A DNA stretch of 64,000 bases. Origin: Candidatus Chloroploca sp. Khr17. GTDB lineage: Bacteria; Chloroflexota; Chloroflexia; Chloroflexales; Chloroflexaceae. Below the pieces are notes generated by a model that was given only the letters and a program-made list of their open reading frames with translations, was not told the DNA's origin and made no database searches. How positions within the stretch are numbered: the stretch's first letter is position 1; each line of letters begins with the position of its first letter. Below are positions 1-64,000 of the stretch, one piece after another. Position numbers and translations under genes: made by a program. The DNA lies in assembly GCF_004138165.1 (NCBI RefSeq), contig NZ_RYFF01000003.1:124001-188000 (forward strand), in the 5' to 3' direction.

Positions 1-442
1 TCGCGATCAACTCCTCGTGGGCACGCTGCAAAGCGGCGCGCTCTTCGAGCAGGCTCCGATAGCGATTGAGCCGCGTAATCGTCTTGACCCGTGCCCGCAA
101 CTCGGCCCGTTTGAAGGGTTTGCTAATGAAATCATCGGCCCCGGCCTCGATCCCACGCAGCCGCGACTCTGAGTCATCGAGGGCCGTGACCATCACGACA
201 GGGACTTCGGCCAGATGCGGATCGGCGCGCAGGTGCCGGCACACTTCAAAGCCATCCATGCCTGGCATCATCACATCAAGCAAAATTACGTCAGGCGTCA
301 GAGCACTTGCTTGCTGCAACGCTTCAGGGCCATCAGCCGCAAACGCCAGGGTATAGCCCTGCCCATAAAGCAGATCTTCCAGTGTCTCGCGGCCAATCGG
401 ATTATCATCAACAATGAGGACAATGCTCGGTGCGGTCATCAT
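1..442 (-). CDS. Response regulator, receiver domain (partial, runs off left edge)
   Basis: About 147 codons are visible before the gene leaves the window. The reading begins MTAPSIVLIVDDNPIGRE and shows a full CheY-like receiver domain: acidic pocket VDDN near the N-terminus, phospho-acceptor Asp in LLDVMMPGMDG around residue 55, the conserved Thr in VMVTA, and the switch-face Lys in ISKPF. After residue 125 comes a charged helix that probably continues into a coiled coil and an output domain outside the window. The start is ATG at 442 or the adjacent ATG at 439, preceded by an AGGGGG ribosome site. The first 35 bases overlap the end of the upstream hybrid kinase in another frame, so the two are probably translationally coupled and the kinase is the likely phosphodonor. 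The output is unknown. Confidence 0.85.
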   Translation of the reverse strand, partial: MMTAPSIVLIVDDNPIGRETLEDLLYGQGYTLAFAADGPEALQQASALTPDVILLDVMMPGMDGFEVCRHLRADPHLAEVPVVMVTALDDSESRLRGIEAGADDFISKPFKRAELRARVKTITRLNRYRSLLEERAALQRAHEELIA

Positions 443-3400
443 AGCCCCCCTGCGGATGATCGAGAAGCCGCTCAATCGTCTCGACCAAGCCACGCAGACT
501 CACCGGTTTCGTGAGATACTCACTCGCCCCCGCCTCCATGCAGCGCTCACGATCCCCGGGCATCGCAAGAGCCGTCAGCGCAATAATCGGCGTCAGCGTA
601 AAAGTAGGATCGGCGCGCAACTGCCGAATCGCCTCGAGTCCATCTAATTCAGGCATCTGAATATCCATGAGCACGAGATCGGGGGGCGTCTCGGCAGCCA
701 GGTCAAGGGCTTCACGCCCATTACGTGCCACCGAGAGCCGATAGCCTTTGTCTTGCAGATAGTCACCAAGCGCAACAATATTGACTTCGTTATCTTCGGC
801 CATCAGGATGTGGGTTGCTGATGGGCGTCGTGCCGGTGCTGAAGCAATGACAACCGCTTCACGTGGTGCTTGAGGCTTATGCACCGCAACCCCAAGCGCC
901 CGGCGCAGGGTCTCGCGCGAGATGGGCTTCACCAGATATTCGGCCGCCCCGGCCGCCAGGCCACTCACCCGATCATCAACTACCGAGATAATAATCACCG
1001 GTATCACATGCAAGACTGGATCAGCCTTGAGTTGGGCCAGGATCTCCCAGCCTGATTGCTCGGGCATCTGGAGATCAAGGAAAATGACATCAGGATGCAG
1101 ACGAGCAACCTGCTCAACGGCCCCGACACCCCGACCATAGATCACCGCATGGATGTTGAGTTCCTCAAGGTACCGGGCGATCTGTTCACCGGCCGTTTCC
1201 GAGTCTTCAATCACCAGCGCCGAGCGGAGCTCGTCGGAAGCAGGCGCGTCTGCCGACTTGGTCGGCAAGCGTGCTGGAACCGTAGGAAGCGGTGGATAGG
1301 GTAGCGCGACCGTAAAGCAACTGCCCTTGCCTGGTTCGCTCGTCACCGTGACACTGCCCCCGTGCAACTCAACCAGCCGTCGCACCAGCGCGAGGCCAAG
1401 ACCAGTCCCTTCATGCTGACGGCTCAGGCTCGAGTCGAGCTGCATAAAGGGTTTGAAGAGTTGGGCTATGCCTTCGGGTTCCATGCCAATGCCGGTATCC
1501 TCAACCGCAAAACGGATCGCCCCCTCGCCCGCCTGCGCCTCGACGCACAGACTCACCCGGCCCCCTGACAGGGTAAATTTTACCGCATTGCTGAGGAGAT
1601 TGACAAGGATCTGCTTGAGGCGCTTGGGGTCGGCTTCAACGCGCGCCTGGGGTTCATTGATCTGCATGTGCAACTGGATCTGCTTTTTATTGGCGAGTTC
1701 TTTAACAAAGACCATACTCGCTTCGCAGATGTCGCTCACCAGCAGGGTTTCGGGTTGCAGATCCATGCGTCCGGCTTCAACCTTCGAGAGATCGAGAATA
1801 TCGTTGATCAAGGCAAGCAAGTGGCGACCACTCACTTCGATATTGCGTAGCGAGGCCTGCTGGCGTTCATTGAGCGGACCACGCAGTTGTTCCAGCAAAC
1901 CTTCACTCAAGGCCAGGATCGCATTGAGCGGCGTGCGCAACTCGTGGCTCATATTGGCAAGAAAGTCATCTTTGGCACGCACAGCGCGGGCAAGTTCCAG
2001 GTTGGTACGGCTAAGATCCGCCGTACGCGCATCAACCCGCCGGGCCAACAGATTGCGCTCGTTGATCAACGCCTCTTCAGCACGCCGTCGCTCAAGCCAG
2101 AGACCAAGGGCATGCGCAATACTATCGAGCATGTTTTGCTCTTCCGGAATAAGTTGCGCATCTTCAAGGTAAAAGATCTTCAGGCAGCCAATCAGAACGC
2201 CCCCTGCGAGAATTTCGGCCCGGATGTAAGGCAACTGATCTAACGGTTCATCATCTTCAGTTGAACGATAGCTGCAACCATCAAGCTCAATGGTAGCGAG
2301 CGCAAGCTCAGGATACTGCATCGCAGCGACAAGATAGCCGATCACCTGACGACCAAGAGCATCAAGGGAGGGATTCTGGTCAAGCAAGCGCTGCACCTGA
2401 CGCAAACAGGTCAATTCTTTGAGGCGCTCTTGCAGATCGTGTTCCATCTGCTTGCGCATGGTAATATCTTTGCCCGTCGCGACAAAGTTGGTGATCACGC
2501 CATGCTCATCGCGCACCGGGGTGATCGTCTTGGCCTCATAGATAATCTGACCATCTTTGCGCCGATTGCGAAACTCGGCATGGAAGGACTCGCCACTGAG
2601 AATCGTGGCCCAGAGGTTGGTATACAAGGCCCTGTTCTCTAGGCCCGATTTGAGAATACGCGGTGTCTGCCCAATGACTTCAGCACAGGTAAAGCCAAAC
2701 TGTCGTTCGAAGGCCGGGTTGACATACTGAATGATCCCATTGATATCGGCAATCAAGACGATGTCATCCATCTGTTCCACCACCCGTGAGAGACGCACAA
2801 TTTCGGCGGCTGACCGCCGGGCCTCCGTGACATTACGGACAATCGCCACCGCTTCGCGCTCGCTCTGGTTAACGCTCAGCCGCGCCTCAAAGAAGTGCGG
2901 TTTATCGCCAAGCATCAGTTGATATTCAAAGGTCTGCAAGGCGTCGGTTGTGAACGCCGCATCAATGGCTATCTGCCATTGTTCCCCGACCTCCAAGGGC
3001 AGTACATCGCGAAACGACTTGCCAAGAAACACGTCGGGCGAGACATACAGGAGGTCAGACATCATAGCCGAATAATCAAGAATGACGCCTTCGTAGTTCA
3101 CCCGGAACATGATATCCGGAATCGCCGCAAGCAACGCCCGGCTACGCCGCTCACTGGTACGGATCTGCGCTTCCGCTTCGCGGCGTTGCTGCTCCTGGGC
3201 CATAAATTCCAGGGCAAAGGCAATGTCAATGGCCATCTCGTCAAAGAGTTTGAGTTCAGCTTGATCAAAGAAATCGGTCTCAGGAGCATACAGATTCAGC
3301 GAACCCTCTACCTTGCCCGCAACAATCAAGGGGAAGACCGCTAGCGCATGATACCCAAGGCGCAACGCATCCTCGCGCCAGGGGGCCATGCGAGGATCAT

Positions 3401-6068
3401 TGGCAAGATCATTCACGACAATATGCTCACCCTGGCGAAGGGCCATTGCGGTCGGCCCACGCCCGCGCGGGCTTTCGTCAAGCGCGATCCGCACTTTACC
3501 CAGATAATCGCCAACTTCGCCAGCCCAGGCAACCGGTTGCACTTCACTCGTGCCCGGATCAAGCAAGCCGATCCAGGCCATTCGAAAGCCCCCCTGGGCA
3601 ACCGCGATCTGGCAGGCCGTGGTAAAGAGAATCTGCGCATCCCGCACCCGCACGATCGTCTCATTCACCTCACTCAGCACCATATACGCACGATTGAGCT
3701 TGTGCAAACGCACTTCGGCCTGCTTGCGCTCGGTGATGTCCGTCCAGACACCGGCAATATAGGGATGGCCGCGCAGGATCAAGCGACTGGCGCGCACCGA
3801 GACGATTCGGATGGCTCCATTGCGATGGCGATGCTCGGTCTCAAAAGCGGCCTGACCATGGGTAAAAATAGCTTCGATATTGTGCCGGATCTCGTCTAAG
3901 GTATGCTCCGCTTGAATATCAGTAATGCCCATGCGGGCAAATTCTTCACGGGTATAGCCCAGATCACGATGAGCAACCTCATTGAACTCGACAAAACGGC
4001 GTGTCTCAGCATCAATCAGGGCAATGGCATCCATCGCCTGACTGACAATGCTCGAAAAGATCTCTTCGCGCACTCGCAACGTCTCAAGCGCCAGTTTACG
4101 CTCGGTGATATCGAGCACCGTGCCAATGACTCGTTGGGGTTTACCCTCGGGCTGAATCCACGAGATGGTTGCTTCAAACCATTGCGCACGTCCCAACGAG
4201 GGGTTGAGGCGATATTCGATCGTCACCCGCTCGTGCGTAGCTAGCACCTCGACCTGGGCCGCAAGCAACGCAGCCTGATCATCGGGGTGAACCCACGCCA
4301 TAAACTCCTCAAATTGGGGGGCTCCGGCAGCCGGATCACGCCCAAAGAGGCGAAACATCTCTTGTGACCACAAGCCCTTGCCAGTGGCAAGATCCAGTTC
4401 CCAACTCCCCAGATGGGCCACCTCCTGAGCCATCTCGAGACTGGCCTGACTCTGCGCCAACAAGAGATCGGTGCGCTGGCGCGACCGTATATACAGCAGG
4501 AAGAGCGTGGCGGTGAAAAGCCCGATCACAAGGGTAGGCCAGGCCATCCAACCACGAATAGCAGCCACATACGCCGGGCCGGGTCGGGCAACAAACTCCC
4601 AGGTGCGGCCATAGAGTTCCAGCGTTCGCGTGGTCACATACTGCGACGCATAGAGTTCAGCTTGGGTGAAGGTGTTGGTTTCTGATCGATCCTGGCTCCC
4701 CGAGCGTGAGGGTTGCCAGGCCAGCAGATCTGGCTCACGCTCACTCACATCAAAGAGATAGAATTCAAGATCGTGGCGTGTGGTAGCCACAAGCGCCTGT
4801 TCAAACACACGTTCCATCGGGAGAATCAGAAAAGCAACGCCCTCAAAAGCAACCTGACGCTCAGCAACCGCATTGAGGGGCAGATCAGGGTTGTAGAGCG
4901 GACTCACCAGCAACACATGAAGGTCGTCGTTATCCGTTGAAATAAGCTTGAGCTGGGGGCTCAGCGCTGGTTCCCCACGATCACGCGCACGCATAATCGT
5001 CGCAGCACGGATCTGCTCAGATCCCATATCAAAACCCAGGGCCGCACGGTTGAGTTCAAACGGCTCAAAAAACGTCGCCGGAACATAGAACATTCGCTCA
5101 GCTGCAGGCACGGGTTGCCCAGCGGCATCACGTTCAAAAATCGTAAAGGAAGGAAAACCCTCTTCACGCAGCGCTTGCTCAAACGCGGCACGCTGCTCTT
5201 GCGCAACGACGGGTGCCCACGCAATTGTTTGAATACTCGGTGATCGTTCACGCAAAGGCGTCACGAAACGCAAAAACTCAGCGCGAGTGACCTGATCTGA
5301 GGCCTCATAGAAGGAGCGCACCGCGAGCAACGAGGACCCATGATCAAGCATTGTCGCCTCAACAGCCTGCACCATTTCGGCACTATCGGCTTCAAGGCGG
5401 GCACGCAACTGACGCTCTTCATAGTTGAGCGCGAGCGTAAAGGCAAAAAAAGCCAGTCCGACCATCAGACTTGCCAATGGGCCAACCATCACCTCCAGGC
5501 TCACACGGTTATGCCGGATCCGGGTTGCAACAATGATCGCCGGCGTAAGTATCAAGATGCCAACATAGGCACTGATCCACCAGCGTCCAAACAGGATTGG
5601 CACCTGCGCCCACGGCAACGCCCCGGCCACGGCCAAGGCCACGATGCTGACAGCAGGGGCCACCACAGCCGTTACCCCATTCAAGAGGAGGCCCCGTACC
5701 ACCAACTTTACCATGCGCGGCGGCAACGGACTGGCAAACCGGCGCAGCAAAAAAGCCCCGAGCAGGGCCTGCATCGTTGAACCAAGCGCAAACACCAGGG
5801 CCAGGATCGGGGTCACCGGGCCGCCAAGGAGCGAAAGACTGGCGAGAAGACCTCCCACCAGCACCCCTAGGCTCAACCAGTAACCGCCGACAACAACGCC
5901 AGCCAGCGCCACACCAGCCGCAGGCCACACCGCAACGATCGGATCAAGCGGATCGAGAAAAAAGAGGGTCGTACGAAAAACTGCCCCATAGAGCAGCGCC
6001 AGCAGCAGGATGCTCCCTATAAGCCGCAAACGGCGCGATGGTGAAATAAGACTGGTTGGATTTTGCAT
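408..6068 (-). CDS. MASE1/CHASE membrane hybrid histidine kinase with PAS, GAF and two receiver domains
   Basis: A 1886-residue sensor kinase. Rough map: MASE1-type multi-pass membrane region (10-240), extracytoplasmic CHASE domain starting at YEERQLRAR (about 214-495), one transmembrane helix (near 515), PAS (555-670), PAS (675-800), GAF (810-960), PAS (980-1090), PAS (1095-1210), a GAF-like segment (1220-1340), HisKA with the phospho-acceptor His in NMSHELRTP (about residue 1375), HATPase with DTGIGMEP (near 1522), then two receiver domains with Asp in LDLQMPEQ (about 1664) and LMDIQMPEL (about 1800). An upstream TTG would add 31 residues, but the ATG at 6068 directly precedes the membrane region and is preferred. 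The kinase probably senses an extracellular small molecule and relays phosphate internally and to the overlapping response regulator. The ligand cannot be told from sequence. Confidence 0.9.
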   Translation of the reverse strand: MQNPTSLISPSRRLRLIGSILLLALLYGAVFRTTLFFLDPLDPIVAVWPAAGVALAGVVVGGYWLSLGVLVGGLLASLSLLGGPVTPILALVFALGSTMQALLGAFLLRRFASPLPPRMVKLVVRGLLLNGVTAVVAPAVSIVALAVAGALPWAQVPILFGRWWISAYVGILILTPAIIVATRIRHNRVSLEVMVGPLASLMVGLAFFAFTLALNYEERQLRARLEADSAEMVQAVEATMLDHGSSLLAVRSFYEASDQVTRAEFLRFVTPLRERSPSIQTIAWAPVVAQEQRAAFEQALREEGFPSFTIFERDAAGQPVPAAERMFYVPATFFEPFELNRAALGFDMGSEQIRAATIMRARDRGEPALSPQLKLISTDNDDLHVLLVSPLYNPDLPLNAVAERQVAFEGVAFLILPMERVFEQALVATTRHDLEFYLFDVSEREPDLLAWQPSRSGSQDRSETNTFTQAELYASQYVTTRTLELYGRTWEFVARPGPAYVAAIRGWMAWPTLVIGLFTATLFLLYIRSRQRTDLLLAQSQASLEMAQEVAHLGSWELDLATGKGLWSQEMFRLFGRDPAAGAPQFEEFMAWVHPDDQAALLAAQVEVLATHERVTIEYRLNPSLGRAQWFEATISWIQPEGKPQRVIGTVLDITERKLALETLRVREEIFSSIVSQAMDAIALIDAETRRFVEFNEVAHRDLGYTREEFARMGITDIQAEHTLDEIRHNIEAIFTHGQAAFETEHRHRNGAIRIVSVRASRLILRGHPYIAGVWTDITERKQAEVRLHKLNRAYMVLSEVNETIVRVRDAQILFTTACQIAVAQGGFRMAWIGLLDPGTSEVQPVAWAGEVGDYLGKVRIALDESPRGRGPTAMALRQGEHIVVNDLANDPRMAPWREDALRLGYHALAVFPLIVAGKVEGSLNLYAPETDFFDQAELKLFDEMAIDIAFALEFMAQEQQRREAEAQIRTSERRSRALLAAIPDIMFRVNYEGVILDYSAMMSDLLYVSPDVFLGKSFRDVLPLEVGEQWQIAIDAAFTTDALQTFEYQLMLGDKPHFFEARLSVNQSEREAVAIVRNVTEARRSAAEIVRLSRVVEQMDDIVLIADINGIIQYVNPAFERQFGFTCAEVIGQTPRILKSGLENRALYTNLWATILSGESFHAEFRNRRKDGQIIYEAKTITPVRDEHGVITNFVATGKDITMRKQMEHDLQERLKELTCLRQVQRLLDQNPSLDALGRQVIGYLVAAMQYPELALATIELDGCSYRSTEDDEPLDQLPYIRAEILAGGVLIGCLKIFYLEDAQLIPEEQNMLDSIAHALGLWLERRRAEEALINERNLLARRVDARTADLSRTNLELARAVRAKDDFLANMSHELRTPLNAILALSEGLLEQLRGPLNERQQASLRNIEVSGRHLLALINDILDLSKVEAGRMDLQPETLLVSDICEASMVFVKELANKKQIQLHMQINEPQARVEADPKRLKQILVNLLSNAVKFTLSGGRVSLCVEAQAGEGAIRFAVEDTGIGMEPEGIAQLFKPFMQLDSSLSRQHEGTGLGLALVRRLVELHGGSVTVTSEPGKGSCFTVALPYPPLPTVPARLPTKSADAPASDELRSALVIEDSETAGEQIARYLEELNIHAVIYGRGVGAVEQVARLHPDVIFLDLQMPEQSGWEILAQLKADPVLHVIPVIIISVVDDRVSGLAAGAAEYLVKPISRETLRRALGVAVHKPQAPREAVVIASAPARRPSATHILMAEDNEVNIVALGDYLQDKGYRLSVARNGREALDLAAETPPDLVLMDIQMPELDGLEAIRQLRADPTFTLTPIIALTALAMPGDRERCMEAGASEYLTKPVSLRGLVETIERLLDHPQGGYDDRTEHCPHC

Positions 6069-6182
6069 AGACACTGGTCTCTCAAATGTGATTATGCAGT
6101 GTAAGGAGTGGAGCCATGAGACCGGTGATCGTATTGTATCACCCGCTAAGGGGACTTTCAATGTCCGAAATATGCCGTCCTA

Positions 6183-6280
6183 GGGCGATTGCATCTTCCG
6201 TCCGTCGGCGTAAACGCCTTGGCTACGCAGGGCAAAGCCGGCCTGCGCCGGCTGGAATCAGGCCACGGATGCAATCGCCC
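6183..6280. repeat. Inverted repeat in a 446-bp intergenic region
   Basis: GGGCGATTGCATC at 6183-6195 is repeated in inverted orientation at 6268-6280. Between the arms lies a smaller hairpin, AGCCGGC/GCCGGCT. The element sits between the divergently transcribed kinase and carotenoid oxygenase genes and resembles a REP-like palindromic unit. I see no coding potential in it. Confidence 0.55.
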
Positions 6281-6419
6281 TGTATGCCGTCCCCGTGCGG
6301 GTATCGCAGCCAGCGCCACTGGCTTGGCTCCCCGCACAGGAACGCCTCCTGGGGGCCTCATTCTTGTGGTACAATAGAGCATGCACAGGTTTTTTTTGGT
6401 TTTTGCAAAGCTTTCATCT

Positions 6420-6452
6420 GAGTTTCTTGGAGCCATAGGCCCCAAGAAACTC
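6420..6452 (+). promoter_or_regulatory. Leader hairpin upstream of carotenoid oxygenase
   Basis: GAGTTTCTTGG (6420-6430) pairs perfectly with CCAAGAAACTC (6442-6452) around an 11-nt loop. Two shorter hairpins follow before the ribosome site (AAAAGGAG). A weak TACAAT -10-like hexamer lies at 6370-6375, so the hairpins would be in the 5' untranslated RNA. A role in mRNA stability or translation is inference. Confidence 0.4.
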
Positions 6453-6514
6453 GCTTGTATGGATTTTTAGGGCAATAGCCCTAGACCGCGCCGGAAGGCG
6501 GAAAAGGAGCAGCG

Positions 6515-8017
6515 ATGACAATGACAACCACCCCAACGACTGAAGTCCCGTTCGAGCAGATACGCGCTGCCTTTGCGCGGGGCTATCAGTCGCAGCGGCA
6601 AGAGTTGGCCTATTGGCTTGATGAGGTTGAGGGAACCATTCCCCCCGAGCTGCACGGAACGTTCTTTCGCAATGGGCCGGGGTTGCTCGATGTGAATGGG
6701 CAACGCCTGCATCACCCGATTGACGGTGACGGGATGATCTTTTCGATGGCCTTTGCCAATGGGCGCGCCTTTGTGCGCAATCGGTTTGTGCGGACCAAAG
6801 GCTTTCTCGAAGAGCAAGAAGCCGGCAAGATCCTTTACCGTAGCCCGTTTGGCACGCAGAAACCTGGCGGGATGCTCGCCAATATCTTTGATCTGCGCCT
6901 GAAGAACCTGGCGAATACCAGTGTCACCTATTGGGGTGGCAAATTGCTTGCGCTGTGGGAGGGTGGCGAGCCGCATCGCCTCGATCCTTATACGCTCGAA
7001 ACGCTTGGCCTCGATGACCTGGGCGGCATCCTCAGCCCCGGCAAAGAGTTTGCGGCCCATTATCGCATTGACCCCAATGTCGCGGGTGAGCCGCATCTCG
7101 TCAATTTTGGGAGCCAGATGAAGCTCGGCATCGGTTTCCAGGAAGATGCAACGATCATTACGATCTATGAGTTTGACCAGGCCGGCAAGGTGCTCAAGCG
7201 CCATGCCTATCGCATCCCCGGTTTCTCGGTGCTGCACGACATGGCGATCACGCCCAACCACTGCATCTTTTTCCAGACACCGCTCGACTACAATGCAGTA
7301 CCCTATGTGCTCGGCATTCAATCGATTGTCCAGTCCTTCCGCTTGAATCAGTCGCGTCCGACCCGGATTGTGGTGTTACCCCGCGATCCCGAAGGACCCG
7401 TCAATATCTACGACGCAAAATCAGGCTTCATCTTTCACCTTGCCAATGCCTTTGAAGATGGTGATAAGATCTGTGTTGATGCCGTCTCGTACGCCGATTT
7501 CCCTCAGATCGAGCCGGGCGAGAACTTTCTTGACCTTGATTATCGACGCTTTCCGGCTGGAGAACTCTGGCGCTATACGATTGATACCAAAACTGGCACG
7601 GTTGACCGTACGTTCCTCTATCCGGGTACCTGCGATTTCCCGACACTCCACCCGCAGAACCAGGGCCGCCCGTATCGTTATGTCTACCTTGTTGCGGCCC
7701 CACCAGACAAGACAAGATGGGTTGTGCAGACGATCACGAAACTCGATCTCGCCACGGGCGCGACCGATGTGTGGAATGCTGCGCCCTACGGATTTCCGAG
7801 CGAGGCTCTCTTTGTGCCCAGGCCCGATGGGGTGACGGAAGATGATGGCTGGCTTTTGAGCCTCGTCTACGATGGCGAGCAGCATCGCAGCAGCGTGGTG
7901 ATCCTCGATGCCCGCGACCTAGCCCAGGGGCCGATCGCCCAGCTTCATATGAAGCACCACCTGCCGCATGGGTTCCACGGCTGCTTTGTGCCCGACTATT
8001 TTGGACCCGAGGCCTAA
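6515..8017 (+). CDS. Carotenoid oxygenase (RPE65/CCD family)
   Basis: This 500-residue protein belongs to the carotenoid cleavage dioxygenase family, non-haem iron enzymes that split a polyene double bond with O2 to give apocarotenals. It has the usual bacterial length and the four iron-binding histidines at family spacing: His182 (AAHYRID), His241 (LHDMAIT), His308 (IFHLANA) and His488 (HGFHGCF). The N-terminal FFRNGPG and DGDGM motifs are also typical. There is no signal peptide. The start is supported by an AAAAGGAG ribosome site. The gene has a long structured leader and converges, with a 4-nt stop overlap, on the acetyltransferase gene. The substrate (carotenoid, apocarotenoid or stilbene) cannot be told from sequence. 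An O2-dependent enzyme implies at least occasional oxic growth. Confidence 0.93.
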   Translation: MTMTTTPTTEVPFEQIRAAFARGYQSQRQELAYWLDEVEGTIPPELHGTFFRNGPGLLDVNGQRLHHPIDGDGMIFSMAFANGRAFVRNRFVRTKGFLEEQEAGKILYRSPFGTQKPGGMLANIFDLRLKNLANTSVTYWGGKLLALWEGGEPHRLDPYTLETLGLDDLGGILSPGKEFAAHYRIDPNVAGEPHLVNFGSQMKLGIGFQEDATIITIYEFDQAGKVLKRHAYRIPGFSVLHDMAITPNHCIFFQTPLDYNAVPYVLGIQSIVQSFRLNQSRPTRIVVLPRDPEGPVNIYDAKSGFIFHLANAFEDGDKICVDAVSYADFPQIEPGENFLDLDYRRFPAGELWRYTIDTKTGTVDRTFLYPGTCDFPTLHPQNQGRPYRYVYLVAAPPDKTRWVVQTITKLDLATGATDVWNAAPYGFPSEALFVPRPDGVTEDDGWLLSLVYDGEQHRSSVVILDARDLAQGPIAQLHMKHHLPHGFHGCFVPDYFGPEA

Positions 8018-8565
8018 GCAACCCGTTTCGCCATCAAGATATCAGGTTTGCCAAAGCCATTGGCATCGGGGACGAGGCCAACGATCACAAAGCCACACCG
8101 TTGATAAAAGCCGTACGGGTGGTCATGCACGTTGCGGATCGTCGCGATATTGGCAGACACATCAGGATAGAGGTCAAGGCCCGCCAGCGACGTAAGCCCA
8201 GCCTCATCATCGGTACCAAGGAAGATGGTCGAGCCGCCACGCACCGCAACCTGCCGTTGGAGGTCTTGCACCAATGCCCGCCCAACGCCCTGGCGCTGGT
8301 GCGAGCGACGCACCACCAGCGGGTGCAACTCCCACACATGGCCGGGATACAACTCGAGGGCGCCAATCCAACCCACGAGTGTCCCGGCCTCGTCATAGGC
8401 CACCCGGCAGATTTTCGCCGCATCAAGTGCCTCCTCAACTTCGGTCTGGGCGCTCTGAAGATCCGGCCAGGTCTGCGGCGTAAGCTCACGAAACCCTTCA
8501 ACCAGCAGCATCGCCGCCGCTGTACGGCCCTCGTGGTCGTCCGCTTCGAGAGTTATGATGTGCAT
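8014..8565 (-). CDS. AAC(6')-type GNAT N-acetyltransferase
   Basis: A 183-residue GNAT-fold protein. The central block WELHPLVVRRSHQRQGVGRA contains the acetyl-CoA loop (RQGVGRA). It and the following RGGSTIFLGTDDE, HPYGFYQRCGF and PDANGFGKPDI segments resemble aminoglycoside 6'-N-acetyltransferases of the AAC(6')-Ii type from Gram-positive bacteria. I recognise the similarity from memory of that family; activity on aminoglycosides is not shown by this. ATG at 8565 is preferred over upstream starts because of AGGGGAAG just upstream and because the GNAT fold starts there. The stop overlaps the convergent carotenoid oxygenase stop by 4 nt. It may act on another amine, such as a peptide or polyamine. 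Confidence 0.85.
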   Translation of the reverse strand: MHIITLEADDHEGRTAAAMLLVEGFRELTPQTWPDLQSAQTEVEEALDAAKICRVAYDEAGTLVGWIGALELYPGHVWELHPLVVRRSHQRQGVGRALVQDLQRQVAVRGGSTIFLGTDDEAGLTSLAGLDLYPDVSANIATIRNVHDHPYGFYQRCGFVIVGLVPDANGFGKPDILMAKRVA

Positions 8566-8662
8566 ATATGTATTTTCTTCCCCTGTAAAAGAATGTCCAA
8601 TGTTTTGCGCGCATGCAAGTCTAGCAAAAACAACCCCGTGCGTGAACAACGTGAAATGCGGT

Positions 8663-8760
8663 TATAATGGCCTCTTTTTACCATAATTTCAAGCCCATGG
8701 GCCCTGCCTGAAAGCCTGAGAGAGTGGGTTGATAGGTTTTGACAGTTAATTCAGGGCTTG
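8663..8760 (+). promoter_or_regulatory. Putative promoter and structured leader of the mevalonate operon
   Basis: A perfect TATAAT lies at 8663-8668, about 22 nt upstream of CAAGCCC (8690-8696), which pairs with GGGCTTG (8754-8760) to close a roughly 70-nt element. Its interior contains CTGAAAGCCTGAGAGAG. The reductase start codon is 80 nt further on. A second possible promoter (TTGCCG 8758-8763, TACAAT 8779-8784, 15-bp spacing) overlaps the 3' arm. The layout suggests a cis-regulatory RNA or attenuator but I cannot match it to a named riboswitch class. Confidence 0.4.
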
Positions 8761-8839
8761 CCGAGCGCATACCAATGTTACAATAGTCAACGGGAAAGTT
8801 CTAGCAACAAGGTACGACGCGGAGGAAGAGCAGCATTTT

Positions 8840-10126
8840 ATGGGTACAAAAAATTCACGGCTCCAGGGATTTTATCAATTAAACCCGTTTGAGCGTTTGC
8901 AGATGGTCAAGTCCTTTGACGGTCTTTGCGAAGAAGATCTCCGGGTTTTGCATGGTGGTCATGGCACCCTGACGATTGAGCGTGCCGACAAGATGATCGA
9001 AAATGTGGTTGGCACCTACAACCTGCCGCTTGGCATCGCAACCAATTTTTTGATCAACGGGCGTGACCATTTGATCCCGATGGTCGTTGAAGAGCCGTCA
9101 ATTGTTGCCGGCGCAAGCTACGCGGCCAGAATGGTACGCGAGGGCGGCGGTTTTGCCACCAATAGCACCGATCCCGTGATGATCGGGCAAATTCAGATTG
9201 TTGGCGTGGCGGCCCCACAGAGTGCGCGCCACGATATTTTCACCCGCAAAGAAGAGATCCTTGCGATCGCCAATGCGCAGAGCCGCTCGCTGGTCGGGCT
9301 TGGCGGCGGTGCCCGTGATCTCGAAGTCAACCTGCATGCAACGAGCCCGATGGGGCCAATGATGGTTGTTCACCTGCTGGTTGATACTCGCGATGCGATG
9401 GGTGCCAACGCGATCAACTCGATGTGCGAGGCTGTTGCCCCGCTTATCGAGCAGATTACCGGCGGGCGCGTCTATCTGCGCATTCTGTCGAATCTCAGTG
9501 ACCGTCGTCTCGCCCGCGCCCGTTGTGTCGTGCCGACCCGCGCCCTCGAACGCGATGGGTTGAGTGGCGAAGAGGTGGCCGAGGGCATTATGTGGGCCTA
9601 TGCCTTTGCCGCCGTTGATCCCTATCGGGCAACCACCCACAACAAGGGCATTCTCAATGGGGTTGACCCGGTGATTGTCGCAACCGGCAACGACTGGCGC
9701 GCCATCGAGGCTGGGGCGCACGCGTATGCTTCACGCAGCGGCCAGTACCGCTCGTTGAGCGTGTGGGAGCGCGATGACGAGGGCAATCTCGTTGGGACAC
9801 TCGAAATGCCGATGGCCGTTGGCATTGTCGGCGGTGCCACCAGGGTGCATCCCGCTGCCCAGACCGCGCTCAAATTGCTTGGGGTGCAGTCAGCCAACGA
9901 ACTGGCCGAGATCTGTGTCGCCGCCGGCCTCGCGAGCAATCTGGCCGCCATGCGTGCCCTCGCCTGCGAAGGGATCAACCGCGGCCATATGGGGCTCCAC
10001 GCACGCCAGATTGCCATGGCCGCCGGTGCCCACGGCCCCCTCGTAGACGAGATCGTTCGCCGGATGGTCGAAGAGCGCAATATCAAACCCGCGCGGGCGG
10101 AAGAGTTGATCGCTGAATTGCGGTAA
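8840..10126 (+). CDS. mvaA: Hydroxymethylglutaryl-CoA reductase, class II-like
   Basis: This 428-residue enzyme makes mevalonate from HMG-CoA, the committed step of the mevalonate route to isoprenoids. It has the soluble class II layout without a membrane anchor. The conserved catalytic residues are visible: Glu54 in ENVVG, Asp185 in DAMGAN, Lys269 in NKGILNG, Asp285 in GNDWRA and the histidine motif GHMGLHARQIA near 382-391. The ribosome site GGAGGAAG precedes the ATG. It is the first gene of a plus-strand run with HMG-CoA synthase and a thiolase-like gene, so the operon covers the upper mevalonate pathway. The stop codon is followed by a dispersed repeat before the next gene. NADH versus NADPH preference cannot be called. 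Confidence 0.95.
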   Translation: MGTKNSRLQGFYQLNPFERLQMVKSFDGLCEEDLRVLHGGHGTLTIERADKMIENVVGTYNLPLGIATNFLINGRDHLIPMVVEEPSIVAGASYAARMVREGGGFATNSTDPVMIGQIQIVGVAAPQSARHDIFTRKEEILAIANAQSRSLVGLGGGARDLEVNLHATSPMGPMMVVHLLVDTRDAMGANAINSMCEAVAPLIEQITGGRVYLRILSNLSDRRLARARCVVPTRALERDGLSGEEVAEGIMWAYAFAAVDPYRATTHNKGILNGVDPVIVATGNDWRAIEAGAHAYASRSGQYRSLSVWERDDEGNLVGTLEMPMAVGIVGGATRVHPAAQTALKLLGVQSANELAEICVAAGLASNLAAMRALACEGINRGHMGLHARQIAMAAGAHGPLVDEIVRRMVEERNIKPARAEELIAELR

Positions 10127-10128
10127 TG

Positions 10129-10157
10129 TTGACGCAAAGACGCAACGGCGCAAAGGG
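10129..10157 (+). repeat. Dispersed GACGCAAAG-type repeat, copy 1
   Basis: TTGACGCAAAGACGCAACGG and adjoining bases match the same motif near 22991, 30273, 37938 and 61547. It starts immediately after the reductase stop and fills part of the 158-bp gap to HMG-CoA synthase. Confidence 0.7.
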
Positions 10158-10284
10158 TGTTGAGACAAAGCAGCTGAGGGATAAACGCAGGATCGCCGAT
10201 GATGACGATGGCTGCATCGCACGTTGGCTGAGACCTGTGTTTTTTGCTGTGCCAAATATCAAGCTTAGAGAGAAGGATCGTCAT

Positions 10285-11334
10285 ATGATGAAACCAGAAC
10301 GCCCGGTTGGGCTGATTGGCTACGGGGCGTATGTTCCCCGCTATCGCATCGCTGCGCGTGAGATTGCGCGCATCTGGACTGATGGGCAGGGTGGGGTGCC
10401 CGTGGATGCCAAGAGTGTGCCGGGCCCTGATGAAGATACGATTACGCTCTCGATCGAGGCCGCGCGCAATGCCCTGGCACGCGCCGGGGTCACGATCGAA
10501 CAGGTGAGCGCGGTCTGGGTCGGCAGTGAGAGCCATCCATATAGTGTGAAGCCTTCGGGCACGATCGTGGCCGAGGCCCTCGGGGCGACGCCATGGGTGA
10601 GCGCTGCCGACTTTGAGTTTGCCTGCAAAGCGGGCAGCGAGGCGCTGACCGCAGCGATGGCCCTGGTGGGCAGCGGGATGGCTACGTATGCCATGGCGAT
10701 CGGGGCCGATACGGCGCAGAGCCGCCCCAGCGATGCGCTGGAATATACCGCGTCGGCAGGGGCAGGGGCGCTGCTGATCGGGCCAGCCGAAGAGTCTGTG
10801 GCAACGATTGATGCAACCGTGAGCTATGTGAGCGATACGCCCGACTTCTTCCGGCGCGCCGATCGCCCCTACCCTGTCCATGGCAATCGCTTTACCGGCG
10901 AGCCGGCCTACTTTCACCAGATCCAATCGGCGGCCCAACGCTTGATGAGCGATCTGGGCAAGACCGCCAAGGATTTCACCTACGCGATCTTCCACCAGCC
11001 GAATGCCAAGTTCCCTCAGGCCGTCGCCAAACGCCTGGGTTTTAGCGATAGTCAGATTGCGCCCGGCTTGCTCAGCCCACAGATCGGCAATACCTACTCG
11101 GGCGCGGCTATGGTCGGCCTGTGTGCAACACTTGACGTTGCGCAACCCGGCGAGACCATCTTTATCACGACCTACGGCAGCGGCGCTGGCTCGGATGCTT
11201 ATGCGCTCACCGTCACCGAGCAGATCCTCGAGCGGCGCAACCGTGCCCCGCTGACCGAGGCCTACCTCAAACGGCAGGTCTTTATTGACTATGCGGTCTA
11301 TGCGAAATGGATCGGCAAACTCGTCATGGGGTAA
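10285..11334 (+). CDS. Hydroxymethylglutaryl-CoA synthase (archaeal-type)
   Basis: A 349-residue thiolase-fold enzyme condensing acetyl-CoA with acetoacetyl-CoA. It resembles the archaeal HMG-CoA synthase branch, beginning VGLIGYGAYVPRYRI. Catalytic residues fit: Glu82 in GSESHPY, Cys114 in EFACKAGSEA, His237 in FHQPNAKFP, plus the NTYSGAAMVGL and TYGSGAGSDAY loops. An in-frame start at 10126 would add 53 residues encoded by the dispersed repeat; ATG at 10285 with AGAGAAGGA upstream is preferred and matches where homology begins. In archaea this enzyme works in a complex with a thiolase and a DUF35 protein; both homologues lie downstream, although each has lost key residues here, so the synthase may be the only active member of such a complex. 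Confidence 0.93.
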   Translation: MMKPERPVGLIGYGAYVPRYRIAAREIARIWTDGQGGVPVDAKSVPGPDEDTITLSIEAARNALARAGVTIEQVSAVWVGSESHPYSVKPSGTIVAEALGATPWVSAADFEFACKAGSEALTAAMALVGSGMATYAMAIGADTAQSRPSDALEYTASAGAGALLIGPAEESVATIDATVSYVSDTPDFFRRADRPYPVHGNRFTGEPAYFHQIQSAAQRLMSDLGKTAKDFTYAIFHQPNAKFPQAVAKRLGFSDSQIAPGLLSPQIGNTYSGAAMVGLCATLDVAQPGETIFITTYGSGAGSDAYALTVTEQILERRNRAPLTEAYLKRQVFIDYAVYAKWIGKLVMG

Positions 11335-11427
11335 TTCTTTTGTTTGCCTGATTTTGGTGGCTGCGCCGCCAAAACCAGGCAAACGAGGGCTACGCTGAAA
11401 AGGATTGTTAAGCAAATAAGGAGATGT

Positions 11428-12591
11428 ATGCGACCATCATATATTGTGAGTGCTGCGGCAACTGCGGTTGGCGAACATTATGCACGCAGTCTGAGCGATC
11501 TGGCGAGTGAGGCGGTACGTAGCGCGTTTGCCGCCCTACCCGAGGTAAGCCCCGAGCGCGTTGGGGCGCTTTTTGTCGCGAATGCCATGGGTGAGGCGCT
11601 GGCAAGTCAGGGGCAACTCGGGGCGTATCTAGCCAACGCCGTCGGGTTGCGTGGGGTGCCTGCGTTCCGGGTTGAGGCCGCCGGCGCGAGTGGCGGGGTT
11701 GCGTTACACCAAGCTGCCCAGGCGATTGCAACGGGGCAGTGCGACCTTGTTGTCGTCCTAGGAGCCGAAAAGGTGACCGATCGCCTTGAAGGGGCGCTCG
11801 AAGCAGCGCTCGCGCTGCATACCGACGCCGAGGCCGAGGCGATCCACGGGTTGACGCTGACCTCGCAGTGGGCGCTGCTGATGCGGCGGTATATGCACGA
11901 ATACAACTATGGCCTCGAAGCCTTTGCGCCCTTCCCGGTCAATGCGCATGCCAATGCAGCAAAAAATCCGCAGGCGCTCTACCGGTTTGCGATCAACGCC
12001 GACAAGTACCGCAAAGCCGGGATGGTCGCCTCGCCACTGAATATGCTCGATTGCAGCACCGTCGCCGATGGGGCCGCATGTGTCATCCTCGCGGCTGAAT
12101 CGCTTGCCCGCGAGCTCCCCGGGCCACTCATCCGGCTGGCTGGCACCGCCGTCGCCACCGATACGCCTTCGCTGGGCGCACGCCGTAACCCGCTCGATCT
12201 TGAAGCAGCGCGGGCCAGTGCCCACGTTGCGCTTGGACGTGCCCATTTGGGCCTCAGCAATGTGCAAGTCTTTGAGTTGAGTGACCCTCACGGCATTGCG
12301 GCCACGCTTGCGCTCGAGTCAATCGGCTCCTACGACCGCGGCGAAGCTCCGCGGCACGCCGCCGACGGGGCCATTGCCCCAACCGGGCGCACGCCGCTCG
12401 CCACGGCAGGCGGCTACAAAGCCCGTGGCGACATCGTCGGCGCCAGTGGCGTCTACCAGGTCGTCGAACTGGTACGCCAGTTGCGCGGCGAAGCCGGCCC
12501 AACCCAGGTCGCCGACGCCCGCGTTGGGCTGGCGCAGACGCTCGGTGGCCTTGGGGCAACCGCAGCAACCGCCGTCATCGTCGCTGAGTAA
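11428..12591 (+). CDS. Thiolase-fold protein lacking the catalytic residues
   Basis: A 387-residue member of the SCP2/archaeal acetoacetyl-CoA thiolase branch by fold motifs (VEAAGASGG, SQWALLMRRYMHEY, DGAACVILA, GGLGATAATAV). The active site looks dismantled. The nucleophilic Cys expected in VEAACASGG is Gly86 (codon GGC where TGC is expected). The His of the usual EVHDAF motif is Ser285 in FELSDPHG. The His of the usual KGHPVGATG motif is Asp335 in ARGDIVGASG. Length and framework are otherwise intact, without frameshift. The start at 11428 follows AAGGAGATGT. It lies between HMG-CoA synthase and Yip1/DUF35 genes, so a structural role in an HMG-CoA synthase complex is plausible. An undetected alternative chemistry cannot be excluded. 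Confidence 0.85.
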   Translation: MRPSYIVSAAATAVGEHYARSLSDLASEAVRSAFAALPEVSPERVGALFVANAMGEALASQGQLGAYLANAVGLRGVPAFRVEAAGASGGVALHQAAQAIATGQCDLVVVLGAEKVTDRLEGALEAALALHTDAEAEAIHGLTLTSQWALLMRRYMHEYNYGLEAFAPFPVNAHANAAKNPQALYRFAINADKYRKAGMVASPLNMLDCSTVADGAACVILAAESLARELPGPLIRLAGTAVATDTPSLGARRNPLDLEAARASAHVALGRAHLGLSNVQVFELSDPHGIAATLALESIGSYDRGEAPRHAADGAIAPTGRTPLATAGGYKARGDIVGASGVYQVVELVRQLRGEAGPTQVADARVGLAQTLGGLGATAATAVIVAE

Positions 12592-12716
12592 GGATTGGCG
12601 CCTTGGCGTCAAGCTGTACGTTTCGCTCTTCATGCACTACAATGAAACCAAGACCCTGACCCTCGCAAGGGGTGGATCTTGCGCTACGTACCCGCGCTTT
12701 CTACAGGAGCCAAACC

Positions 12717-13370
12717 ATGATTCAGGAAATGATCAACGGCAGCGTCGGTGTGCTGAGTAAACCTTCGGTGGCGACCTTCGAGGAATATGAGAAAGATAAT
12801 CTGGGTTGGGCATTGATCTACTCGGTGCTCGCCGGGGTGATCAATGCGATCATTAGTGGCATTCAGTTCGCGCTTTTTCCACCAGCCGCCGTCAATCCGC
12901 AAGATTTAGGCGATATCCCCCCGGAACTGGCCGAGTTGCTCGGCGGGATGAGCACCGGCGCAGCCGCGACCCCCAGCATCTGGGCCTCGGTTATCGGGGC
13001 AATCGTCTTTACGCCCCTCATTCTGCTGATTGCCTGGGGCATTACCTTTGCCCTTGGACGTGCGTTTGGGGGCACCGGCAAGTTTGGTGAACTGGCCTAC
13101 AATATGTCGCTCTTTGGGGCACCCATTACGGTGATCGGGAGCCTGCTGGGCCTCATTCCATTCCTTGGTGGCATCGCGGCATTTGCGCTCTTTATCTACA
13201 ATCTCTACCTCACCTATCTCGCGATCCAGGCTGGCATGAACCTGCCGGGCAATAAGGCTCTGTACGTCATTCTGATCCAGTTTGCCATCGGGATCGCCAT
13301 CGGCCTCTGCTTTTTCCTTTTCTTTGCCCTCATGATCGCAGCCATTATTGGCGCGGCTGGTGGGGTCTGA
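12717..13370 (+). CDS. Yip1-domain integral membrane protein
   Basis: A 217-residue protein with an N-terminal amphipathic stretch containing ATFEEYEKDNLGWALIYSVL, typical of bacterial Yip1-family proteins, followed by about five hydrophobic helices. The start at 12717 has a CAGGAGCC ribosome site. It lies in the same orientation between the thiolase-like and DUF35 genes of the mevalonate operon, 28 nt before the latter. Function in bacteria is unknown for this family. Its position suggests a role at the membrane linked to isoprenoid synthesis, but this is only context. Confidence 0.75.
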   Translation: MIQEMINGSVGVLSKPSVATFEEYEKDNLGWALIYSVLAGVINAIISGIQFALFPPAAVNPQDLGDIPPELAELLGGMSTGAAATPSIWASVIGAIVFTPLILLIAWGITFALGRAFGGTGKFGELAYNMSLFGAPITVIGSLLGLIPFLGGIAAFALFIYNLYLTYLAIQAGMNLPGNKALYVILIQFAIGIAIGLCFFLFFALMIAAIIGAAGGV

Positions 13371-13397
13371 TTTTTTTACGAGGAGATATCAATCGAT

Positions 13398-13793
13398 ATG
13401 GAAATTGCTCGTCACTGGCGCCAACGCGCCGCACGCTATCGGTTGCAAGGTCAACGTCATCGTGAAACTGGTGAAGTTCGCTTTCCCGCTCAGCCCCCGG
13501 CCATCGGCGAAGATCCGGCGGTGTGGGAAGCCGTTGAGCTTAGTGGGCGCGGCGAACTCTATAGCTTCAGTGTGCTCCGTCAGGGGCCTGATGGCTATGA
13601 GGGGCTCGTGCCTTACCCGGTCGGGATGGTGCGCCTTGAAGAAGGCCCACTGGTCGCGGCCCAGTTGACCGATTGCGCCGAGGCCGATCTTGCGATTGGT
13701 CAATCCGTCGAGATGGTGACCCGTCAGTTGCTCGATACCGGCGAAGATAATGTGCTCGTCTATGGGTACAAGTTTCGCCCGGTGCTTGTGTAA
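13398..13793 (+). CDS. DUF35 OB-fold protein without zinc-ribbon cysteines
   Basis: A 131-residue homologue of the DUF35 proteins that bridge thiolase and HMG-CoA synthase in archaea and partner acyl-CoA enzymes elsewhere. The N-terminal helix ([15 protein letters not shown]), the linker FPAQP and the OB-fold segment [14 protein letters not shown] are recognisable. The zinc ribbon is eroded: the usual CxxCG after YRLxG reads HRETG, and the second CxxC reads AIGED, so no zinc ligand pair remains. The ribosome site is GAGGAG. It closes the set thiolase-like, Yip1, DUF35 downstream of HMG-CoA synthase and probably acts as a structural bridge. Confidence 0.8.
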
Positions 13794-13798
13794 GCGCA

Positions 13799-15037
13799 AT
13801 GTCAACTGTTGCCCTCTACAATCTGACCATGATCGAGCTCGAAACCCTGCTGCGTGACTTGGGCCAGCCCGCCTTTCGCGCGAAACAGTTGTATCGTCAA
13901 CTTTATGTCAATCTAGCCGGCGATGCGATGACGATGACCGATCTGCCGCTCGCCCTGCGCGAGCGGCTCGCCAACGAGGTGCGCCTGGGAGCGTTGCAGC
14001 TTGAACGGGTGCAAGAGACCGATCAGGGGCTGACGCGCAAGGCGCTCTTTCGGCTGCACGACGGGGCTGTGCTCGAAACCGTGTTGATGATCTATCCTGA
14101 TCGCGCAACCGTCTGCGTCAGTACGCAGGCTGGTTGCGCGATGGGCTGCGATTTCTGCGCCACCGGCAAGCTCGGTCTGTTACGGAATCTGACGGTGGGC
14201 GAGATCGTCGAACAGGCGCTCTGGGCTTCACGTGAGTTGCGGAAGTGGCAGGCAAGCCTGGTGGCCCCTGGCGCAACCGACAGCCAACTCGAGGCACCCC
14301 CTGCGACAAGCCGGGCCAGACAACAAGCCTTGCCGCGCCCCGAGGCCACCCGAACCGACGACGATGGGCAGTGGTGGGGCGGCGAAGGCGAGGCCTTTAC
14401 CGAACGGGTCACGCACCAGGTCGCCAGGGTGACGAATCTGGTCTTTATGGGCATGGGTGAACCGTTCGCCAACTACGACCGCTGGTGGGCAGCCGTCGAG
14501 CGCCTGCACGATCCACAGGGCTTCAACCTTGGCGCACGGAGCATGACCGTCTCGACGGTCGGACTTGTGCCAGGCATCAGGCGCCTGGCCGAAGCTCCCT
14601 TGCCAATCAGCCTGGCAATCTCGTTGCATGCACCCGACGATGCGCTGCGCAGCGCAATGATGCCGATCAACCAGCGGTATCCGCTGGTCGAATTGCTTGA
14701 GGCAACCCGAGACTATATCGACCAGACTGGGCGACGGGTCAGCTTTGAATATGTGCTGCTGCAGGGGCGCAACGACCACCCGCACCAAGCGCTTGCCCTC
14801 GCCCGCTTGCTCCGTGGTCAGAGCGTCAGCAGAGGGGCGCCCTTGCTCTGCCATGTCAACCTGATCCCGTGGAACCCCGTGCCAGGCATGCCGCTCGGCC
14901 GCTCAGAGCGCGAACGCGTGACGGCCTTCCAGCAAGTCTTGCTCGACTATGGCATCGCCTGCACCGTCCGGATCGAACGAGGCGTCGCCATTGCCGCCGC
15001 CTGCGGGCAACTCGCAGGCACCTCAGTCCCAAGTTAA
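13799..15037 (+). CDS. rlmN: Dual-specificity RNA methyltransferase RlmN with an internal insertion
   Basis: This 412-residue radical SAM enzyme methylates C2 of A2503 in 23S rRNA and A37 of some tRNAs. The [4Fe-4S] motif CAMGCDFC is at residues 113-120, and the two cysteines of the RlmN mechanism are Cys106 (TVCVSTQ) and Cys402 (AACGQL). FMGMGEP, STVG and HAP motifs follow in normal order. A hydrophilic segment of roughly 55 residues (about 150-205), rich in Ala, Pro, Arg and Gly, interrupts the normal spacing between the iron-sulfur motif and [12 protein letters not shown]. The ATG lies 6 nt after the DUF35 stop with no clear ribosome site, suggesting coupled translation; a second ATG at 13829 would remove conserved N-terminal residues. 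Confidence 0.93.
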
Positions 15038-15047
15038 GCGCCAACCC

Positions 15048-15341
15048 TCACGTCGCATCAAAGACCGCACTCACGGCCACCTCAAAGCCAGGCAAGCTCA
15101 ACGAGGTGGCCTGTTCACCACGGGCAAAGCGCCCATGCACCGCATAGGCCAAACCCTCAAGTATCAAGACGGTGATCTGCTCGGCGACCGGATCAACCAG
15201 CCAATACTCGGCAATGCCAGCCTCGGCGTAATCGGCCACCTTGACCACCGTATCACGCTCAGGATCATCGGGACTGACAATTTCGACCACGAGATCAGCG
15301 CCAAGCCAGTACCGATTCTGGCGACGGGGATCATGGGCATG
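15048..15341 (-). pseudogene. Uma2-family nuclease-like remnant (C-terminal half only)
   Basis: Read leftward from about 15332, the sequence encodes the C-terminal half of a Uma2 (DUF820) protein: GADLVVEIVSPDDPERDT, KVADYAEAGIAEYWLVDP and a final LPGFEV segment. The N-terminal half of the fold, about 100 residues, is missing. Upstream codons on this strand read unrelated low-quality sequence that overlaps the promoter and signal peptide of the opposite-strand transporter gene. It is best read as a decayed fragment truncated by whatever placed the neighbouring gene. A short product from an internal start cannot be excluded. Confidence 0.75.
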
Positions 15342-15359
15342 CCACCCCGTTGCCCATGC

Positions 15360-15365
15360 TATAAT
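15360..15365 (+). promoter_or_regulatory. Putative -10 element for the peptide-binding lipoprotein gene
   Basis: A perfect TATAAT lies 46 nt before the ATG at 15412. The -35 region is not convincing. It sits at the break point of the Uma2 remnant. Confidence 0.4.
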
Positions 15366-15411
15366 TATACGTTGCTTCCAACAAATCTGCCCGTTGCGGA
15401 AGGATCCAATC

Positions 15412-17049
15412 ATGCAGGGTGCCAACAAGATCGCCTTCTCCAACCACCGAGCGTGGGTTGTCATAGCGTTGCTGCTTGTGCTCAGTTTGAGCCTTGGTGC
15501 GTGTGGCCCGGAGGCGAATGAGCCCCTTTCTGGGCCAGTGCCAACACCTGAAGGCGCTTCGGGTGGGACGCTCATTATGACGCTCGGCTCACGCGATCCA
15601 ACCACGCTTGACCCGGCCCTCGTTGGTGATGTGACAAGTGCTTTTGTCGTCCGGCAGATCTTCAGCGGCCTGGTACGGTTGGACAATGACCTCGAAGTCG
15701 AACCAGATCTGGCCGAAAGCTGGGAACGCTCAGAGGATGGGCGGAGCTACACCTTTCGCCTGCGGCCCACGGCCAACTTTGCCGACGGGCGGCCAATCAC
15801 GGCTGAGGATGTGCGCTATAGCCTGGAACGCGCCACTGATCCACGGCTCGGGGCGATGCTGCCAGCGGCGACCTACCTGGGCGATATCGTCGGGGTCGCC
15901 GAAAAACTCGCCGGAACAGCCAGCACGATCAGCGGGCTTGAGGTGCGTGACGAACGTACCATCGTGCTGACGATTGACGCGCCCAAGGGCTTCTTCCTCG
16001 CAAAACTGGCCCATCCAACGAGCTTTGTGGTTGACCAGCAGGCCGTTGAAGCCGGACGAGGCGATTGGACCGAGCAACCGAATGGCAGTGGGCCCTTTAC
16101 CATCGAACGCTGGGAGCGCAACCAGTTGCTTGTGCTGGCGCGCAATCCCCATTTTGCCCGTGAACCGGCGCGTCTCGATCGCGTGCAGATGCTCATCGGG
16201 GCCGCCGCCAGCAATCCGCTGATCCTCTACGAACAGGGCCAGATTGACCTGACCAGTGTGCCCTCCTTTGCCCTGGCGCGCATTGAGGATGACAATAATC
16301 CCCTCGCGGCAGAACTGCGGCAAGAGCCACAACTCTCGCTCTTTTACCTGGGCATGAACGCCAACCTGCCCCCCTTTGATGATGCGAACATCCGTAAAGC
16401 CTTCCGCCTGCTGATTGACCGCAGCCTGCTCACCAACGTGACCTTGCAAGGCACCGCCGAGTCAGCGTACGGCGTGCTTCCGCCTGGCATGCCTGGATAT
16501 AACGAGCAACTGACACCACTTGAGCCAGATGGTGAGCGCATTCGCGAACTGATTGCGACGTCACGCTATGGGAGTGTGGAAGCCTTGCCGCCAATTATCG
16601 CGTATGGAACCTGGGCGAGCCTGCTGAGCGACGTGGCTGAAGCGACGCTCGGGATTACGATCGAGGTTCGCGACTACGAAGATTTCGGTGACTACCTGGC
16701 CGCCCTGGAAGAGAACCGCTTTCAGCTCTTTGGCACCGGGTGGATTGCCGACTATCCCGACCCCGAAAACTTTCTGGACGTGCTCTTTCGGAGTGGCAGC
16801 GGCCAAAACCATATGGCCTACAGCAACCCCGACGTTGATCGCCTGCTCAACCAGGCCGCCGTCGAACCCGACGACACGACACGCTACGCTCTCTATCAGG
16901 AAATTGAAGCGCGCATCATGGCCGACAGCCCAATCATCCCCCTCTACCACGATGTCGAGCATATGCTGGTGAAACCCTACGTACGCGGCCTTGAGCTCAC
17001 GCCGATGGGGTTGCTTGATCTCAGCACGGTTGAGTTGGTCAGGCCGTAG
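15412..17049 (+). CDS. ABC transporter substrate-binding lipoprotein, peptide/nickel family (SBP_bac_5)
   Basis: A 545-residue extracytoplasmic lipoprotein. The signal peptide ends in the lipobox LGAC near residue 30. A Pro/Gly-rich linker precedes the family 5 fold: GGTLIMTLGSRDPTTLDPAL, the SWERSEDGRSYTFRLRP block, and the C-terminal YPDPENFLDVLF and QEIEARIMADSPIIPLYHD segments typical of oligopeptide/dipeptide-binding proteins. The start at 15412 has GGAAGG upstream; a longer in-frame reading would place coding in the Uma2 remnant. No permease or ATPase of this transporter type is adjacent; the ABC genes to the right are transcribed toward it and belong to an export-type system. The ligand is likely a peptide. 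Confidence 0.92.
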   Translation: MQGANKIAFSNHRAWVVIALLLVLSLSLGACGPEANEPLSGPVPTPEGASGGTLIMTLGSRDPTTLDPALVGDVTSAFVVRQIFSGLVRLDNDLEVEPDLAESWERSEDGRSYTFRLRPTANFADGRPITAEDVRYSLERATDPRLGAMLPAATYLGDIVGVAEKLAGTASTISGLEVRDERTIVLTIDAPKGFFLAKLAHPTSFVVDQQAVEAGRGDWTEQPNGSGPFTIERWERNQLLVLARNPHFAREPARLDRVQMLIGAAASNPLILYEQGQIDLTSVPSFALARIEDDNNPLAAELRQEPQLSLFYLGMNANLPPFDDANIRKAFRLLIDRSLLTNVTLQGTAESAYGVLPPGMPGYNEQLTPLEPDGERIRELIATSRYGSVEALPPIIAYGTWASLLSDVAEATLGITIEVRDYEDFGDYLAALEENRFQLFGTGWIADYPDPENFLDVLFRSGSGQNHMAYSNPDVDRLLNQAAVEPDDTTRYALYQEIEARIMADSPIIPLYHDVEHMLVKPYVRGLELTPMGLLDLSTVELVRP

Positions 17050-17080
17050 ACCGGCTCACCAGCCACTAGATATAGTGGTG

Positions 17081-17111
17081 TTATCCACAGTAATCCCCCA
17101 GATGTGGATAA
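17081..17111. promoter_or_regulatory. Inverted pair of consensus DnaA boxes
   Basis: TTATCCACA at 17081-17089 and its inverted partner TGTGGATAA at 17103-17111 are both exact matches to the classical DnaA box. With flanking G/C they form a 10-bp inverted repeat with 13-nt centre. The site lies between two convergent genes. It could titrate DnaA, or the stem could simply end transcription; there is no T-run. Confidence 0.5.
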
Positions 17112-17153
17112 CTTTACCATAATAAGAGCGGAAGCCGGGGCAGAACCTCACGT

Positions 17154-17969
17154 TCAGACATGCTCAAGGAGTTCGTGCAACGGTCCGGCGATCTCGGCAA
17201 GGGCCGGGGGGAGCGGGTCGCCACGCAGAATCGCTTGCCCGAGGGCCGAGCTTTTGAGTTCGATCAGTTCCCGTTCGAGTTGATTGGTCATCAAAACGTC
17301 CCGCTGGATCTGGCCGTCACGAATGGTGATCACCCGCTGGGCCGCCGCTGCGACCTCACTGTTGTGGGTAACGATGATCAGCGTCGTGCCCTGTTCGCGG
17401 TTGAGCGTGGTGAGCAGGGCCATGATGTCGGCGGTGGTTTTGGTATCGAGGTTGCCCGTTGGTTCATCGGCAAGGATGATGGCAGGGCGATTGGCGAGCG
17501 CACGGGCGACGGCAACCCGCTGGCGTTCGCCCCCCGAAAGCTGGTTGGGCAGATGGTTGCTGCGCGACGCCAGCCCAACCAGCGTCAGCAATTCTTGCGC
17601 TCGGGCGCGACGCTGACCAGCCCGCAGCGACGACTCATACATCGGGACTTCGACATTCTCACGAGCAGTCAGCGTCGGCAAGAGGTTGTGACTCTGAAAG
17701 ATAAAGCCAATCGTCTGCCCGCGAAAACGGTCAAGGTTGCGGACCTTGGTCAGTGAGGTACCATTGATAATCACCTCACCCGAAGAGGGGCGATCAAGCG
17801 CACCGATCAGGTTCAAGAGCGTGGACTTGCCCGAGCCAGATGGGCCAACAATCGCCACGATCTCACCGGCCTGGATCTGCAGATCGACCTCATTGAGCGC
17901 CCGTACCGGCACGCGCTCACCATAGATACGAGTCAATTTGCGCGTCTCGAGCACAATTGTCGTAGGCAT
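17154..17969 (-). CDS. ABC transporter ATP-binding protein, MacB/LolD type
   Basis: A 271-residue ATPase. Walker A GPSGSGKST is at about residues 42-50, Q-loop in IFQSHNLLPTLT, signature LSGGERQ, Walker B IILADEPTG and H-loop IVTHN. It fits the MacB/LolD/FtsE branch that partners FtsX-like permeases. About 45 extra residues follow the usual end of the nucleotide-binding domain. It is the last gene of a leftward operon, 15 nt after the permease stop, so it probably drives the double-FtsX permease and the adaptor protein encoded upstream. Confidence 0.93.
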   Translation of the reverse strand: MPTTIVLETRKLTRIYGERVPVRALNEVDLQIQAGEIVAIVGPSGSGKSTLLNLIGALDRPSSGEVIINGTSLTKVRNLDRFRGQTIGFIFQSHNLLPTLTARENVEVPMYESSLRAGQRRARAQELLTLVGLASRSNHLPNQLSGGERQRVAVARALANRPAIILADEPTGNLDTKTTADIMALLTTLNREQGTTLIIVTHNSEVAAAAQRVITIRDGQIQRDVLMTNQLERELIELKSSALGQAILRGDPLPPALAEIAGPLHELLEHV

Positions 17970-17984
17970 GATCTTTGCTCTCTT

Positions 17985-20228
17985 CTATTCGTGATAGAGC
18001 GCGGCAATCGGGCGTAGGCGCACCGCTCGCCACGCTGGCAACAGGCCCCCAATCAGGCCGAGGCCCAATGCCAGCCCGAAAATACGCCACAGATCGGCAC
18101 GCGCATAGCTAATGGCCAGCACTTCGCCATACCCCGGGATCAAGATAAGCAACTGGTTGAGGCCCATCCCAAGCCCAAGGCCAGCCAGACCGCTGAGCAA
18201 GGCGAGCGCCAGCGACTCGGCGAGGATCATCCGCAGCACCCGCCGACCACGCCAGCCGACCGCCCGGAGCACCCCGATTTCGTGGGTACGTTCAAAGACA
18301 CTCATGAGCATCACATTCATCATGACGACGCCACCAACAAGCATCATCAAGCCCATCAAGGCCCCAAAAAAGGCGTCCATCGTGGCAAAATCCTGCATCC
18401 GCGAAGTCAGATCGTTCGTACGTGCAACCAGCAGTTCAGGGTAGCGCGCCTCAAGCTCAGCCGCGATCTCGGCGGCTCGTTCAGGCGTATGCAGGCTAAT
18501 CCCGAGAAACGAGACCTGACGCGGCTTGCCAAAGAGACGCTGCGCCTCACGAATATTAATCACCCCGCCCGAGTCTTCATAGCCAATGCCGGTCTCATAG
18601 ATCCCCACAAGCGTAAAGGTCTGACCGCTGAGGCGGAGCCGATCGCCCACCTGCTTGTCCAGGGTGTTAGCAGCCAGGCGTCCCAGGATAATTTCATCAC
18701 TGCGTTGGATCAAACGGCCCTCATTCACGCGATAATGAGCGATATGGTTCTCGCGGGGGTCAAGGCCATAGAGCAAAAAGAAGGGCAGGCCGGGCACCGC
18801 CGTTGAGCCAAAAACCAGCCGCGACACGGCTTTGATCTCGGGGTGGGTACGAAGGTGATCGGCAAGCCGTTCGTCAATTGACGAGAACATCGCATCAGAC
18901 GCACCCGCTTGCTGGGCGAGAATATCAGCCTGCCCGGCCCCGAGCATCTCGGTAATGACCTGACGCGAGCCTTCGGCGATGCCACTGAGCGCAACGATCA
19001 AGCCAACGCCAACGCCGAGGCCAAGCATCGTCATTAAACTACGCGTCGGTCGGCGCAGCAGATTGCGGAGCGCCGGCCCGCGCAGCAACGGGGCCATCAA
19101 GCGTGCCATCAAGCCCCAGCGCACACTGGCGCCTGCCTCGGCGCGCATCGCCTCGACCGGGGCAAGGCGGGCAGCTCGCCACGCCGGGTAGCCGCCGCCA
19201 ACCAGTCCAAGCACGCCAGCAATGACGACTGCCTGCACCATCGCCGACGCTTCCAATTCACCGCTCAGGAAGCCACTCAACGCCGCCGATTGAGCTAACA
19301 GCGTAATTGAACCAGCCGCGAGCAGCAGGCCAAGCAAGCCACCGGCGAGCGCCACGAGCAGCGCTTCACCAATGATCATACGCACCACACGCTGCCTACG
19401 CCACCCAAGCGCCCGCAGCACCCCGATCTCGCGGGTGCGCTCAAAGACACTCATCAACTGAGCATTCATCATCCCCAGGCCACCAACCAGAATCGCAAAA
19501 ATGCCGATCACCCACCCCATCGAACGATAGATTTCCAGCAGATCGTCCTGACTATGGGGATCGCCCGAGCGCGTCGCTGCCAGATCAGGCCAGCGCTGCT
19601 CAATGTGCTCTTTGATTGCATCGCGTTCATGGGCATCACGGACAAGGACTTTGAAAAAGGTCACCTGGCGACGGCGATCAAAGGCGCGCTGCGCATCATC
19701 AAGGTGGATCACCGCCCCATTGTCTTCAAAGCTCGCCCCGGTCTCATAGACACCAACAACGGTATAGCTCATCTCATTGATGCGAAACTTATCGCCAACC
19801 TGCTTTTTGAAATTGAGCGCCGCTTGACGACCGAGAATCAATTCACGGCGCGTAATCACCGAACGCCCCTCAATAATGCGGTAACGCTGGATCGCAAACC
19901 CGCGAGGTTCTTCACCAGCAATAAGAAAATAGGGCGTCTCGGGTAACTGCAGAATGCCGATAACCGTCTGATTGACAGCGGTCACCCCCGGTATCGCCGC
20001 GATCTCATCACCGATCTCGGCATCGATAGCGCCCATCATGATCAAAAGCGCATCTTTCTGGCTAATGAGCAGATCGGCATCGCGGGTATCGCCCGCGCTG
20101 CCAAACCCACGCGCCATACCCTCACCAAAGGCCGAGAGCACCACGACCGCCGCGACGCCAATCGCCACGCCAAGCAGGGTCAGCAGGGTGCGAACCTTGC
20201 GCCGCAGCAGATTTTTGAAACTGAGCAT
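17985..20228 (-). CDS. ABC transporter permease with two fused FtsX/MacB modules
   Basis: A 747-residue protein made of two homologous halves. Residues 1-370: a transmembrane helix after LRRKVRTLLTLLGVAIGVAAV, a MacB-like extracytoplasmic domain, then three helices containing FERTREIGVLRALGWRRQRV. Residues 385-747 repeat the plan (LLRRPTRSLMTMLGLGVGVG; FERTHEIGVLRAVGWRGRRV). MacB-type exporters usually work as dimers of a single half, so this is a fused pseudo-dimer. It sits between the adaptor and the ATPase in one operon. The likely role is a mechanotransmission exporter or lipoprotein/peptide extractor; the substrate is unknown. Confidence 0.92.
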   Translation of the reverse strand: MLSFKNLLRRKVRTLLTLLGVAIGVAAVVVLSAFGEGMARGFGSAGDTRDADLLISQKDALLIMMGAIDAEIGDEIAAIPGVTAVNQTVIGILQLPETPYFLIAGEEPRGFAIQRYRIIEGRSVITRRELILGRQAALNFKKQVGDKFRINEMSYTVVGVYETGASFEDNGAVIHLDDAQRAFDRRRQVTFFKVLVRDAHERDAIKEHIEQRWPDLAATRSGDPHSQDDLLEIYRSMGWVIGIFAILVGGLGMMNAQLMSVFERTREIGVLRALGWRRQRVVRMIIGEALLVALAGGLLGLLLAAGSITLLAQSAALSGFLSGELEASAMVQAVVIAGVLGLVGGGYPAWRAARLAPVEAMRAEAGASVRWGLMARLMAPLLRGPALRNLLRRPTRSLMTMLGLGVGVGLIVALSGIAEGSRQVITEMLGAGQADILAQQAGASDAMFSSIDERLADHLRTHPEIKAVSRLVFGSTAVPGLPFFLLYGLDPRENHIAHYRVNEGRLIQRSDEIILGRLAANTLDKQVGDRLRLSGQTFTLVGIYETGIGYEDSGGVINIREAQRLFGKPRQVSFLGISLHTPERAAEIAAELEARYPELLVARTNDLTSRMQDFATMDAFFGALMGLMMLVGGVVMMNVMLMSVFERTHEIGVLRAVGWRGRRVLRMILAESLALALLSGLAGLGLGMGLNQLLILIPGYGEVLAISYARADLWRIFGLALGLGLIGGLLPAWRAVRLRPIAALYHE

Positions 20229-20307
20229 GACGCCCCCCTTTATACCATTTGGCTTGGACCGTCATGCACGGCCATCGGCAATCCAAAAGCTGCAAGCTGC
20301 AATGGTA

Positions 20308-21795
20308 TTAGCCTTCGAGGGTCATAGTGGCCGTCATATTCCAGCGCAGCCGCGGATCCCACGTTTGCGGGACAATCGTGACCGTATAGATGACATCGCC
20401 TTGATAGGTTTGGCCCATGGCTTCAATCTGGCTCACCGCACCGGCAAGGGTGAGATCGGGCAGCGCATCGAAGCTCAGGGTAACGGTATCGCCTTCCCGC
20501 ACCGCCACAATATCTAGTTCGGTCAGATCGCTCGTCTCAATCTTCCACGAAGTCAGATCGGCCAGGACAAACGCCGGCATCGTGGCCGATGGCTGTTCAC
20601 CTGGCTCAAGATTGATCGTCACCACGGTGGCCGCAAAAGGCGCGGTCAGCGTTGCTTTGGCAAGGGCAAGCTCGGCGAGACGCAGATTGGCCTGGCTCGC
20701 ACGGACCCGCGCCTCGGCGGCAGCCACTGCCGGCGTTGCTGGATCGGCGAGCACCTGTTGCAACCCGGCTTCGGCCTGTTCCACGCCTGCCTGGGCAGCC
20801 TCGAGTTCACCTGCACGAGCGGTGCCACTCAAATGGGCCAGGCGCGCCTGAGCCGCACTGACCCGGGCCCGCGCACTGGCGATCTGGTCATTTTCAGCCC
20901 CGGCGAGCAAACGATCCCGTCGCGCCTCGAGCTCGCGCAGTTGGGCCGTCGCCGCGTCAATGCCAGTGCGTTCAGCCTGAAGGGCGTGTTCCAAGGCCAG
21001 CCGGGCCTCTTCAAGGGCAGCTTCGCCATTTGCCACCGCACGGAAAGCCGCCGCTTCGGCATCCTGACGGGCCTGGGCCAGCGTTTCGCCCTGCCGCTCG
21101 GCCTCTTCGCGCAGATCTTTATTTTCCCAGACAATGCGGCTATACGCATCCTGGAGATCGCGCAGGGCGTTTGCCGCCTGGGTCACGCGCAACTCGGCCG
21201 CAACCTTGGCCGCTGCAAGGGCATCGCGTTGGGCCTGCAGATTGGCCTGGGCCTGCGTCACGGACGCCTCGGCCTGGGCTAGTTCTGAGCTATTGGGCCC
21301 AGCCAGCAGACGAGCCAAGAGCGCTTGGGCCTCACGCAATTCATCGCGGGCCGCCTGAAGATCCGCCGCCGTGACCCGCCCGGCGGTCTGACGCTCGGCG
21401 GCCTGCGCCTGCGCAAGTTGCGCCTCGGCAGCAGCAACTGCCTCGGGGCGAGCCGGCTCGCGCAAAAGTTCATACTGCGCCTGCGCCTCATCAAGCACCG
21501 CCCGCGCCTGTTCAACGGCTGCTTCAAGCTCAGCCGTCTGCAACCGGGCCAGAGGTGCCCCTGGCGCGACCGTTTCACCCTCACTGACCAGCACCTCGGC
21601 AACGGTACCAGTCAGTGCAAACTGCAACTCAACCGAACGGGCGGGCACAACCCGCCCATCAGCAATGACCAATGGTGGTGGTGGCGCAAACGTATCTTCA
21701 ATGACAGGCGTAGGCGTTGAGGCCTGCCCAAAGGAACAACTTGCCAGCAACAACGTTGCAACGACCACGACCATGCCAAAACCTTGTCGTGACAT
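20308..21795 (-). CDS. Membrane-fusion/adaptor lipoprotein (HlyD/MacA family)
   Basis: A 495-residue lipoprotein: signal peptide with lipobox LLASC near residue 20, an N-terminal biotinyl-lipoyl-like strand region (LQFALTGTVAEVLVSEGETV), a long Ala/Glu/Gln-rich coiled coil (about 80-380, unusually long), then the second lipoyl half (LTAPFAATVVTINLEPGEQP) and a beta-barrel/MP domain. ATG at 21795 with AGGAG is preferred over the adjacent GTG. It is the first gene of the adaptor-permease-ATPase operon. The coiled coil suggests it spans a thick envelope layer or contacts another component. Confidence 0.92.
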   Translation of the reverse strand: MSRQGFGMVVVVATLLLASCSFGQASTPTPVIEDTFAPPPPLVIADGRVVPARSVELQFALTGTVAEVLVSEGETVAPGAPLARLQTAELEAAVEQARAVLDEAQAQYELLREPARPEAVAAAEAQLAQAQAAERQTAGRVTAADLQAARDELREAQALLARLLAGPNSSELAQAEASVTQAQANLQAQRDALAAAKVAAELRVTQAANALRDLQDAYSRIVWENKDLREEAERQGETLAQARQDAEAAAFRAVANGEAALEEARLALEHALQAERTGIDAATAQLRELEARRDRLLAGAENDQIASARARVSAAQARLAHLSGTARAGELEAAQAGVEQAEAGLQQVLADPATPAVAAAEARVRASQANLRLAELALAKATLTAPFAATVVTINLEPGEQPSATMPAFVLADLTSWKIETSDLTELDIVAVREGDTVTLSFDALPDLTLAGAVSQIEAMGQTYQGDVIYTVTIVPQTWDPRLRWNMTATMTLEG

Positions 21796-21844
21796 CACAC
21801 ACTCCTACGTGGTCTGTAAGGTGCATTTTCTGATGTTGCTGCAC

Positions 21845-21909
21845 CCTGGGTACGCGGGCGTCCCGCCCGCTGGTGCTCGCGAAGCGGGCGGGACGCCCGC
21901 GTACCCAGG
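21845..21909. repeat. Long GC-rich hairpin (26-bp perfect stem)
   Basis: Arms 21845-21870 and 21884-21909 are perfectly complementary, beginning CCTGGGTACGCGGGCGTCCC, with a 13-nt centre. A degenerate relative lies at 59196-59257 and fragments near 23139, 31479 and 59091. It is a REP-like intergenic element in the divergent region between the adaptor and the kinase regulator genes. Confidence 0.8.
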
Positions 21910-22102
21910 AAGGTCAGAAAACTTACGTTACAAACTACTAAAGTTCAGGGCTTGCGCTCTAAAGCGCACCCCCTTCATTATCGCACCCCAACCCATGCAA
22001 GCGTGTAAATGTTCGATAACAGCCTGTAACAGTTTGACCAGCACATAGAAAAAGAAGTGTGCTACAATTTGACGCATTCTGGCCAGAAATATGAGGAAAC
22101 CC

Positions 22103-22981
22103 ATGGATCAAACGAAGACACCGGTGTCTCAGGATGCGAGTCTGGCCCCACCAATCTATGTTGTGTCAGGGGGCGAGGGACTGGTCGGATCAGAGGTAGC
22201 CCGCCTGGTAATCAGCCAGTTCGAGGGCGTCCAGGTACCCGTCATTGTCATTCCGAATGTCCACACTCCCGAGCAGATCAGTGAAGTCATCGAAGAAGCG
22301 CGGGTCAGCCGCGGAACCATTCTCCATACGCTGATGGAGCCAGGCGTGCGTCGCGATCTGATGCGGAAGGCCCGCGACAACCGCGTGGTCGAAATTGATC
22401 TGGTTGGTTCGGTGCTCGCCCGCGTTGCCACCCTGGTCGGCAAAGAACCGCTGGGCAAGCCGGGGCTCTACAAACAACGGCTTTCGACCTATTTTGATCG
22501 CCTTGAGGCGATTGAATATTCGATCAAGCATGACGATGGTGCGCGCACCGATGAGTTGCACGACGCCGAGATTGTGCTGGTCGGCATTTCACGCGTCGGC
22601 AAAACCCCACTGAGTATGTACCTGGCGGTGCTTGGCTGGAAGGTGGCGAATATTCCGCTGGTCAAAGAGGTCACGCCCCCGGAAGCGCTCTTTCAGATTG
22701 ATCGCCGACGGGTAATTGGCCTTGTTGTTGACGCAGAACAGATCACCGCACGGCGTCGCCATCGCCAGCGTCGGACAGGCATGGCGTTTGGGAGTCGGTA
22801 TGTCAGCCAAGAGACCACCGAGGACGAGGTCGAATGGGCACGCCGCCTCTTTCGCCAGCACGGGTGGGCCACGCTTAATTTGACTGACCGCTCGATTGAA
22901 GAGAGCGCCGACGAAATTATTGCGCTTGTCGCACGCTGGTTCAAACATGGTACAGAAATTGATCCATCGGGCGAAGCCTAG
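22103..22981 (+). CDS. Pyruvate,phosphate dikinase / PEP synthase regulatory protein (DUF299 kinase/pyrophosphorylase)
   Basis: A 292-residue bifunctional regulator of the DUF299 family, which inactivates PPDK or PEP synthase by ADP-dependent Thr phosphorylation and reactivates it by Pi-dependent removal. The P-loop-like GISRVGKTPLSMYLA, the IYVVSGGEGLVGSE N-terminus, the WKVANIPLV segment and the ETTEDEVEWARRLFRQHGW C-terminal region are family hallmarks. ATG at 22103 lies after GAGG; an in-frame ATG 12 nt upstream has no ribosome site. The target enzyme gene is not in the window. PPDK control fits a bacterium switching between carbon fixation and heterotrophy. Confidence 0.93.
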   Translation: MDQTKTPVSQDASLAPPIYVVSGGEGLVGSEVARLVISQFEGVQVPVIVIPNVHTPEQISEVIEEARVSRGTILHTLMEPGVRRDLMRKARDNRVVEIDLVGSVLARVATLVGKEPLGKPGLYKQRLSTYFDRLEAIEYSIKHDDGARTDELHDAEIVLVGISRVGKTPLSMYLAVLGWKVANIPLVKEVTPPEALFQIDRRRVIGLVVDAEQITARRRHRQRRTGMAFGSRYVSQETTEDEVEWARRLFRQHGWATLNLTDRSIEESADEIIALVARWFKHGTEIDPSGEA

Positions 22982-22990
22982 GCGCAATAC

Positions 22991-23038
22991 CTTGCAAATA
23001 AGGCGCTTGTTTTGACGCAAAGGCGCAAAGGCGCAAAG
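22991..23038 (+). repeat. Dispersed GACGCAAAG-type repeat, copy 2
   Basis: CTTGCAAATAAGGCG is followed by TTTTGACGCAAAGGCGCAAA and a further GGCGCAAAG. The CCTTGCAA head is shared with the copies at 37938 and 61547. Confidence 0.8.
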
Positions 23039-23104
23039 TTTTTAGCGTACGTGAGCGAACCCTTCGCGCCTTCGCGTGAGCTTATTTGAAAAGTAGCGCA
23101 CGGC

Positions 23105-23137
23105 AGACCTCACAGATCTTCAAGATCTGTGAGGTCT
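23105..23137. repeat. 33-bp palindrome, AGACCTCACAG family, copy 1
   Basis: AGACCTCACAGATCTT (23105-23120) and its exact reverse complement (23122-23137) are separated by one base. Near-identical elements lie at 38295, 51814 and 57716. Confidence 0.85.
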
Positions 23138-23181
23138 TATGCACGGAAGCGGGCGGGCCGCCCGTGCGCCCAGGAGACTAC

Positions 23182-26022
23182 TCAGCGCTTGAGTTCAAAG
23201 AGGGTTTGGCCGAGCAACTTCTCAGCCAGTTCCGCAGGTTGTGGTGGGCTGATGAGATAGCCCTGGATGGCATCACAACCCTGGTTCATCAAGAATGTAC
23301 GCTGGGCCTGGGTCTCGACGCCTTCAGCCACAATACGCATATCCAGAATATGCCCGATCGCAATCACGGCGCTCGCAATCGCGGCGGCATCCTTGCTCTC
23401 GGTAATATCGCGGACAAACGAGCGATCAATCTTGAGGATCTGCACTGGCAAGCGACGCAGATACCCAAGCGATGAATAGCCTGTGCCAAAATCATCAATC
23501 GCAAGCTGTACCCCAATCGCTCGTAACTCTTTGAGCAACGCAATGGTACGTTCAATATCGAGCATGGCGGCACTTTCGGTCACCTCGAGGTGCAAACTGG
23601 TCGGGGGGAGCCCCATCGCCGTGAGCAAATTCGCCACCAGGCGAGGCAAATGGGGATTCTGGAGGCTCCGCACCGAAAGGTTAACCGAAACCGAGAGGTG
23701 GTTATAGCCCTGGCGATGCCAGGCCTGTAGCTGCGTCAGGGCACGCCCGAGCACCCAGAGATCAATCCGGGTAATGAGGCCCGTCTCTTCGGCAAAGGGG
23801 ACAAACTCAGCGGGGCTAATCATGCCTCGTTCCCAACTATACCAGCGGACAAGCGCCTCGAACCCATAGATATGTCCCGTCTGCACATCGGCAATGGGTT
23901 GATAGAACACGCGCAACTCGTCTTCGTCGATGGCCCGACGCAGGCTGGTATCGAGATGAAGGAGATCCATACTGCGGGTATGCATCTCGTTATCAAAGAC
24001 CATCGCGCAGGCGCGCCCATTGGCTTTCGCCTGATAGAGTGCAGTATCGGCATCACGCAAAAGATCCTCGGCCCGGATATAGGCCCCGGTAATGAAAGCA
24101 ATGCCAATACTGGCCTGGATCGTAATTTCGAGTGACTCGATTGCCATCGGCTGCGAGAGGATATCCTGGATACGTTCAGCGACCCTGGTGGCGCTTTCAA
24201 ACGACCGCATCTCAGGGAGGAGCAGAGCAAACTCATCGCCACTGATCCGGGCCACCACGTCACTAAAGCGCCGTGAGTTCGAGAGGCGCTGCGCGACCAT
24301 TCGCAAGACCTCATCGCCAGCCGCGTGACCAAGGCTATCGTTGATCACCTTGAAGCGATCCAGATCGAGGAAAAGCACCGCAGCTTGGCGCCCAGAGGCA
24401 AGATCCAGATGACCGAGCATCTGTTCAATCGCCTGGATAAAATAGGTACGGTTGGGCAACCCGGTCAGCGGATCATGGAGCAACTCGTAGCGCAACTGTT
24501 CTTCCGTCTGTTTGCGCATACTGATATCGGTCTGTGATCCTGCCATCCGCACCATCGTCCCGTGCTCATCGGCAACAGCCATGCCTCGGGCCAACACCCA
24601 GAGATACGTCGAACCATCCTGGCAGAACATCCGATATTCGCTCTCAAAATGGGGCAAATCGCCACGCAAATGGGCGTCAATCTGGGCTCGTACATGGTCA
24701 TAATCGGCGGGATGAATGCGTTTGAACCATTCATCGGGGCTATCCCCAATTGCATCATCACCATAGCCCAGCATCATCTTCCAGCGCAGCGAATAGTGGA
24801 TCGTCTGGGTGCGCAGATCCCAATCCCAGATCCCATCATTGGCCCCCTGGAGGGCCAGGACGTAGCGTGACTCGCTCTCGCGAAGCGCCTGTTCGGCATG
24901 GCGACGGGCGGCCAGGGTCTCGAGAAATGCATTGAACCAGCGGGTCAGTTCACCGATCTCATCCTGACTGGTCGCCTGCAACGGCTCTGACCAACCCGGG
25001 CGATCACTCTGATAGAGCTGAAAACGGTAGGTCAACTGGCGGATAGGATTGACGACCGAACGTGAGACAAGCAGTGCGCCAACCGCCACAATTAACAGGG
25101 CCAGCCCCACCGCCAGCACCGTGACGGTTCCAATCGCCTGCACACCTTGATCAAGCGTCTGCACTGGCACGAGACTCATAATGAGCCAGTCGGTGACCTG
25201 CGATTGCACAGAGTTGATCACCATCGGCTGATCATTAATGGTGTGGGTAAAACCACCTTGAGACGCTTGTACCAGGTGCAACAGGTCAGGATGGAGCATC
25301 GCCCCAATCAGATCCTGCTGCGGATGATAAATAATCTGACCTCTCGCATCACTCACCAGCATAAACCCGTCCGTCCCCAGATCGACATGATTAAAATGTT
25401 TCTGGAGCATCTGCGGATCGTAGTTGACCAACAGGGTTGCGACAGGTCGTGCCTGAGCGGTACCGACATCAACGGTCATCAACGCTCGGGCAAGCGTCAC
25501 GACATGCCTAGTATTCGAATTACTATTGACATTTTCAATCAGACCAAACCAGACAACATCGGGGGCAGCGGCACGAGTTTGGGCAATAATGTCGTCACGC
25601 AGATCGGTACGAATATTCGAGATATTGAGCGTATCACCAACGTGGTAATGTACACCATTCTCGGTAAAAATATCAATCGAGACAACCCCACCAAGGTCGG
25701 TGTAACTATCAAGGATATACCCAATCTGCGCCTGGGTTGCCAGGCGCGTATAGGTATCCATTTCGGCCTCAGTCTGACCAAGAGCCTGAAGAACTGGTTC
25801 AACACTCGAAAGATTGATGATCAGACGCTCAAGTTGTTCAAGGTTGAAATCAAGATGGTCGCGATGGCTATTGAGCAACTCGGTCGCATAGTGACTCACC
25901 TCATCATTCACGACCGTGCGCGATACTTGATACGAAGCAAGGCTGACAATCATCAGTGGAAGAATACTGATCACTATCAGAATGGCTATAAATTTCTGGG
26001 TAAGATTGAGCCGCACGCGCAT
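23182..26022 (-). CDS. Cache-HAMP-PAS-GGDEF-EAL membrane c-di-GMP signalling protein
   Basis: A 946-residue bifunctional-type protein: transmembrane helix (11-33), Cache-like extracytoplasmic sensor (35-290), second helix (near 305), HAMP (320-375), PAS (390-500), diguanylate cyclase domain with ISGDEF (near 594, a variant of GGDEF), and EAL domain starting at GFEALVRW (near 722). The EAL domain keeps its metal and catalytic signatures (LEVTES, AIDDFGTGYSSL, KIDRSFV, EGVET), so phosphodiesterase activity is likely; the SGDEF cyclase may also be active. The start at 26022 lies 10 nt after the stop of a sugar-binding lipoprotein gene, so the two are almost certainly co-transcribed and the lipoprotein may deliver the signal. 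Confidence 0.93.
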   Translation of the reverse strand: MRVRLNLTQKFIAILIVISILPLMIVSLASYQVSRTVVNDEVSHYATELLNSHRDHLDFNLEQLERLIINLSSVEPVLQALGQTEAEMDTYTRLATQAQIGYILDSYTDLGGVVSIDIFTENGVHYHVGDTLNISNIRTDLRDDIIAQTRAAAPDVVWFGLIENVNSNSNTRHVVTLARALMTVDVGTAQARPVATLLVNYDPQMLQKHFNHVDLGTDGFMLVSDARGQIIYHPQQDLIGAMLHPDLLHLVQASQGGFTHTINDQPMVINSVQSQVTDWLIMSLVPVQTLDQGVQAIGTVTVLAVGLALLIVAVGALLVSRSVVNPIRQLTYRFQLYQSDRPGWSEPLQATSQDEIGELTRWFNAFLETLAARRHAEQALRESESRYVLALQGANDGIWDWDLRTQTIHYSLRWKMMLGYGDDAIGDSPDEWFKRIHPADYDHVRAQIDAHLRGDLPHFESEYRMFCQDGSTYLWVLARGMAVADEHGTMVRMAGSQTDISMRKQTEEQLRYELLHDPLTGLPNRTYFIQAIEQMLGHLDLASGRQAAVLFLDLDRFKVINDSLGHAAGDEVLRMVAQRLSNSRRFSDVVARISGDEFALLLPEMRSFESATRVAERIQDILSQPMAIESLEITIQASIGIAFITGAYIRAEDLLRDADTALYQAKANGRACAMVFDNEMHTRSMDLLHLDTSLRRAIDEDELRVFYQPIADVQTGHIYGFEALVRWYSWERGMISPAEFVPFAEETGLITRIDLWVLGRALTQLQAWHRQGYNHLSVSVNLSVRSLQNPHLPRLVANLLTAMGLPPTSLHLEVTESAAMLDIERTIALLKELRAIGVQLAIDDFGTGYSSLGYLRRLPVQILKIDRSFVRDITESKDAAAIASAVIAIGHILDMRIVAEGVETQAQRTFLMNQGCDAIQGYLISPPQPAELAEKLLGQTLFELKR

Positions 26023-26031
26023 AAAAAAGCC

Positions 26032-27051
26032 TTACGGTTGACGCGTACCTGTCACAAGCAAGGTTGGGATCATCGTCTCGGCAGGCACAGTCTCGCCCTG
26101 CAGCATCTTGTAGGCATACTGGATGCCCAGATAGCCCTGTTCAGCGGCTTGCTGATCAATGGTTGCCTGCAACGAACCATCTTGCAGAGCCGACTGGACT
26201 TCCTGGAGGTTATCAAACGCGGCGACGAGCACATGATCATGCCCATGCTCGCGGAGAAACCGGATAGTGCCCAAGGCCATCATATCGTTGGCACAGAAGA
26301 TCGCCCCAAGATCAGGATGCGCGGTCAAAAATTGGGCGGCAACCTTGTAGCCTTCATCAATTTTCCAGAAGCCACTCGCCGTCGCCACAACGGTAATATT
26401 CGGGTTACCACGAAACGCCCGGCGCGCCCCCTGTTCGCGATCAATCGCATTCTGGGCGGTAGGAATGCCCTGCATGATCGCCACTTTCGTGCGCGTCGTA
26501 ACTTGATCGCTAATGACTCGCGCCGAGTCATACGCCCCGGCTTCATTATCAACACTGATAAAGGGCACCCCAACCAGGCCTAGGTTTGCCGCCACCGACA
26601 TATCCAGGCGATTGTCAATATTGACAATCGTGATCCCAGCCTGCTGCGCCTCGTAGAGGACAGGGATAAGACTCGTTGAGTCGCCAGGGGCAATGACAAT
26701 GGCATCAACCTGCGTATCAATCAGATCGTTCACAATCGCGATCTGCTGATCAATCGAGGTCTCCTGCGCCGCCGTCTTCACAATCAACTCGATGCCAAGT
26801 TCGGCTTCAGCCCGACGCGCTCCCCGTTCCATCTCAATAAAAAACGGGTTGGTCAAGGTCTTCATCACCAACCCGATCTGAACCGTGGGCTGCGCTGCTG
26901 GAGCCGTAGCCGGAATTGCTGAGGTGGCTTCGATGAGGGGCAATGAAGGTGATGATGAGCCAGCCGCACCACACCCAACCAGGGCCAGAACAAAGAAGGT
27001 AACCAAGAAGCCCCGTAACAGCGACAGGTGAATACAATGGGTCGCGCTCAT
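26032..27051 (-). CDS. Sugar-binding lipoprotein (ribose/LacI-type periplasmic-binding fold)
   Basis: A 339-residue lipoprotein. The signal peptide ends in lipobox LVGC. The mature part is a type I periplasmic-binding protein (IGLVMKTLTNPFFIEMERGA, DAIVIAPGDSTSLIPVL, FCANDMMALG) like ribose- and other monosaccharide-binding proteins. ATG at 27051 is preferred over an upstream start because the signal peptide begins there. No permease or ATPase gene is present. The stop is 10 nt before the c-di-GMP protein, so I infer that it acts as a ligand-binding co-sensor rather than in transport, or that it serves a transporter elsewhere. Confidence 0.9.
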   Translation of the reverse strand: MSATHCIHLSLLRGFLVTFFVLALVGCGAAGSSSPSLPLIEATSAIPATAPAAQPTVQIGLVMKTLTNPFFIEMERGARRAEAELGIELIVKTAAQETSIDQQIAIVNDLIDTQVDAIVIAPGDSTSLIPVLYEAQQAGITIVNIDNRLDMSVAANLGLVGVPFISVDNEAGAYDSARVISDQVTTRTKVAIMQGIPTAQNAIDREQGARRAFRGNPNITVVATASGFWKIDEGYKVAAQFLTAHPDLGAIFCANDMMALGTIRFLREHGHDHVLVAAFDNLQEVQSALQDGSLQATIDQQAAEQGYLGIQYAYKMLQGETVPAETMIPTLLVTGTRQP

Positions 27052-27224
27052 GGGTTGATACTCCACTGCTGCTCCACGACATGGTATCATCATACCAACC
27101 GCACCATACCACGGTATTACCAGTGTCTCGCTTTGCGGACGAGAGCGCTTTGCTCACCTCTTTATCACGTGCGTAACAAGCCAAAATTCTGCCAACGAGC
27201 GTTTCTATGGTTAGACAAGGTTTC

Positions 27225-27256
27225 ATTGGAGTGCCGACGTCAGTCGGCACTCCAAT
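27225..27256. repeat. Perfect 14-bp hairpin in the leader of the amidase gene
   Basis: ATTGGAGTGCCGAC (27225-27238) pairs with 27243-27256 around the loop GTCA. It lies 70 nt upstream of the amidase start in a divergent intergenic region and has no T-run. Confidence 0.6.
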
Positions 27257-27326
27257 CACCGCAAACAGTCACGTACCTGCGAACCTTGGCTTAGAGGAAA
27301 GACTAGCTTCTTGTGAGGTAAATCCA

Positions 27327-30230
27327 ATGATACGCTGGCTTGCTCGTCTCTTGAGTTTCCTGAGCATGTTGCTATTCTTTGGCCTGGTGACGCACCAGGT
27401 TGAGGCCACTGTTCCAGCGACTGGTGAACCAGGTCGGCCCGATCAGGCAGTGCTGATTCCTGCCGAGGCCGAGGCTATCGCTGGTGCGGGGATCCTCAAC
27501 AGTGTTGGCGATGGCTACCTCTCGGCGGCGACAGCGACGCCGCATCCGTTTAGCTATCTGCTGGTGCGTTGGGAAGCGGTTGTGCCAAACGGGGCGGCCT
27601 TGCAGCTCGAAATCCGGGCGAGCAGCGATGGACATACCTGGACCGATTGGGGCACGGTCGAAGCGAACCCAGAACTCTGGATGCCCGAGGATGGCGAGGG
27701 TGTCTTCTGGAGTGAAGAGATCTATGCTGGTGAAGCCCGCCGGTTCTGGCAGGTGCGAGCCTTGCGTGATCCAGCAACCGATGGGGCCTTGCCGGAACTT
27801 CAACGGATCGAGGTCAATAGTATTGATGCCCGCTTTGGCCCTGCCGATCCATTGCCCTCCTTTGAGCCAGATCAGTCAGGCCTGGCCAACTTGGCGCGAC
27901 CACCGGTGGTGACGCGCACGGGTTGGGGCAACCCTGATGGTCAGGGCAGCCGGGCAACCCCCGTCTATTATCCCGTCAAGCACATGATCGTCCATCACAC
28001 CGCCGACGCGAATAGCCTCGGCGGGAGCCAGCAGGTCTGGGCGGATCGTGTGCGGGCCATCTGGTCATTCCACACCTTCACCAGAGGATGGGGCGATATT
28101 GGCTACAACTTCCTGATTGATCCCGACGGCGTCATCTATGAAGGGCGGGCTGGCGGTGATAATGCGGTCGGCTTCCACGATACCGCCAACTATGGCTCGA
28201 TGGGCGTGTCGGTCATCGGCACCTACGCGACGGTCAATCCGCCTGCACCTGCGGTCGATAGTTTGGTTGAGTTATTGGCCTGGAAAGCCGATCAACAGGG
28301 CATCGATCCGCTCGGGCGGGCGTTTTATTATGGCTGTTCCCGCAGCGCTTTTTGCAATCCGTTCAATCCAGGGGCGATCATTGAAAATATCGCCGGCCAT
28401 CGCCAGGTGACCCCGGGCCATACCACATGCCCGGGTGATCGCTTTATGGAGATGTTGCCCGGCATGCGGTGGCGAATCCACGAGCGTCTGCAGGGCATCG
28501 TGAATGATCCGCTATTGATTGATGAGCGCGATAGCGGTTTTACCCGCAGCAATGCCAACTGGTATGAGGCCGCGTGTGGCTATGGGGGCACGACTCTCCA
28601 CACTTTTGCCACTGACAATCCTGCCGAAAGTACTAATTATGGACGTTGGCGCCCAACCATCAGTCAGGCCGGCAACTACCAGATCCTTGTCCATATCCCC
28701 CAGGGCTGTAGCCTTGGTCATGCAACCAATCGGGCAACCTATCGCATCACGAGTGCCGATGGCACACAAGAGGTGACGATCAGTCACAATACCCGCGATG
28801 AATGGGTGGCCCTGGGAAGTTTCCGTTTTAACGCCGGCCAGGCCGGTTTTGTCGAACTCAACGATCTGACAGGCGAACCACTGAGCGAACAACGCCTGAT
28901 CTTCTTTGATAGCATGCATTTTGTCTTTGAAAATGACGCAACCGAACGCCTCGATCTGCTTGACGTGCGCTACGACCAGCAGGAAGTGAGGGCAGGTGAG
29001 TTGTTGAAGGTCACGTTCACCGTCAAAAATAGCGGAAGTATGACGATTGAAAGCCAGGCCCCTGAAGCGAGTCGCAACAGTGCGTCCCCCAGTGGCTTTG
29101 ACCTCGACAATAGTTATGTCTACGACGAAGGCGAATGCTTCCAGGGCAACGATTTGCAGAGCTATCCGGCCTTTCCCAAAGAGGCTGGACGTTTTCGGGT
29201 CGTGCTCGGGCCAGTTGAAGCTGGGCACCAGCCGACGTGTGCAGGTGAAACTGGTGGGTACCCGTGGCGCTGGGGGCTGAATGGGTCGCTTGCGCCTGGC
29301 GAGACCCGCGAGATCGTCGGTTACATCCGGCTCCGTACGCCTGGGCAGTTCACGCTTCAGGCGGGGGCCATCCACGAATATGTGGGGTATATGGCGCGTT
29401 CGCTGGCCCCGACGACCATCACGGTACAGCCCGAACGCCAGATGCCTGCGCCGGCGGCCTATACCGATGCCCTTGGCCCCCAAGCCCATGTCTATCAACT
29501 CGGGTTTGTGCCTGATAACCTGCTGGCGCGAACAGTCGATCCAACGGCCATCCCGCGTGGCACCTATATGGGCAGTTTTGCCTGGGATGGCACAACGCTT
29601 GACTGGGGCGACGGCGGGCCACTCCTCGCGGTGCCTGAACTGACCGACTATTTTCTCGTGGAGCAGACCCGCTCAATCGTCGTCGCGCAGGCGGGCGAAT
29701 ACATCTTCCGCGTCACCAGCGATGATGGAGCGTGGCTCTGGGTCAACGGGCGCCTAGTGGTGAGCAACCCTGGCTTGCAACCAACCCGCTCGGTCATTGG
29801 CTCGGTCTACCTTGAAGCAGGCCATCACGTACTCGCCTTCAAAATGTTTGAACGCAGCGGGCAAGCTACCGCTGGCTATGATCTCCTTGCGCCCGGAGCC
29901 GCTGATTTTAGCACGGTGATTGATGGCTTGCTGATCAACCCGCAGGGACGGCTGGGGAATACCTTTCATCGTCTCGACGGGTTGCACCTGGTGGCCGACG
30001 ATCTGGGGGGCGCTGGGGTTGCCAGAGTAGAGGTGTCAATCAATGATGGGGCATGGCAACCCTACGAAAGCAGCGGGGTCATACTCGATGGTTTTGGCCT
30101 TGGCACCCACACCATCCGCTACACCGCGTTTGACAGCTTGGGCAATCAGTCGGAAGAACGGGTGATGGTCGTAACGATTGACCCAAATCGGCCAATCGAA
30201 CAGGTCTTTTTGCCCTTGATTCGGCGTTGA
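27327..30230 (+). CDS. Secreted PGRP-type N-acetylmuramoyl-L-alanine amidase with C-terminal binding modules
   Basis: A 967-residue exported protein. ATG at 27327 (GAGGT upstream) begins a signal peptide ending near VEA. A beta-rich region precedes a peptidoglycan-recognition/amidase_2 domain (about 190-390): VHHTAD with His223, GHRQV with His358 and TTCPGD with Cys368 give the expected zinc site, and YNFLIDPDGVIYEGR is typical. It should cut the MurNAc-L-Ala bond, although eukaryote-like PGRP domains can also just bind. Downstream come a golvesin/xanthan-lyase-like carbohydrate-binding module (about 395-545), a CARDB-like domain and a PA14-like segment, then an Ig-like stretch. The protein ends VFLPLIRR, a tail shared with other secreted proteins here. 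Confidence 0.9.
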   Translation: MIRWLARLLSFLSMLLFFGLVTHQVEATVPATGEPGRPDQAVLIPAEAEAIAGAGILNSVGDGYLSAATATPHPFSYLLVRWEAVVPNGAALQLEIRASSDGHTWTDWGTVEANPELWMPEDGEGVFWSEEIYAGEARRFWQVRALRDPATDGALPELQRIEVNSIDARFGPADPLPSFEPDQSGLANLARPPVVTRTGWGNPDGQGSRATPVYYPVKHMIVHHTADANSLGGSQQVWADRVRAIWSFHTFTRGWGDIGYNFLIDPDGVIYEGRAGGDNAVGFHDTANYGSMGVSVIGTYATVNPPAPAVDSLVELLAWKADQQGIDPLGRAFYYGCSRSAFCNPFNPGAIIENIAGHRQVTPGHTTCPGDRFMEMLPGMRWRIHERLQGIVNDPLLIDERDSGFTRSNANWYEAACGYGGTTLHTFATDNPAESTNYGRWRPTISQAGNYQILVHIPQGCSLGHATNRATYRITSADGTQEVTISHNTRDEWVALGSFRFNAGQAGFVELNDLTGEPLSEQRLIFFDSMHFVFENDATERLDLLDVRYDQQEVRAGELLKVTFTVKNSGSMTIESQAPEASRNSASPSGFDLDNSYVYDEGECFQGNDLQSYPAFPKEAGRFRVVLGPVEAGHQPTCAGETGGYPWRWGLNGSLAPGETREIVGYIRLRTPGQFTLQAGAIHEYVGYMARSLAPTTITVQPERQMPAPAAYTDALGPQAHVYQLGFVPDNLLARTVDPTAIPRGTYMGSFAWDGTTLDWGDGGPLLAVPELTDYFLVEQTRSIVVAQAGEYIFRVTSDDGAWLWVNGRLVVSNPGLQPTRSVIGSVYLEAGHHVLAFKMFERSGQATAGYDLLAPGAADFSTVIDGLLINPQGRLGNTFHRLDGLHLVADDLGGAGVARVEVSINDGAWQPYESSGVILDGFGLGTHTIRYTAFDSLGNQSEERVMVVTIDPNRPIEQVFLPLIRR

Positions 30231-30272
30231 TCATGCGCTATAGAGGGCACGTGTAGGCTTCTCACGCTTCAT

Positions 30273-30349
30273 GTTTTGACGCAAAGACGCAAAGGCGCAA
30301 AGATCGAAACAACCCTTTGCGCCTTTGCGTCTTTGCGTCTTTGCGTCAA
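30273..30349. repeat. Dispersed GACGCAAAG-type repeat as an inverted pair, copy 3
   Basis: TTTTGACGCAAAGACGCAAA and the next bases are repeated in inverted orientation (CTTTGCGCCTTTGCGTCTTT, ending TTGCGTCAA), forming a large imperfect hairpin between the convergent amidase and oleD genes. It could end transcription from both sides. Confidence 0.75.
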
Positions 30350-30352
30350 CCT

Positions 30353-31354
30353 TCAAGCATGGTCGTGCTTGCCGAGCGCGGCCAGCGTCCTACGCAAACC
30401 TTCGGGAGTCGTGATCCGCGGGCTGTAGCCAAAGTCGCGTTTGGCCGCCGAGTGGTCAAACCAGTGGCTGATGCCCATCTGGTTGACGGTAAAACGGGTC
30501 AGTGGCGGTTCGCGGGTGATGCCAAGGCCGCGATAGGCCGCTTCGATGCCGGTGGTGAGGCGCAGCGCCGTGCGCAACGAGATCGAGCGGCGAATTGGCT
30601 TGTAGCCTGCGCCGGTAATTACTTCATTGATGAAGGCCCAGAGATTGACCGGTTGTTCTTGGCCAATGAAATAGGGGCGGCCCCGCACGGGGGAATGCTC
30701 GCTCAGTGCATCAGCGGCCTGTAGATGGGCCTCGGCGGCATTCTCGACATAGGTAATATCGGCGAGATTGGTGCCATCGCCAATCTGGATCAGGCGGCCA
30801 CTGCGTGCTCGGGCAAGCAAGCGCGGAAAGATATGTGGATCGCGTGGCCCCCAGATCAGGTGGGGCCGAATAGCAACCGTCGCAAGCTCACTGCGGCTCA
30901 AAACAAAACGCTCGGCAAGGGCTTTGGTCGCCGGATAGGGGGCAAGATAGCGCTCAGGATAGGGCGTGCTCTCATCGGCACCTACGAGATCAGTTTCGCC
31001 GATCACCACCGATGGGGACGAGGTATAGACAAAGCGTGGCACCCCGGCCCGCTCGGCGGCGCGTACCAGACGCTGGGTTGCCGTCACATTATTCACATAG
31101 AACTCATCAAACGTACCCCAGACGCTTGCTTTGGCGGCGACATGGAAGACAACTTCGACGCCTTGCAGCGCTTTCGCAAGGGGCAGCGCCACCTCAGGGC
31201 TACTCAGATCGGCACGAACACACGTCACCCCAAGCGCTTCAAGTTCAGGATACGGGTTGCGCCCAAGCACCCGGACGCGGTCACCGCGTGCGAGCAACTG
31301 TTCAACGATATAGCGGCCAAGAAAACCGTTGCCACCAGTGACAAGTGTTAACAT
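30353..31354 (-). CDS. oleD: NAD(P)-dependent 2-alkyl-3-oxoalkanoate reductase, OleD-like
   Basis: A 333-residue extended short-chain dehydrogenase of the 3-beta-HSD/OleD type. Rossmann motif TGGNGFLGRY, VFHVAAKASVWG, YTSSPSVV and the YxxxK active site in YPATKALAE are clear. OleD reduces the beta-keto acid made by OleA to the beta-hydroxy acid in long-chain olefin synthesis. ATG at 31354 is preferred because the Rossmann fold begins at once. The adjacent OleC- and OleB-like genes on the same strand make the assignment far stronger than sequence alone. It is last in the cluster, 209 nt after the oleC stop. Confidence 0.88.
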   Translation of the reverse strand: MLTLVTGGNGFLGRYIVEQLLARGDRVRVLGRNPYPELEALGVTCVRADLSSPEVALPLAKALQGVEVVFHVAAKASVWGTFDEFYVNNVTATQRLVRAAERAGVPRFVYTSSPSVVIGETDLVGADESTPYPERYLAPYPATKALAERFVLSRSELATVAIRPHLIWGPRDPHIFPRLLARARSGRLIQIGDGTNLADITYVENAAEAHLQAADALSEHSPVRGRPYFIGQEQPVNLWAFINEVITGAGYKPIRRSISLRTALRLTTGIEAAYRGLGITREPPLTRFTVNQMGISHWFDHSAAKRDFGYSPRITTPEGLRRTLAALGKHDHA

Positions 31355-31563
31355 CCATTGCTCCGCAGCATGCAAAGCGGGCTTGCGCCCGAAGAAATGA
31401 ATTCCTAAAAGGCTGTCGCCCTTCAAACCCGTGCGGCCCTCTTCTCCAGAGAGCGCGGGTGGCTCGCACGCCTACATACGCTTGCGGGCGCGCCGCCCGC
31501 GCTCCCAGCGGCAAAGCTATCCACAGCAGACGGAAGGAGAGGCCCCCACACCCCGAACCGGAG

Positions 31564-33357
31564 CTACCCCTCTTGCTCGGCAACATGAGGGGCCTGGAGA
31601 CTCTGGGCGAGCGGCATTGTTGAGCCAGTCGGGATGCCAGGTTGACTGAGAGCCCAGACAGCGAGTTGTTCACGGAAGATTTTGGCATTGTGACGGATAT
31701 CAACCGGGAACGATGGGTGGAGAAGAAACGTCGTGATGCCTGAAGTCATTGGATAACGCCCCCCCAACTCCTCGAGCTCGCGCAGCAACGCTGCTGCGGC
31801 AGTGCGATCCCGCAGCAGCGAGCGATCTTTTGGCTCGACAATCACAACCGGCTCTTGATAACCAGCAGGGCCAACGCCAACGAGGGCGCTCCGCGCCACA
31901 GCGGGATGCTGGTTAAAGATCAGTTCGACCGGTTCGGTGTAGAGGGTTCCGTGCAAACGTCCGGTCTCGACCCGATGGCTCTTACGGCCATAGAACCAGA
32001 CTCGGCCCTCGTCATCGAGATAGCCGAGGTCGCCCATACGGTGCCAGACCTGATCGCCTTCGTGGATTTTGGCGTGGGCAGTTGAGGTCGGGCGACTGAT
32101 ATAGGTTTTGGTCACCGAGGGGCCTTTGACGACAAGCTCACCGATCTGGTGGGCGGGCAAGGCGAGGGCTTCGTCCCAGTGTTCAATCGGCTCATCGCTG
32201 ACCGGAATAATGCGCAGCGTCACCTCGGGGGCCGGGAAGCCGACACAGGTACCGGCAGTCGGATCGGCCCCCCGCGCAGCAATCGCCGCGAGCACTTCAC
32301 GCCCACTGATCGATGTAATCGGCAGGGCCTCGGTCGCGCCATAGGGCGTATGGGTGTCGCTTGTCTCGTCCAAGATCTGACGGAAGCGCTCGTGAAGATC
32401 AGCCGGCACGGGCGCACCGGCCATCAGCACACGCCGTAGACCGGGCAATTTCACCTGATGTTCCAGACAATAGGCCGTCACCTTGCGCCAGATTGCGGGC
32501 GAACCAAAGGTCGAAGTCACCTTCTGATCCTGCATAAAAGCAATGACGGCGGCAGGATCGCAACTGGCGGGGCGGGTCGGATCAATCGGCGGAATAGCCG
32601 ACGTACACCCGAGGGCCACATTGAAGAGGGAAAAGAGCGGAAACGCCGGCATTTCAACTTCACCTGGTTCGAGCTGAAAGAGCGCCCGCAAGAGGCGCAC
32701 CTGGGCCTCGAACATCCCGTGCTCATAGAGCACCCCCTTGGGCACACCGGTGCTGCCGGTGGTAAAGATAATTGCTGCGGGCTCATCAGGCGCGACCTGG
32801 GCCAACGCAAAAGGCGCATTGAGCGGCACACTCAGATCGGCGAGGTTGAGATCACCAAGGGGCGTAAAGCGCGAACCAACGGTGATACTGCGTTGCACGG
32901 TACGAAACGCACCGGGAAAGAGGAGCCGCGCCACTTGCGCCCGCGCCACCCCGATCATCGCCTCGGGGGTACACTCCTTGATGCACTGGATCAAATTACG
33001 CCGCCCCATCGCGGGATCGATGAGAACAGGCACCGCCCCGACCTTCATCAACGCAAAGGTCAGACTGATCAAGGGCAGGCCGGCGGGAACCATCGACAAG
33101 ACCCGGGTACCCCGTCCGATCCCAAGCGCACTCAAGCCCCAGGCATAGCGGTCACTCACCAAGTTTAACTCGGCGAAACTCAAGCGCCGATAGACCGTCT
33201 GCCCGGCGCGATTCTGCCCATCGCCCATCACAATTGCCGTCTGCTCGGGGCGTTCGCGGGCCATCAAGGGAAGATAGCGCGCAATATTTGCGCCTGGAGG
33301 GGCTGAAGCATAGAGGGAGTCGTCGTGTATGGTCTGACCAGAAGACGCATCTGTCAT
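31564..33357 (-). CDS. oleC: AMP-dependent beta-lactone synthetase, OleC-like
   Basis: A 597-residue member of the acyl-adenylate ligase superfamily. The P-loop IIFTTGSTGVPKG, the THTPYGATEALP motif, MGDLGYLDDEGRVWFYGRKSHRV and the C-terminal domain are present. OleC uses ATP to close the beta-hydroxy acid from OleD into a beta-lactone. The open frame runs another 179 codons upstream, but that part overlaps oleB in another frame and has no family similarity; ATG at 33357 with AGGA upstream is the start. It lies 19 nt after the oleB stop. Other acyl-CoA ligase roles are possible but the cluster argues for OleC. Confidence 0.9.
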   Translation of the reverse strand: MTDASSGQTIHDDSLYASAPPGANIARYLPLMARERPEQTAIVMGDGQNRAGQTVYRRLSFAELNLVSDRYAWGLSALGIGRGTRVLSMVPAGLPLISLTFALMKVGAVPVLIDPAMGRRNLIQCIKECTPEAMIGVARAQVARLLFPGAFRTVQRSITVGSRFTPLGDLNLADLSVPLNAPFALAQVAPDEPAAIIFTTGSTGVPKGVLYEHGMFEAQVRLLRALFQLEPGEVEMPAFPLFSLFNVALGCTSAIPPIDPTRPASCDPAAVIAFMQDQKVTSTFGSPAIWRKVTAYCLEHQVKLPGLRRVLMAGAPVPADLHERFRQILDETSDTHTPYGATEALPITSISGREVLAAIAARGADPTAGTCVGFPAPEVTLRIIPVSDEPIEHWDEALALPAHQIGELVVKGPSVTKTYISRPTSTAHAKIHEGDQVWHRMGDLGYLDDEGRVWFYGRKSHRVETGRLHGTLYTEPVELIFNQHPAVARSALVGVGPAGYQEPVVIVEPKDRSLLRDRTAAAALLRELEELGGRYPMTSGITTFLLHPSFPVDIRHNAKIFREQLAVWALSQPGIPTGSTMPLAQSLQAPHVAEQEG

Positions 33358-33376
33358 CAACATTTCCTTTGAAGCG

Positions 33377-34279
33377 TTATTGAGGGCGAGCCTCCCCGAA
33401 AAACCGTACGACACGCGGCGCAATCTCTTCGTGCGCATCTTCAAGCACATAGTGTCCGGCGCGATCAAAACGGACAACCGATGCCGCAGGGAAGCGCTCG
33501 AGCCAACCAGCGAGAAAATAGTCCGAGAAGCACCAATCTTTGCCACCCCAGAAGATCTGCATCGGCTTGTCGCGCACATTGACCAGATCGCGGTCAATAC
33601 CATCAACAACAGCCCAGGTCGGATGGCGCGGCGACATCGGAATATCGCGCACAAAGCGCTGGATAGCGACGCGATTGGCCCACGAATTGTAGGGGAAGAG
33701 GTAGCCCCGGCGAACCTCGGGTGACATCGGACGCTCGACGGCCATCGTGGTCGCGGCGACGGCGAACCCATTGAGGCCACGTACCGCCAGATCGCCAAAA
33801 ATGGGGTATCGGCAGACCGCGATACGAAACGGCAGGCGCGGCGAGAGAAAAGCCGCCGTATTGAGCACCACAATGCGGCGCACCTGGTCAGCAAAACGAG
33901 TCGCCCAGCCCATGCCTATGGCACCGCCCCAATCGTGGACAACCAGATCGAGCGGCCCAAGGTCAAGATGCTCCATCAGGCGGGTCAGATTGCCAAGATG
34001 ATTCTGGAGCGTATAGGCATAAGTCTGGGGCTTATCGGAAAGCCCGCAGCCCATATGATCAGGTACAATGACCCGATGCGTAGGGCTGAGGGCAGCAATC
34101 AGATGGCGATAATAAAACGACCAGGTCGGATTGCCGTGAACCATCAGCACCGGGGGGCCAGCGCCCTCATCCACATAACTGATGGTACCACCGGGTACCG
34201 CCAGACGGCGCGTTTGAAAGGGGTAGAGGTCGCGAAGAGGCGCAAGTTGGTCGGTACCTGAGCGCATTGTCTCGTGCAT
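33377..34279 (-). CDS. oleB: Alpha/beta hydrolase, beta-lactone decarboxylase OleB-like
   Basis: A 300-residue alpha/beta hydrolase of the haloalkane dehalogenase-like subgroup. HGNPTWSFYYRH carries the oxyanion motif, the nucleophile is Asp116 in VVHDWGGAIGMG, and the catalytic His is in GHYVLEDAHEE. OleB decarboxylates the beta-lactone to the cis-olefin. It heads the leftward oleB-oleC-oleD run. The start at 34279 has only a weak ribosome site; the next in-frame ATG would remove four residues. No OleA-like thiolase-fold condensing enzyme is in the cluster, so it must be encoded elsewhere if the pathway works. Confidence 0.88.
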   Translation of the reverse strand: MHETMRSGTDQLAPLRDLYPFQTRRLAVPGGTISYVDEGAGPPVLMVHGNPTWSFYYRHLIAALSPTHRVIVPDHMGCGLSDKPQTYAYTLQNHLGNLTRLMEHLDLGPLDLVVHDWGGAIGMGWATRFADQVRRIVVLNTAAFLSPRLPFRIAVCRYPIFGDLAVRGLNGFAVAATTMAVERPMSPEVRRGYLFPYNSWANRVAIQRFVRDIPMSPRHPTWAVVDGIDRDLVNVRDKPMQIFWGGKDWCFSDYFLAGWLERFPAASVVRFDRAGHYVLEDAHEEIAPRVVRFFGEARPQ

Positions 34280-34550
34280 ACAACTGTCCCATAAGGTAGA
34301 TCATTCGTGAGTCTTAGTATAGCATAGGCAAAGGAAGAGGGGCTTCACAGGGTTGCCCCAGTGAAACACCAAATCCTATCAAACGTACAAAAGCCGTACC
34401 ACGCGCCAGTTACCAATTGTGCGCCTGGCACCAGTTTCATAGTAGTTCGGAAATTCACAACTAGACAAGTCACGTAATTCAGCTATGATACCAACGGATG
34501 TTTGCACATACTAACACCCAGAGGTAGTCTGTTCATCATAGAGGTGTATA

Positions 34551-34664
34551 ATGCTGGCGTGGCTTGATTTGGTGCAGGTTGTACTCGCGGTTGGGCTGGG
34601 TTGGCTTGGCCTGGCGTTGTTATGGATCTTGCGTGGCCTGCCACAGCATTACAAACCAGAGTAG
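34551..34664 (+). CDS. Small single-span membrane protein (37 aa)
   Basis: ATG at 34551 is preceded by AGAGGTG and opens a 37-codon frame: MLAWLDLVQVVLAVGLGWLG, a further LALLWIL segment, then a short polar tail ending KPE. It is one hydrophobic helix of about 24 residues with a positive-inside-like C-terminal end. It stops 9 nt before the start of the 2Fe-2S ferredoxin-like gene, in the same direction, so the two are likely co-transcribed. I do not recognise a family. It could be an anchor for the ferredoxin-like protein. Chance is possible with such a short frame. Confidence 0.55.
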   Translation: MLAWLDLVQVVLAVGLGWLGLALLWILRGLPQHYKPE

Positions 34665-34673
34665 GTTGCATCT

Positions 34674-35045
34674 ATGGGTAAACACGACCGTGAGCGTGGG
34701 CCGTCGATCGAGCAAGTCGCACGCAATGGGCAGCCTTGCATCGCGGTCTGTGGAGGCAAGCATTGTGCGCGGGCCGGGGGCGGGATGATCCTGCAGGCGG
34801 CTGAGGCGGCGCTGCACGAAGCAGACCTAACGCAAGCTGTCACCGTTGTGCAAACGCGTTGCCAGGACTTTTGTGATGATGGCCCGGTATTGACCCTAGT
34901 GCCGGGGATGTACCCCTACTTGCACCTCTGTCCGGTCTCGACCCGCCAGATTGTGCTTGACCATGTGCGTGATGGTAATCCGGTGTTAGACAAACTCCAT
35001 CGGCGGATGCGCAAACGCCTGGCGCGGAAACTTGACCTTGATTGA
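34674..35045 (+). CDS. Thioredoxin-like [2Fe-2S] ferredoxin domain protein
   Basis: A 123-residue protein of the thioredoxin-like 2Fe-2S ferredoxin/NuoE-C-terminal type. Four cysteines have the family spacing: Cys26 and Cys31 (VCGGKHCARAGG), and Cys63 and Cys67 (TRCQDFCDDGP). The VPGMYPYLHLCPV stretch also fits. A Lys/Arg-rich C-terminal helix follows. It should carry electrons rather than catalyse. It follows a 37-residue membrane protein by 9 nt. The physiological partner is unknown. Confidence 0.88.
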   Translation: MGKHDRERGPSIEQVARNGQPCIAVCGGKHCARAGGGMILQAAEAALHEADLTQAVTVVQTRCQDFCDDGPVLTLVPGMYPYLHLCPVSTRQIVLDHVRDGNPVLDKLHRRMRKRLARKLDLD

Positions 35046-35084
35046 TGTAAGAGCGCTGTAATCGCACCTTAGAGTACACATACT

Positions 35085-35492
35085 ATGGAAACGCAGAGCA
35101 TCACCCTGGCCCGTGCCACACCTGGACGTTTGATTACCGCCAATCTTGATGGAAGCCTGAACCTTGTCTGGGACGAGGCGACGATCCGTATCGCGCTCTA
35201 TGATCTTGGGCACCTGGCGATGTTGCTTGACGAATGGTGTGCCGAAGAAGAGCCGGGCTTGCTCCGCTGTGGGTACTACCGACTGATGCAGAGCCCTGAC
35301 GGAGGCATTCAGCTCTGGCTCAACAAAACCGGGCTCTGCCTGAGCCGCGATGATCTGCAGATCCTGACTGGCTTGATCCGGACTGCCGAAGCGCTGCTCG
35401 AAGCGCCCATCCCGCAGCAGCAAACGCTTCCGTTTGGGCTGGGGTATCACCGGCTCGCGGCCCCTGCCCGCAACCGCCAGTGGGCGAATTAA
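35085..35492 (+). CDS. Uncharacterised protein
   Basis: A 135-residue soluble protein in the same orientation 40 nt after the ferredoxin-like gene. It shows an N-terminal beta-rich part (GRLITANLDGSLNLVWD), a central Asp/Glu-rich helix with a single Cys in DEWCAEEEPG, and QLWLNKTGLCLSRDDLQIL followed by a helix. Codon use matches its neighbours and the frame has no breaks, so it is likely real. I do not recognise a family or function. Confidence 0.6.
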   Translation: METQSITLARATPGRLITANLDGSLNLVWDEATIRIALYDLGHLAMLLDEWCAEEEPGLLRCGYYRLMQSPDGGIQLWLNKTGLCLSRDDLQILTGLIRTAEALLEAPIPQQQTLPFGLGYHRLAAPARNRQWAN

Positions 35493-35627
35493 GCCTTGGT
35501 TTGGCGCACCGCCCGGGTGTGGATGCGAAAGCATGCGGCGTGCTGCTGCATGCGCTGGCGTTCAGCGGCGAGGTCTGTTGGGGCAATCTGCTCCAGCGCC
35601 TCCAGGCTGGGGGCTAAGGAGTTCGCA

Positions 35628-36038
35628 ATGCTTGAGTTACCCGCTAGCCCATTGGTGAGTAGCGCTTGGCTCGCCGAGCATCTGGGCCATCCCCAGCTTC
35701 GGGTGGTGGACATGCGCGGCACGGTGTTGCCGCCAACCGCGCCCAAACCGCATTACTTCGGGCGGCGCGAGGATTATCTGGCGAGTCACATCCCCGGCGC
35801 AGTCTACCTCGATTGGACTACCGATCTTGTCGATCTGGACGATCCCGCGCTGGTGCAGGTTGCCCCGTCGGCCAAAATCGCCCAGGTGCTCGGCAGTCTG
35901 GGCATTGGCGACGATACGGTGGTGCTCGCCTACGATCCTGACGATCACACCTACGTCGATCCCGGGGCTTTGCACGCCCGGTTTGCCGCCGCTGGGGTTG
36001 ATCTGTCCAGCCTCGATCAGCGCGAGGTCGTCGCTTGA
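35628..36038 (+). CDS. Truncated rhodanese-like protein with foreign C-terminal tail
   Basis: 136 residues. Residues 5-110 match the first, non-catalytic half of two-domain thiosulfate sulfurtransferases: SAWLAEHLGHPQLRVVDMRG, EDYLASHIPGAVYLDW and the LGIGDDTVVLAYD segment. The usual continuation (the ARLWW helix and the second domain with the catalytic Cys) is absent. Instead come about 25 residues (DPGALHARFAAAGVDLSSLD) that look like part of another protein, perhaps a MEDS-type sensor. This suggests an internal deletion that joined two genes. CTAAGGAG precedes the ATG, and the TGATG overlap with the next gene suggests coupling. Without the catalytic Cys, transferase activity is unlikely. 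Confidence 0.6.
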   Translation: MLELPASPLVSSAWLAEHLGHPQLRVVDMRGTVLPPTAPKPHYFGRREDYLASHIPGAVYLDWTTDLVDLDDPALVQVAPSAKIAQVLGSLGIGDDTVVLAYDPDDHTYVDPGALHARFAAAGVDLSSLDQREVVA

Positions 36039-36562
36039 TGCGCGTGCTGGTGACGACCACCTACCTTGAACAGACCGATCCGGCCCAGTTGCGGCCCGCC
36101 CGTCCCGCCCCGAGCCTGCGCATGCAACAGGCCGAAGATCCTAGCCCCGAGTTTGGACGCTTTTTGTACACGGCGGTGGGTGGCAACTGGTACTGGCTGG
36201 ATCGGCGTGGGTGGAGTTATCAGGCCTGGTTGGAGCGCCTGAGCCGACCCGAGGTGGAAACCTGGGTCGGCTACGTGGCGGGCACCCCGGCGGGCTACTA
36301 CGAGCTAGAGGCCCAGGCCGGGAAGGTCGAGATTGCCTATTTTGGCTTGCTGCCCCACGCGCTTGGGCGCGGCTTGGGCGGGGCGCTCTTGACTTCAGCG
36401 ATAGAACGGGGCTGGGCTATGGGTGCACAACGGGTTTGGGTGCATACCTGTAGCCTCGACGGGCCTGTCGCGCTGGCGAATTATACCGCTCGCGGTATGG
36501 CGATCTACAAGCACGAACAGGCCGAAGTCGAGTTGCCGGATGCGTCGCCCGGCCCGTGGTAA
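36038..36562 (+). CDS. GNAT-family N-acetyltransferase
   Basis: A 174-residue protein with GNAT motifs: YVAGTPAGYYELE and VEIAYFGLLPHALGRGLGGA, where the acetyl-CoA loop is GRGLGGA, then VHTCSLDGPVALANYTARG near the C-terminus. The ATG overlaps the stop of the rhodanese-like gene as TGATG. A strong terminator follows the stop. The N-terminal 35 residues are Pro-rich and less conserved. The substrate is unknown. Confidence 0.82.
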   Translation: MRVLVTTTYLEQTDPAQLRPARPAPSLRMQQAEDPSPEFGRFLYTAVGGNWYWLDRRGWSYQAWLERLSRPEVETWVGYVAGTPAGYYELEAQAGKVEIAYFGLLPHALGRGLGGALLTSAIERGWAMGAQRVWVHTCSLDGPVALANYTARGMAIYKHEQAEVELPDASPGPW

Positions 36563-36577
36563 TACCAAGTTTTTAGG

Positions 36578-36608
36578 AAGACGGCCAGCAATGCTGGCCG
36601 TCTTTTGT
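36578..36608 (+). terminator. Rho-independent terminator
   Basis: AAGACGGCCAGCA (36578-36590) pairs with 36592-36604 in a 13-bp perfect stem with a one-base centre, followed by TTTTG. It separates the ferredoxin/GNAT run from the sulfur cluster. Confidence 0.8.
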
Positions 36609-36750
36609 TGCGCAAATATATCTGTGCATAATCTGTGCAAACCCTTACAAAACTCTTACGATTCCCTCGTGTTCGTCTTACGTTGGCAGGGTAGACTACA
36701 CCCATAAGAGATTTGTGCTGACGTGCACGAAGAAGAAAAGGAGTTTTGCA

Positions 36751-37929
36751 ATGACCCTGATTGAAGGCCAGACTAGCATCGCTGAATTTACTGCCAACGA
36801 GTTGTATGCCCGCATCCTTAATAACGAGGCGATCTTTATCCTCGATGTGCGCAACGAGGACGAGTTCAAGCGCAGCCCGATTGAGGGACATGAGCATCTG
36901 ACCAGTGTCAATATTCCCTACTTTGAATTCCTTGAGGACGAGGATGGGTCAGTGGCGCGGGTGCCGGCCGACCGTGAAATTATGGTCGTCTGTGCCAAAG
37001 AGGGTTCGTCGCAGTATGTGGCCGAGTTGCTGGCCGGGCATGGATACAGCGCACGCTACCTGCAGGGTGGCTTCACCAGTTGGGGCAACTTCTACGATGT
37101 GCGTGACGTGGTCAACGCCGCTTGGGGCCGGATCGTGCAGATTGCCCGCCCTGCGCGTGGCGACCTGAGCTTCGCGGTGATCAGCGACGGCAAGATGGCC
37201 CTGATTGACCCAATGCGCCACACCGAGATCTACCTCAACCTGGCGGCCGAGGCTGGCGCGACGATGACGCACCTGCTTGACACGCACGTTCACGCCGATC
37301 ACATCAGTGGCGGCCCGGCGCTGGCGACGATCACTGGCGCAACCTATTATGTCCACGCCTACGATGCCATTCACCCGATTGATATGCTGCCCGCAACGAT
37401 TGCCTACACCTCGCTTGAGGACGGCCAGCAGTTCCAGGTTGGGCAGACGACCATCACCGTTGCCTGGTTCCCGGGCCACACGCTTGGGCAGGTCAACTAC
37501 CGAGTTGACACGCCCGATGGTCGCAGCGCACTCTTTACTGGTGACGGCATCTTCTTGCGCTCGTTTGGTCGGCCCGACCTGGGTGGCAAGGGCGAAGCCT
37601 GGACGCCGATCCTTTACCGGAGCCTGACCGAGCGTTTGCCGAAAATCGTGAATGATGATACGCTCATCCTGCCGGCGCACTTTAGCACGCTTGACGAAGG
37701 CAATGCCGAGGGCATCTTCGCCGCGCCATACAGCGAAGTCCGGGCCCACAACGACGCCCTGAAGCCACGCAGCGAAGCGGAATTTACGGCCTATGTGCTG
37801 AGCCACCTGCCGGTCTTCCCGCCCGAGTATGTTGAGATCAAGCGCGTCAACATTGGTCTGGTTGAGGCATGTGACGGCAAGGCGAACGAGCTGGAGCTTG
37901 GCAAGAATATTTGTGCCCTGGCTGGCTAA
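36751..37929 (+). CDS. Rhodanese-persulfide dioxygenase fusion (MBL fold)
   Basis: 392 residues. An N-terminal rhodanese domain (about 8-115; FILDVRNEDEF, active Cys81 in VVCAKEGSS) is joined to an ETHE1/persulfide dioxygenase-type metallo-beta-lactamase domain (about 130-390) with THVHADH at residues 178-184, PGHTLGQVNY, FTGDGIF and LPAHF. PDO oxidises glutathione or other persulfides to sulfite with O2; in known fusions the rhodanese is usually C-terminal. ATG at 36751 follows AAAGGAG. It heads the cluster with TusA, DsrE2-like, rhodanese and SulP genes, pointing to sulfane-sulfur oxidation or detoxification to sulfite/sulfate. Confidence 0.9.
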   Translation: MTLIEGQTSIAEFTANELYARILNNEAIFILDVRNEDEFKRSPIEGHEHLTSVNIPYFEFLEDEDGSVARVPADREIMVVCAKEGSSQYVAELLAGHGYSARYLQGGFTSWGNFYDVRDVVNAAWGRIVQIARPARGDLSFAVISDGKMALIDPMRHTEIYLNLAAEAGATMTHLLDTHVHADHISGGPALATITGATYYVHAYDAIHPIDMLPATIAYTSLEDGQQFQVGQTTITVAWFPGHTLGQVNYRVDTPDGRSALFTGDGIFLRSFGRPDLGGKGEAWTPILYRSLTERLPKIVNDDTLILPAHFSTLDEGNAEGIFAAPYSEVRAHNDALKPRSEAEFTAYVLSHLPVFPPEYVEIKRVNIGLVEACDGKANELELGKNICALAG

Positions 37930-37937
37930 GCGCAAGA

Positions 37938-37987
37938 CCTTGCAACGAGGACGGTTTTTTTGACGCAAAGGCGCAGAGGCGCCAAGG
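37938..37987 (+). repeat. Dispersed GACGCAAAG-type repeat, copy 4
   Basis: CCTTGCAACGAGGACGG is followed by TTTTTTGACGCAAAGGCGCA and a GAGGCGCCAAGG end. It lies between the persulfide dioxygenase and tusA genes. Confidence 0.75.
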
Positions 37988-38025
37988 TTTAATCTCTCTC
38001 GATGGATCGATAAGGAGTCAATCTC

Positions 38026-38277
38026 ATGGCGAATAGTTTTGATCAGACGCTGGATGTGAAGGGGGCCAAGTGCCCGATGCCGCTGGTAAAGAGCCGCAAG
38101 GCCATTGCGGATCTGACGGTGGGCCAAGTGCTCAAGGTGGTCGCGACGGATCGTGGTTCTGTCGCCGACTTCCAGGGTTGGGCCAAGACGGCCAAGAATG
38201 TCGAGTTGGTGGCCCAGGAGACCGAGCAAGAGGGCGGGCAGGATCTCTACGTTCACTATTTGAAGCGTACGTCCTAA
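38026..38277 (+). CDS. tusA: TusA-family sulfurtransferase
   Basis: 83 residues with the family CPxP motif KCPMPLVKSRKAI; the sulfur-carrying residue is Cys16. The length is typical. TAAGGAG precedes the ATG. TusA proteins pass persulfide sulfur between rhodaneses, DsrE-type proteins and end users. Lying between a rhodanese-persulfide dioxygenase and a DsrE2-like gene, it is more likely part of sulfane-sulfur trafficking for oxidation than of tRNA thiolation. A palindromic repeat follows. Confidence 0.93.
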   Translation: MANSFDQTLDVKGAKCPMPLVKSRKAIADLTVGQVLKVVATDRGSVADFQGWAKTAKNVELVAQETEQEGGQDLYVHYLKRTS

Positions 38278-38294
38278 GACGGTGATGGAACGTG

Positions 38295-38327
38295 AGACCT
38301 CACAGGTCTTGAAGACCTGTGAGGTCT
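38295..38327. repeat. 33-bp palindrome, AGACCTCACAG family, copy 2
   Basis: AGACCTCACAGGTCTT (38295-38310), one central G, and the exact reverse complement (38312-38327), between tusA and the DsrE-like gene. Confidence 0.85.
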
Positions 38328-38381
38328 GATGGGCGCAACTATCGTTAACACAAACCATATATATGAGGGAGTAGCAAGACA

Positions 38382-38957
38382 ATGACCATTGAAATGAGTG
38401 AGACCTTTGACACCCAAACGTTGCTTGAGCGGATCAATGCCCTGGAGAGCCGGGTGAACGAGTTGGAGGCGCACCCTTCCCAGGGTGTTGAGGATCGGGT
38501 GGCGATGGTGGTCTTTTCGGGTGAACTGGACAAGGCGATTGCGGCGTTCATCATTGCGACTGGGGCGGCTTCGATGGGGCTCGAGGTGAGCATGTTCTTC
38601 ACCTTCTGGGGGCTCAACGCCGTCAAGAAGCAGAAGATCTTTACCGGCAAGGATCTGCTCGAGCAGGGCTTTACCGCAATGTTGCCAGGCAAACTTGGTG
38701 AGACCGGCCTGTCGCAGATGAACTTCTTTGGTGCCGGTGCGCAGATCATCCGTGGCCTCATGCGCAAGCACGATGTCTCGTCGCCCGAAGAACTCTTTGG
38801 TCTGGCGCAAGAGCTCGGGGTGCGCATGGTCGTCTGTGATATGTCCCGCGAGCTGCTGGGCGTGAAGGATGCCGAGTTGGTTGATGGTCTGGAGACCGGC
38901 GGGGTCGCGACCTTCCTCGGCGATGCCGCCCGGGCGAAAGTGACGTTGTTTATCTAG
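38382..38957 (+). CDS. DsrE/DsrF-like (DsrE2-type) sulfur carrier protein
   Basis: 191 residues. After an N-terminal coiled coil (LLERINALESRVNELEAHP) comes the DsrE fold: VAMVVFSGELDKAIAAFIIA, GLEVSMFFTFWGLNAVKK and the conserved Cys152 in RMVVCDMS. This matches DsrE2-type proteins that receive sulfur from TusA in sulfur oxidisers, though the type with C-terminal membrane helices does not apply here. There is no strong ribosome site; ATG at 38382 is the natural start. Context: directly after tusA and before a single-domain rhodanese. Confidence 0.88.
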   Translation: MTIEMSETFDTQTLLERINALESRVNELEAHPSQGVEDRVAMVVFSGELDKAIAAFIIATGAASMGLEVSMFFTFWGLNAVKKQKIFTGKDLLEQGFTAMLPGKLGETGLSQMNFFGAGAQIIRGLMRKHDVSSPEELFGLAQELGVRMVVCDMSRELLGVKDAELVDGLETGGVATFLGDAARAKVTLFI

Positions 38958-39067
38958 GGGTGCGTCCCCCTCCCCAACCCTCCCCCGCTGGGGGAGGGAA
39001 CCGGAGGGAGAGGTGGCTTAAAGAAGAGCGTTTGAAGAACTTGAAAGCAAAGAAAGAAGGTCATCAT

Positions 39068-39430
39068 ATGTTGCGTAATCTTTTTCAGGGTGGTTCGAAG
39101 AGTGCGACAGCACCAGCTACGATTGATGTCAAGACCTTGAAGCAGCGCCTTGATCAGGGTGAAAACCTGCTGCTGGTGGATGTTCGCTCGGGTGAAGAGT
39201 ACACCTACGACGGGCGGATCGCAGGGTCGCGGTTGCTCCCGCTGCCGATGCTGGCCAACCGCATTGAGGAGTTGCCAAAAGACCAGCCAATTATCTGTGT
39301 CTGTCGTTCAGGCAACCGCAGTGGGGTCGCCTGTGAGCAACTGTCACGCAAGGGCTTCACGAATGTGACGAACCTGAGCGGTGGGATGATTGCATGGGCG
39401 CGGGCCGGTTTTCCGATGGATCGCGGCTAA
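39068..39430 (+). CDS. Single-domain rhodanese
   Basis: 120 residues. DVKTLKQRLDQGENLLLVDVRS opens the domain, and the active Cys79 lies in the loop CRSGNRSG, followed by NLSGGMIAWARAGFPM. It should transfer sulfane sulfur from thiosulfate or a persulfide to a carrier such as the adjacent TusA. ATG at 39068 has AGAAGG upstream; an upstream in-frame extension reads across a C-rich hairpin and is unlikely. It is 19 nt before the phosphatase-like gene. Confidence 0.92.
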   Translation: MLRNLFQGGSKSATAPATIDVKTLKQRLDQGENLLLVDVRSGEEYTYDGRIAGSRLLPLPMLANRIEELPKDQPIICVCRSGNRSGVACEQLSRKGFTNVTNLSGGMIAWARAGFPMDRG

Positions 39431-39449
39431 GATATAAGGAGCTTAGAGA

Positions 39450-39953
39450 ATGGCAACGAACGAACTTCCCTGTGGCAATTTGCAGACGCAGACCGAGGGG
39501 GCCGCGTTGCGGAGCTATGCCGTGACCCCTGATGTGCTGCTGGCTTCGCAGCCACAGATCGAGGACTGGGCGAAATTGGTTGAGCAGGGCTATCGTACGG
39601 TGATCAATCTGCGCAGCGACCCCGAGCGTGCTGCCGAACAGGGCCGCAATGCCGAAGCAGCGGGGCTACGCTATCTGCACACGCCATGGCCAGCCTACGA
39701 ACTCGAACCCGAGCACGTCGAAGAGTTGGCCGCGATCGTCGAGAATCCCGAGACGGGACGCCTCGTCTTTCACTGCCGTAGCGCCACCCGCGTCGGCCTG
39801 ATGTGGATGCTCTATCGGCAGCAACATCACGGCTGGACCCGCGAGCAGGCCGAGGCTGAATTGCGTGCGGCAGGCTATGACGATGACTCGATGGAGACCT
39901 TTGGCTTCTGTGCCGATGATTATATGGATCGGGTCGCCGAGACGACCAAATAG
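39450..39953 (+). CDS. Beta-lactamase-hydrolase-like/DUF442 protein tyrosine phosphatase-fold protein
   Basis: 167 residues. The fold of the DUF442 (BLH phosphatase) family is shown by VTPDVLLASQPQIEDWAKL, GYRTVINLRSDPE and the active loop VFHCRSATRVGLMWMLYR with Cys and Arg in place. The family often occurs with rhodaneses, persulfide dioxygenases and SulP transporters. Here it lies between a rhodanese and SulP, 14 nt before the latter. It may handle a sulfur intermediate or regulate the transporter; true phosphatase activity is unproven for most relatives. The loop residue after SAT is Arg-Val rather than the more usual Arg-Ser. Confidence 0.82.
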   Translation: MATNELPCGNLQTQTEGAALRSYAVTPDVLLASQPQIEDWAKLVEQGYRTVINLRSDPERAAEQGRNAEAAGLRYLHTPWPAYELEPEHVEELAAIVENPETGRLVFHCRSATRVGLMWMLYRQQHHGWTREQAEAELRAAGYDDDSMETFGFCADDYMDRVAETTK

Positions 39954-39967
39954 GGTAGGACACTCTT

Positions 39968-41734
39968 ATGGCATCATCACCGTCGCTTGCGGGTCGAGCG
40001 GCATCGGCGGCTCAGGCCAAAGGTCTGGGCCGTTACTTTCCCTTCACCCGCTGGCTTTTCAACTATCGTCGCGAAGATCTGCCGAGTGATCTGGTGGCCG
40101 GGATTGTGACGGCAATCATGCTCATTCCCCAGAGCATGGCCTATGCCCAACTCGCCGGGTTGCCCCCGCAGATCGGCTTGTACGCCTCAGTTGTACCGTT
40201 AATTATCTATGCGCTGCTCGGAACCTCGGGGCAGCTCTCGGTAGGCCCCGTCGCGATCACCTCGCTCCTCGTCTTTAGTGGGGTCAGTACGCTCGCCGAG
40301 CCGGGCAGCGCCCGCTATGTCGAACTGGTGCTTTTGCTGGCCTTGATGGTCGGTGTGGTCAAATTGTTGCTCGGGGTCTTTCGTCTGGGTGTGATTCTTA
40401 ACTTTATTTCACATCCGGTCTTAGCTGCGTTTACGACTGCTTCAGCCTTAATTATCGCGGCTGGGCAGCTGAAATATATCCTTGGGTATTCCATTGCTGG
40501 CCCTCATATTTATGATATTTTGTACAATGCGGTGGTCGGTCTTGGCATGACCAATCCGGTCACGCTGACGATCGGAGTGGCCAGTATTGCGATGCTGCTC
40601 TTCTTCCGCAAGAAGCTGCGGCCGATCTTGCAAAAAGCGGGGTTGAATCCGCTTGCCGTGACGCTCATCGTGAGTGGTGCGCCGCTCGTGACGGTGCTAC
40701 TTGGCTCGATTGTCACCTGGGCGTTGCGGCTCGATCAGACGGCCGGGGTGGCGGTGGTCGGCAGCATTCCGGCTGGTCTCTCGCCCCTGAGTTGGCCTTC
40801 GCCAAATGTGGCTGATGCCCAGGCGTTGATGCCCGCAGCAGCGGCGATTATCCTGGTGAGCGTCGTTGAGTCGATCGCGGTTGCCAAAGCGCTGGCGAGC
40901 AAGCGCCGTGAGGCGATTGATCCCAATCAGGAACTGGTTGCACTTGGCGCCGCGAATATTGCGGCGGGTCTCTTTAGCGGGTACCCGGTCACCGGCGGTT
41001 TTGCGCGCTCGGTGGTCAACTATCAGGCTGGTGCGATCACCGGGTTGGCGTCATTGGTGACGGCAGGTGGCATTGCGTTGATCCTGCTCTTTTTCACCCC
41101 GCTCTTCTACTTCTTGCCGCAGGCGGTGCTAGCTGCGACCGTCATTGTGGCCGTCTTTGGGCTGGTCGATCTGAAAGAGCCGGCGCACATTGCGCAGGCC
41201 AACCGAAGCGATGCCGCAACGTGGGGGATCACCTTTGCTGCGGTGCTCTTGCTGGGCATTGAAGCAGGAATCTTTGTTGGGGTCGGCGTCTCGTTGGCGC
41301 TCTATCTGTGGCGCACCAGTCGGCCACATATTGCGGTGGTCGGCCAGATCGGTGAGAGTGAAGTCTACCGCAACATCTTGCGCTACGACGTCAAAACCTG
41401 GCCGCACGTCGTCGCCGTCCGCGTTGACGAAAGCCTCTATTTTGCGAACACGCGCTATCTGGAAGACGAACTGCTGCGCATTGTCGCGGAACGCCCCGAG
41501 GTCAAGCACCTAGTCTTGATTGGTTCGGCGATCAACTTCATCGACTCGAGCGCGTTGCACACCCTCGAAGCGCTGATCCAGAGCCTGCGCGACGCCGGGG
41601 TGCAACTACACCTCGCTGAGATCAAAGGCCCCGTGATGGACGGCCTGAAACGGGCGCACTTTGTCGACAAACTCGGCACCGAGCATATTCATCTGACCAC
41701 GCACCAGGCGATGCAGGCACTAGAGTGTGCGTAA
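39968..41734 (+). CDS. SulP-family anion transporter with STAS domain
   Basis: 588 residues: about 11-12 membrane helices (40-430), including AGIVTAIMLIPQSMAYAQLAGLPPQ split across the first helices and the GQLSVGPVAIT and SGYPVTGGFARSVVN motifs of the family, and a C-terminal cytoplasmic STAS domain (about 470-585; DESLYFANTRYLED, LIGSAINFIDSSALHTLE). It should import or export sulfate, bicarbonate or a related anion. At the end of a sulfane-sulfur oxidation cluster it may export the sulfite/sulfate formed. A 31-bp hairpin follows the stop by 6 nt. Confidence 0.93.
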   Translation: MASSPSLAGRAASAAQAKGLGRYFPFTRWLFNYRREDLPSDLVAGIVTAIMLIPQSMAYAQLAGLPPQIGLYASVVPLIIYALLGTSGQLSVGPVAITSLLVFSGVSTLAEPGSARYVELVLLLALMVGVVKLLLGVFRLGVILNFISHPVLAAFTTASALIIAAGQLKYILGYSIAGPHIYDILYNAVVGLGMTNPVTLTIGVASIAMLLFFRKKLRPILQKAGLNPLAVTLIVSGAPLVTVLLGSIVTWALRLDQTAGVAVVGSIPAGLSPLSWPSPNVADAQALMPAAAAIILVSVVESIAVAKALASKRREAIDPNQELVALGAANIAAGLFSGYPVTGGFARSVVNYQAGAITGLASLVTAGGIALILLFFTPLFYFLPQAVLAATVIVAVFGLVDLKEPAHIAQANRSDAATWGITFAAVLLLGIEAGIFVGVGVSLALYLWRTSRPHIAVVGQIGESEVYRNILRYDVKTWPHVVAVRVDESLYFANTRYLEDELLRIVAERPEVKHLVLIGSAINFIDSSALHTLEALIQSLRDAGVQLHLAEIKGPVMDGLKRAHFVDKLGTEHIHLTTHQAMQALECA

Positions 41735-41740
41735 GCGTAA

Positions 41741-41804
41741 GGGCGTCGCAGCAGGAGGGGCCGACGGTGCAGTTGCACCGTCGGCCCCTCCTGCTGCGAC
41801 GCCC
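41741..41804. terminator. Perfect 31-bp hairpin after sulP
   Basis: Arms 41741-41771 and 41774-41804 are perfectly complementary, with a 2-nt loop; they begin GGGCGTCGCAGCAGGAGGGG. There is no T-run, so it may act as an RNA-stabilising or rho-type end, or be a mobile palindrome. A smaller hairpin (GGGCACCC/GGGTGCCC) lies just downstream near 41836-41855. Confidence 0.65.
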
Positions 41805-41886
41805 CGCATCTTCCGTGTATGCACCCCGCCAGGGCACCCGCAAGGGGTGCCCCTACTTTCAACATCCCGCATCCCGCAAAGTCTGG

Positions 41887-41892
41887 TATAAT
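41887..41892 (+). promoter_or_regulatory. Putative -10 element of the nSTAND cluster
   Basis: TATAAT in GGTATAATATTACTGC, 65 nt before the ATG at 41957. No good -35 is seen. Confidence 0.35.
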
Positions 41893-41956
41893 ATTACTGC
41901 TAGCTTTCCAAAAACTAGCACCCCCTACTCATTATCTAGCTCAAATCCTAACTACG

Positions 41957-43051
41957 ATGCAGAAAAATCATCTTCTTCAGCAGCGCTCAGTCGCGGGTTG
42001 CGGATACGAAGAGTGGTGTCTAGCGGAAGGCGTGGCAGGATCGGCATTATGGACTGAAATCAGACGCCTGGCACCTGATGAGAGGCAAGCTCGGGCAGCC
42101 CTAGCGGCCCTACTCGCTGAGGCCAACGACGGTCAATGCGGCCATGAGCCCGAGCGCTGCTATGAACTGGCGGTGGCCTGGGGATGTGGATGGCGCAGTG
42201 TTGTAACCAGGAGCCAGGAGCAACCCTGGCCCAAAGCAGTCTTGGCCCTCGCACAATTAAGCGAACCCCTGGTGGGAACGGTGCTCCGTCAACTCGATGA
42301 GATGCATCTTCCTTCACCGGCGTCTGAGCGTATTCTGGCGTTACGGCACAATCGAGATGCTGGCGAGCGTAGTTTTGCGAGTATGCTCGCGCTGGATCTG
42401 GTTGCATCGCAGGGACTCGATGGGTGGAAACCGGAACAACACCGGCTCTCTTCTTATCTTTTACGGCTCTTTGGGGGAAGGCTGGACACAGGGGCGCTGC
42501 GTAGCGCCGCCTTCACCGAAGGGCTTTTGTATCCACTTTTGCGTGAAGAGCTTGGCCTGCTGAGTGGCACGGTGGCCTTCTTGGTCTGCCATAGTGCAGC
42601 ATGTCACGCCGAGCGGATTCACGCAGCCATCACCCAGGCGCATCCGATCAAGGTCTCGGAGTTGGGGAAAGTTGGTCTGTTTGAAGGCAACCGTTGCAGC
42701 AGTTGTGGTCAACACGCGGAAGCAACATCAACGTACCGCCTCCTACGGCGCCACTGGCTCCTGGTTCCGCGCATCTATGGCGGGGCATATGAAGAGCGTA
42801 TGTTTATGAATTGCACCGCGTGTGGGCATCACTTTCCATGCTCGGCGTCCTATATGTATCATTATGAGACCATGGAATTGTTGCGCACCTGCGTTGATGA
42901 AGGAGCAACGACGACGCAACGTCATTTCATTCATCAGGCTCGAAAAGAGTTGAGGTCGGCGCGTTCAGCAACGGCATGTCCACTCTGTCAGCGGCACGCC
43001 GTTTCGCAACGCCCGGTGCAGTTGTGGGTCTATGCTCCGACCAAGAAATGA
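41957..43051 (+). CDS. Cysteine-rich zinc-ribbon protein of unknown function
   Basis: 364 residues. The N-terminal half is helical and Ala/Leu-rich with Cys in CGYEEWC and ERCYELAVAWGCGW. The C-terminal half has three ribbon-like CxxC motifs: RCSSCGQHAE, NCTACGHHFPC and ACPLCQRHA, expected to bind zinc. ATG at 41957 follows a TATAAT by 65 nt but lacks a clear ribosome site. It is upstream in the same orientation of the unknown 290-residue gene and the Lon-nSTAND-WD40 gene. I do not recognise the family; zinc ribbons suggest nucleic acid or protein binding. Confidence 0.65.
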   Translation: MQKNHLLQQRSVAGCGYEEWCLAEGVAGSALWTEIRRLAPDERQARAALAALLAEANDGQCGHEPERCYELAVAWGCGWRSVVTRSQEQPWPKAVLALAQLSEPLVGTVLRQLDEMHLPSPASERILALRHNRDAGERSFASMLALDLVASQGLDGWKPEQHRLSSYLLRLFGGRLDTGALRSAAFTEGLLYPLLREELGLLSGTVAFLVCHSAACHAERIHAAITQAHPIKVSELGKVGLFEGNRCSSCGQHAEATSTYRLLRRHWLLVPRIYGGAYEERMFMNCTACGHHFPCSASYMYHYETMELLRTCVDEGATTTQRHFIHQARKELRSARSATACPLCQRHAVSQRPVQLWVYAPTKK

Positions 43052-43093
43052 GATCCGTTACGTGGTGTGTGAATTACGTTTTCTGCCCGCACC

Positions 43094-43179
43094 GCCGACC
43101 ACGAATACTGATCACGAAGAAACGAATAGGGGCGTTGCGGTGCGGTATTCGTTTATTTGTGCCCCCATTCGTGGTCGGC
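43094..43179. repeat. Inverted repeat with CACGAAT arms
   Basis: GCCGACCACGAAT (43094-43106) pairs with ATTCGTGGTCGGC (43167-43179). A nested near-perfect pair (ACGAATAGGGGC and GCCCCCATTCGT) lies inside. Similar CACGAATGGGGGCCACGAA sequence occurs at about 61599. It fills the gap between the zinc-ribbon and 290-residue genes. Confidence 0.7.
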
Positions 43180-43209
43180 TAACGACACCAGAAATAAAGT
43201 TAGTTTGTT

Positions 43210-44082
43210 ATGAATGTACCAGTTCCTTCATTAGAGGTTTTACAATCAGAAGCGGTCGCCTTGCTGAATCGCATGCATTGGCACACAAGCGAGGGTATCT
43301 ACCTGGCGGGTGAGTACCTGCATCTGCTGGTTGCACCGGCTGAACCTGCTCCAAACGGGCGCTGCACAGTCGTGCTGGTTATGCGTTCGCGTTTCCCCCC
43401 AATCGCGCTGCCACGTGAACTGGCGCTGCTCCTCTTTCATGAGTCAGAACCGGCCATTGTTCATTATGGGCGCCTCCAACACCTGGGGCAAGTTCAGATC
43501 GCCAAGGTCGCACCGGGATGGCTCCGCGCACGCAGCCTGAGTCTGCCAACCGCAAACCTGCCGGAAGCAGTGCTGGGTGCAGTGAGTCCAGGTTGGCTCA
43601 GTGATCGCAAAGGGAGGGCGGCGGCTGCCGACAGCCCAGACGTTGAACTTCCGCAGCTTCAACACGCTGACGGTGATCTGTCAATCCAGCTTCGGCCGGC
43701 CTACGATGGCTGGGAGCTGTTGGTTACCGCGCGGGAAGACGCCTGGGCCAACGCACTCGTTGCGATCGTGTATGAGATGGTTACGGGCGAGGAACATACC
43801 TCACTCCAAACGGTGCTGCTGCCACTAGGTTGGTACGATGCACTCGGCGTATGGGGCGGCCAGGTGCTGCTGCCATCAGGCACCCTGGGACAACTTTGGC
43901 CGCCGTATGCGTCCCTTGAGTTGGCGACGCTCAATACTACGCTCCCTAGCATGATCATTCAGGCCTCGGTTGCGGCGGCTGCATCAACGATTACGCTGCA
44001 TGCCTGGCGCACGCTTGCCGAGCGACCCGATGTAGCGGGCAGGGTACGCTCGCTGATCCTTTCCGCCATCCCCTCTGGTTGA
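43210..44082 (+). CDS. Uncharacterised protein of the nSTAND cluster
   Basis: 290 residues, no signal peptide, no clear motif. The N-terminal half has alternating strands and helices (GIYLAGEYLHLLVAPAEP); the middle is Ala-rich and the segment SIQLRPAYDGWELLVTARED looks like a beta-sandwich. The C-terminus includes an Ala-rich hydrophobic helix (SVAAAASTITLHAW). It stops 12 nt before the Lon-nSTAND-WD40 gene, so it is likely co-expressed and may be its partner or input. The ribosome site is weak. The family is not recognised. Confidence 0.65.
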   Translation: MNVPVPSLEVLQSEAVALLNRMHWHTSEGIYLAGEYLHLLVAPAEPAPNGRCTVVLVMRSRFPPIALPRELALLLFHESEPAIVHYGRLQHLGQVQIAKVAPGWLRARSLSLPTANLPEAVLGAVSPGWLSDRKGRAAAADSPDVELPQLQHADGDLSIQLRPAYDGWELLVTAREDAWANALVAIVYEMVTGEEHTSLQTVLLPLGWYDALGVWGGQVLLPSGTLGQLWPPYASLELATLNTTLPSMIIQASVAAAASTITLHAWRTLAERPDVAGRVRSLILSAIPSG

Positions 44083-44094
44083 GGTACCACGGGT

Positions 44095-47000
44095 ATGCCA
44101 ACGATCCTTGCCAAGCTTGAAGCAGCGCGCCACGGTTCCATTGAAGCCCGGCTGCGCTGTTTTTATGAGCTCGTTGGCCCAACCCAAGGCTGGCTCGCGG
44201 CGTGTCGTGAGGTCATCGCGCTGCGTCAGCCAGCGCTCCTCGATCTTACCAACGCTTCGCCGCTGGCATGGGCGGCGAGCCTGATTGCCGAGCAGACCCC
44301 ACTGGCGGCCTCGGCGGTGATCACACGTCCAGCGGCAACGGCAAGCCTGGCGTTAGCACTGCTCGTTGCTGAGCGCGATCCCGACGAGGCACAGGCGTTG
44401 ATCCTACGCGCCGCGACGCAGTGGGCCAACAACGCAAACACGGCTCAGGCACGGAGCGGGCCGACGCCGCCAGCGGTGCCGCCAGCGCGTGCGCTGCTCC
44501 CCGCGCAACTCGTGCTCCCTGATGGCCTTGAGCCCGAGGTGGCGGCGACCTTCGTTGATCTGGCGCACTGGCTGTCAGGGGCACCGCTTGTACCCGTCGC
44601 TTCGTGTAGCCTGCCAGTCTTGCTTGAGCATGCCATTGGTGGTCTGGTTGCCGATCTGACGTTCGAGCTCCTCGCTGATCTGCCGACAGTCTGTTTTCCA
44701 GCACCGGCGACCATGACCTTCTGCGCGTTTGATGCCACCTTTGCGCAGGCCCTCCAGACGGCCGAGCTGCTCGTCCATGAGCGAGGTCTCTGGTCAAAGC
44801 AGGGGGCAGTGCGCTGGTCGCTCCAAATACGAGCACCGCGCTTGCCGCGTGACGTGCTGCTCCAGCAACTGCGGGGCAGTTCGATGGGGCTGGGCTTTGC
44901 GCTTGGTCTGCTGCACCTGTTGCGCGCTGACGGATCGTCGCTGCACCAGCAATGGGCCGTAACCGGCACCCTTGGGAGTGTTCGCGGTGAGTTGGTCTCG
45001 GTCGAGGGTTATGCCGCCAAGTTAGCGGCGGCGGCCAACGCACGCCTCCATGTGCTCTACCCGGCGGTTGACCACAAACAGGTCGCCGGGTTGCTCCAAG
45101 CCGCCCAGATCCAGACCCACGGCGTTGAGGAGGTTGAGCGTGCGCTGGCCTTTCTTCAAGGCGAGGAGCGGCCACCCTGCCCGTATCGCGGACTGGATCA
45201 CTTTAGCGAGGCTGATGCACCCTTCTTCTTTGGGCGTCAAGCTGAAACCGCCACACTCATTGAGCGCCTGCAGCAACGACCGCGGCTGCTTGCGCTGCTT
45301 GGCGGGTCGGGGAGCGGCAAGTCGTCGCTGATCTATGCGGGACTGATGGCACAACTGGCCTTGTTGTACCCAACCTGGGCCGTGGCGAGCGTACGCCTGG
45401 CGGATCGCCCCTTTCTGGCGCTCTCCGAAGCGGGGGTGCTGGCGCATGGCGAGGATCTGCTGGCGAGTCTGACCAAACAGATGCAGCTTCGTTCAGCAGA
45501 TGACCAGCGCGTGATCGTCTTTGATCAATTTGAGGAATTCCTTGTGCTGTGCCAGCCAGAGCTCCGCGCTCGCTTCCTCGAGAAGCTTGAGGCCGTGCTG
45601 GCATGTGACCTGCCGATCACCGTGCTTATCGTAATGCGCAACGACTTCTATAGTCAACTGAGCCGACTTGCCCCGAGCTTGATGCCCTCTGTTGCTGACA
45701 ACCAGATCCACTTGCCTGACACCTTGACCCGCGAGGCGCTGATCGACATGATCACGGCCCCGGCGCTGGCGGTCGGGGTCGCGCTCGAAGCAGGACTGGC
45801 CGAACGCATTGTTGGCGACGTATTCCGTGAGCATCCAGCCGAGGCGCATGAATCGGGGGCCGCGCTGCCGTTGTTGCAATTTATGCTCACCCGGCTGTGG
45901 GAACAGAGTGATGGCTTGCAACTGACCCATCACGCGTATCAGGCCATTGGTGGCATCAGCGGGGCACTGGTCAGTTGGGGCACCACCACGGTTGAACAAT
46001 TGCCTGAACAACAGCGCATGCTCGTCGCCCGCTTGCTGCTCGAACTCGTGCAGCCTGGCAATGCGCATGAAGGGCGGCCCGACAGTCGCCGTCGGCGTAC
46101 GATCAGTGCTTTGTACGACGCCCTGGATCAAAATCCTGACCTGATGCCTACGCTGCAACATCTGGTTGCGGCACGTCTGCTTGTTTCAGGACGCGAGCGC
46201 GAACGTGAAACCGTGGAACTGATCCATGACGCGCTGGTCCAAGAATGGATCTACCTGCGGGAACTGCTCGAGCAGAATCGGCTCTTTCTGGCCTGGAAAC
46301 AGACCAGCGAGCTGCACCTGGCGCACTGGCAAGAAGGCGGTGAACGTCCTGGGCGGCTCATGCCGCTCGACGAACTTGCGCCGGCACGACGCTGGCGGGC
46401 CGAACGAGGGGGCGATCTGGGAACGCCCTTGTTGCGCTACCTGGCCGCAAGTGAACGTTACTGGCAGCAGCGGCAATGGCACACCCGTCTGACCATAGGC
46501 GGGGTGATGACCGTCTTGTTCCTGGGTTTGTTTGCGACTCTGTTGGCGTACCAGCACGTGAGTGCCAACCTGCGGCGTTCCAATGCCGAACGCAGTGCGC
46601 TGGCAGCACGTCAGATGGTTGCGCAGCGTCCAGAGGCCGCCATAGGCCAAGCGCTTGAAGCCTTTGCGCTTGATGCGAATCCAACAACCGAAGAGACCCT
46701 CCATCTGCTCGCCCAGACCACTGCGGTGCGTGCGATTCTGAGCGGCCATGAGCAGAGCGTCCTGGCCCTGGCGGTGAGTCCTGACGGACAGACGCTCGCG
46801 ACGGCCAGCAGTGACCGAACCATCATTCTGTGGGATCTGCTGCAGGGCGAGGCGCGGCAGCAGTTGCTTGGTCACACTGACCAGATCAACGCCCTGGTCT
46901 TTAGCCCTGATGGGCAGACCCTCGCGAGTGGCGGAGGCCCGAGCGACCGTACCGTCCGGCTTTGGGACACAACCAATGGAACCTTGCGTGCGACGATGCA

Positions 47001-48552
47001 AGGCCACCGCCGAGGTATCGTTGCGCTTGCCTTTCGTCCCGATGGCCTGATACTAGCGAGTATGAGTGGCGAGGATGACATTGCGGTGCCGGGTGATGGA
47101 ACCGTACGCCTCTGGGAGGTTGCCACGGGTGAGGCGATCGCCGTGTTGAAGCTGGAGGACGGCTTTCTGCGGGCGCTCGCTTTCCATACCGACGGAAAAA
47201 GCCTCGTGATCGTGAGCCGCACGTCACTTATCCAGTGGCACCTAGCGAGCGGCCAACACGACCTGCGCCCACACCGACAGCACCGTCTGACCAGTGCAAC
47301 GGTGAGTGCCAATGGGCGTTTTGTGGTACTAGGCCGAGATGATGGCACCATCCTTGTCACGAGTCTTGGGGATGACGTGCAAGAGCTTGTCTTGCGGAGT
47401 GACAGCCTGCCCGTGACGGCCATCATGCTCAGCCAGGACAATGCAACCCTCGTGAGTGGTCATACCGACGGACAAATCCGCCTATGGGATCTCGACGCGC
47501 AGCGAGTCGTGCGGAGCTATCGCGGCCACACCGCCGAGATCCGTGCCCTCACGCTGAGTCCTGACGGAGCGCTGGTGATCAGCGGAGGCCGTGATCGACA
47601 GGTACGGCTCTGGGCACGTCGTCTCGGAGGTGAAGTGGATCCCCCCCTTCGCTTCCATGGACCCATTCATACCCTCGCGTTCAATCAGACCGGAACCACG
47701 CTGGCGATCGCGACCCATGATCGCCAGGTACTGCTCTATGATCTCGCTCGTTGGGAACGCGAATTCACCATCACCAACAGTCACGCCGCAGTGCAAGCGC
47801 TTGCCTTCAGCCACGACGACCAATTGCTTGCGCTTGGCGATCGCCAGGGCGTCATCACCATCTGGGATCGGCGCGAACAAAGCATTGTCCGGCGGCTTGC
47901 CGACCATCAAGGGGCGATTCAGGCGCTCAGTTTCAGCCCACAGCGACCCCTGCTGGTGAGCATCGCGACTGATGACACGTTGCGATTATGGGATCAGCGC
48001 GCAGACTGGGCTGGGCGAACGATCCAGGCGCATCGCTATGATCCAGTCGCACTCGTCTTTGAGCCGCAGACCGCGCACATTGTCACCGCGAGCCGGGACC
48101 AGACCGTGCGGCGCTGGGAGGCAACGACCGGGCTGCAAGCTGGACGTGAGCTTGAAGTTGGCGCCATCATCACCGCCCTGACCTACGACCAGCGCGGCTG
48201 GCTCTACGTTGGCCTGGCCTCGGGTGAAGTGCAGAGCTTTGACCCTCAGATGGTCGAACAGCAGCGCATAGCAACTGGCGAGGCCCCCTTGGCCTTATTC
48301 ACCAGTGCTGCTCAGGCCCTGCTCGTGATCACGCCCGAGACAGTTGCCGCCTATGGCGCGAACGCCTGGGATCAACCTGCGATCCTCTTCCGGACCGAGC
48401 AACCCCTCACGAGCGCGGCCCTCAGCGCTGATCGGCGAATCCTGGCGCTCGGCAATCGCGAAGGAGAGGTCTATTTGCTCTTCACTGACCCACAGCAGGT
48501 TGGCCAGGTGCTGCAAGAACGGCTACGCGAGCGAACTGCATCAATGAAATAA
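44095..48552 (+). CDS. Lon-like protease-nSTAND ATPase-WD40 repeat fusion
   Basis: 1485 residues. After an Ala-rich N-terminal region comes a Lon-protease-like domain (about 220-350) with catalytic Ser263 in GSSMGLGFAL and Lys309 in GYAAKLAAAANA, 46 residues apart (43 in E. coli Lon). A linker with YRGLDHFSEADAPFFFGR leads into an nSTAND NTPase: Walker A GGSGSGKSS at 403-411, Walker B VIVFDQFEE at 473-481. A single transmembrane helix is near 799-819. About 13-14 WD40 repeats (from about 880) make two propellers. STAND proteins are switch ATPases in defence, death or signalling; WD repeats sense a ligand and the ATPase would release or assemble the protease effector. A single helix between ATPase and WD40 would place the propellers outside the cell. 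Confidence 0.9.
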   Translation: MPTILAKLEAARHGSIEARLRCFYELVGPTQGWLAACREVIALRQPALLDLTNASPLAWAASLIAEQTPLAASAVITRPAATASLALALLVAERDPDEAQALILRAATQWANNANTAQARSGPTPPAVPPARALLPAQLVLPDGLEPEVAATFVDLAHWLSGAPLVPVASCSLPVLLEHAIGGLVADLTFELLADLPTVCFPAPATMTFCAFDATFAQALQTAELLVHERGLWSKQGAVRWSLQIRAPRLPRDVLLQQLRGSSMGLGFALGLLHLLRADGSSLHQQWAVTGTLGSVRGELVSVEGYAAKLAAAANARLHVLYPAVDHKQVAGLLQAAQIQTHGVEEVERALAFLQGEERPPCPYRGLDHFSEADAPFFFGRQAETATLIERLQQRPRLLALLGGSGSGKSSLIYAGLMAQLALLYPTWAVASVRLADRPFLALSEAGVLAHGEDLLASLTKQMQLRSADDQRVIVFDQFEEFLVLCQPELRARFLEKLEAVLACDLPITVLIVMRNDFYSQLSRLAPSLMPSVADNQIHLPDTLTREALIDMITAPALAVGVALEAGLAERIVGDVFREHPAEAHESGAALPLLQFMLTRLWEQSDGLQLTHHAYQAIGGISGALVSWGTTTVEQLPEQQRMLVARLLLELVQPGNAHEGRPDSRRRRTISALYDALDQNPDLMPTLQHLVAARLLVSGRERERETVELIHDALVQEWIYLRELLEQNRLFLAWKQTSELHLAHWQEGGERPGRLMPLDELAPARRWRAERGGDLGTPLLRYLAASERYWQQRQWHTRLTIGGVMTVLFLGLFATLLAYQHVSANLRRSNAERSALAARQMVAQRPEAAIGQALEAFALDANPTTEETLHLLAQTTAVRAILSGHEQSVLALAVSPDGQTLATASSDRTIILWDLLQGEARQQLLGHTDQINALVFSPDGQTLASGGGPSDRTVRLWDTTNGTLRATMQGHRRGIVALAFRPDGLILASMSGEDDIAVPGDGTVRLWEVATGEAIAVLKLEDGFLRALAFHTDGKSLVIVSRTSLIQWHLASGQHDLRPHRQHRLTSATVSANGRFVVLGRDDGTILVTSLGDDVQELVLRSDSLPVTAIMLSQDNATLVSGHTDGQIRLWDLDAQRVVRSYRGHTAEIRALTLSPDGALVISGGRDRQVRLWARRLGGEVDPPLRFHGPIHTLAFNQTGTTLAIATHDRQVLLYDLARWEREFTITNSHAAVQALAFSHDDQLLALGDRQGVITIWDRREQSIVRRLADHQGAIQALSFSPQRPLLVSIATDDTLRLWDQRADWAGRTIQAHRYDPVALVFEPQTAHIVTASRDQTVRRWEATTGLQAGRELEVGAIITALTYDQRGWLYVGLASGEVQSFDPQMVEQQRIATGEAPLALFTSAAQALLVITPETVAAYGANAWDQPAILFRTEQPLTSAALSADRRILALGNREGEVYLLFTDPQQVGQVLQERLRERTASMK

Positions 48553-48564
48553 GAGGAGGCTCAG

Positions 48565-49536
48565 ATGCGACCCACCCGACGACGGACATGGTTATGGTTA
48601 CTGCTAGCTAGTCTCCTGGCAGCGTGCAACATGCCGGGAAGGAGCAACGAGACGTCTCAGGCGACGATGCCTGAACCAGCGCGATCAACCGCCGCTGAAG
48701 TTAGCGACAGCGACGAAATGGTGCTGATCCCAGGAGGCGCATTTATCCGGGGGAGCAGTGACGACGATCTGCAAGCATTTGTCGCGCTCTGCGAACAGGC
48801 GCAATCTAGTTGCGTACTTGACAACTTTCTTGACGAACAGCCGCAGAGCGAGGTCGTGCTTTCAACTTTCTTGATCGACCGGTACGAAGTGAGCAACCGC
48901 GCCTTTGCGGACTTTGTTGAGGCAACCGGCTACCAGACCGAAGCGGAAGAGCGCGGGCAGAGCAACGTCTGGGACGACAGCATACGCCAAGTCTTATCGA
49001 TCGAAGGAGCCTCGTGGCGCGCCCCTGAAGGGCCAGGTTCGAGCATTGAAGCACGGCTCGAGCATCCCGTCATCCACGTAACCTGGGCCGACGCAAGTGC
49101 CTACTGTGCCGCGCAGGGGAAGCGTTTGCCCACCGAAGCCGAATGGGAAAAAGCGGCGCGGGGCGCAGCGGATGCACGGCGCTTCCCGTGGGGGAACGAC
49201 TGGCAACCAACCTACGTCAACGGCGTGCTAGCGAATGAACAAGCCGTTGGCACCATGCCAATCACCGCCTTTCCCGAAGGGGACAGCCCCTACGGCGCAC
49301 GCCAGATGCTGGGGAACGTCTTTGAATGGGTCGCTGACGCCTACGACGGCAACTTCTACGCCAGCGGACCAACCAATGATCCCGTCCTGCTCACCGACGA
49401 CAACGACGCCTTACGGGTAGCTCGCGGAGGCGGATGGGCCACCCGAGCCGGCTTCTTCCACATCGGCTGGCGGCGAGTGATGGAACCAAGCACAAGCAAC
49501 AACACCACCGGATTCCGCTGCGCACGCGACGGATAA
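48565..49536 (+). CDS. Formylglycine-generating-enzyme-like (SUMF1/FGE-sulfatase) lipoprotein
   Basis: 323 residues with a signal peptide and lipobox LLAAC near residue 19-20. The FGE-sulfatase fold (about 50-323) shows MVLIPGGAFIRGSSD, FLIDRYEVSNRAFADFVE, HPVIHVTWADASAYC, GKRLPTEAEWEKAARG, QMLGNVFEWVADAY and GGGWATRAGFF ending TGFRCARDG. The Cys pair needed by true FGE for sulfatase activation is not evident in the usual place, so it is probably a binding module, as in many conflict-system FGE domains. AGAGGAGG precedes the ATG, 12 nt after the nSTAND stop. It is extracytoplasmic, as the WD40 part of the nSTAND protein may be. A terminator follows. Confidence 0.9.
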   Translation: MRPTRRRTWLWLLLASLLAACNMPGRSNETSQATMPEPARSTAAEVSDSDEMVLIPGGAFIRGSSDDDLQAFVALCEQAQSSCVLDNFLDEQPQSEVVLSTFLIDRYEVSNRAFADFVEATGYQTEAEERGQSNVWDDSIRQVLSIEGASWRAPEGPGSSIEARLEHPVIHVTWADASAYCAAQGKRLPTEAEWEKAARGAADARRFPWGNDWQPTYVNGVLANEQAVGTMPITAFPEGDSPYGARQMLGNVFEWVADAYDGNFYASGPTNDPVLLTDDNDALRVARGGGWATRAGFFHIGWRRVMEPSTSNNTTGFRCARDG

Positions 49537-49561
49537 GCGACGCAAGCGAGGGGGTGGGGTA

Positions 49562-49598
49562 ACGGCGCGGGTGAAGCAGATTCACCCGCGCCGTTTTT
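49562..49598 (+). terminator. Rho-independent terminator after the nSTAND-FGE genes
   Basis: ACGGCGCGGGTGAA (49562-49575) pairs perfectly with 49581-49594 around a 5-nt loop, followed by a T-run. It defines the 3' end of the cluster and means the vWA gene has its own transcript. Confidence 0.85.
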
Positions 49599-49768
49599 GG
49601 TTAAGACAGGGTAAAACTCAGCGTCCTATATGGAGGGGTGAAGGAAGCTTGATGAGCAAAATCACACGTAGGGCCTGCAAAGCAAGGTGTGCATGGTAGC
49701 TGGATGACCACAACACATCGTGCCAAAGAGCTAATTGGGTTCAATCACTTCATCCCTCAGGAGGTATC

Positions 49769-50425
49769 ATGGGCACTCTCATAGCTCAAGAGACAGCTGT
49801 ATTCCATACACCTATTCCTTGGCTGCTCGGCATTTGTTTTGACTGTACCATTTCTATCAGTGAACGTGATTTCGCAACTGCTAAGCGTGAAGTATGCAAC
49901 TTCCTACACAATGTCAACTATCGTGCACGACTCTTGCCCGGACAACCTTCAGACTTTATTTCAGTCACCGCTTTCAAGGAAAACCACAACATCTTCGGCC
50001 CTGCCAAGCCTTTAAACATAACAAAGATGGATCGCACTGGACATGTTGAAGCGTTGTGCAACTGGATTCAGAATCTCCGTCGTGATGGTTCAAGGACTGC
50101 TCTCTATGATGCCATTGCCATCGCATCGCGTGAATTAGCAACACTCGACGCACAACTGCCTTATCGTTACCTCAAGGTCGTACTGGCCATCACCGACGGC
50201 GAAGACAACGATTCCCGGCTGAAGTTGGCCGATCTGGGCTATTTCCATACTACTAGCCAACACCTAGCGGTTGTCGGTGTGGGCAATGGTGCCAACCGCG
50301 AGCTACGTCAACTTGGGCAGTACGCGACATCTGTGCATGCCATTTCACGTTTTGAGGATCTCTTTAAAGCAATCACCATTTCGGTCTCTACAGTGATCCA
50401 GCGCACCCAACATATTGCCTGGTGA
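49769..50425 (+). CDS. vWA-domain protein
   Basis: 218 residues forming one von Willebrand A domain: MIDAS-type motif GICFDCTISISE (D-x-T-x-S variant), Thr in DGSRTALYDAI, and Asp in AITDGEDND. No signal peptide or other domain is seen. CAGGAGGT lies just before the ATG. Base composition is clearly lower in GC than the flanking genes, which suggests recent acquisition. It follows the nSTAND/FGE genes in the same direction but after a terminator. vWA proteins are common partners in STAND- and FGE-containing conflict systems, so a link is plausible but unproven. Confidence 0.85.
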   Translation: MGTLIAQETAVFHTPIPWLLGICFDCTISISERDFATAKREVCNFLHNVNYRARLLPGQPSDFISVTAFKENHNIFGPAKPLNITKMDRTGHVEALCNWIQNLRRDGSRTALYDAIAIASRELATLDAQLPYRYLKVVLAITDGEDNDSRLKLADLGYFHTTSQHLAVVGVGNGANRELRQLGQYATSVHAISRFEDLFKAITISVSTVIQRTQHIAW

Positions 50426-50539
50426 TGCATGGTAAATGGTGACGAATAGCAGTTTGAAACGGAATAAGGGAACTATCAGGAGGAAGTTAACGAACTTCGT
50501 GAGCGTGCTGAAGGTGCAGCTTTAGTATAGAGGGTTTTT

Positions 50540-51802
50540 ATGAAGACTCAGCCCCATCCACCGTTCCACAAAGCGCTCTTGCAGTTGCTACGTGACTATC
50601 GCCCTTCGTTAAGGGTGTCGCTGCCGGTCAACGCACGTCGCTTTCTCCCTTCCCCTGGCAGTGCGCTCTTTACGCTGTTGCTGCTGGCCGGGCTCTTTTG
50701 GGCGCAGACGGCGGGGGCGCTGCCGCTGCCGCAGGCGGCGAGTAGTATCAGTACGATCCCGTATCAGGGCCGCCTCGCTGATGCTGGCGGGTTGCCGCTC
50801 ACCGGTACCTACACCATGGTCTTTCGCCTCTATGCTGCCTCAACCGAGGGGGTGCCGCTCTGGGAGGAGCAGTGGACGGGGCCGAATGGCGTGCAGGTGA
50901 GTGATGGGCTCTTCAATGTCATGCTGGGCAGCCTCAGTCCGATTGCGCCGAGCGTGATCACCACCAACCCCAATCTGTGGCTCGGGGTGACTGTGGGCAC
51001 CGACGATGAGATGACGCCACGAGTTCAGATCGGCACGCTGCCCTTTGCGGTGCAGGCGCTGACGGTTCCCGATGGGGCGATCACGGCTGCGAAGCTGGCC
51101 GATGGTGCCGTGACGAGCGCCACGATCGCCGATGGCACGATCGTGACCGCTGATCTGGCCAATGGTGCCGTGACGAGCGCCAGCATCGCCGATGGCACGC
51201 TTGTGACCGCTGACCTTGCCGATGGTGCCGTGACGAGCGCCAGCATCGCCGATGGCACGCTTGTGACTGCTGACCTGGCCAATGGTGCCGTGACGAGCGC
51301 CAAACTCGGGCCGGACATCAACCTCGTGCCCCCTGATGGCAGCATTGGCACCGTCAAACTCGCCAATGGGGCCGTGACACCCGAGAAGATCGCCGATGGT
51401 GCCGTGACCTCCTCAAAGCTGCGACCAACCTATGGGCAAGTCTATGGCAGCCCTGCCGGTTCATTCATGCTCAACACGACCCGCCAGCGCATCCCTGGCA
51501 TGATTGTGACGGTGAGCCCAACGACGCATCAGGTGCTGCACCTCAGTGCCACAGTTGATGCCACGCGGCAGGGCACCTGTGATGCGGTGGTCACGTACCT
51601 GACGGTCAATGGCAACCTGATCAAGCCCCTGGTGCTGTCGGGAGGTGGAAGCTCTGTACGGGCCTCGGTTTCAGGCTCTTTCCAGATCACCTTGGCCCCG
51701 GGCACCCACACGATTGAAGCGCTGGCGTTTTGCCAGAACGGATCGGGGGCGCATATCAATCCCGAGAACTCCACGTTGGCGTACATTCTGTTTGCTCAGT
51801 GA
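50540..51802 (+). CDS. Exported repeat protein (20-residue ADGxVTADLANGAVTSA units)
   Basis: 420 residues. A long N-region leads to a hydrophobic segment (ALFTLLLLAGLFWAQTAGA) acting as signal peptide or anchor. Residues 70-175 form a domain with IPYQGRLADAGGLPLTGTYT, common at the start of exported proteins with phage-tail-like repeats. Residues about 180-290 are 20-residue repeats (IADGTLVTADLANGAVTSAS), probably a beta-helix or trimeric fibre. The C-terminal 120 residues form a beta-sandwich (VLHLSATVDATRQGTCD, ITLAPGTHTIEALAFCQNG). The role is likely surface attachment or fibre; no enzyme motif is seen. It does not carry the YLPxI tail. Confidence 0.78.
   Translation: MKTQPHPPFHKALLQLLRDYRPSLRVSLPVNARRFLPSPGSALFTLLLLAGLFWAQTAGALPLPQAASSISTIPYQGRLADAGGLPLTGTYTMVFRLYAASTEGVPLWEEQWTGPNGVQVSDGLFNVMLGSLSPIAPSVITTNPNLWLGVTVGTDDEMTPRVQIGTLPFAVQALTVPDGAITAAKLADGAVTSATIADGTIVTADLANGAVTSASIADGTLVTADLADGAVTSASIADGTLVTADLANGAVTSAKLGPDINLVPPDGSIGTVKLANGAVTPEKIADGAVTSSKLRPTYGQVYGSPAGSFMLNTTRQRIPGMIVTVSPTTHQVLHLSATVDATRQGTCDAVVTYLTVNGNLIKPLVLSGGGSSVRASVSGSFQITLAPGTHTIEALAFCQNGSGAHINPENSTLAYILFAQ
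51121..51300 (+). repeat. Three tandem 60-bp coding repeats
   Basis: Units at 51121-51180, 51181-51240 and 51241-51300 differ at only a few bases; each encodes 20 residues of the exported repeat protein. Partial units flank them. Near identity suggests recent expansion by slippage or recombination. Confidence 0.9.
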
Positions 51803-51813
51803 GGGTGGGCCTG

Positions 51814-51846
51814 AGCCTTCACAGGTCTTGAAGACCTGTGAAGGCT
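51814..51846. repeat. 33-bp palindrome, AGACCTCACAG family, copy 3 (variant)
   Basis: AGCCTTCACAGGTCTT (51814-51829), central G, and the exact reverse complement (51831-51846). The two compensatory changes relative to copy 2 keep the stem intact, which suggests selection on or copying of the paired form. Confidence 0.85.
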
Positions 51847-52269
51847 GACGGACGCTCTTTCTCTCGGTGCGACTGGATCACAGGCTATGTGATCCTCAGG
51901 GTGACACCATATCGGGAAAATAAGGGGGCAAATCAACTTGTTTTTTCCTACCCTGCCCTGCCGCACCTGAGGGTTTATGGGTCAACAGAAAATATGTTCG
52001 TTGCCGCAAAAGAACGCAAAGGAACGCAAAAAACGGGGGGCTTTCGCCCCACTCACGCAAGGTGCGCGAGCGGGAGGGGTGAGAACTATGTAGATCAATG
52101 CCAATGCCCTATGCATGGTTTCAGGAGCAAATGTTTTGTCCGCTCATAAACCGGTGGGAGAGGGAGTTGGAAAGAGACGGATCGATGCTCGTGGAATGTG
52201 CATAGGCGCATATCACTATTGAGATGTCTCCATAACTTTGCTCCACAGTGATAGATCCAGGAAACGCCT
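51847..52269. other. Intergenic region, no gene seen
   Basis: This stretch holds a small CGCAAAAGAACGCAAAGGAA direct repeat near 52005-52030, a GGGGGGCTTTCGCCCC hairpin near 52036-52051, and a 7-bp inverted repeat (TATCACT/AGTGATA) at 52211-52253 just upstream of the C39-like gene. I see no supported coding sequence. Confidence 0.5.
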
Positions 52270-55200
52270 ATGTCACCGCTACAAGCCACCTCAAAATACA
52301 AACGCCTGATCGTACAAGGGTTTGTCTTGTTTGCCTGTATTGTAGCCTTACTCTACCTATCTACAGTCGTCGAGGCACAACGGAATTATGCTTTCATAGC
52401 GTCAACTGAACCTGCTGCTATGCCACAACAAGCTCAGTTGACGCAGGCAATTGCGGAAATCCCTGTGCCAAGTTTTAAGCAAAGAGATTATGCGGATCGC
52501 TTGGGTTCTACGAGTTGTGGCCTCACCATTGCAAGCCACGGCTGTACAATCACTTCACTTGCAATGGTCTATAACTACCATCAACCAGATTATACTAATC
52601 CACCATCCCTAAATAATTGCATAAGTGAAAGAGGAGGATTTTCAGGATGTTTATTGAATTGGGGAGGTCTATGTGCACCAGAGGGTGTTTCAGTCGATGC
52701 TAGCAGACGCTGGCAATCAGCTAATTCAAGCGAAATTGACAGTTATTTACAGCAACGCCTTCCTGTAATAGTTGGTCTTGGAATTCCAGGGCAAAATAGT
52801 TATCACTGGGTTGTCATTATTGGCAAACGTAGCAACGGATTGTATATCACTAGAGATCCAGAAAACACTAATCCAGATCGTAGCATCAGTGAAATTAATT
52901 CGATTATCACGATTAACGGCCCCAGAGGAGGAGATACCAATCAGCCAATCCCAACTCCTACTCCGGGGCAACCCCCACCACCGCCACCCGCCCCTAACTG
53001 CGCCCCCCAAAATCTCTCTGCACGCATTGAGGGCCGTACCGCGCACCTCGATTGGGCCGATGTGACCTGTGCTGGGACACGTGGTTATACGTTGCACGTG
53101 ACGAGGGGGAGCGGCCCTGAAGATGGGATCATTCTTGATACCGGGGTGACACCCTCGAACTATAGTTTTTCTTTCCCTGAGGATGGCACCTATTCCTGGC
53201 ACGTTGCGTCGTGGCAGGGCAATACCCGCAGTGCCTGGAGTTCGCGGCAGATCGTGATTGGCGGTGGGAGTAATCCGCCTCCACCTGGTTGTGGACCGGT
53301 CGGCATGGCCGAGCCACATGCCGGGGCAACTGTCGGCGATAGCCCGCTTTTTCGCTGGGAAGCGGTCAGTTGTGCCGGTAATACGTATGTACTGCGCGTC
53401 AAGACGGTTGCCGATATGCACGGTGGCGGTGAGACGGTTTTGAATCGCTCGGGGATTCAGGATACGGTCTTTTATGGCAAGCCCGAGCATTTCCCGTCGC
53501 GTTTCTATGGCCGGGCGCTCTACTGGTCGGTCATTCCCGAGGTCTCGGGTGGTCAATGGTCGCCGGCGCGTCCTTTTGTGATCAATCCGAATCGCCCGCC
53601 AGCGATCAGCTTTGCCAGCGCAAATGGGCAGCCTTTGCCCGCCGAAAACAGCCCGCTCTGGGCAAATCAGGCCAACTGGCTGTTCGCTGGGGCTGCGAGT
53701 GACCCCGATGGGCGCGTTACGCGGGTTGAGTTGCACTGCGCGCACTGCGAAGGTGCCGGGAACCTTGCCAGCGCGACCTTGAATGGTACGAGTTGGCAGC
53801 ATGAGCGGCACAATATGGTGGGACAAAATCTGATCGCTTTTGTCGCAACCGACGATAAGGGCGTGACCGTGCGGAGTCGTCTGCTCGATCTTCGTATCGA
53901 TCTTACTGTGCCCACCAGTACGCCTGCGCTCAATGGCGAGACCAATCCGAGTCGTTGGCGCACCTGGTACAACACGCCGCAGCAACTGCACATCAGGGCG
54001 GTGGATGGCGGCAATGGTCAGGCACTCAGTCAGGTACGCGAAGTGAGAACGTGGCTGCGTGGGCCAGGGGTCGACGAGCAACGCACCTGGCCGGGTAGTG
54101 AGGCGCTGCTCAGCCTCGAACGCGACGGGGTCTGGACAATCGAGTATCAGGCGCTCGACAATGTGGGCAATCTTGAGGCGGCCCGTCAATTGGTGGTACG
54201 CATTGACCGTACCCCACCAACGCCACCCGCTGAGGCAGGTGAACTGGGCGGGACAAGCGATAGCGTCTGGCAGCGTGATGTGAGCACACCGGTCTTTCGT
54301 TGGAGTAACGGGAGCGATGCCGGGGCGGGCCTTGCACGTACCGAGTTGCGCCTGATGACGAGCGATGGACGACTCATCAATACGCTCAGTTACACTGGTG
54401 CCGCGCCACCCAACTGGTCGCTTGCCCCGGAGGGGTTGCCCACCGGGAGTTACAACCTGCTAGGGCGCAGCGTAGATCATGCTGGCAACGCGAGTGCCGA
54501 AGTCCGTCTCTTCACCTTCCGCTATGACCGCACCCCCCCAGAGAATCCGGTTGCCCTGAGTCACGCCGCCGGAGTGGAGAATGAGCGCTGGCAACGCACG
54601 GCCTGTCAGGCTGACTTTAGTTGGGCCAGGCCGCATGATGAGGGTTCCGGCGTGGCTGGCTACGAGGCGAACTGGCGGATTGACGATGGACGGCGGGTCA
54701 CTGAAAATAGTGCTACGCTCACGAGCGAGCGTTTCCAGAGCGATAGCCCGCCCTGTGATGAGGGGAGCGTCTACACCAATACGCTGTTTATTCGCACCCG
54801 CGACGCTGTCGGCAACTTGAGCGAGCGCACAACAGCCTTCACGCTGCGTTACGATAATGATCCGCCGACGGTCGCCATTCGTTTCAGTGGCGGGATCACT
54901 GAAACGACGCAGACCCGCGTGACGCTGGAGCTGGAGGCTGCTGATCGTGGGTCTGGCGTCGCAGCAATGCGCTTCTCGGGCGATGGATCTACCTGGACAG
55001 AATGGGAGGCCTTTGCGTCCACCAAGATCTGGCAAATTCCGGGCATCAGTCGCCAGTCATGGCCGGTCTATGCGCAGGTACGTGATCAAGTCGGATTGAG
55101 CTCTGAGGTAGCGGTGAGTGCAGTCAAGCTGAATGTCAATCGGCGCTATCCACGCTCGGCCAATTTCCGGCTCTTCGCCTCATCATTTGATGGCGGCAGC

Positions 55201-56799
55201 GCCGAAGCTGGCTCGGCGAGTTTCTTTGGGCGCGGTACGCTAGGCCAGGGCTACAGCACTAGCGCGATGCAGAGCACCTCCTATGTGATCAGTTCAGGCT
55301 ACGAAACGGCCCTGCGCGCCATTCCTCTCCTTGTACCTGGCTCTGAGCGCTTCACCGCCACCGGCGGCAGTATGAGTGCAGGCACCGGCGCAATGCCACT
55401 GCGCTCGGGTAGCTTCCAGATGCAGAATAGCATCGGTCAGGCCGCACTGCCCAACAACCAGGCAACGTTAAGCAGCCAGCAGTATCAGCACCGGCCCGGC
55501 TTTTTGGCCGATTTCCCGATCAGCGCAGTGGCCCTTCTGCCCGTTGGCCCAGAACCTGAGCCGCCGCCGACTCCGGCTTGCCCCTTTGCCACGATCCAGA
55601 TCAACGGTGGGGCGCACTATACCCAGCAGGCAGCGGTCAACCTCACGCTGTGCGCACCCTTCGCCGAGGCAATGCGCCTCAGCAGTGATCCTACATTTGC
55701 CGATCGTGACTGGGAACCCTACGCCAAGCAACGAACCTGGCTCTTCACAACGACGGGCGACCCGGCTGCCCCGCGCATCGTCTATGTCTGGTTCCGTAAC
55801 GCTGATGGGACGATCCTGGGAAGCTATAGTGCAGCGATTATCTACGATGCAGTCGCACCTGTCAGTAGCGCCTGGGTTGAGGGAAGTACGGAGAGTCTGA
55901 ATCCAGTGAGCAGTCGCCAGAACACCTTCAATGACCAGAGCAGACCCAGTACCTCTGATCCGATTGTCACCGCCGGGGCAATCACCCTCCAGATCATTGG
56001 ACAGGACACTGTGAGTGGCCTGAGTGAGTTGCAGCTTAGCGAGCAAGCAGACTTTGCCGACGCTGTCTGGATGGCCTACGATCCCCAGCAGGCGTGGACA
56101 TTTGAAGGAGATGATCGGAGCGGGACGCTCTATGTTCGCAGCCGTGACCGGGCCGGGAATCTTTCTGAAGTAAGTACAATTCCCTTTGTGCTCGATACGA
56201 CAGCCCCTTATGGTAGCGTCATGCTTGACAACCCAATTATCAGCGCGGATACAACCAGTTTCCTCATCTATCTTGAGGCTGAAGACGACAACTCAGGTGT
56301 TGAGGCACTCCGCGTCAGTGGCGATCCAGACTTTGGCGATGCTGCGTGGCAACCCTATCGCGAGCGCGTCGTCTGGAATGTACCCAATCCTCTGCCTGCG
56401 AGTGGAACGATCTATGTTCAGTTCCGTGACGAGGCTGGCAACCTTTCCGAGGTCTACGCAAAGCTGCATGTGCTCGATACCACCGCACCGCGCCTGCTCG
56501 GCAGCCTCGTTGACCAGAGCAGTACCATCCCTCAGTTAAGCCTGCTGATCGAAGACGATCGCGCAGGTATGGCCTGGGTCTACCTAAGCAATGATCCCGC
56601 GATGGTGGAAGGCGTCGCCGTGGTGCGCTACACCGACGAAGCCATTCCATGGGTCTTTGATCCGCGCCAGGTCGTCTGGGTTATGCTGACTGATGCGGTT
56701 GGCAATCGTAGCGAGCCGTATGCCATTCTGCTCCCCGTTAGCGTCGAGTCGAGTGAAGAGCCTGCCGCACGGGTCTATTTACCCTCTATTATGCGCTAG
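52270..56799 (+). CDS. Exported C39-like peptidase with fibronectin/Ig-like repeats and YLPxI tail
   Basis: 1509 residues. Signal peptide ending near VVEA, then a papain-fold C39-like domain (about 62-215): Cys92 in SHGCTITSLAMV, His179 in SYHWVVIIG and Asp196 in TRDPEN form a likely triad. A Pro/Thr linker follows (PTPTPGQPPPPPP), then many beta-sandwich modules (NCAPQNLSARIEGRTAHLDW, repeated LDTTAP and RDxAGNLSE motifs) to the end, which is RVYLPSIMR. The peptidase-coding part (52270 to about 52960) is distinctly AT-rich; from about 52975 the GC content and codon use match the host. This suggests an acquired catalytic head joined to a native tail. It may be a cell-surface peptidase or toxin-like adhesin. 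Confidence 0.85.
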   Translation: MSPLQATSKYKRLIVQGFVLFACIVALLYLSTVVEAQRNYAFIASTEPAAMPQQAQLTQAIAEIPVPSFKQRDYADRLGSTSCGLTIASHGCTITSLAMVYNYHQPDYTNPPSLNNCISERGGFSGCLLNWGGLCAPEGVSVDASRRWQSANSSEIDSYLQQRLPVIVGLGIPGQNSYHWVVIIGKRSNGLYITRDPENTNPDRSISEINSIITINGPRGGDTNQPIPTPTPGQPPPPPPAPNCAPQNLSARIEGRTAHLDWADVTCAGTRGYTLHVTRGSGPEDGIILDTGVTPSNYSFSFPEDGTYSWHVASWQGNTRSAWSSRQIVIGGGSNPPPPGCGPVGMAEPHAGATVGDSPLFRWEAVSCAGNTYVLRVKTVADMHGGGETVLNRSGIQDTVFYGKPEHFPSRFYGRALYWSVIPEVSGGQWSPARPFVINPNRPPAISFASANGQPLPAENSPLWANQANWLFAGAASDPDGRVTRVELHCAHCEGAGNLASATLNGTSWQHERHNMVGQNLIAFVATDDKGVTVRSRLLDLRIDLTVPTSTPALNGETNPSRWRTWYNTPQQLHIRAVDGGNGQALSQVREVRTWLRGPGVDEQRTWPGSEALLSLERDGVWTIEYQALDNVGNLEAARQLVVRIDRTPPTPPAEAGELGGTSDSVWQRDVSTPVFRWSNGSDAGAGLARTELRLMTSDGRLINTLSYTGAAPPNWSLAPEGLPTGSYNLLGRSVDHAGNASAEVRLFTFRYDRTPPENPVALSHAAGVENERWQRTACQADFSWARPHDEGSGVAGYEANWRIDDGRRVTENSATLTSERFQSDSPPCDEGSVYTNTLFIRTRDAVGNLSERTTAFTLRYDNDPPTVAIRFSGGITETTQTRVTLELEAADRGSGVAAMRFSGDGSTWTEWEAFASTKIWQIPGISRQSWPVYAQVRDQVGLSSEVAVSAVKLNVNRRYPRSANFRLFASSFDGGSAEAGSASFFGRGTLGQGYSTSAMQSTSYVISSGYETALRAIPLLVPGSERFTATGGSMSAGTGAMPLRSGSFQMQNSIGQAALPNNQATLSSQQYQHRPGFLADFPISAVALLPVGPEPEPPPTPACPFATIQINGGAHYTQQAAVNLTLCAPFAEAMRLSSDPTFADRDWEPYAKQRTWLFTTTGDPAAPRIVYVWFRNADGTILGSYSAAIIYDAVAPVSSAWVEGSTESLNPVSSRQNTFNDQSRPSTSDPIVTAGAITLQIIGQDTVSGLSELQLSEQADFADAVWMAYDPQQAWTFEGDDRSGTLYVRSRDRAGNLSEVSTIPFVLDTTAPYGSVMLDNPIISADTTSFLIYLEAEDDNSGVEALRVSGDPDFGDAAWQPYRERVVWNVPNPLPASGTIYVQFRDEAGNLSEVYAKLHVLDTTAPRLLGSLVDQSSTIPQLSLLIEDDRAGMAWVYLSNDPAMVEGVAVVRYTDEAIPWVFDPRQVVWVMLTDAVGNRSEPYAILLPVSVESSEEPAARVYLPSIMR

Positions 56800-56837
56800 C
56801 AGAGGCGCAACAACTCAAACGATAACCCAGCACACAC

Positions 56838-56862
56838 AAAAAACCGGCTACGCCGGTTTTTT
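56838..56862 (+). terminator. Rho-independent terminator
   Basis: AAAAAACCGGC (56838-56848), loop TAC, GCCGGTTTTTT (56852-56862). It has a good T-run, 40 nt after the giant gene. Confidence 0.9.
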
Positions 56863-56913
56863 AGCGGGCAGAGAAAAGGAATGTTCTGCATCCAAAAAAG
56901 CCGTAGAATCTGG

Positions 56914-57099
56914 TATAATATGGGTGCTTGTTTTTTAACAGCCAGTGCAGCTCTGGGTCATGCCCCAGCGAGCCGGGCGACACCACAGATACAGCAACCT
57001 TAACGGGTTTGTAAAAGCTCTTGGGTAATTGCTCGCGGCGTAGCCACGAGCGATTATCTCTTCCCTTCACACTCTTCAATCTTTCAGGAGGAACTCGAG
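56914..57099 (+). promoter_or_regulatory. Putative promoter and long leader of the small exported protein
   Basis: A perfect TATAAT at 56914-56919 is followed by about 175 nt before the ATG at 57100. The leader contains CTGGGTCATGCCCCAG and GCTCGCGGCGTAGCCACGAGC-like hairpins. A regulatory RNA function is possible; I cannot match a riboswitch class. Confidence 0.4.
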
Positions 57100-57420
57100 A
57101 TGAACAAAACGCTAGTTTGGGGTATCGCTTGCTTGCTTATCACCCTTCCTGTATGGGGCGTAGTCCAGGCGTGGAATTCCACCGCAAGTTCAGTACATGA
57201 AGAAACCAGTTCTCTTTGTGCTGAAGATGCATCGCTTGCCTATCCCTATCCCTATCCTATGCCTGGCTCCTGCACGTATCTACCTATCATCCATCAAGGG
57301 GACACCCCGGCGCTGACCCCGTCGCCAACGCTGACCCCGTCGCCAACGCTGACCCCGTCGCCAACGCTGACCCCGTCGCCGACCCCAACCGCCACAACTG
57401 GGCCATATCCGCTTCCATAA
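57100..57420 (+). CDS. Small exported Pro/Thr-rich protein with internal YLPII motif
   Basis: 106 residues: signal peptide (about 1-24, ending VVQA), a Ser-rich segment with two Cys, YPYPYPMPGSCTYLPIIHQ, then four 18-bp repeats encoding LTPSPT (57313-57384) and a short PTATTGPYPLP end. A strong ribosome site (AGGAGGAA) lies 8 nt before ATG. YLPII resembles the C-terminal tail of other secreted proteins here, but followed by a repeat stalk instead of the stop. The function is unknown; the repeat could be an O-glycosylated wall-spanning stalk. Confidence 0.7.
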   Translation: MNKTLVWGIACLLITLPVWGVVQAWNSTASSVHEETSSLCAEDASLAYPYPYPMPGSCTYLPIIHQGDTPALTPSPTLTPSPTLTPSPTLTPSPTPTATTGPYPLP

Positions 57421-57464
57421 CTTCTGTTGTGGGGTACGATGATGCTTTGGGCCGACGGATGACC

Positions 57465-57734
57465 CTACTGCCGAGTCTTCCGCCGACCGAACATCCAGCC
57501 CCAGGCCTGCGCGGCAAGGCTGATCTGGCCGAGGGCAAAGAGCACTAGCAGGGCGGTGATGGCGGTTGTGCTGACGGTCGACCAGAAGGTGAGGGCCTGG
57601 CGAATATCGCTCAGCGCCAGTTGCAACGTACTGGCGCGTGTCCTCCCCTCGTCCAGGGTGGTGCGCTTCTCCTTTTTGGAAGGGCGACTTTCATCGCTAA
57701 AAATAAACCCGCCTGAGACCTCACAGCTCTTCAA
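57465..57734 (-). CDS. Small membrane protein or gene remnant
   Basis: The frame reads 89 codons, the first of which lie within the palindrome at 57716-57748, so the true start is unclear. The visible product has a charged N-terminal part (PSKKEKRTTLDEGRTRAST), one hydrophobic helix (TTAITALLVLFALGQISLAA) and a basic end (GRRKTRQ). It may be the 3' end of a longer membrane protein gene disrupted when the palindrome was inserted, or a real small protein starting at an internal TTG. No family is recognised. Confidence 0.35.
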   Translation of the reverse strand: MKSCEVSGGFIFSDESRPSKKEKRTTLDEGRTRASTLQLALSDIRQALTFWSTVSTTAITALLVLFALGQISLAAQAWGWMFGRRKTRQ

Positions 57735-57748
57735 GACCTGTGAGGTCT
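57716..57748. repeat. 33-bp palindrome, AGACCTCACAG family, copy 4 (one arm mutated)
   Basis: AGACCTCACAGCTCTT (57716-57731), one base, then 57733-57748. One base in the left arm (C for G) breaks a pair. It overlaps the stop region of the membrane protein gene to the right and the start of the small frame to the left. Confidence 0.8.
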
Positions 57749-58282
57749 AGCCTGAGACTTGGTGCGCTTGAAGAAGCCACCCTGGTAGGCGATGCTCGCT
57801 GCACTCAGCAGAAGGACGAGCGAGGTAGCCAAGAGCCCATCCAACCAGGGGAGCAGGGCGCTGAGACCGCGCATGGTCAACATTGCGCCCACCAGTCCGG
57901 CGAGAATGATGATCGCCCATTGCTTGAAACCGATCACCAGCACGGCCCCGACGCCCGCACCGACGACAGCCAGGATCCAGTCAAACAGGCCGAAGCTCAG
58001 GCGGAAGAGGTCGAGCACGTTCAGCGCGATCGCGGCACCCGCCACGGCACCGAGGATGAGGGTGAGACGATCCACGGCTCCTTTCGCCATGCCCGAGCCA
58101 AAGAAGAAGACCGCCGCTAGCCCGCTCGTGACGAGCAAGGTCAGCCAGAAACTCTGATCCCATGGCAACAGGCGCAACAGGGCGACCCCGAGGATAGCCC
58201 CAACCGACGCCCCCAGGATGGCGAACCGTGAGCCAAAGGCGAGCACCGCGAGTCCCAGCGCAATCAGCAGATAGGGAAACAT
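57731..58282 (-). CDS. Multi-pass membrane protein, unknown
   Basis: 183 residues with about 7 hydrophobic helices, rich in Gly/Ala/Leu (ALGLAVLAFGSRFAILGASV, VVGAGVGAVLVIGF), and a basic tail (KRTKSQARPHRS). ATG at 58282 with AAGAGG upstream is preferred over an in-frame start eight codons earlier. The stop lies in the palindrome at 57716-57748, so the last codons may derive from the repeat. It starts 25 nt after the GAP-family gene stop and is likely co-transcribed. No family is confidently recognised. Confidence 0.7.
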   Translation of the reverse strand: MFPYLLIALGLAVLAFGSRFAILGASVGAILGVALLRLLPWDQSFWLTLLVTSGLAAVFFFGSGMAKGAVDRLTLILGAVAGAAIALNVLDLFRLSFGLFDWILAVVGAGVGAVLVIGFKQWAIIILAGLVGAMLTMRGLSALLPWLDGLLATSLVLLLSAASIAYQGGFFKRTKSQARPHRS

Positions 58283-58306
58283 CAGCAACCTCTTTTCAGG
58301 CAACAT

Positions 58307-58978
58307 CTATCCACCCAGGAAGGCACTCACGCCGTTCCAGGTGAATAGCAGGCCAAATATGAGCGAGACGGTGATGGAGATCGGACGATTGTAGGTCGTT
58401 AGCCAGGTATTCGCACGCTGAAGGACTGACTGGGACTGCTTTGGCGCAACTGCGGCGAACAGCAGGGCGAGGATGAGCAAGATCTGCGCGAAGAAGATGT
58501 ACGCCGCGTACGCGATGATTGCGTCGGTTCGGTCAAGGCCTGCCTCGTTGATGACGGCAAGAGCAGAGAGAGTGAACGCCCAGAGCTTCGCGCCGATCGC
58601 GATCCCCAGTGCGCCGATGCCCAGTACCTTGAGCGGGGTAGCCTGTTCAAGCGACTGCATCCATTTGGGGGGTGGCTCGTCAGGATCTTCTTCCTTGCGC
58701 CATTTCTTGAACGCGGCGATCAGAAGCAGGATGCCAAGCACAAGTTTCAGCGTCGCGGCCACGAGGCCATCCCCCTCCGCCGCCTTGTCTGAGGAGCCCA
58801 AGACGAGACCGAAGAGCACCCCCTGCGCGACGCGGGTAAGGGTCATGCCGAGAACGAAGGCAGAGGCTTTGAGCAGACCGTTCGGACTGGCGAGCAGCAA
58901 CAGGACAATGATGAGCCAGAGGGGGGCCAGGATGTTGCCAAGGATCATCGGGAGTAATTCGCCGAATAGGGGGAACAT
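58307..58978 (-). CDS. GAP-family (Sap/SfLAP-like) integral membrane protein
   Basis: 223 residues, six predicted helices, with the family layout of sulfolipid-addressing/GAP proteins: MILGNILAPLWLIIVLLLLA at the N-terminus, a charged cytoplasmic loop (KKWRKEEDPDEPPPKWMQSL) before helix four, and the AKLWAFTLSALAVI segment. ATG at 58978 follows AAAGGAA. Relatives include LysE-like transporters and mycobacterial glycolipid exporters. The substrate is unknown; lipid or small-molecule export is possible. Confidence 0.75.
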   Translation of the reverse strand: MFPLFGELLPMILGNILAPLWLIIVLLLLASPNGLLKASAFVLGMTLTRVAQGVLFGLVLGSSDKAAEGDGLVAATLKLVLGILLLIAAFKKWRKEEDPDEPPPKWMQSLEQATPLKVLGIGALGIAIGAKLWAFTLSALAVINEAGLDRTDAIIAYAAYIFFAQILLILALLFAAVAPKQSQSVLQRANTWLTTYNRPISITVSLIFGLLFTWNGVSAFLGG

Positions 58979-59378
58979 AGCCTTTTCCTTTGCTGTCCAG
59001 CGTGGATCGCACTTACCTGGACGTATAACCAAGATCGATCACGTTGTCCATAGCATTACGTGTTCACCTTTGCGGTAACAAGCAAGCCTGGGAGCGAGGG
59101 CGGGACAACTGTGTACAGTTACCATCGCATGCAGTATAAGGTTGTACGGCGGAGAGCGGGCTATCCTGTTGGATAGGAGGCGAATGATCCTCTCTCCTGG
59201 GAGCGAGGACGTCCCGCCTCGGGGTGCGTGCGAGGGCGGGACACCCTCGCTCCCAGGCTTGCCTGTTCCCTCAAATGTGAAGAGTTTCCCGACCCAAGTA
59301 GAAGCACGGCCTGATGCTACATCCCTATGGTGGGGTGGGCAACGCTACGCTGAACCATCTCGGACGGGCGCTTTGCCC
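58979..59378. other. Intergenic region with GC-rich palindromes, no gene seen
   Basis: It contains an imperfect hairpin at 59196-59257 (arms beginning CCTGGGAGCGAGG), a half-copy at about 59091-59107 and a CTATCCTGTTGGATAGGAGG hairpin near 59161-59178. These belong to the same family as the hairpin at 21845-21909. I find no supported coding sequence. Confidence 0.55.
59196..59257. repeat. GC-rich hairpin related to the element at 21845
   Basis: CCTGGGAGCGAGGACGTCCC and following bases (59196-59220) pair imperfectly with 59232-59257. It shares the CCTGGG(T/A)(A/G)CG and GTCCCGCC parts with the 21845 copy. Confidence 0.7.
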
Positions 59379-61526
59379 CTACGACCCTGGTGGGTGCAAC
59401 GCAAGCACGACTCGTTCAGGGGTGAAGGGCAGGTCACTGAGCCAGACTCCGGTCGCGTTGTGGATGGCGTCGGCGACGGCGGGGGCGAAGGGGATCAGGG
59501 GCAGTTCGGCCATGCCGCGGGCACCATACGGGCCTTCGGGGTCGGCGAGTTCGAGGATGACCGGGATGATTTCGGGAGGCGTGTCAAGGATCGTCGGGAT
59601 GAGATAGGTGCTGAGACCGGGCGTGGCAACGCGCCCCTCACGCATCTGAAAGTGCTCCATCAGGGTGTAGCCAAGCGCCTGAGCGAGTGCGCCTTCGATC
59701 TGGCCTTCGACTTGCTGGCGGTTGATCGCTCGTCCTACGTCGTGAACGCTGATGATACGCACGATGCGCACCAGTCCTGTAATTATGTCAACTTCCACTT
59801 CCACGGCTTGCGCGGCGTAGCCATAGGCATAGTTCGGCTTGCCCGCAGTGGTTGTCGCGTCGAGCGGGGTCGTCGCGGGGGCGCGGTATTGTACGGTCAC
59901 GCACGCCGGGCGCTCTTCATTCTGCCATTCGCGTAACGCACCGAGTGCGGCGTCATGCACGGCTCGCCCCGCCATCAGGGTGAGCCGCGAAGCCGAGGCC
60001 GAGCCAGCGTTGGGGGCTTCGGCGCTGTCTTCGGCGATCAGTTGCACCGTCTCGAGGCTAACGTTGAGTGCTTCAGCGGCAATCTGGCGCAAGATGAGAT
60101 GCGCCCCTTGACCAACGTCGGCGGCCCCAATCCGTACGATGGCCTGCTCGATGGTCGTGCTGCCGTGCAGTTCAACGGTAGCCGTGGCTTGCTCGGGAAA
60201 GCCAAAGGAATAGCCGAGATTCTTGATGCCACAGGCCAGGCCCCAGGCTCGCTTGAGGTGCGGCGCGGCGGGTGGCGGCAGTGCGGGCAGCGTCGCGAGC
60301 GTCGTGAGGCAGGTGTCGAGACAGGCGCGCACGCTGACCCCCGCAGGCAAGGGCTGCTGCGTGGGCTCAAGACTCCCCTCGCGATAGAGATTGATCCGGC
60401 GCATCGCCACAGGATCACGCCCAAGCGCGTGGGCAAGCCGGGTCACCATCACTTCGCTGGCAAACTGGGCCTGTGGCGCGCCAAAGCCGCGAAAGGCCCC
60501 GGCAGGGAGGTTGTTGGTATAGACGGCATAGGCATCAACGTGGATGTTGGGCACCTCGTAACAGCCGGTGAGAAAGAGCGCGACACACTTGATGACCTCC
60601 TGGCTGGTTGACGCATAGGCCCCGCCATCACCGATCGCCGTGGCCGACACGGCCACAATGCGCCCATCGCGCATCGCGCCCCAGCGACAGCGGATCGTCA
60701 CCGGGTGGCGCTTGTGATGCGCCATCACCGACTCAGCACGACTCCAGACAATTGCCACGGGCTGACGCAACTTCCAGGCCGCAAGCGCCAGCAGATGCTG
60801 CACCGAAAGATCCTCGCGCCCCCCGAAGGCGCCGCCAATCGCCGCATACCGGATGACCACCTGCGCTTCGGGCAAGCCGAGCACCTCGGCGATCTGGCGG
60901 CGATCTTCGTGGAGCCACTGACCGGCGGTGTGGATGATGACGCGGTCGTCTGCGTCAACGTAGGCAATGCCCGCCTCGGGTTGCAGAAACGCGTGTTCCT
61001 GCCAGGCGGTCGAGAACTCCCCTTCAAGCACGAGATCCGCCGTCGCCAGAGCCGCCTCGGCGTCGCCTTTGCGGATCGGGCAATGGTAGAGCAGATTGGT
61101 GCCTCGTTCGGGATGGATCAAGGGCGCATCGGACGTCAGCGCCAACGCAGCATCGGCCAGCACCGGCAGATCTTCATACGCAACCTCGACCAGGCCCGCA
61201 GCAACCTCGGCAACTTCGCGGCTCGTTGCCACCACCAGCGCCACCCGGTCACCCACAAACCGCACCACCTCACCGCAGAGCACCGGCTGGTCAGGTTCGA
61301 CAAGACCATAGGCATTATGGGGCACATCAGCCGCCGTCAGCACCGCAACCACACCGGGATAGGCCAGCGCCACCGCCGTCTCCAGGCGCACAATGCGCGC
61401 ATGGGGCCGCTGGGCAAAGACAACCTTCAGGTGCAACATCCCCGGCTCGATCAGATCCCCTGGATAACGGGTCGCCCCCGTCACCTTTGCAGTTGCATCA
61501 GGACGCGGGAGGGATGTGCCGATCAT
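59379..61526 (-). CDS. Xanthine dehydrogenase-family molybdopterin-binding subunit (orphan)
   Basis: 715 residues of the large subunit family of molybdenum hydroxylases (xanthine, aldehyde, CO dehydrogenases). It starts with the a/b hammerhead domain (RPDATAKVTGATRYPGD) and continues with the molybdopterin domains: GGAFGGREDLSVQ, RGFGAPQAQFASE, GAADVGQGAH and the C-terminal active-site region GARGMAELPLIPFAPAVADA with the catalytic Glu. No CO-dehydrogenase-type AYXCSFR loop is seen. ATG at 61526 is preferred over an upstream start inside the dispersed repeat. The FAD and 2Fe-2S subunits are not adjacent. The substrate could be a purine or a N-heterocycle. Confidence 0.9.
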   Translation of the reverse strand: MIGTSLPRPDATAKVTGATRYPGDLIEPGMLHLKVVFAQRPHARIVRLETAVALAYPGVVAVLTAADVPHNAYGLVEPDQPVLCGEVVRFVGDRVALVVATSREVAEVAAGLVEVAYEDLPVLADAALALTSDAPLIHPERGTNLLYHCPIRKGDAEAALATADLVLEGEFSTAWQEHAFLQPEAGIAYVDADDRVIIHTAGQWLHEDRRQIAEVLGLPEAQVVIRYAAIGGAFGGREDLSVQHLLALAAWKLRQPVAIVWSRAESVMAHHKRHPVTIRCRWGAMRDGRIVAVSATAIGDGGAYASTSQEVIKCVALFLTGCYEVPNIHVDAYAVYTNNLPAGAFRGFGAPQAQFASEVMVTRLAHALGRDPVAMRRINLYREGSLEPTQQPLPAGVSVRACLDTCLTTLATLPALPPPAAPHLKRAWGLACGIKNLGYSFGFPEQATATVELHGSTTIEQAIVRIGAADVGQGAHLILRQIAAEALNVSLETVQLIAEDSAEAPNAGSASASRLTLMAGRAVHDAALGALREWQNEERPACVTVQYRAPATTPLDATTTAGKPNYAYGYAAQAVEVEVDIITGLVRIVRIISVHDVGRAINRQQVEGQIEGALAQALGYTLMEHFQMREGRVATPGLSTYLIPTILDTPPEIIPVILELADPEGPYGARGMAELPLIPFAPAVADAIHNATGVWLSDLPFTPERVVLALHPPGS

Positions 61527-61546
61527 ATGCTCAGATCCTTTCGCTA

Positions 61547-61587
61547 CCTTGCAAAGAAGGCGGTTGTTTTGACGCAAAGGCGCAACG
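61547..61587 (+). repeat. Dispersed GACGCAAAG-type repeat, copy 5
   Basis: CCTTGCAAAGAAGGCGG then TTGTTTTGACGCAAAGGCGC and AACG. It lies just upstream of the orphan hydroxylase start, unlike most copies, which follow genes. Confidence 0.75.
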
Positions 61588-61772
61588 TTAGCCATCCACG
61601 AATGGGGGCCACGAACGAACGAATACGTGCGTCACCTAGCCTGTCTTCGTATCTTCGTGAGGATTCTGCGTGGGCGGCGGCGCGCCCGGGAATATAGGGT
61701 TAGATAGCGCCCGCAGATGACGTTGCATCAGCCCTCACCCTGCAGAGGTAGTCAAGACGTGTTCGCAAACTT

Positions 61773-61785
61773 GGTATATTATACC
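61773..61785 (+). promoter_or_regulatory. GGTATATTATACC palindrome upstream of the hydrolase gene
   Basis: A perfect 13-bp palindrome that includes a -10-like TATTAT, about 30 nt before the ATG at 61815. It could be a promoter with an overlapping operator. Confidence 0.4.
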
Positions 61786-61814
61786 TACATTGCGTCAAAT
61801 TTTGAAAGGCACCT

Positions 61815-62648
61815 ATGCATAGTCGCTTTGTGACGATCGCTGGTTATAAGATCCATGTTTTGGAGGCAGGTACAGGCCCACTCGTGCTGTTGCTGCATGG
61901 GTTTGCTGGTTCAGCCGAAGATTGGCGGCCTACGGTGGCGGCGGTGGCCAACATGGGCTACCGGGCGATGGCCGTAGATGCACTTGGGTTTGGGCGCTCG
62001 GCCAAGCCGGGGGATGCGCCCTATTCGCTGGCGTTGATGGCGCGGATCTATACGGAGATTATTGAGCAGAGCGGCGTCACCCAGGCGACGCTGATTGGTC
62101 ATTCGATGGGGGGCAAATACGCCCTGGCAACAGCGGTGTTGCACCCCGAGCGCGTCAATGGGCTAGTGCTCGTTGCCTCAGATGGCTTTGTTGAAGCATC
62201 ACGCTTGACCATGGCGGGAGGATGGCCGCTCGTCGGCCCGGCGATCCTCTGGCTCTCGGCGCAGCCTCGCGTGGTACGGATGCTGCTCACGGCGGCGTTT
62301 GCTGATCCCGAACGCCATCTGACCGCCGAGATCCTCGAGCGCGGACGGGCGGCCCTGATCGGGGCAGATAATCGACGTGCCCTGACCGCCTTGAGTCGCC
62401 AGTATGCCGCGACTGATCTGGGACTCACCGGCCTGCGTACCCGGCTCGGCGAACTCACGATGCCGACCCTGCTGGTCTGGGGTGAGAGCGACCAGGTCTT
62501 TTCGGTCGAAGCGTGCGGCTATGCTGCCCGCAGCGAAATCCCAGAAGCGCACCTGGTCGTCTTGCCCCGCTGCGGACACTTTCCACAGATCGAAAACCCA
62601 CGCTTATTTCAAGGGGTACTCACCGGCTTTCTCGCTGGTCTGGGGTGA
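61815..62648 (+). CDS. Alpha/beta hydrolase
   Basis: 277 residues. Oxyanion motif HGFAGSAEDWRP, nucleophile Ser97 in LIGHSMGGKYAL, acid in VWGESDQVF and His in RCGHFPQIENP are all in place. The family includes esterases, hydrolases of C-C bonds and, in phototrophs, BchO-like accessory proteins; I cannot choose among them. AAAGG precedes the ATG. It has its own promoter region and a shared terminator hairpin with the convergent surface protein gene. Confidence 0.9.
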   Translation: MHSRFVTIAGYKIHVLEAGTGPLVLLLHGFAGSAEDWRPTVAAVANMGYRAMAVDALGFGRSAKPGDAPYSLALMARIYTEIIEQSGVTQATLIGHSMGGKYALATAVLHPERVNGLVLVASDGFVEASRLTMAGGWPLVGPAILWLSAQPRVVRMLLTAAFADPERHLTAEILERGRAALIGADNRRALTALSRQYAATDLGLTGLRTRLGELTMPTLLVWGESDQVFSVEACGYAARSEIPEAHLVVLPRCGHFPQIENPRLFQGVLTGFLAGLG

Positions 62649-62721
62649 GGCGATCCTCGGGGGGGGGCCATACCCACGGCAGGGCGCAGCAGCGCCGGGG
62701 CGGGCGGTGTGGTTGATGGGT

Positions 62722-62750
62722 GTAGGGGCAACCGCAAGGGTTGCCCCTAC
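62722..62750. terminator. Bidirectional hairpin between convergent genes
   Basis: GTAGGGGCAACC (62722-62733), loop GCAAG, GGTTGCCCCTAC (62739-62750). The loop resembles that of a smaller hairpin near 41836-41855. There is no strong T-run. Confidence 0.6.
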
Positions 62751-62752
62751 TC

Positions 62753-64000
62753 TTACCGTGTCGTTGCTGCCCGGATCGCCACCGGCAGATAGACGGTATG
62801 CTGCGTCGGGCTCACCATGAGCCGCCACTCCGTTGCTGCCATGGGCATCACCTGCCCACGCGCCGTGACCAAACTCTGACCGTGCTCGCCGTCATCCACG
62901 AGCGTGATCGCGGTCGCGGCGGTGTCGGTGCGCGCCCGCAACTGGATCTGCGCGAGTCGCACCTGGCCCGTGGGGAGCGGCGATGCGAGGGTGCCCCGCG
63001 CCAGGATGATCCGTCCGGCGATGGGATCGACCACCTGCTGGAGCGGGTGGTCGAGCGTGGCATCACCCGTCACGGCGAGCACTTCGAGCACGGTCGGGTC
63101 AAAGACCAACGTGGCGGCGGCCCCATCAATCCCGGTCGGTGGCGCGTTCACCGCCACCTCCAGGGTCACGCTTGCCCCTGCGGTGAGGTTCGGCACGACC
63201 TGCTGTGCCCACACCGCTGGCCTGCTGGCACGGGGTTCGGCGGGTGGTGCCGCCTCAGCCCCAAGCTTGCCGAAGTGCATGGCGAGCAGCGAGAAGTCAC
63301 GCAGATTGATGATGCTATCACCGTTGAAGTCAGCCCGCCCATCGTAGCCCGCACTGCCGCTGCTGCGCTCGAAGGTGCTGGCGAGCACCGAGAAGTCGAG
63401 CAACGAGACCCGATTGTCATTGTTGGCATCACCCGAGGAGAGCGGCCCGATGGCGATGGTTGCTTCGGTTCCGGTCAACGCCTGCGTCACCTCCACCCGC
63501 AGCGTCTGGGGATGCTTGACGCTCAGGGTATACGACCCCGGGGCGATCCCCGCGATCTGGAAGTATCCGGCCTGGTCAAGGGTCGGGGTCGCCTGATAGA
63601 CGGGCGTGGTGGTTCCAGCCGCACGCAGGCTCACCGTGAGCGGCAGGCTCAGGCGCGGATCCGGAACGCCGGGCTCGCCTTCGAGTTGAACCTCGACGGT
63701 AACGTCCATCCCATCGCTCCCGTCAGAATTTGGCGCAATGAACGGTGGCATCAGCACATCGTTCATCAGCGGCGGTGGATCGTTGCCTTGCTGCGCGAGC
63801 AACCCCTGCGCAAGAAAGCGTGTCCAGCCGTTGTCGCGGGTGATGTGAAAGAGGCGGTGCCCGACGTAGTTCATGAAGGCACTTTCATCCGTGCTACTCG
63901 CACGCGGCGGATAGAAGATCCCCAGGCCATGGGCGTTGTCGAGTTGCACGTTGTAGGTGCGTTCGCCCCCCTCGTAGACATTTACATATTGGAAGGAGCG
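62753..64000 (-). CDS. Clostripain-like peptidase C-terminus with dockerin and cohesin modules (partial, runs off right edge)
   Basis: About 415 codons are visible; the frame stays open to the window edge (VYEGGERTYNVQLDNAHGLG), so the start lies outside. LDNAHGLGIFYPPR and WTRFLA resemble the C-terminal part of C11/clostripain-type peptidase domains. Then come a CarboxypepD_reg-like beta-sandwich (GYFQIAGIAPGSYTLSVKHP), a dockerin-type pair (GDANNDNRVSLLDFSVLAST and DFNGDSIINLRDFSLLAMHF), a linker, and a cohesin-like domain (ASVTLEVAVNAPPTGIDG, ATLVFDPTVLEVLAV). The end is HTVYLPVAIRAATTR, a variant of the YLPxI tail with extra residues. It is probably a surface or secreted peptidase able to bind or self-assemble through dockerin-cohesin contacts. 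Confidence 0.85.
   Translation of the reverse strand, partial: RSFQYVNVYEGGERTYNVQLDNAHGLGIFYPPRASSTDESAFMNYVGHRLFHITRDNGWTRFLAQGLLAQQGNDPPPLMNDVLMPPFIAPNSDGSDGMDVTVEVQLEGEPGVPDPRLSLPLTVSLRAAGTTTPVYQATPTLDQAGYFQIAGIAPGSYTLSVKHPQTLRVEVTQALTGTEATIAIGPLSSGDANNDNRVSLLDFSVLASTFERSSGSAGYDGRADFNGDSIINLRDFSLLAMHFGKLGAEAAPPAEPRASRPAVWAQQVVPNLTAGASVTLEVAVNAPPTGIDGAAATLVFDPTVLEVLAVTGDATLDHPLQQVVDPIAGRIILARGTLASPLPTGQVRLAQIQLRARTDTAATAITLVDDGEHGQSLVTARGQVMPMAATEWRLMVSPTQHTVYLPVAIRAATTR

Follow-up and report, generated by a model that had tools for sequence, protein, structure and literature searches.

The window, a 64,000-nucleotide stretch of contig NZ_RYFF01000003.1 from Candidatus Chloroploca sp. Khr17, carries a thiolase-fold gene within an HMG-CoA synthase gene cluster. 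The protein lacks all three catalytic residues of its relatives and is called pseudothiolase here. The features of the locus are as follows.

8840 to 10126, forward strand: HMG-CoA reductase (HMGR) of the degradative, class II type (PF00368, E=1e-114; TIGR00532, 442 bits, cut-off 260)
10288 to 11334, forward strand: archaeal-type HMG-CoA synthase (HMGS) with catalytic Glu81, Cys113 and His236 intact (TIGR00748, 496 bits, cut-off 353; 6esq_I, E=2e-122)
11428 to 12591, forward strand: pseudothiolase, archaeal/SCP2-like thiolase fold, 387 aa (PF22691, PF00108; 7yvy, E=3.5e-79)
11683 to 11685, forward strand: Gly86 codon (Cys in active thiolases)
11869 to 11871, forward strand: Trp148 codon (Asn in active Chloroflexota thiolases)
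12280 to 12291, forward strand: codons of S285, D286, P287 and H288 (H-D-A-F in active thiolases)
12430 to 12432, forward strand: Asp335 codon (His of the GHP motif in active thiolases)
12672 to 13370, forward strand: membrane protein with a Yip1 domain, encoded between the genes for pseudothiolase and DUF35 (PF04893, E=8e-15)
13398 to 13793, forward strand: DUF35/OB-fold partner (PF01796), all four zinc-ribbon Cys replaced

For HMGS, the ATG at 10288 was chosen over the one at 10126, as its homologues are about 348 aa long. Ahead of its ATG, the pseudothiolase gene has a GGAG ribosome-binding site, and its open frame translates without interruption. The genes for all three subunits of the thiolase/HMGCS/DUF35 complex were thus clustered, in the window and in its relatives. 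In all but one of the Chloroflexales loci that extended far enough, the order was HMGS, pseudothiolase, DUF35; in the remaining one, no HMGS lay in the 1.5 kb upstream of the pseudothiolase, and an HMGS fragment was found on another contig of the same genome. The Yip1 gene interrupted the cluster in only part of the genomes of the same family. The sequence-only reading had described an intact frame inside an HMG-CoA synthase operon, at the place where archaeal mevalonate operons have the active thiolase, and this description was correct.

The pseudothiolase scored above the Pfam cut-offs for PF00108 and PF22691 and so has the thiolase fold, but it missed the NCBIfam thiolase cut-offs, with 335 bits for PRK06064 (cut-off 420) and 276 for AcCoTHIOL_METTL (cut-off 600). 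Its catalytic positions were read from phmmer alignments with the Pyrococcus (7yvy) and Methanothermococcus (6esq) thiolases. The nucleophilic Cys is replaced by Gly86 (EAAGASGG versus EAACASGG), the His of the HDAF/HDCF motif by Ser285 (ELSDPH versus EVHDAF), and the His of the GHP motif by Asp335 (KARGDIVG versus KARGHPVG). The protein therefore has neither the nucleophile nor either His of an archaeal-type acetoacetyl-CoA thiolase. These alignments confirmed the three losses at the residue numbers and coordinates proposed from the sequence, and revealed no shifted Cys or His that could replace them at the three positions. Close by, a single His has been gained, His288, which aligns with the Phe of HDAF. 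Beyond the triad, the pseudothiolase has lost two more pocket residues found in active relatives, Phe144 and Asn148.

Despite these losses, the predicted structure closely resembles that of an active thiolase. The AlphaFold2 monomer model of the pseudothiolase (pLDDT 96.5) matched 6esq_A best, with a Z score of 62.5 and an rmsd of 1.2 over 384 aligned residues, followed by 7yvy (58.1). The DUF35 model was poorer (pLDDT 82.6), and the DUF35 chains of 6esq were its best match. By sequence or fold, each of the three proteins best matched its counterpart chain in the archaeal complex (6esq/6et9). In the archaeal complex, CoA occupies an interface to which all three proteins contribute (PMC6392133). 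The Chloroploca cluster resembles the archaeal system in encoding all three counterparts, which here would form a putative complex, as judged from genes and monomer models. The fold of the thiolase subunit and the catalytic residues of HMGS are likewise kept. The differences are that the thiolase subunit lacks the Cys and both His, so that no thiolase step is expected, and that its DUF35 partner lacks the zinc-binding Cys.

The same gene was carried by Candidatus Chloroploca, Viridilinea and Oscillochloris records, and its conservation was examined in 54 Chloroflexales sequences from four families. Position 86 was Gly in 51 of the 52 sequences readable there, with one Thr. Among 53 sequences, position 285 was Ser in 24, Thr in 26, Cys in two and His in one, and position 335 was Asp in 52 and Asn in one; the exceptional His285 and Asn335 occurred together on a single branch. 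The substitutions reported for the window were therefore fixed or nearly so in related genomes, if Ser, Thr and Cys are taken together at 285 (52 of 53). Two further residues were invariant (53 of 53): Trp148 in place of the Asn of active Chloroflexota thiolases, and His288 in place of their Phe. The pocket has thus not merely drifted, but has been altered and then fixed anew.

Selection on the gene was estimated by the NG86 method in close Chloroflexales pairs. The pseudothiolase gave dN/dS values of 0.03-0.14, usually two to three times those of HMGS, which ranged from 0.009 to 0.048 across these pairs. In a pair with active operon thiolases, the value was 0.037, against 0.039 for HMGS. Over larger distances, the ratio of thiolase to HMGS distance was 1.75 in Chloroflexales and 1.80 in other Cys-less lineages, compared with 1.04 in genomes with an active operon thiolase. 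Constraint on the pseudothiolase is relaxed yet still strong, and the gene is under purifying selection. With its catalytic residues lost and its gene conserved in this way, the protein shows the sequence hallmarks of a pseudoenzyme.

A survey of Chloroflexota placed these losses in a wider context. An intact thiolase with Cys and both His (CHH), accompanied by HMGS and a DUF35 with zinc-ribbon Cys, was found at ten other loci in seven families. HMGS-linked copies without the Cys were found at twelve loci in five families outside Chloroflexales, with the residue triads GHF, GYF, GYN, DHN, DHH, EHF, ESF and GTN. All Cys-less operon copies formed one clade (support 95/95), which persisted at 85/87 in a tree built without two long rows and the columns of the motifs. 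A single ancestral loss of the Cys is therefore likely, though not certain. The Chloroflexales subclade had 100/100 support in both trees and was reached by a stem branch of 0.45. Loss of the Cys is older than the Chloroploca sp. Khr17 genome and extends beyond it, with incomplete losses in the five other families. In six genomes, a CHH copy was present elsewhere in addition to the Cys-less copy of the operon. These free-standing copies lay away from HMGS and DUF35, and no DUF35 gene was found near them.

A second thiolase-like group in Chloroflexota (L132, L133, L065 and L066, with the fragment L068) has Thr for the Cys, keeps both His and is not near HMGS. L065, L066 and L068 were considered as decay intermediates and rejected, as L065 and L066 grouped with L132 and L133 in a clade of their own and do not lie near HMGS.

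The DUF35 partner has changed as well. At all Chloroflexales loci the four zinc Cys were gone and the OB part was conserved, so the four-Cys zinc ribbon of the thiolase/HMGCS/DUF35 complex is missing. Every DUF35 structure known in 2019 binds zinc (PMC6996347), and in the steroid aldolase Sal the zinc loop packs against the thiolase-fold subunit (PMC12329534). Cys-less lineages outside Chloroflexales retained the ribbon wherever a DUF35 was found, except in one, whose frame seems to begin downstream of it. Loss of the ribbon following loss of the thiolase pocket would fit this pattern.

HMGS showed no comparable decay. Its catalytic Glu, Cys and His were conserved in 81, 83 and 81 of 83 HMGS matches, respectively, as expected for the synthase of an archaeal-type complex. 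Dxr was absent from all 61 genomes of the set, and the mevalonate pathway therefore appears to be needed; the class Chloroflexi has been described as dependent on mevalonate (PMC3857490). HMGS and the pseudothiolase were jointly absent from five genomes (G024, G044, G049, G052 and G059), which is weak evidence of a link, given that the two genes lie side by side and that several genomes are drafts. HMGR was still present in the first four. A search of the genomes without the operon for a replacement HMGS (PF01154, TIGR01835) found a single PF01154-type gene, which belongs to the draft G052. The near-complete Chloroflexales assemblies G024, G044 and G049 thus presented HMGR with no HMGS found and no Dxr; an assembly gap or a replacement may account for this.

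If the operon subunit is inactive, acetoacetyl-CoA would have to come from elsewhere. No second archaeal-type thiolase was found in the Khr17 genome. It does encode three thiolases of the classical type, all with intact motifs, and an acetoacetyl-CoA reductase-like gene follows one of them. Judging from these motifs, the three ordinary enzymes could supply acetoacetyl-CoA. At least one classical thiolase was present in 60 of the 61 genomes. One small genome had a single intact copy, and none was seen in a relative of it that is 92% complete, which may reflect a gap.

Taken together, we consider it probable that the pseudothiolase has been retained as a structural or CoA-docking subunit of HMGS in an assembly of the thiolase/HMGCS/DUF35 type. 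The Chloroflexota HMGS would have evolved within a three-protein complex, its CoA site built from all three subunits. Although HMGS alone would make HMG-CoA, it would need the pseudothiolase for folding, assembly or CoA docking. Separate ordinary thiolases would make acetoacetyl-CoA, which would reach HMGS from solution. Once another thiolase supplied this substrate, the thiolase reaction could be lost; if HMGS inherited its dependence on the three-subunit site, the subunit would therefore be kept. A precedent is PhlABC, the acyltransferase of Pseudomonas protegens (PDB 5m3k), which is built from the same three protein families and in which one of two thiolase-fold subunits lacks catalytic residues and is likely required for assembly (PMC6392133). 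PhlABC is otherwise a mirror image, as its HMGS-like PhlA is dead and its thiolase PhlC works, and it does not use CoA. The sequence-only reading had suggested a scaffold or substrate-channel subunit for HMGS. The scaffold or CoA-docking part is the simplest reading of a gene conserved under purifying selection beside an intact HMGS, whereas a channel in the archaeal sense is unlikely because a dead thiolase yields no product to channel.

A passive scaffold by itself does not predict the re-fixed Trp148, His288 and Asp335. These residues may seal the emptied pocket or signal a new function, and they may leave room for a role beyond passive scaffolding. One possibility, which we regard as unlikely, is a pocket remodeled for a new reaction, in which Ser/Thr/Cys285, His288, Asp335 and Trp148 would form a new active site that works on a CoA thioester (as a hydrolase, decarboxylase or aldolase, for instance), just as Ltp2 and Sal acquired new active sites within a thiolase fold. 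Such a site would explain the near-complete fixation of these residues and the long stem branch before the Chloroflexales clade. Ltp2 and Sal (PDB 6ok1, 9myr) also combine a thiolase fold with a DUF35 partner, and Sal is active with its partner despite Gly at the Cys position (PMC12329534). However, these aldolases are defined by a catalytic Tyr in a Y-D-[HC]-[FY] motif (PMC12329534), YDHF or YDCY, which the Chloroflexales protein lacks; its motif is [S/T/C]-D-[P/Q]-H, mostly [S/T]DPH. They also serve steroid degradation, while the pseudothiolase gene sits with HMGS. Position 285 varies freely among Ser, Thr and Cys, and one branch has His285 and Asn335. The same positions drift in sister Cys-less lineages, the zinc ribbon used for packing in Sal is lost, and, in contrast to active thiolases, the gene changes more rapidly than HMGS. 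A more specific form, in which the Chloroflexales protein would still be a working enzyme, acting through this new site in the old pocket on a CoA thioester, coupled to HMGS, seems less probable still. Absence of the nucleophilic Cys in a thiolase fold is also seen in ST0096 (4yzo) and TbSLP (5ab4); unlike the pseudothiolase, ST0096 keeps both His and has Ser aligned at the Cys position.

A regulatory subunit that binds acetyl-CoA, CoA or acetoacetyl-CoA unreacted and tunes HMGS activity also appears improbable. It would be served by the same conservation and operon data, and a re-fixed non-catalytic pocket would suit ligand sensing, but Asn148 and other pocket residues of the active relatives are gone. 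That the protein is still a thiolase, working through other residues, is very doubtful: the modeled fold appears intact, but the nucleophile, both His, Phe144 and Asn148 were lost together, and absence of the Cys has become fixed. A sequencing error or decaying pseudogene is refuted by these data, as the same residue losses occur in independent assemblies, two more of Chloroploca and about 50 of other Chloroflexales, with intact frames and the low dN/dS given above.

We found no report in the open-access literature of a thiolase pseudoenzyme or of this operon in Chloroflexi. What appears to be new here is the grouping of the Cys-less operon thiolases in one clade, the intact free-standing copies elsewhere and the loss of the DUF35 zinc ribbon. 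The archaeal thiolase/HMGCS complex is explained through acetoacetyl-CoA channelling. Here, the thiolase residues have been removed and the subunit kept across an order that lacks Dxr and apparently depends on mevalonate. Catalysis is thereby set apart from structural or CoA docking, the other role that the thiolase subunit might have, and this other role becomes open to test. The annotation of the gene product as an acetyl-CoA acetyltransferase, which it is unlikely to be, is corrected as well, and a graded record of decay is seen inside one phylum.

Downstream of the cluster, positions 13799 to 15037 encode an RlmN-like protein with, judged by eye, a long insert that lies about 30 or more residues past the CxxxCxxC motif.

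Follow-up and report, generated by a model that had tools for sequence, protein, structure and literature searches.

A DUF35 protein lacking zinc cysteines accompanies a degenerate thiolase in the HMG-CoA synthase operon of Chloroflexales

The HMG-CoA reductase/synthase operon of Candidatus Chloroploca sp. Khr17 encodes a DUF35 bridge protein in which all four zinc cysteines are replaced, together with a thiolase that has lost its catalytic residues. Both losses recur at the loci that we surveyed across the order Chloroflexales, and the two proteins are under strong selection, probably as structural parts of a working HMG-CoA synthase. Judged by its sequence, this type of DUF35 protein is a departure from the zinc-binding DUF35 proteins described in the literature. 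The window referred to below is the whole stretch of 64,000 nucleotides that we analyzed.

Results

The operon has the gene order HMGR-HMGS-thiolase-(Yip1)-DUF35, in which HMGR and HMGS are the HMG-CoA reductase and synthase (Table 1). The top model for the window reductase, TIGR00532, is labelled degradative. A TIGR00748 search of 82 genomes of the window's order returned the synthase above the cut-off in 71, and 75 order-level loci, including the window, were examined for gene content and order. The thiolase is present at 70 of the 75 and DUF35 at 67, the remaining eight stopping at a contig end. Synthase, thiolase, and DUF35 thus lie together in the window and at most of the order-level loci. 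The synthase is of the archaeal type and retains its catalytic residues across the order (Glu in 73/73, Cys in 73/73, and His in 75/75 rows with letters). A Yip1 match occurs at 25 of the 75 loci, all in the near family (f1); the gene is located after DUF35 at two loci (L049 and L054) and is present in two copies at another (L039).

Table 1. Features of the window discussed in the text
Feature	Position	Strand	Basis and remarks
HMG-CoA reductase	8840..10126	+	Pfam HMG-CoA_red 1.1e-114; TIGR00532 442 bits, cut-off 260
Archaeal-type HMG-CoA synthase	10285..11334	+	NF003274 535 bits; TIGR00748 496 bits, cut-off 353; start codon chosen in analysis, listed ORF starts at 10126
Degenerate complex-type thiolase (Thiolase_C_1 family)	11428..12591	+	PF22691 4.9e-35; start codon chosen in analysis, listed ORF starts at 11344
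Thiolase codon 86, Gly replacing catalytic Cys	11683..11685	+	Alignment with 7yvy/6esq
Thiolase codons 285-288, SDPH replacing HDAF	12280..12291	+	Alignment, order rows
Thiolase codon 335, Asp replacing His of GHP	12430..12432	+	Alignment, order rows
Yip1-domain membrane protein, between thiolase and DUF35	12717..13370	+	Pfam Yip1 5.2e-15
DUF35 bridge protein without zinc cysteines	13398..13793	+	ATG start, 131 aa; Pfam, PDB match, order alignment, predicted model
HRET replacing first CxxC, residues 21-24	13458..13469	+	6esq_E alignment and column counts
AIGED replacing second CxxC, residues 35-39	13500..13514	+	Loose alignment with 6esq_E; column counts
Presumed rlmN-like gene, named from its sequence	13799-15037	+	Directly after DUF35

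The zinc site of characterized DUF35 proteins comprises four ligands, either C4 or, in Shy, C3H1. The window protein matches the OB-fold model OB_ChsH2_C (PF01796) at 2.9e-22 and 78.8 bits (cut-off 27.1), and its score against the ribbon model zf-ChsH2 (PF12172), 11.6 bits, lies below the cut-off of 23.2. Among PDB sequences, it matches the archaeal bridge 6esq_E best (1.1e-22). In that alignment the RCKTCG of 6esq_E falls on RHRETG of the window and VCPDC on the stretch PAIGED, where the alignment is loose and the second CxxC pair finds no residue-for-residue equivalent. An AlphaFold2 model built on 79 aligned sequences has a mean pLDDT of 85, with residues 1-12 mostly below 50. Foldseek ranks three 6esq bridge chains first for this model, and VIA-align superposes it on 6esq_F with a Z of 15.8 and an rmsd of 2.7 over 126 residues; the span, 4-131, takes in the ribbon region. 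The predicted model therefore has the two-domain ribbon and OB fold. The initial annotation had claimed that both ribbon CxxC pairs were replaced and that the OB-fold was kept, and both statements hold, the second in the Pfam match as well as in the predicted structure.

The loss of the cysteines is general in the order. None of the 67 order-level DUF35 proteins has a zinc-ribbon CxxC, and Cys occurs at none of the four aligned zinc positions in any row. The first pair of positions holds His in 46 rows and otherwise Asn, Ser, or Asp, followed by Thr in 43 and otherwise Ser or Asp. At the second pair we found Ala in 23 rows, a gap in 15, and ten other letters, followed by Glu in 50, a gap in 13, and four others. 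A CxxC string does appear in five of the 67 rows, in each case upstream of the domain start in the untrimmed reading frame. Two additional order genomes (L236 and L237) likewise encode DUF35 without the zinc CxxC. Since the zinc cysteines are absent in 67 of 67 rows, their loss is neither chance nor a sequencing slip. Zinc held by other ligands, which the annotation had named as grounds for abandoning its proposal, finds no counterpart in the alignment: no set of Cys and His residues is conserved in the N-terminal part of the 67 rows, and the commonest candidate ligands, His6 (57/67) and His21 (46/67), are not invariant. One operon copy of G003 (L038) has a DUF35 sequence identical to that of G035 (L105), which may mean that L038 lies on a contig that does not belong to the G003 draft.

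Loss of catalysis in the neighbouring thiolase was likewise claimed, and its catalytic residues are indeed gone. Compared with its best PDB matches, 7yvy and 6esq_A, the window thiolase has Gly for the catalytic Cys, Ser for the His of HDA, and Asp for the His of GHP, and so lacks the residues of an active thiolase. Across the 70 order thiolases the Cys is never present (Gly in 68, Thr in one, and the nucleophile elbow itself deleted in one, L043 of G081). The His of HDA is replaced by Thr in 39 rows, Ser in 24, and Cys in two and is retained in two, and that of GHP by Asp in 63 and Asn in four, three rows being gapped at each site. The fold is predicted to be kept, with a model of pLDDT 91 that matches 6et9/6esq at a TM of about 0.93 and also 7yvy. 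The names thiolase and acetyl-CoA acetyltransferase, given to proteins of this group by homology, are probably misnomers. A second complex-type thiolase occurs in four near-family draft genomes (L239, L355, L356, and L357 in G001, G023, G037, and G028, respectively); it has Thr for Cys (EAATATGA) and keeps HDAF, and GHP is retained in three of the four, the fourth sequence stopping before it.

The degenerate site is itself conserved. D286 and a new His, H288, are each found in 67 of 67 rows with letters (3/70 gapped), and K331, R333, and G334 are likewise invariant in the order alignments. These residues could mark new chemistry at the old active site instead of silence, and they speak for the alternative that the thiolase-fold subunit has acquired a new activity or senses a ligand through D-P/Q-H and K-x-R-G-D/N, with the zinc-free DUF35 shaping the pocket. 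A precedent exists in the steroid aldolases, which reuse the same position for the retroaldolase motif of Sal and Ltp2, YDHF or YDCY, and in which the zinc finger of the DUF35 protein Shy shapes the Sal pocket, as described in passages of PMC12329534. The order motif, [T/S/C/H]-D-[P/Q]-H at the old HDA site, differs from the aldolase motif, however: its new His stands one place later and there is no Tyr. The subunit is also located in an HMG-CoA reductase/synthase operon. In other dead lineages the Cys is replaced by G, D, E, Q, or S, and the residues that replace the His differ as well, so that no single new active site unites them. We regard a new activity as rather unlikely.

We examined how far zinc loss and thiolase death go together outside the order. 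At 1e-60, a synthase was matched in 91 of 400 genomes sampled evenly from the phylum, and we examined all 52 of those from outside the order. The thiolase has Cys-His-His in 15, and all 15 have both DUF35 CxxC pairs. It has lost the Cys in 37, of which 35 have both CxxC pairs, with DUF35 lying elsewhere in the genome in some of them; the DUF35 of G369 consists of the OB domain only, and a PF01796 search of genome G497 returned no DUF35. A second sample of 80 named loci (Anaerolineae, Caldilineae, Thermoflexia, and other Chloroflexota records), which are the best 80 of 584 relatives and overlap partly with the first sample, gave the same pattern and eight further OB-only DUF35 proteins, all eight with dead thiolases. 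The nine OB-only proteins (L166, 8502-8798; L264, L289, L296, L297, L299, L306, L316, and L317) are roughly 95 aa long, have helix and ribbon deleted, and all stand beside dead thiolases; the forward frames of the 350 bases before them contain no ribbon motif. Deletion of the ribbon is thus a second route to a putatively zinc-free bridge.

Merging the loci at 99% synthase identity left 195 distinct ones. In the order, 60 combine a dead thiolase with a zinc-less DUF35. Outside it, 33 have an intact thiolase and a zinc ribbon, none has an intact thiolase without zinc cysteines, nine have a dead thiolase and a deleted ribbon, and one keeps the Cys and the zinc ribbon and has lost one His. A further 57 combine a Cys-less thiolase with both CxxC pairs (DUF35 adjacent or in the same genome), and of these 20 have lost all three catalytic residues, 33 two, and four one. 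No thiolase state was assigned to eight order rows (one being L043) and seven outside rows of the 195, nor a DUF35 state to 26 outside rows (19 with a dead thiolase, one with an intact one, and six with neither state). L281 was left without an assigned state, the match there being another thiolase on the other strand, and the DUF35 of L275/L326, with ribbon and OB in different frames beside an intact thiolase, was left out of the zinc-less count. The frame split in L326 (2308-2911), a Caldilineaceae record, is a frameshift or an assembly error.

These tallies overturn the proposal that the metal site was lost in parallel with thiolase catalysis. The 57 loci with a dead thiolase and a zinc ribbon rule out strict co-loss, and the 20 stripped of all three residues are the very combination, intact zinc cysteines beside equally degenerate thiolases, that had been named as evidence against it. 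What survives is a one-way nesting, in which the zinc-less DUF35 proteins of the surveyed loci all accompany dead thiolases and are found at none of the 33 intact-thiolase loci with a readable DUF35.

On a tree of 163 HMG-CoA synthase sequences, we counted a minimum of 12 changes in thiolase state and two changes in zinc state. The tree comes from a quick search without a mixture model and its backbone is weakly supported, so the 12 changes are a count on one tree; operon transfer may have contributed to them. The residue replacing the Cys varies by lineage (G, D, E, Q, or S), which fits repeated loss of the thiolase. The 50 order rows group together as a clade that no other row enters, and the nine ribbon-deleted proteins form a second clade with a support of 99. 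Cysteine replacement in the order and deletion of the whole ribbon in the second clade are the two zinc-loss events, and both fall inside dead-thiolase lineages.

Zinc loss may instead be lineage-specific structural drift or zinc saving, unlinked to the thiolase, a reading compatible with a scaffold role. Only two loss events are at hand, and the thiolase is changed anyway in 102 of the 133 tree rows scored for both traits, so both events could fall in dead lineages by chance; they are too few to prove that zinc loss depends on thiolase death and are weak evidence for it. In aldolase-like thiolase/DUF35 pairs of the same class, moreover, L191 and L196 have lost three of the four ribbon cysteines, and all four are present in L189, L190, and L192, whose thiolase partners are of the same kind. 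Against such drift stands the absence of zinc-less DUF35 from the 33 distinct intact-thiolase loci. We consider it a serious possibility, if on the whole an unlikely one.

At four loci (L251, L253, L255, and L272) HMGS is directly followed by DUF35, and we considered loss of the thiolase gene. A Thiolase_C_1 protein was found elsewhere in all four genomes, each with Cys-His-His, the copy of L253 being broken by a stop near its end, and we dropped that reading. Among the 11 genomes without a thiolase at the locus that were searched, three draft genomes (L273, L285, and L304) returned no Thiolase_C_1, and L285 and L304 also returned no DUF35.

Both genes are maintained. Over the 58 within-genus pairs common to the four genes, median dN/dS is 0.064 for HMGR, 0.064 for HMGS, 0.068 for the thiolase, and 0.085 for DUF35, and the reading frames of the operon genes are intact across four families. 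At about 0.07-0.09, the thiolase and DUF35 come near the synthase, and both genes are thus under purifying selection and not in decay. An account of them as relics, to which the missing catalytic and metal residues might point, is scarcely credible given these values and the intact frames. Within DUF35, the ribbon core (W7, R8, R13, Y14, L16, G18, F29, and P30) shows little or no variation among 79 sequences, zinc-bearing and zinc-less alike. The ratio of ribbon to OB change is 0.94 in the zinc-less order, between the 1.14 and 0.69 of zinc-bearing relatives with intact and dead thiolases (15 rows each). The zinc-less ribbon is thus constrained and not running free, and it may be somewhat relaxed.

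A synthase beside a dead thiolase would draw its acetoacetyl-CoA from elsewhere. Of the 82 order genomes, 79 encode a canonical thiolase (PF02803, best E 2e-38 or better); the same search returned none in G062, G071, and G080, of which G062 and G071 are draft genomes with the complex locus present. The window genome has three PF02803 matches. The best (L195), the one inspected, has the Cys, GHP, and second Cys motifs, and one of the other two could be a weak cross-match. Among the 52 outside genomes, the canonical thiolase is missing (weak cross-matches only) in 6 of 15 with an intact complex thiolase versus 0 of 37 with a dead one (Fisher 2.5e-4). The corresponding figures in the named sample are 2 of 20 intact versus 3 of 53 changed (p 0.61), for 73 of the 80 genomes after seven without a thiolase state were left out, and the 53 include L243, in which the Cys is retained. 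The pooled p is 0.0017, uncorrected for sample overlap and kinship. We did not retain a link between dead complex thiolases and canonical ones, which is seen in the first sample and absent in the named one.

Two of the three exceptions in the named sample (L301 and L319) have an intact complex-type paralogue elsewhere in the genome (L351 and L353); the third is L257. Type II polyketide synthases have paired chains, and by analogy the dead thiolase could be the heterodimer partner of a live one. L351 and L353, intact paralogues in genomes whose operon thiolase is dead, agree with this idea, but the window genome has one Thiolase_C_1 protein and no close partner was found there, which makes such a pairing very unlikely.

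Discussion

We consider it probable, if far from assured, that the operon encodes a scaffold complex with a live synthase, a pseudo-thiolase, and a structural, zinc-free DUF35, supplied with acetoacetyl-CoA by a separate thiolase. The three proteins would form a physical complex. The thiolase subunit would have become a pseudo-enzyme that keeps its fold and probably its contacts and CoA-facing surface; it would be unable to make acetoacetyl-CoA, which ordinary thiolases encoded elsewhere would supply. The pseudo-thiolase and DUF35 would be retained because the folding, stability, or CoA tunnel of the synthase depends on the assembly. After the thiolase was freed from catalytic shaping, the ribbon could lose its metal, and its conserved core, together with a polar-Gly turn at the former first zinc knuckle, would now hold it in shape. 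We infer the inactivity of the thiolase, the scaffold role, and this order of events from the patterns described above.

Several observations count against this reading. Measured against the OB domain, the ribbon evolves more quickly without zinc than in zinc-bearing relatives with dead thiolases (0.94 versus 0.69), the invariant residues at the old active site may point to new chemistry, the link to a canonical thiolase is absent in the named sample, no canonical thiolase was found in the draft genomes G062 and G071, and no DUF35 was found in G497, whose thiolase is dead. Roseiflexus castenholzii, which we take to belong to the window's order, bears on whether the synthase works. Its alternative mevalonate pathway does, according to passages of PMC3857490, from which we expect the synthase step to operate in this group.

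Among the closest known systems is the archaeal thiolase/HMGS/DUF35 complex, which shares the three adjacent gene families, the archaeal-type synthase, and the fold; 6esq is the best PDB match of the window DUF35 and among the best of the window thiolase. That complex, described in passages of PMC12329534, PMC6392133, and PMC6996347, is accounted for by the channelling of acetoacetyl-CoA from one live enzyme to the other. In contrast, the window thiolase has lost its catalytic residues and DUF35 its zinc ligands, and acetoacetyl-CoA is presumably not made inside a complex of the window type. The fused CoA site and the channelling of the archaeal complex would here be at most predicted features.

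Our best reading, by analogy, is that the kind of complex is already known from the PhlABC Friedel-Crafts acylase (5m3k), which is bridged by DUF35 and keeps one dead condensing subunit as a structural part, and that the window represents its mirror-image variant. According to passages of PMC6392133, the Cys of the HMGS-like PhlA is replaced by Gly, PhlB acts as the bridge and retains a Cys4 site, and activity is confined to the co-expressed whole. PhlABC thus has a dead HMGS-like subunit and a live thiolase-like one, a pattern reversed in the window; its bridge keeps the Cys4 zinc site, and it has no role in the mevalonate pathway. The steroid aldolases Ltp2-ChsH2 and Sal-Shy resemble the window in pairing a thiolase fold of changed catalytic residues with a DUF35 partner, but they have YDHF/YDCY and bound zinc where the window has SDPH and no zinc ligands. 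The Chloroflexota mevalonate operons outside the order (Anaerolineae, Caldilineae, Thermoflexia, and others) share HMGR-HMGS-thiolase-DUF35 with an often dead thiolase and differ in keeping the zinc cysteines, except in the ribbon-deleted clade.

Passages of PMC6996347, from 2019, describe DUF35 proteins as scaffolds and state that every DUF35 structure known at that time bound zinc; passages of PMC2954200, from 2010, present the two-domain form as conserved throughout the homologues. The literature that we covered, in titles, opening abstracts, and passages and with most subscription journals outside it, describes no zinc-less DUF35 and no dead thiolase beside HMGS. Archaea are represented in our comparison by PDB entries alone.

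A bolder extension can be formulated, to which we give little credence as a whole. In the phylum, the channelling complex would have given way many times to a synthase that a pseudo-thiolase holds in place; in this order the newly fixed residues D-P/Q-H and K-x-R-G-D/N would sense CoA or acetoacetyl-CoA and gate the synthase through the zinc-free DUF35, like a valve. If true, this would place a control point at the entry of isoprenoid synthesis.

Under the scaffold reading, the first enzyme looks dead and the genes of the assembly are still conserved, so that scaffolding would be separable from channelling. The phylum offers a natural series of proteins, with intact thiolases, dead ones with zinc, dead ones without zinc, and dead ones with the ribbon deleted, and the window protein provides a natural example of a zinc ribbon whose predicted fold persists in the absence of zinc ligands.
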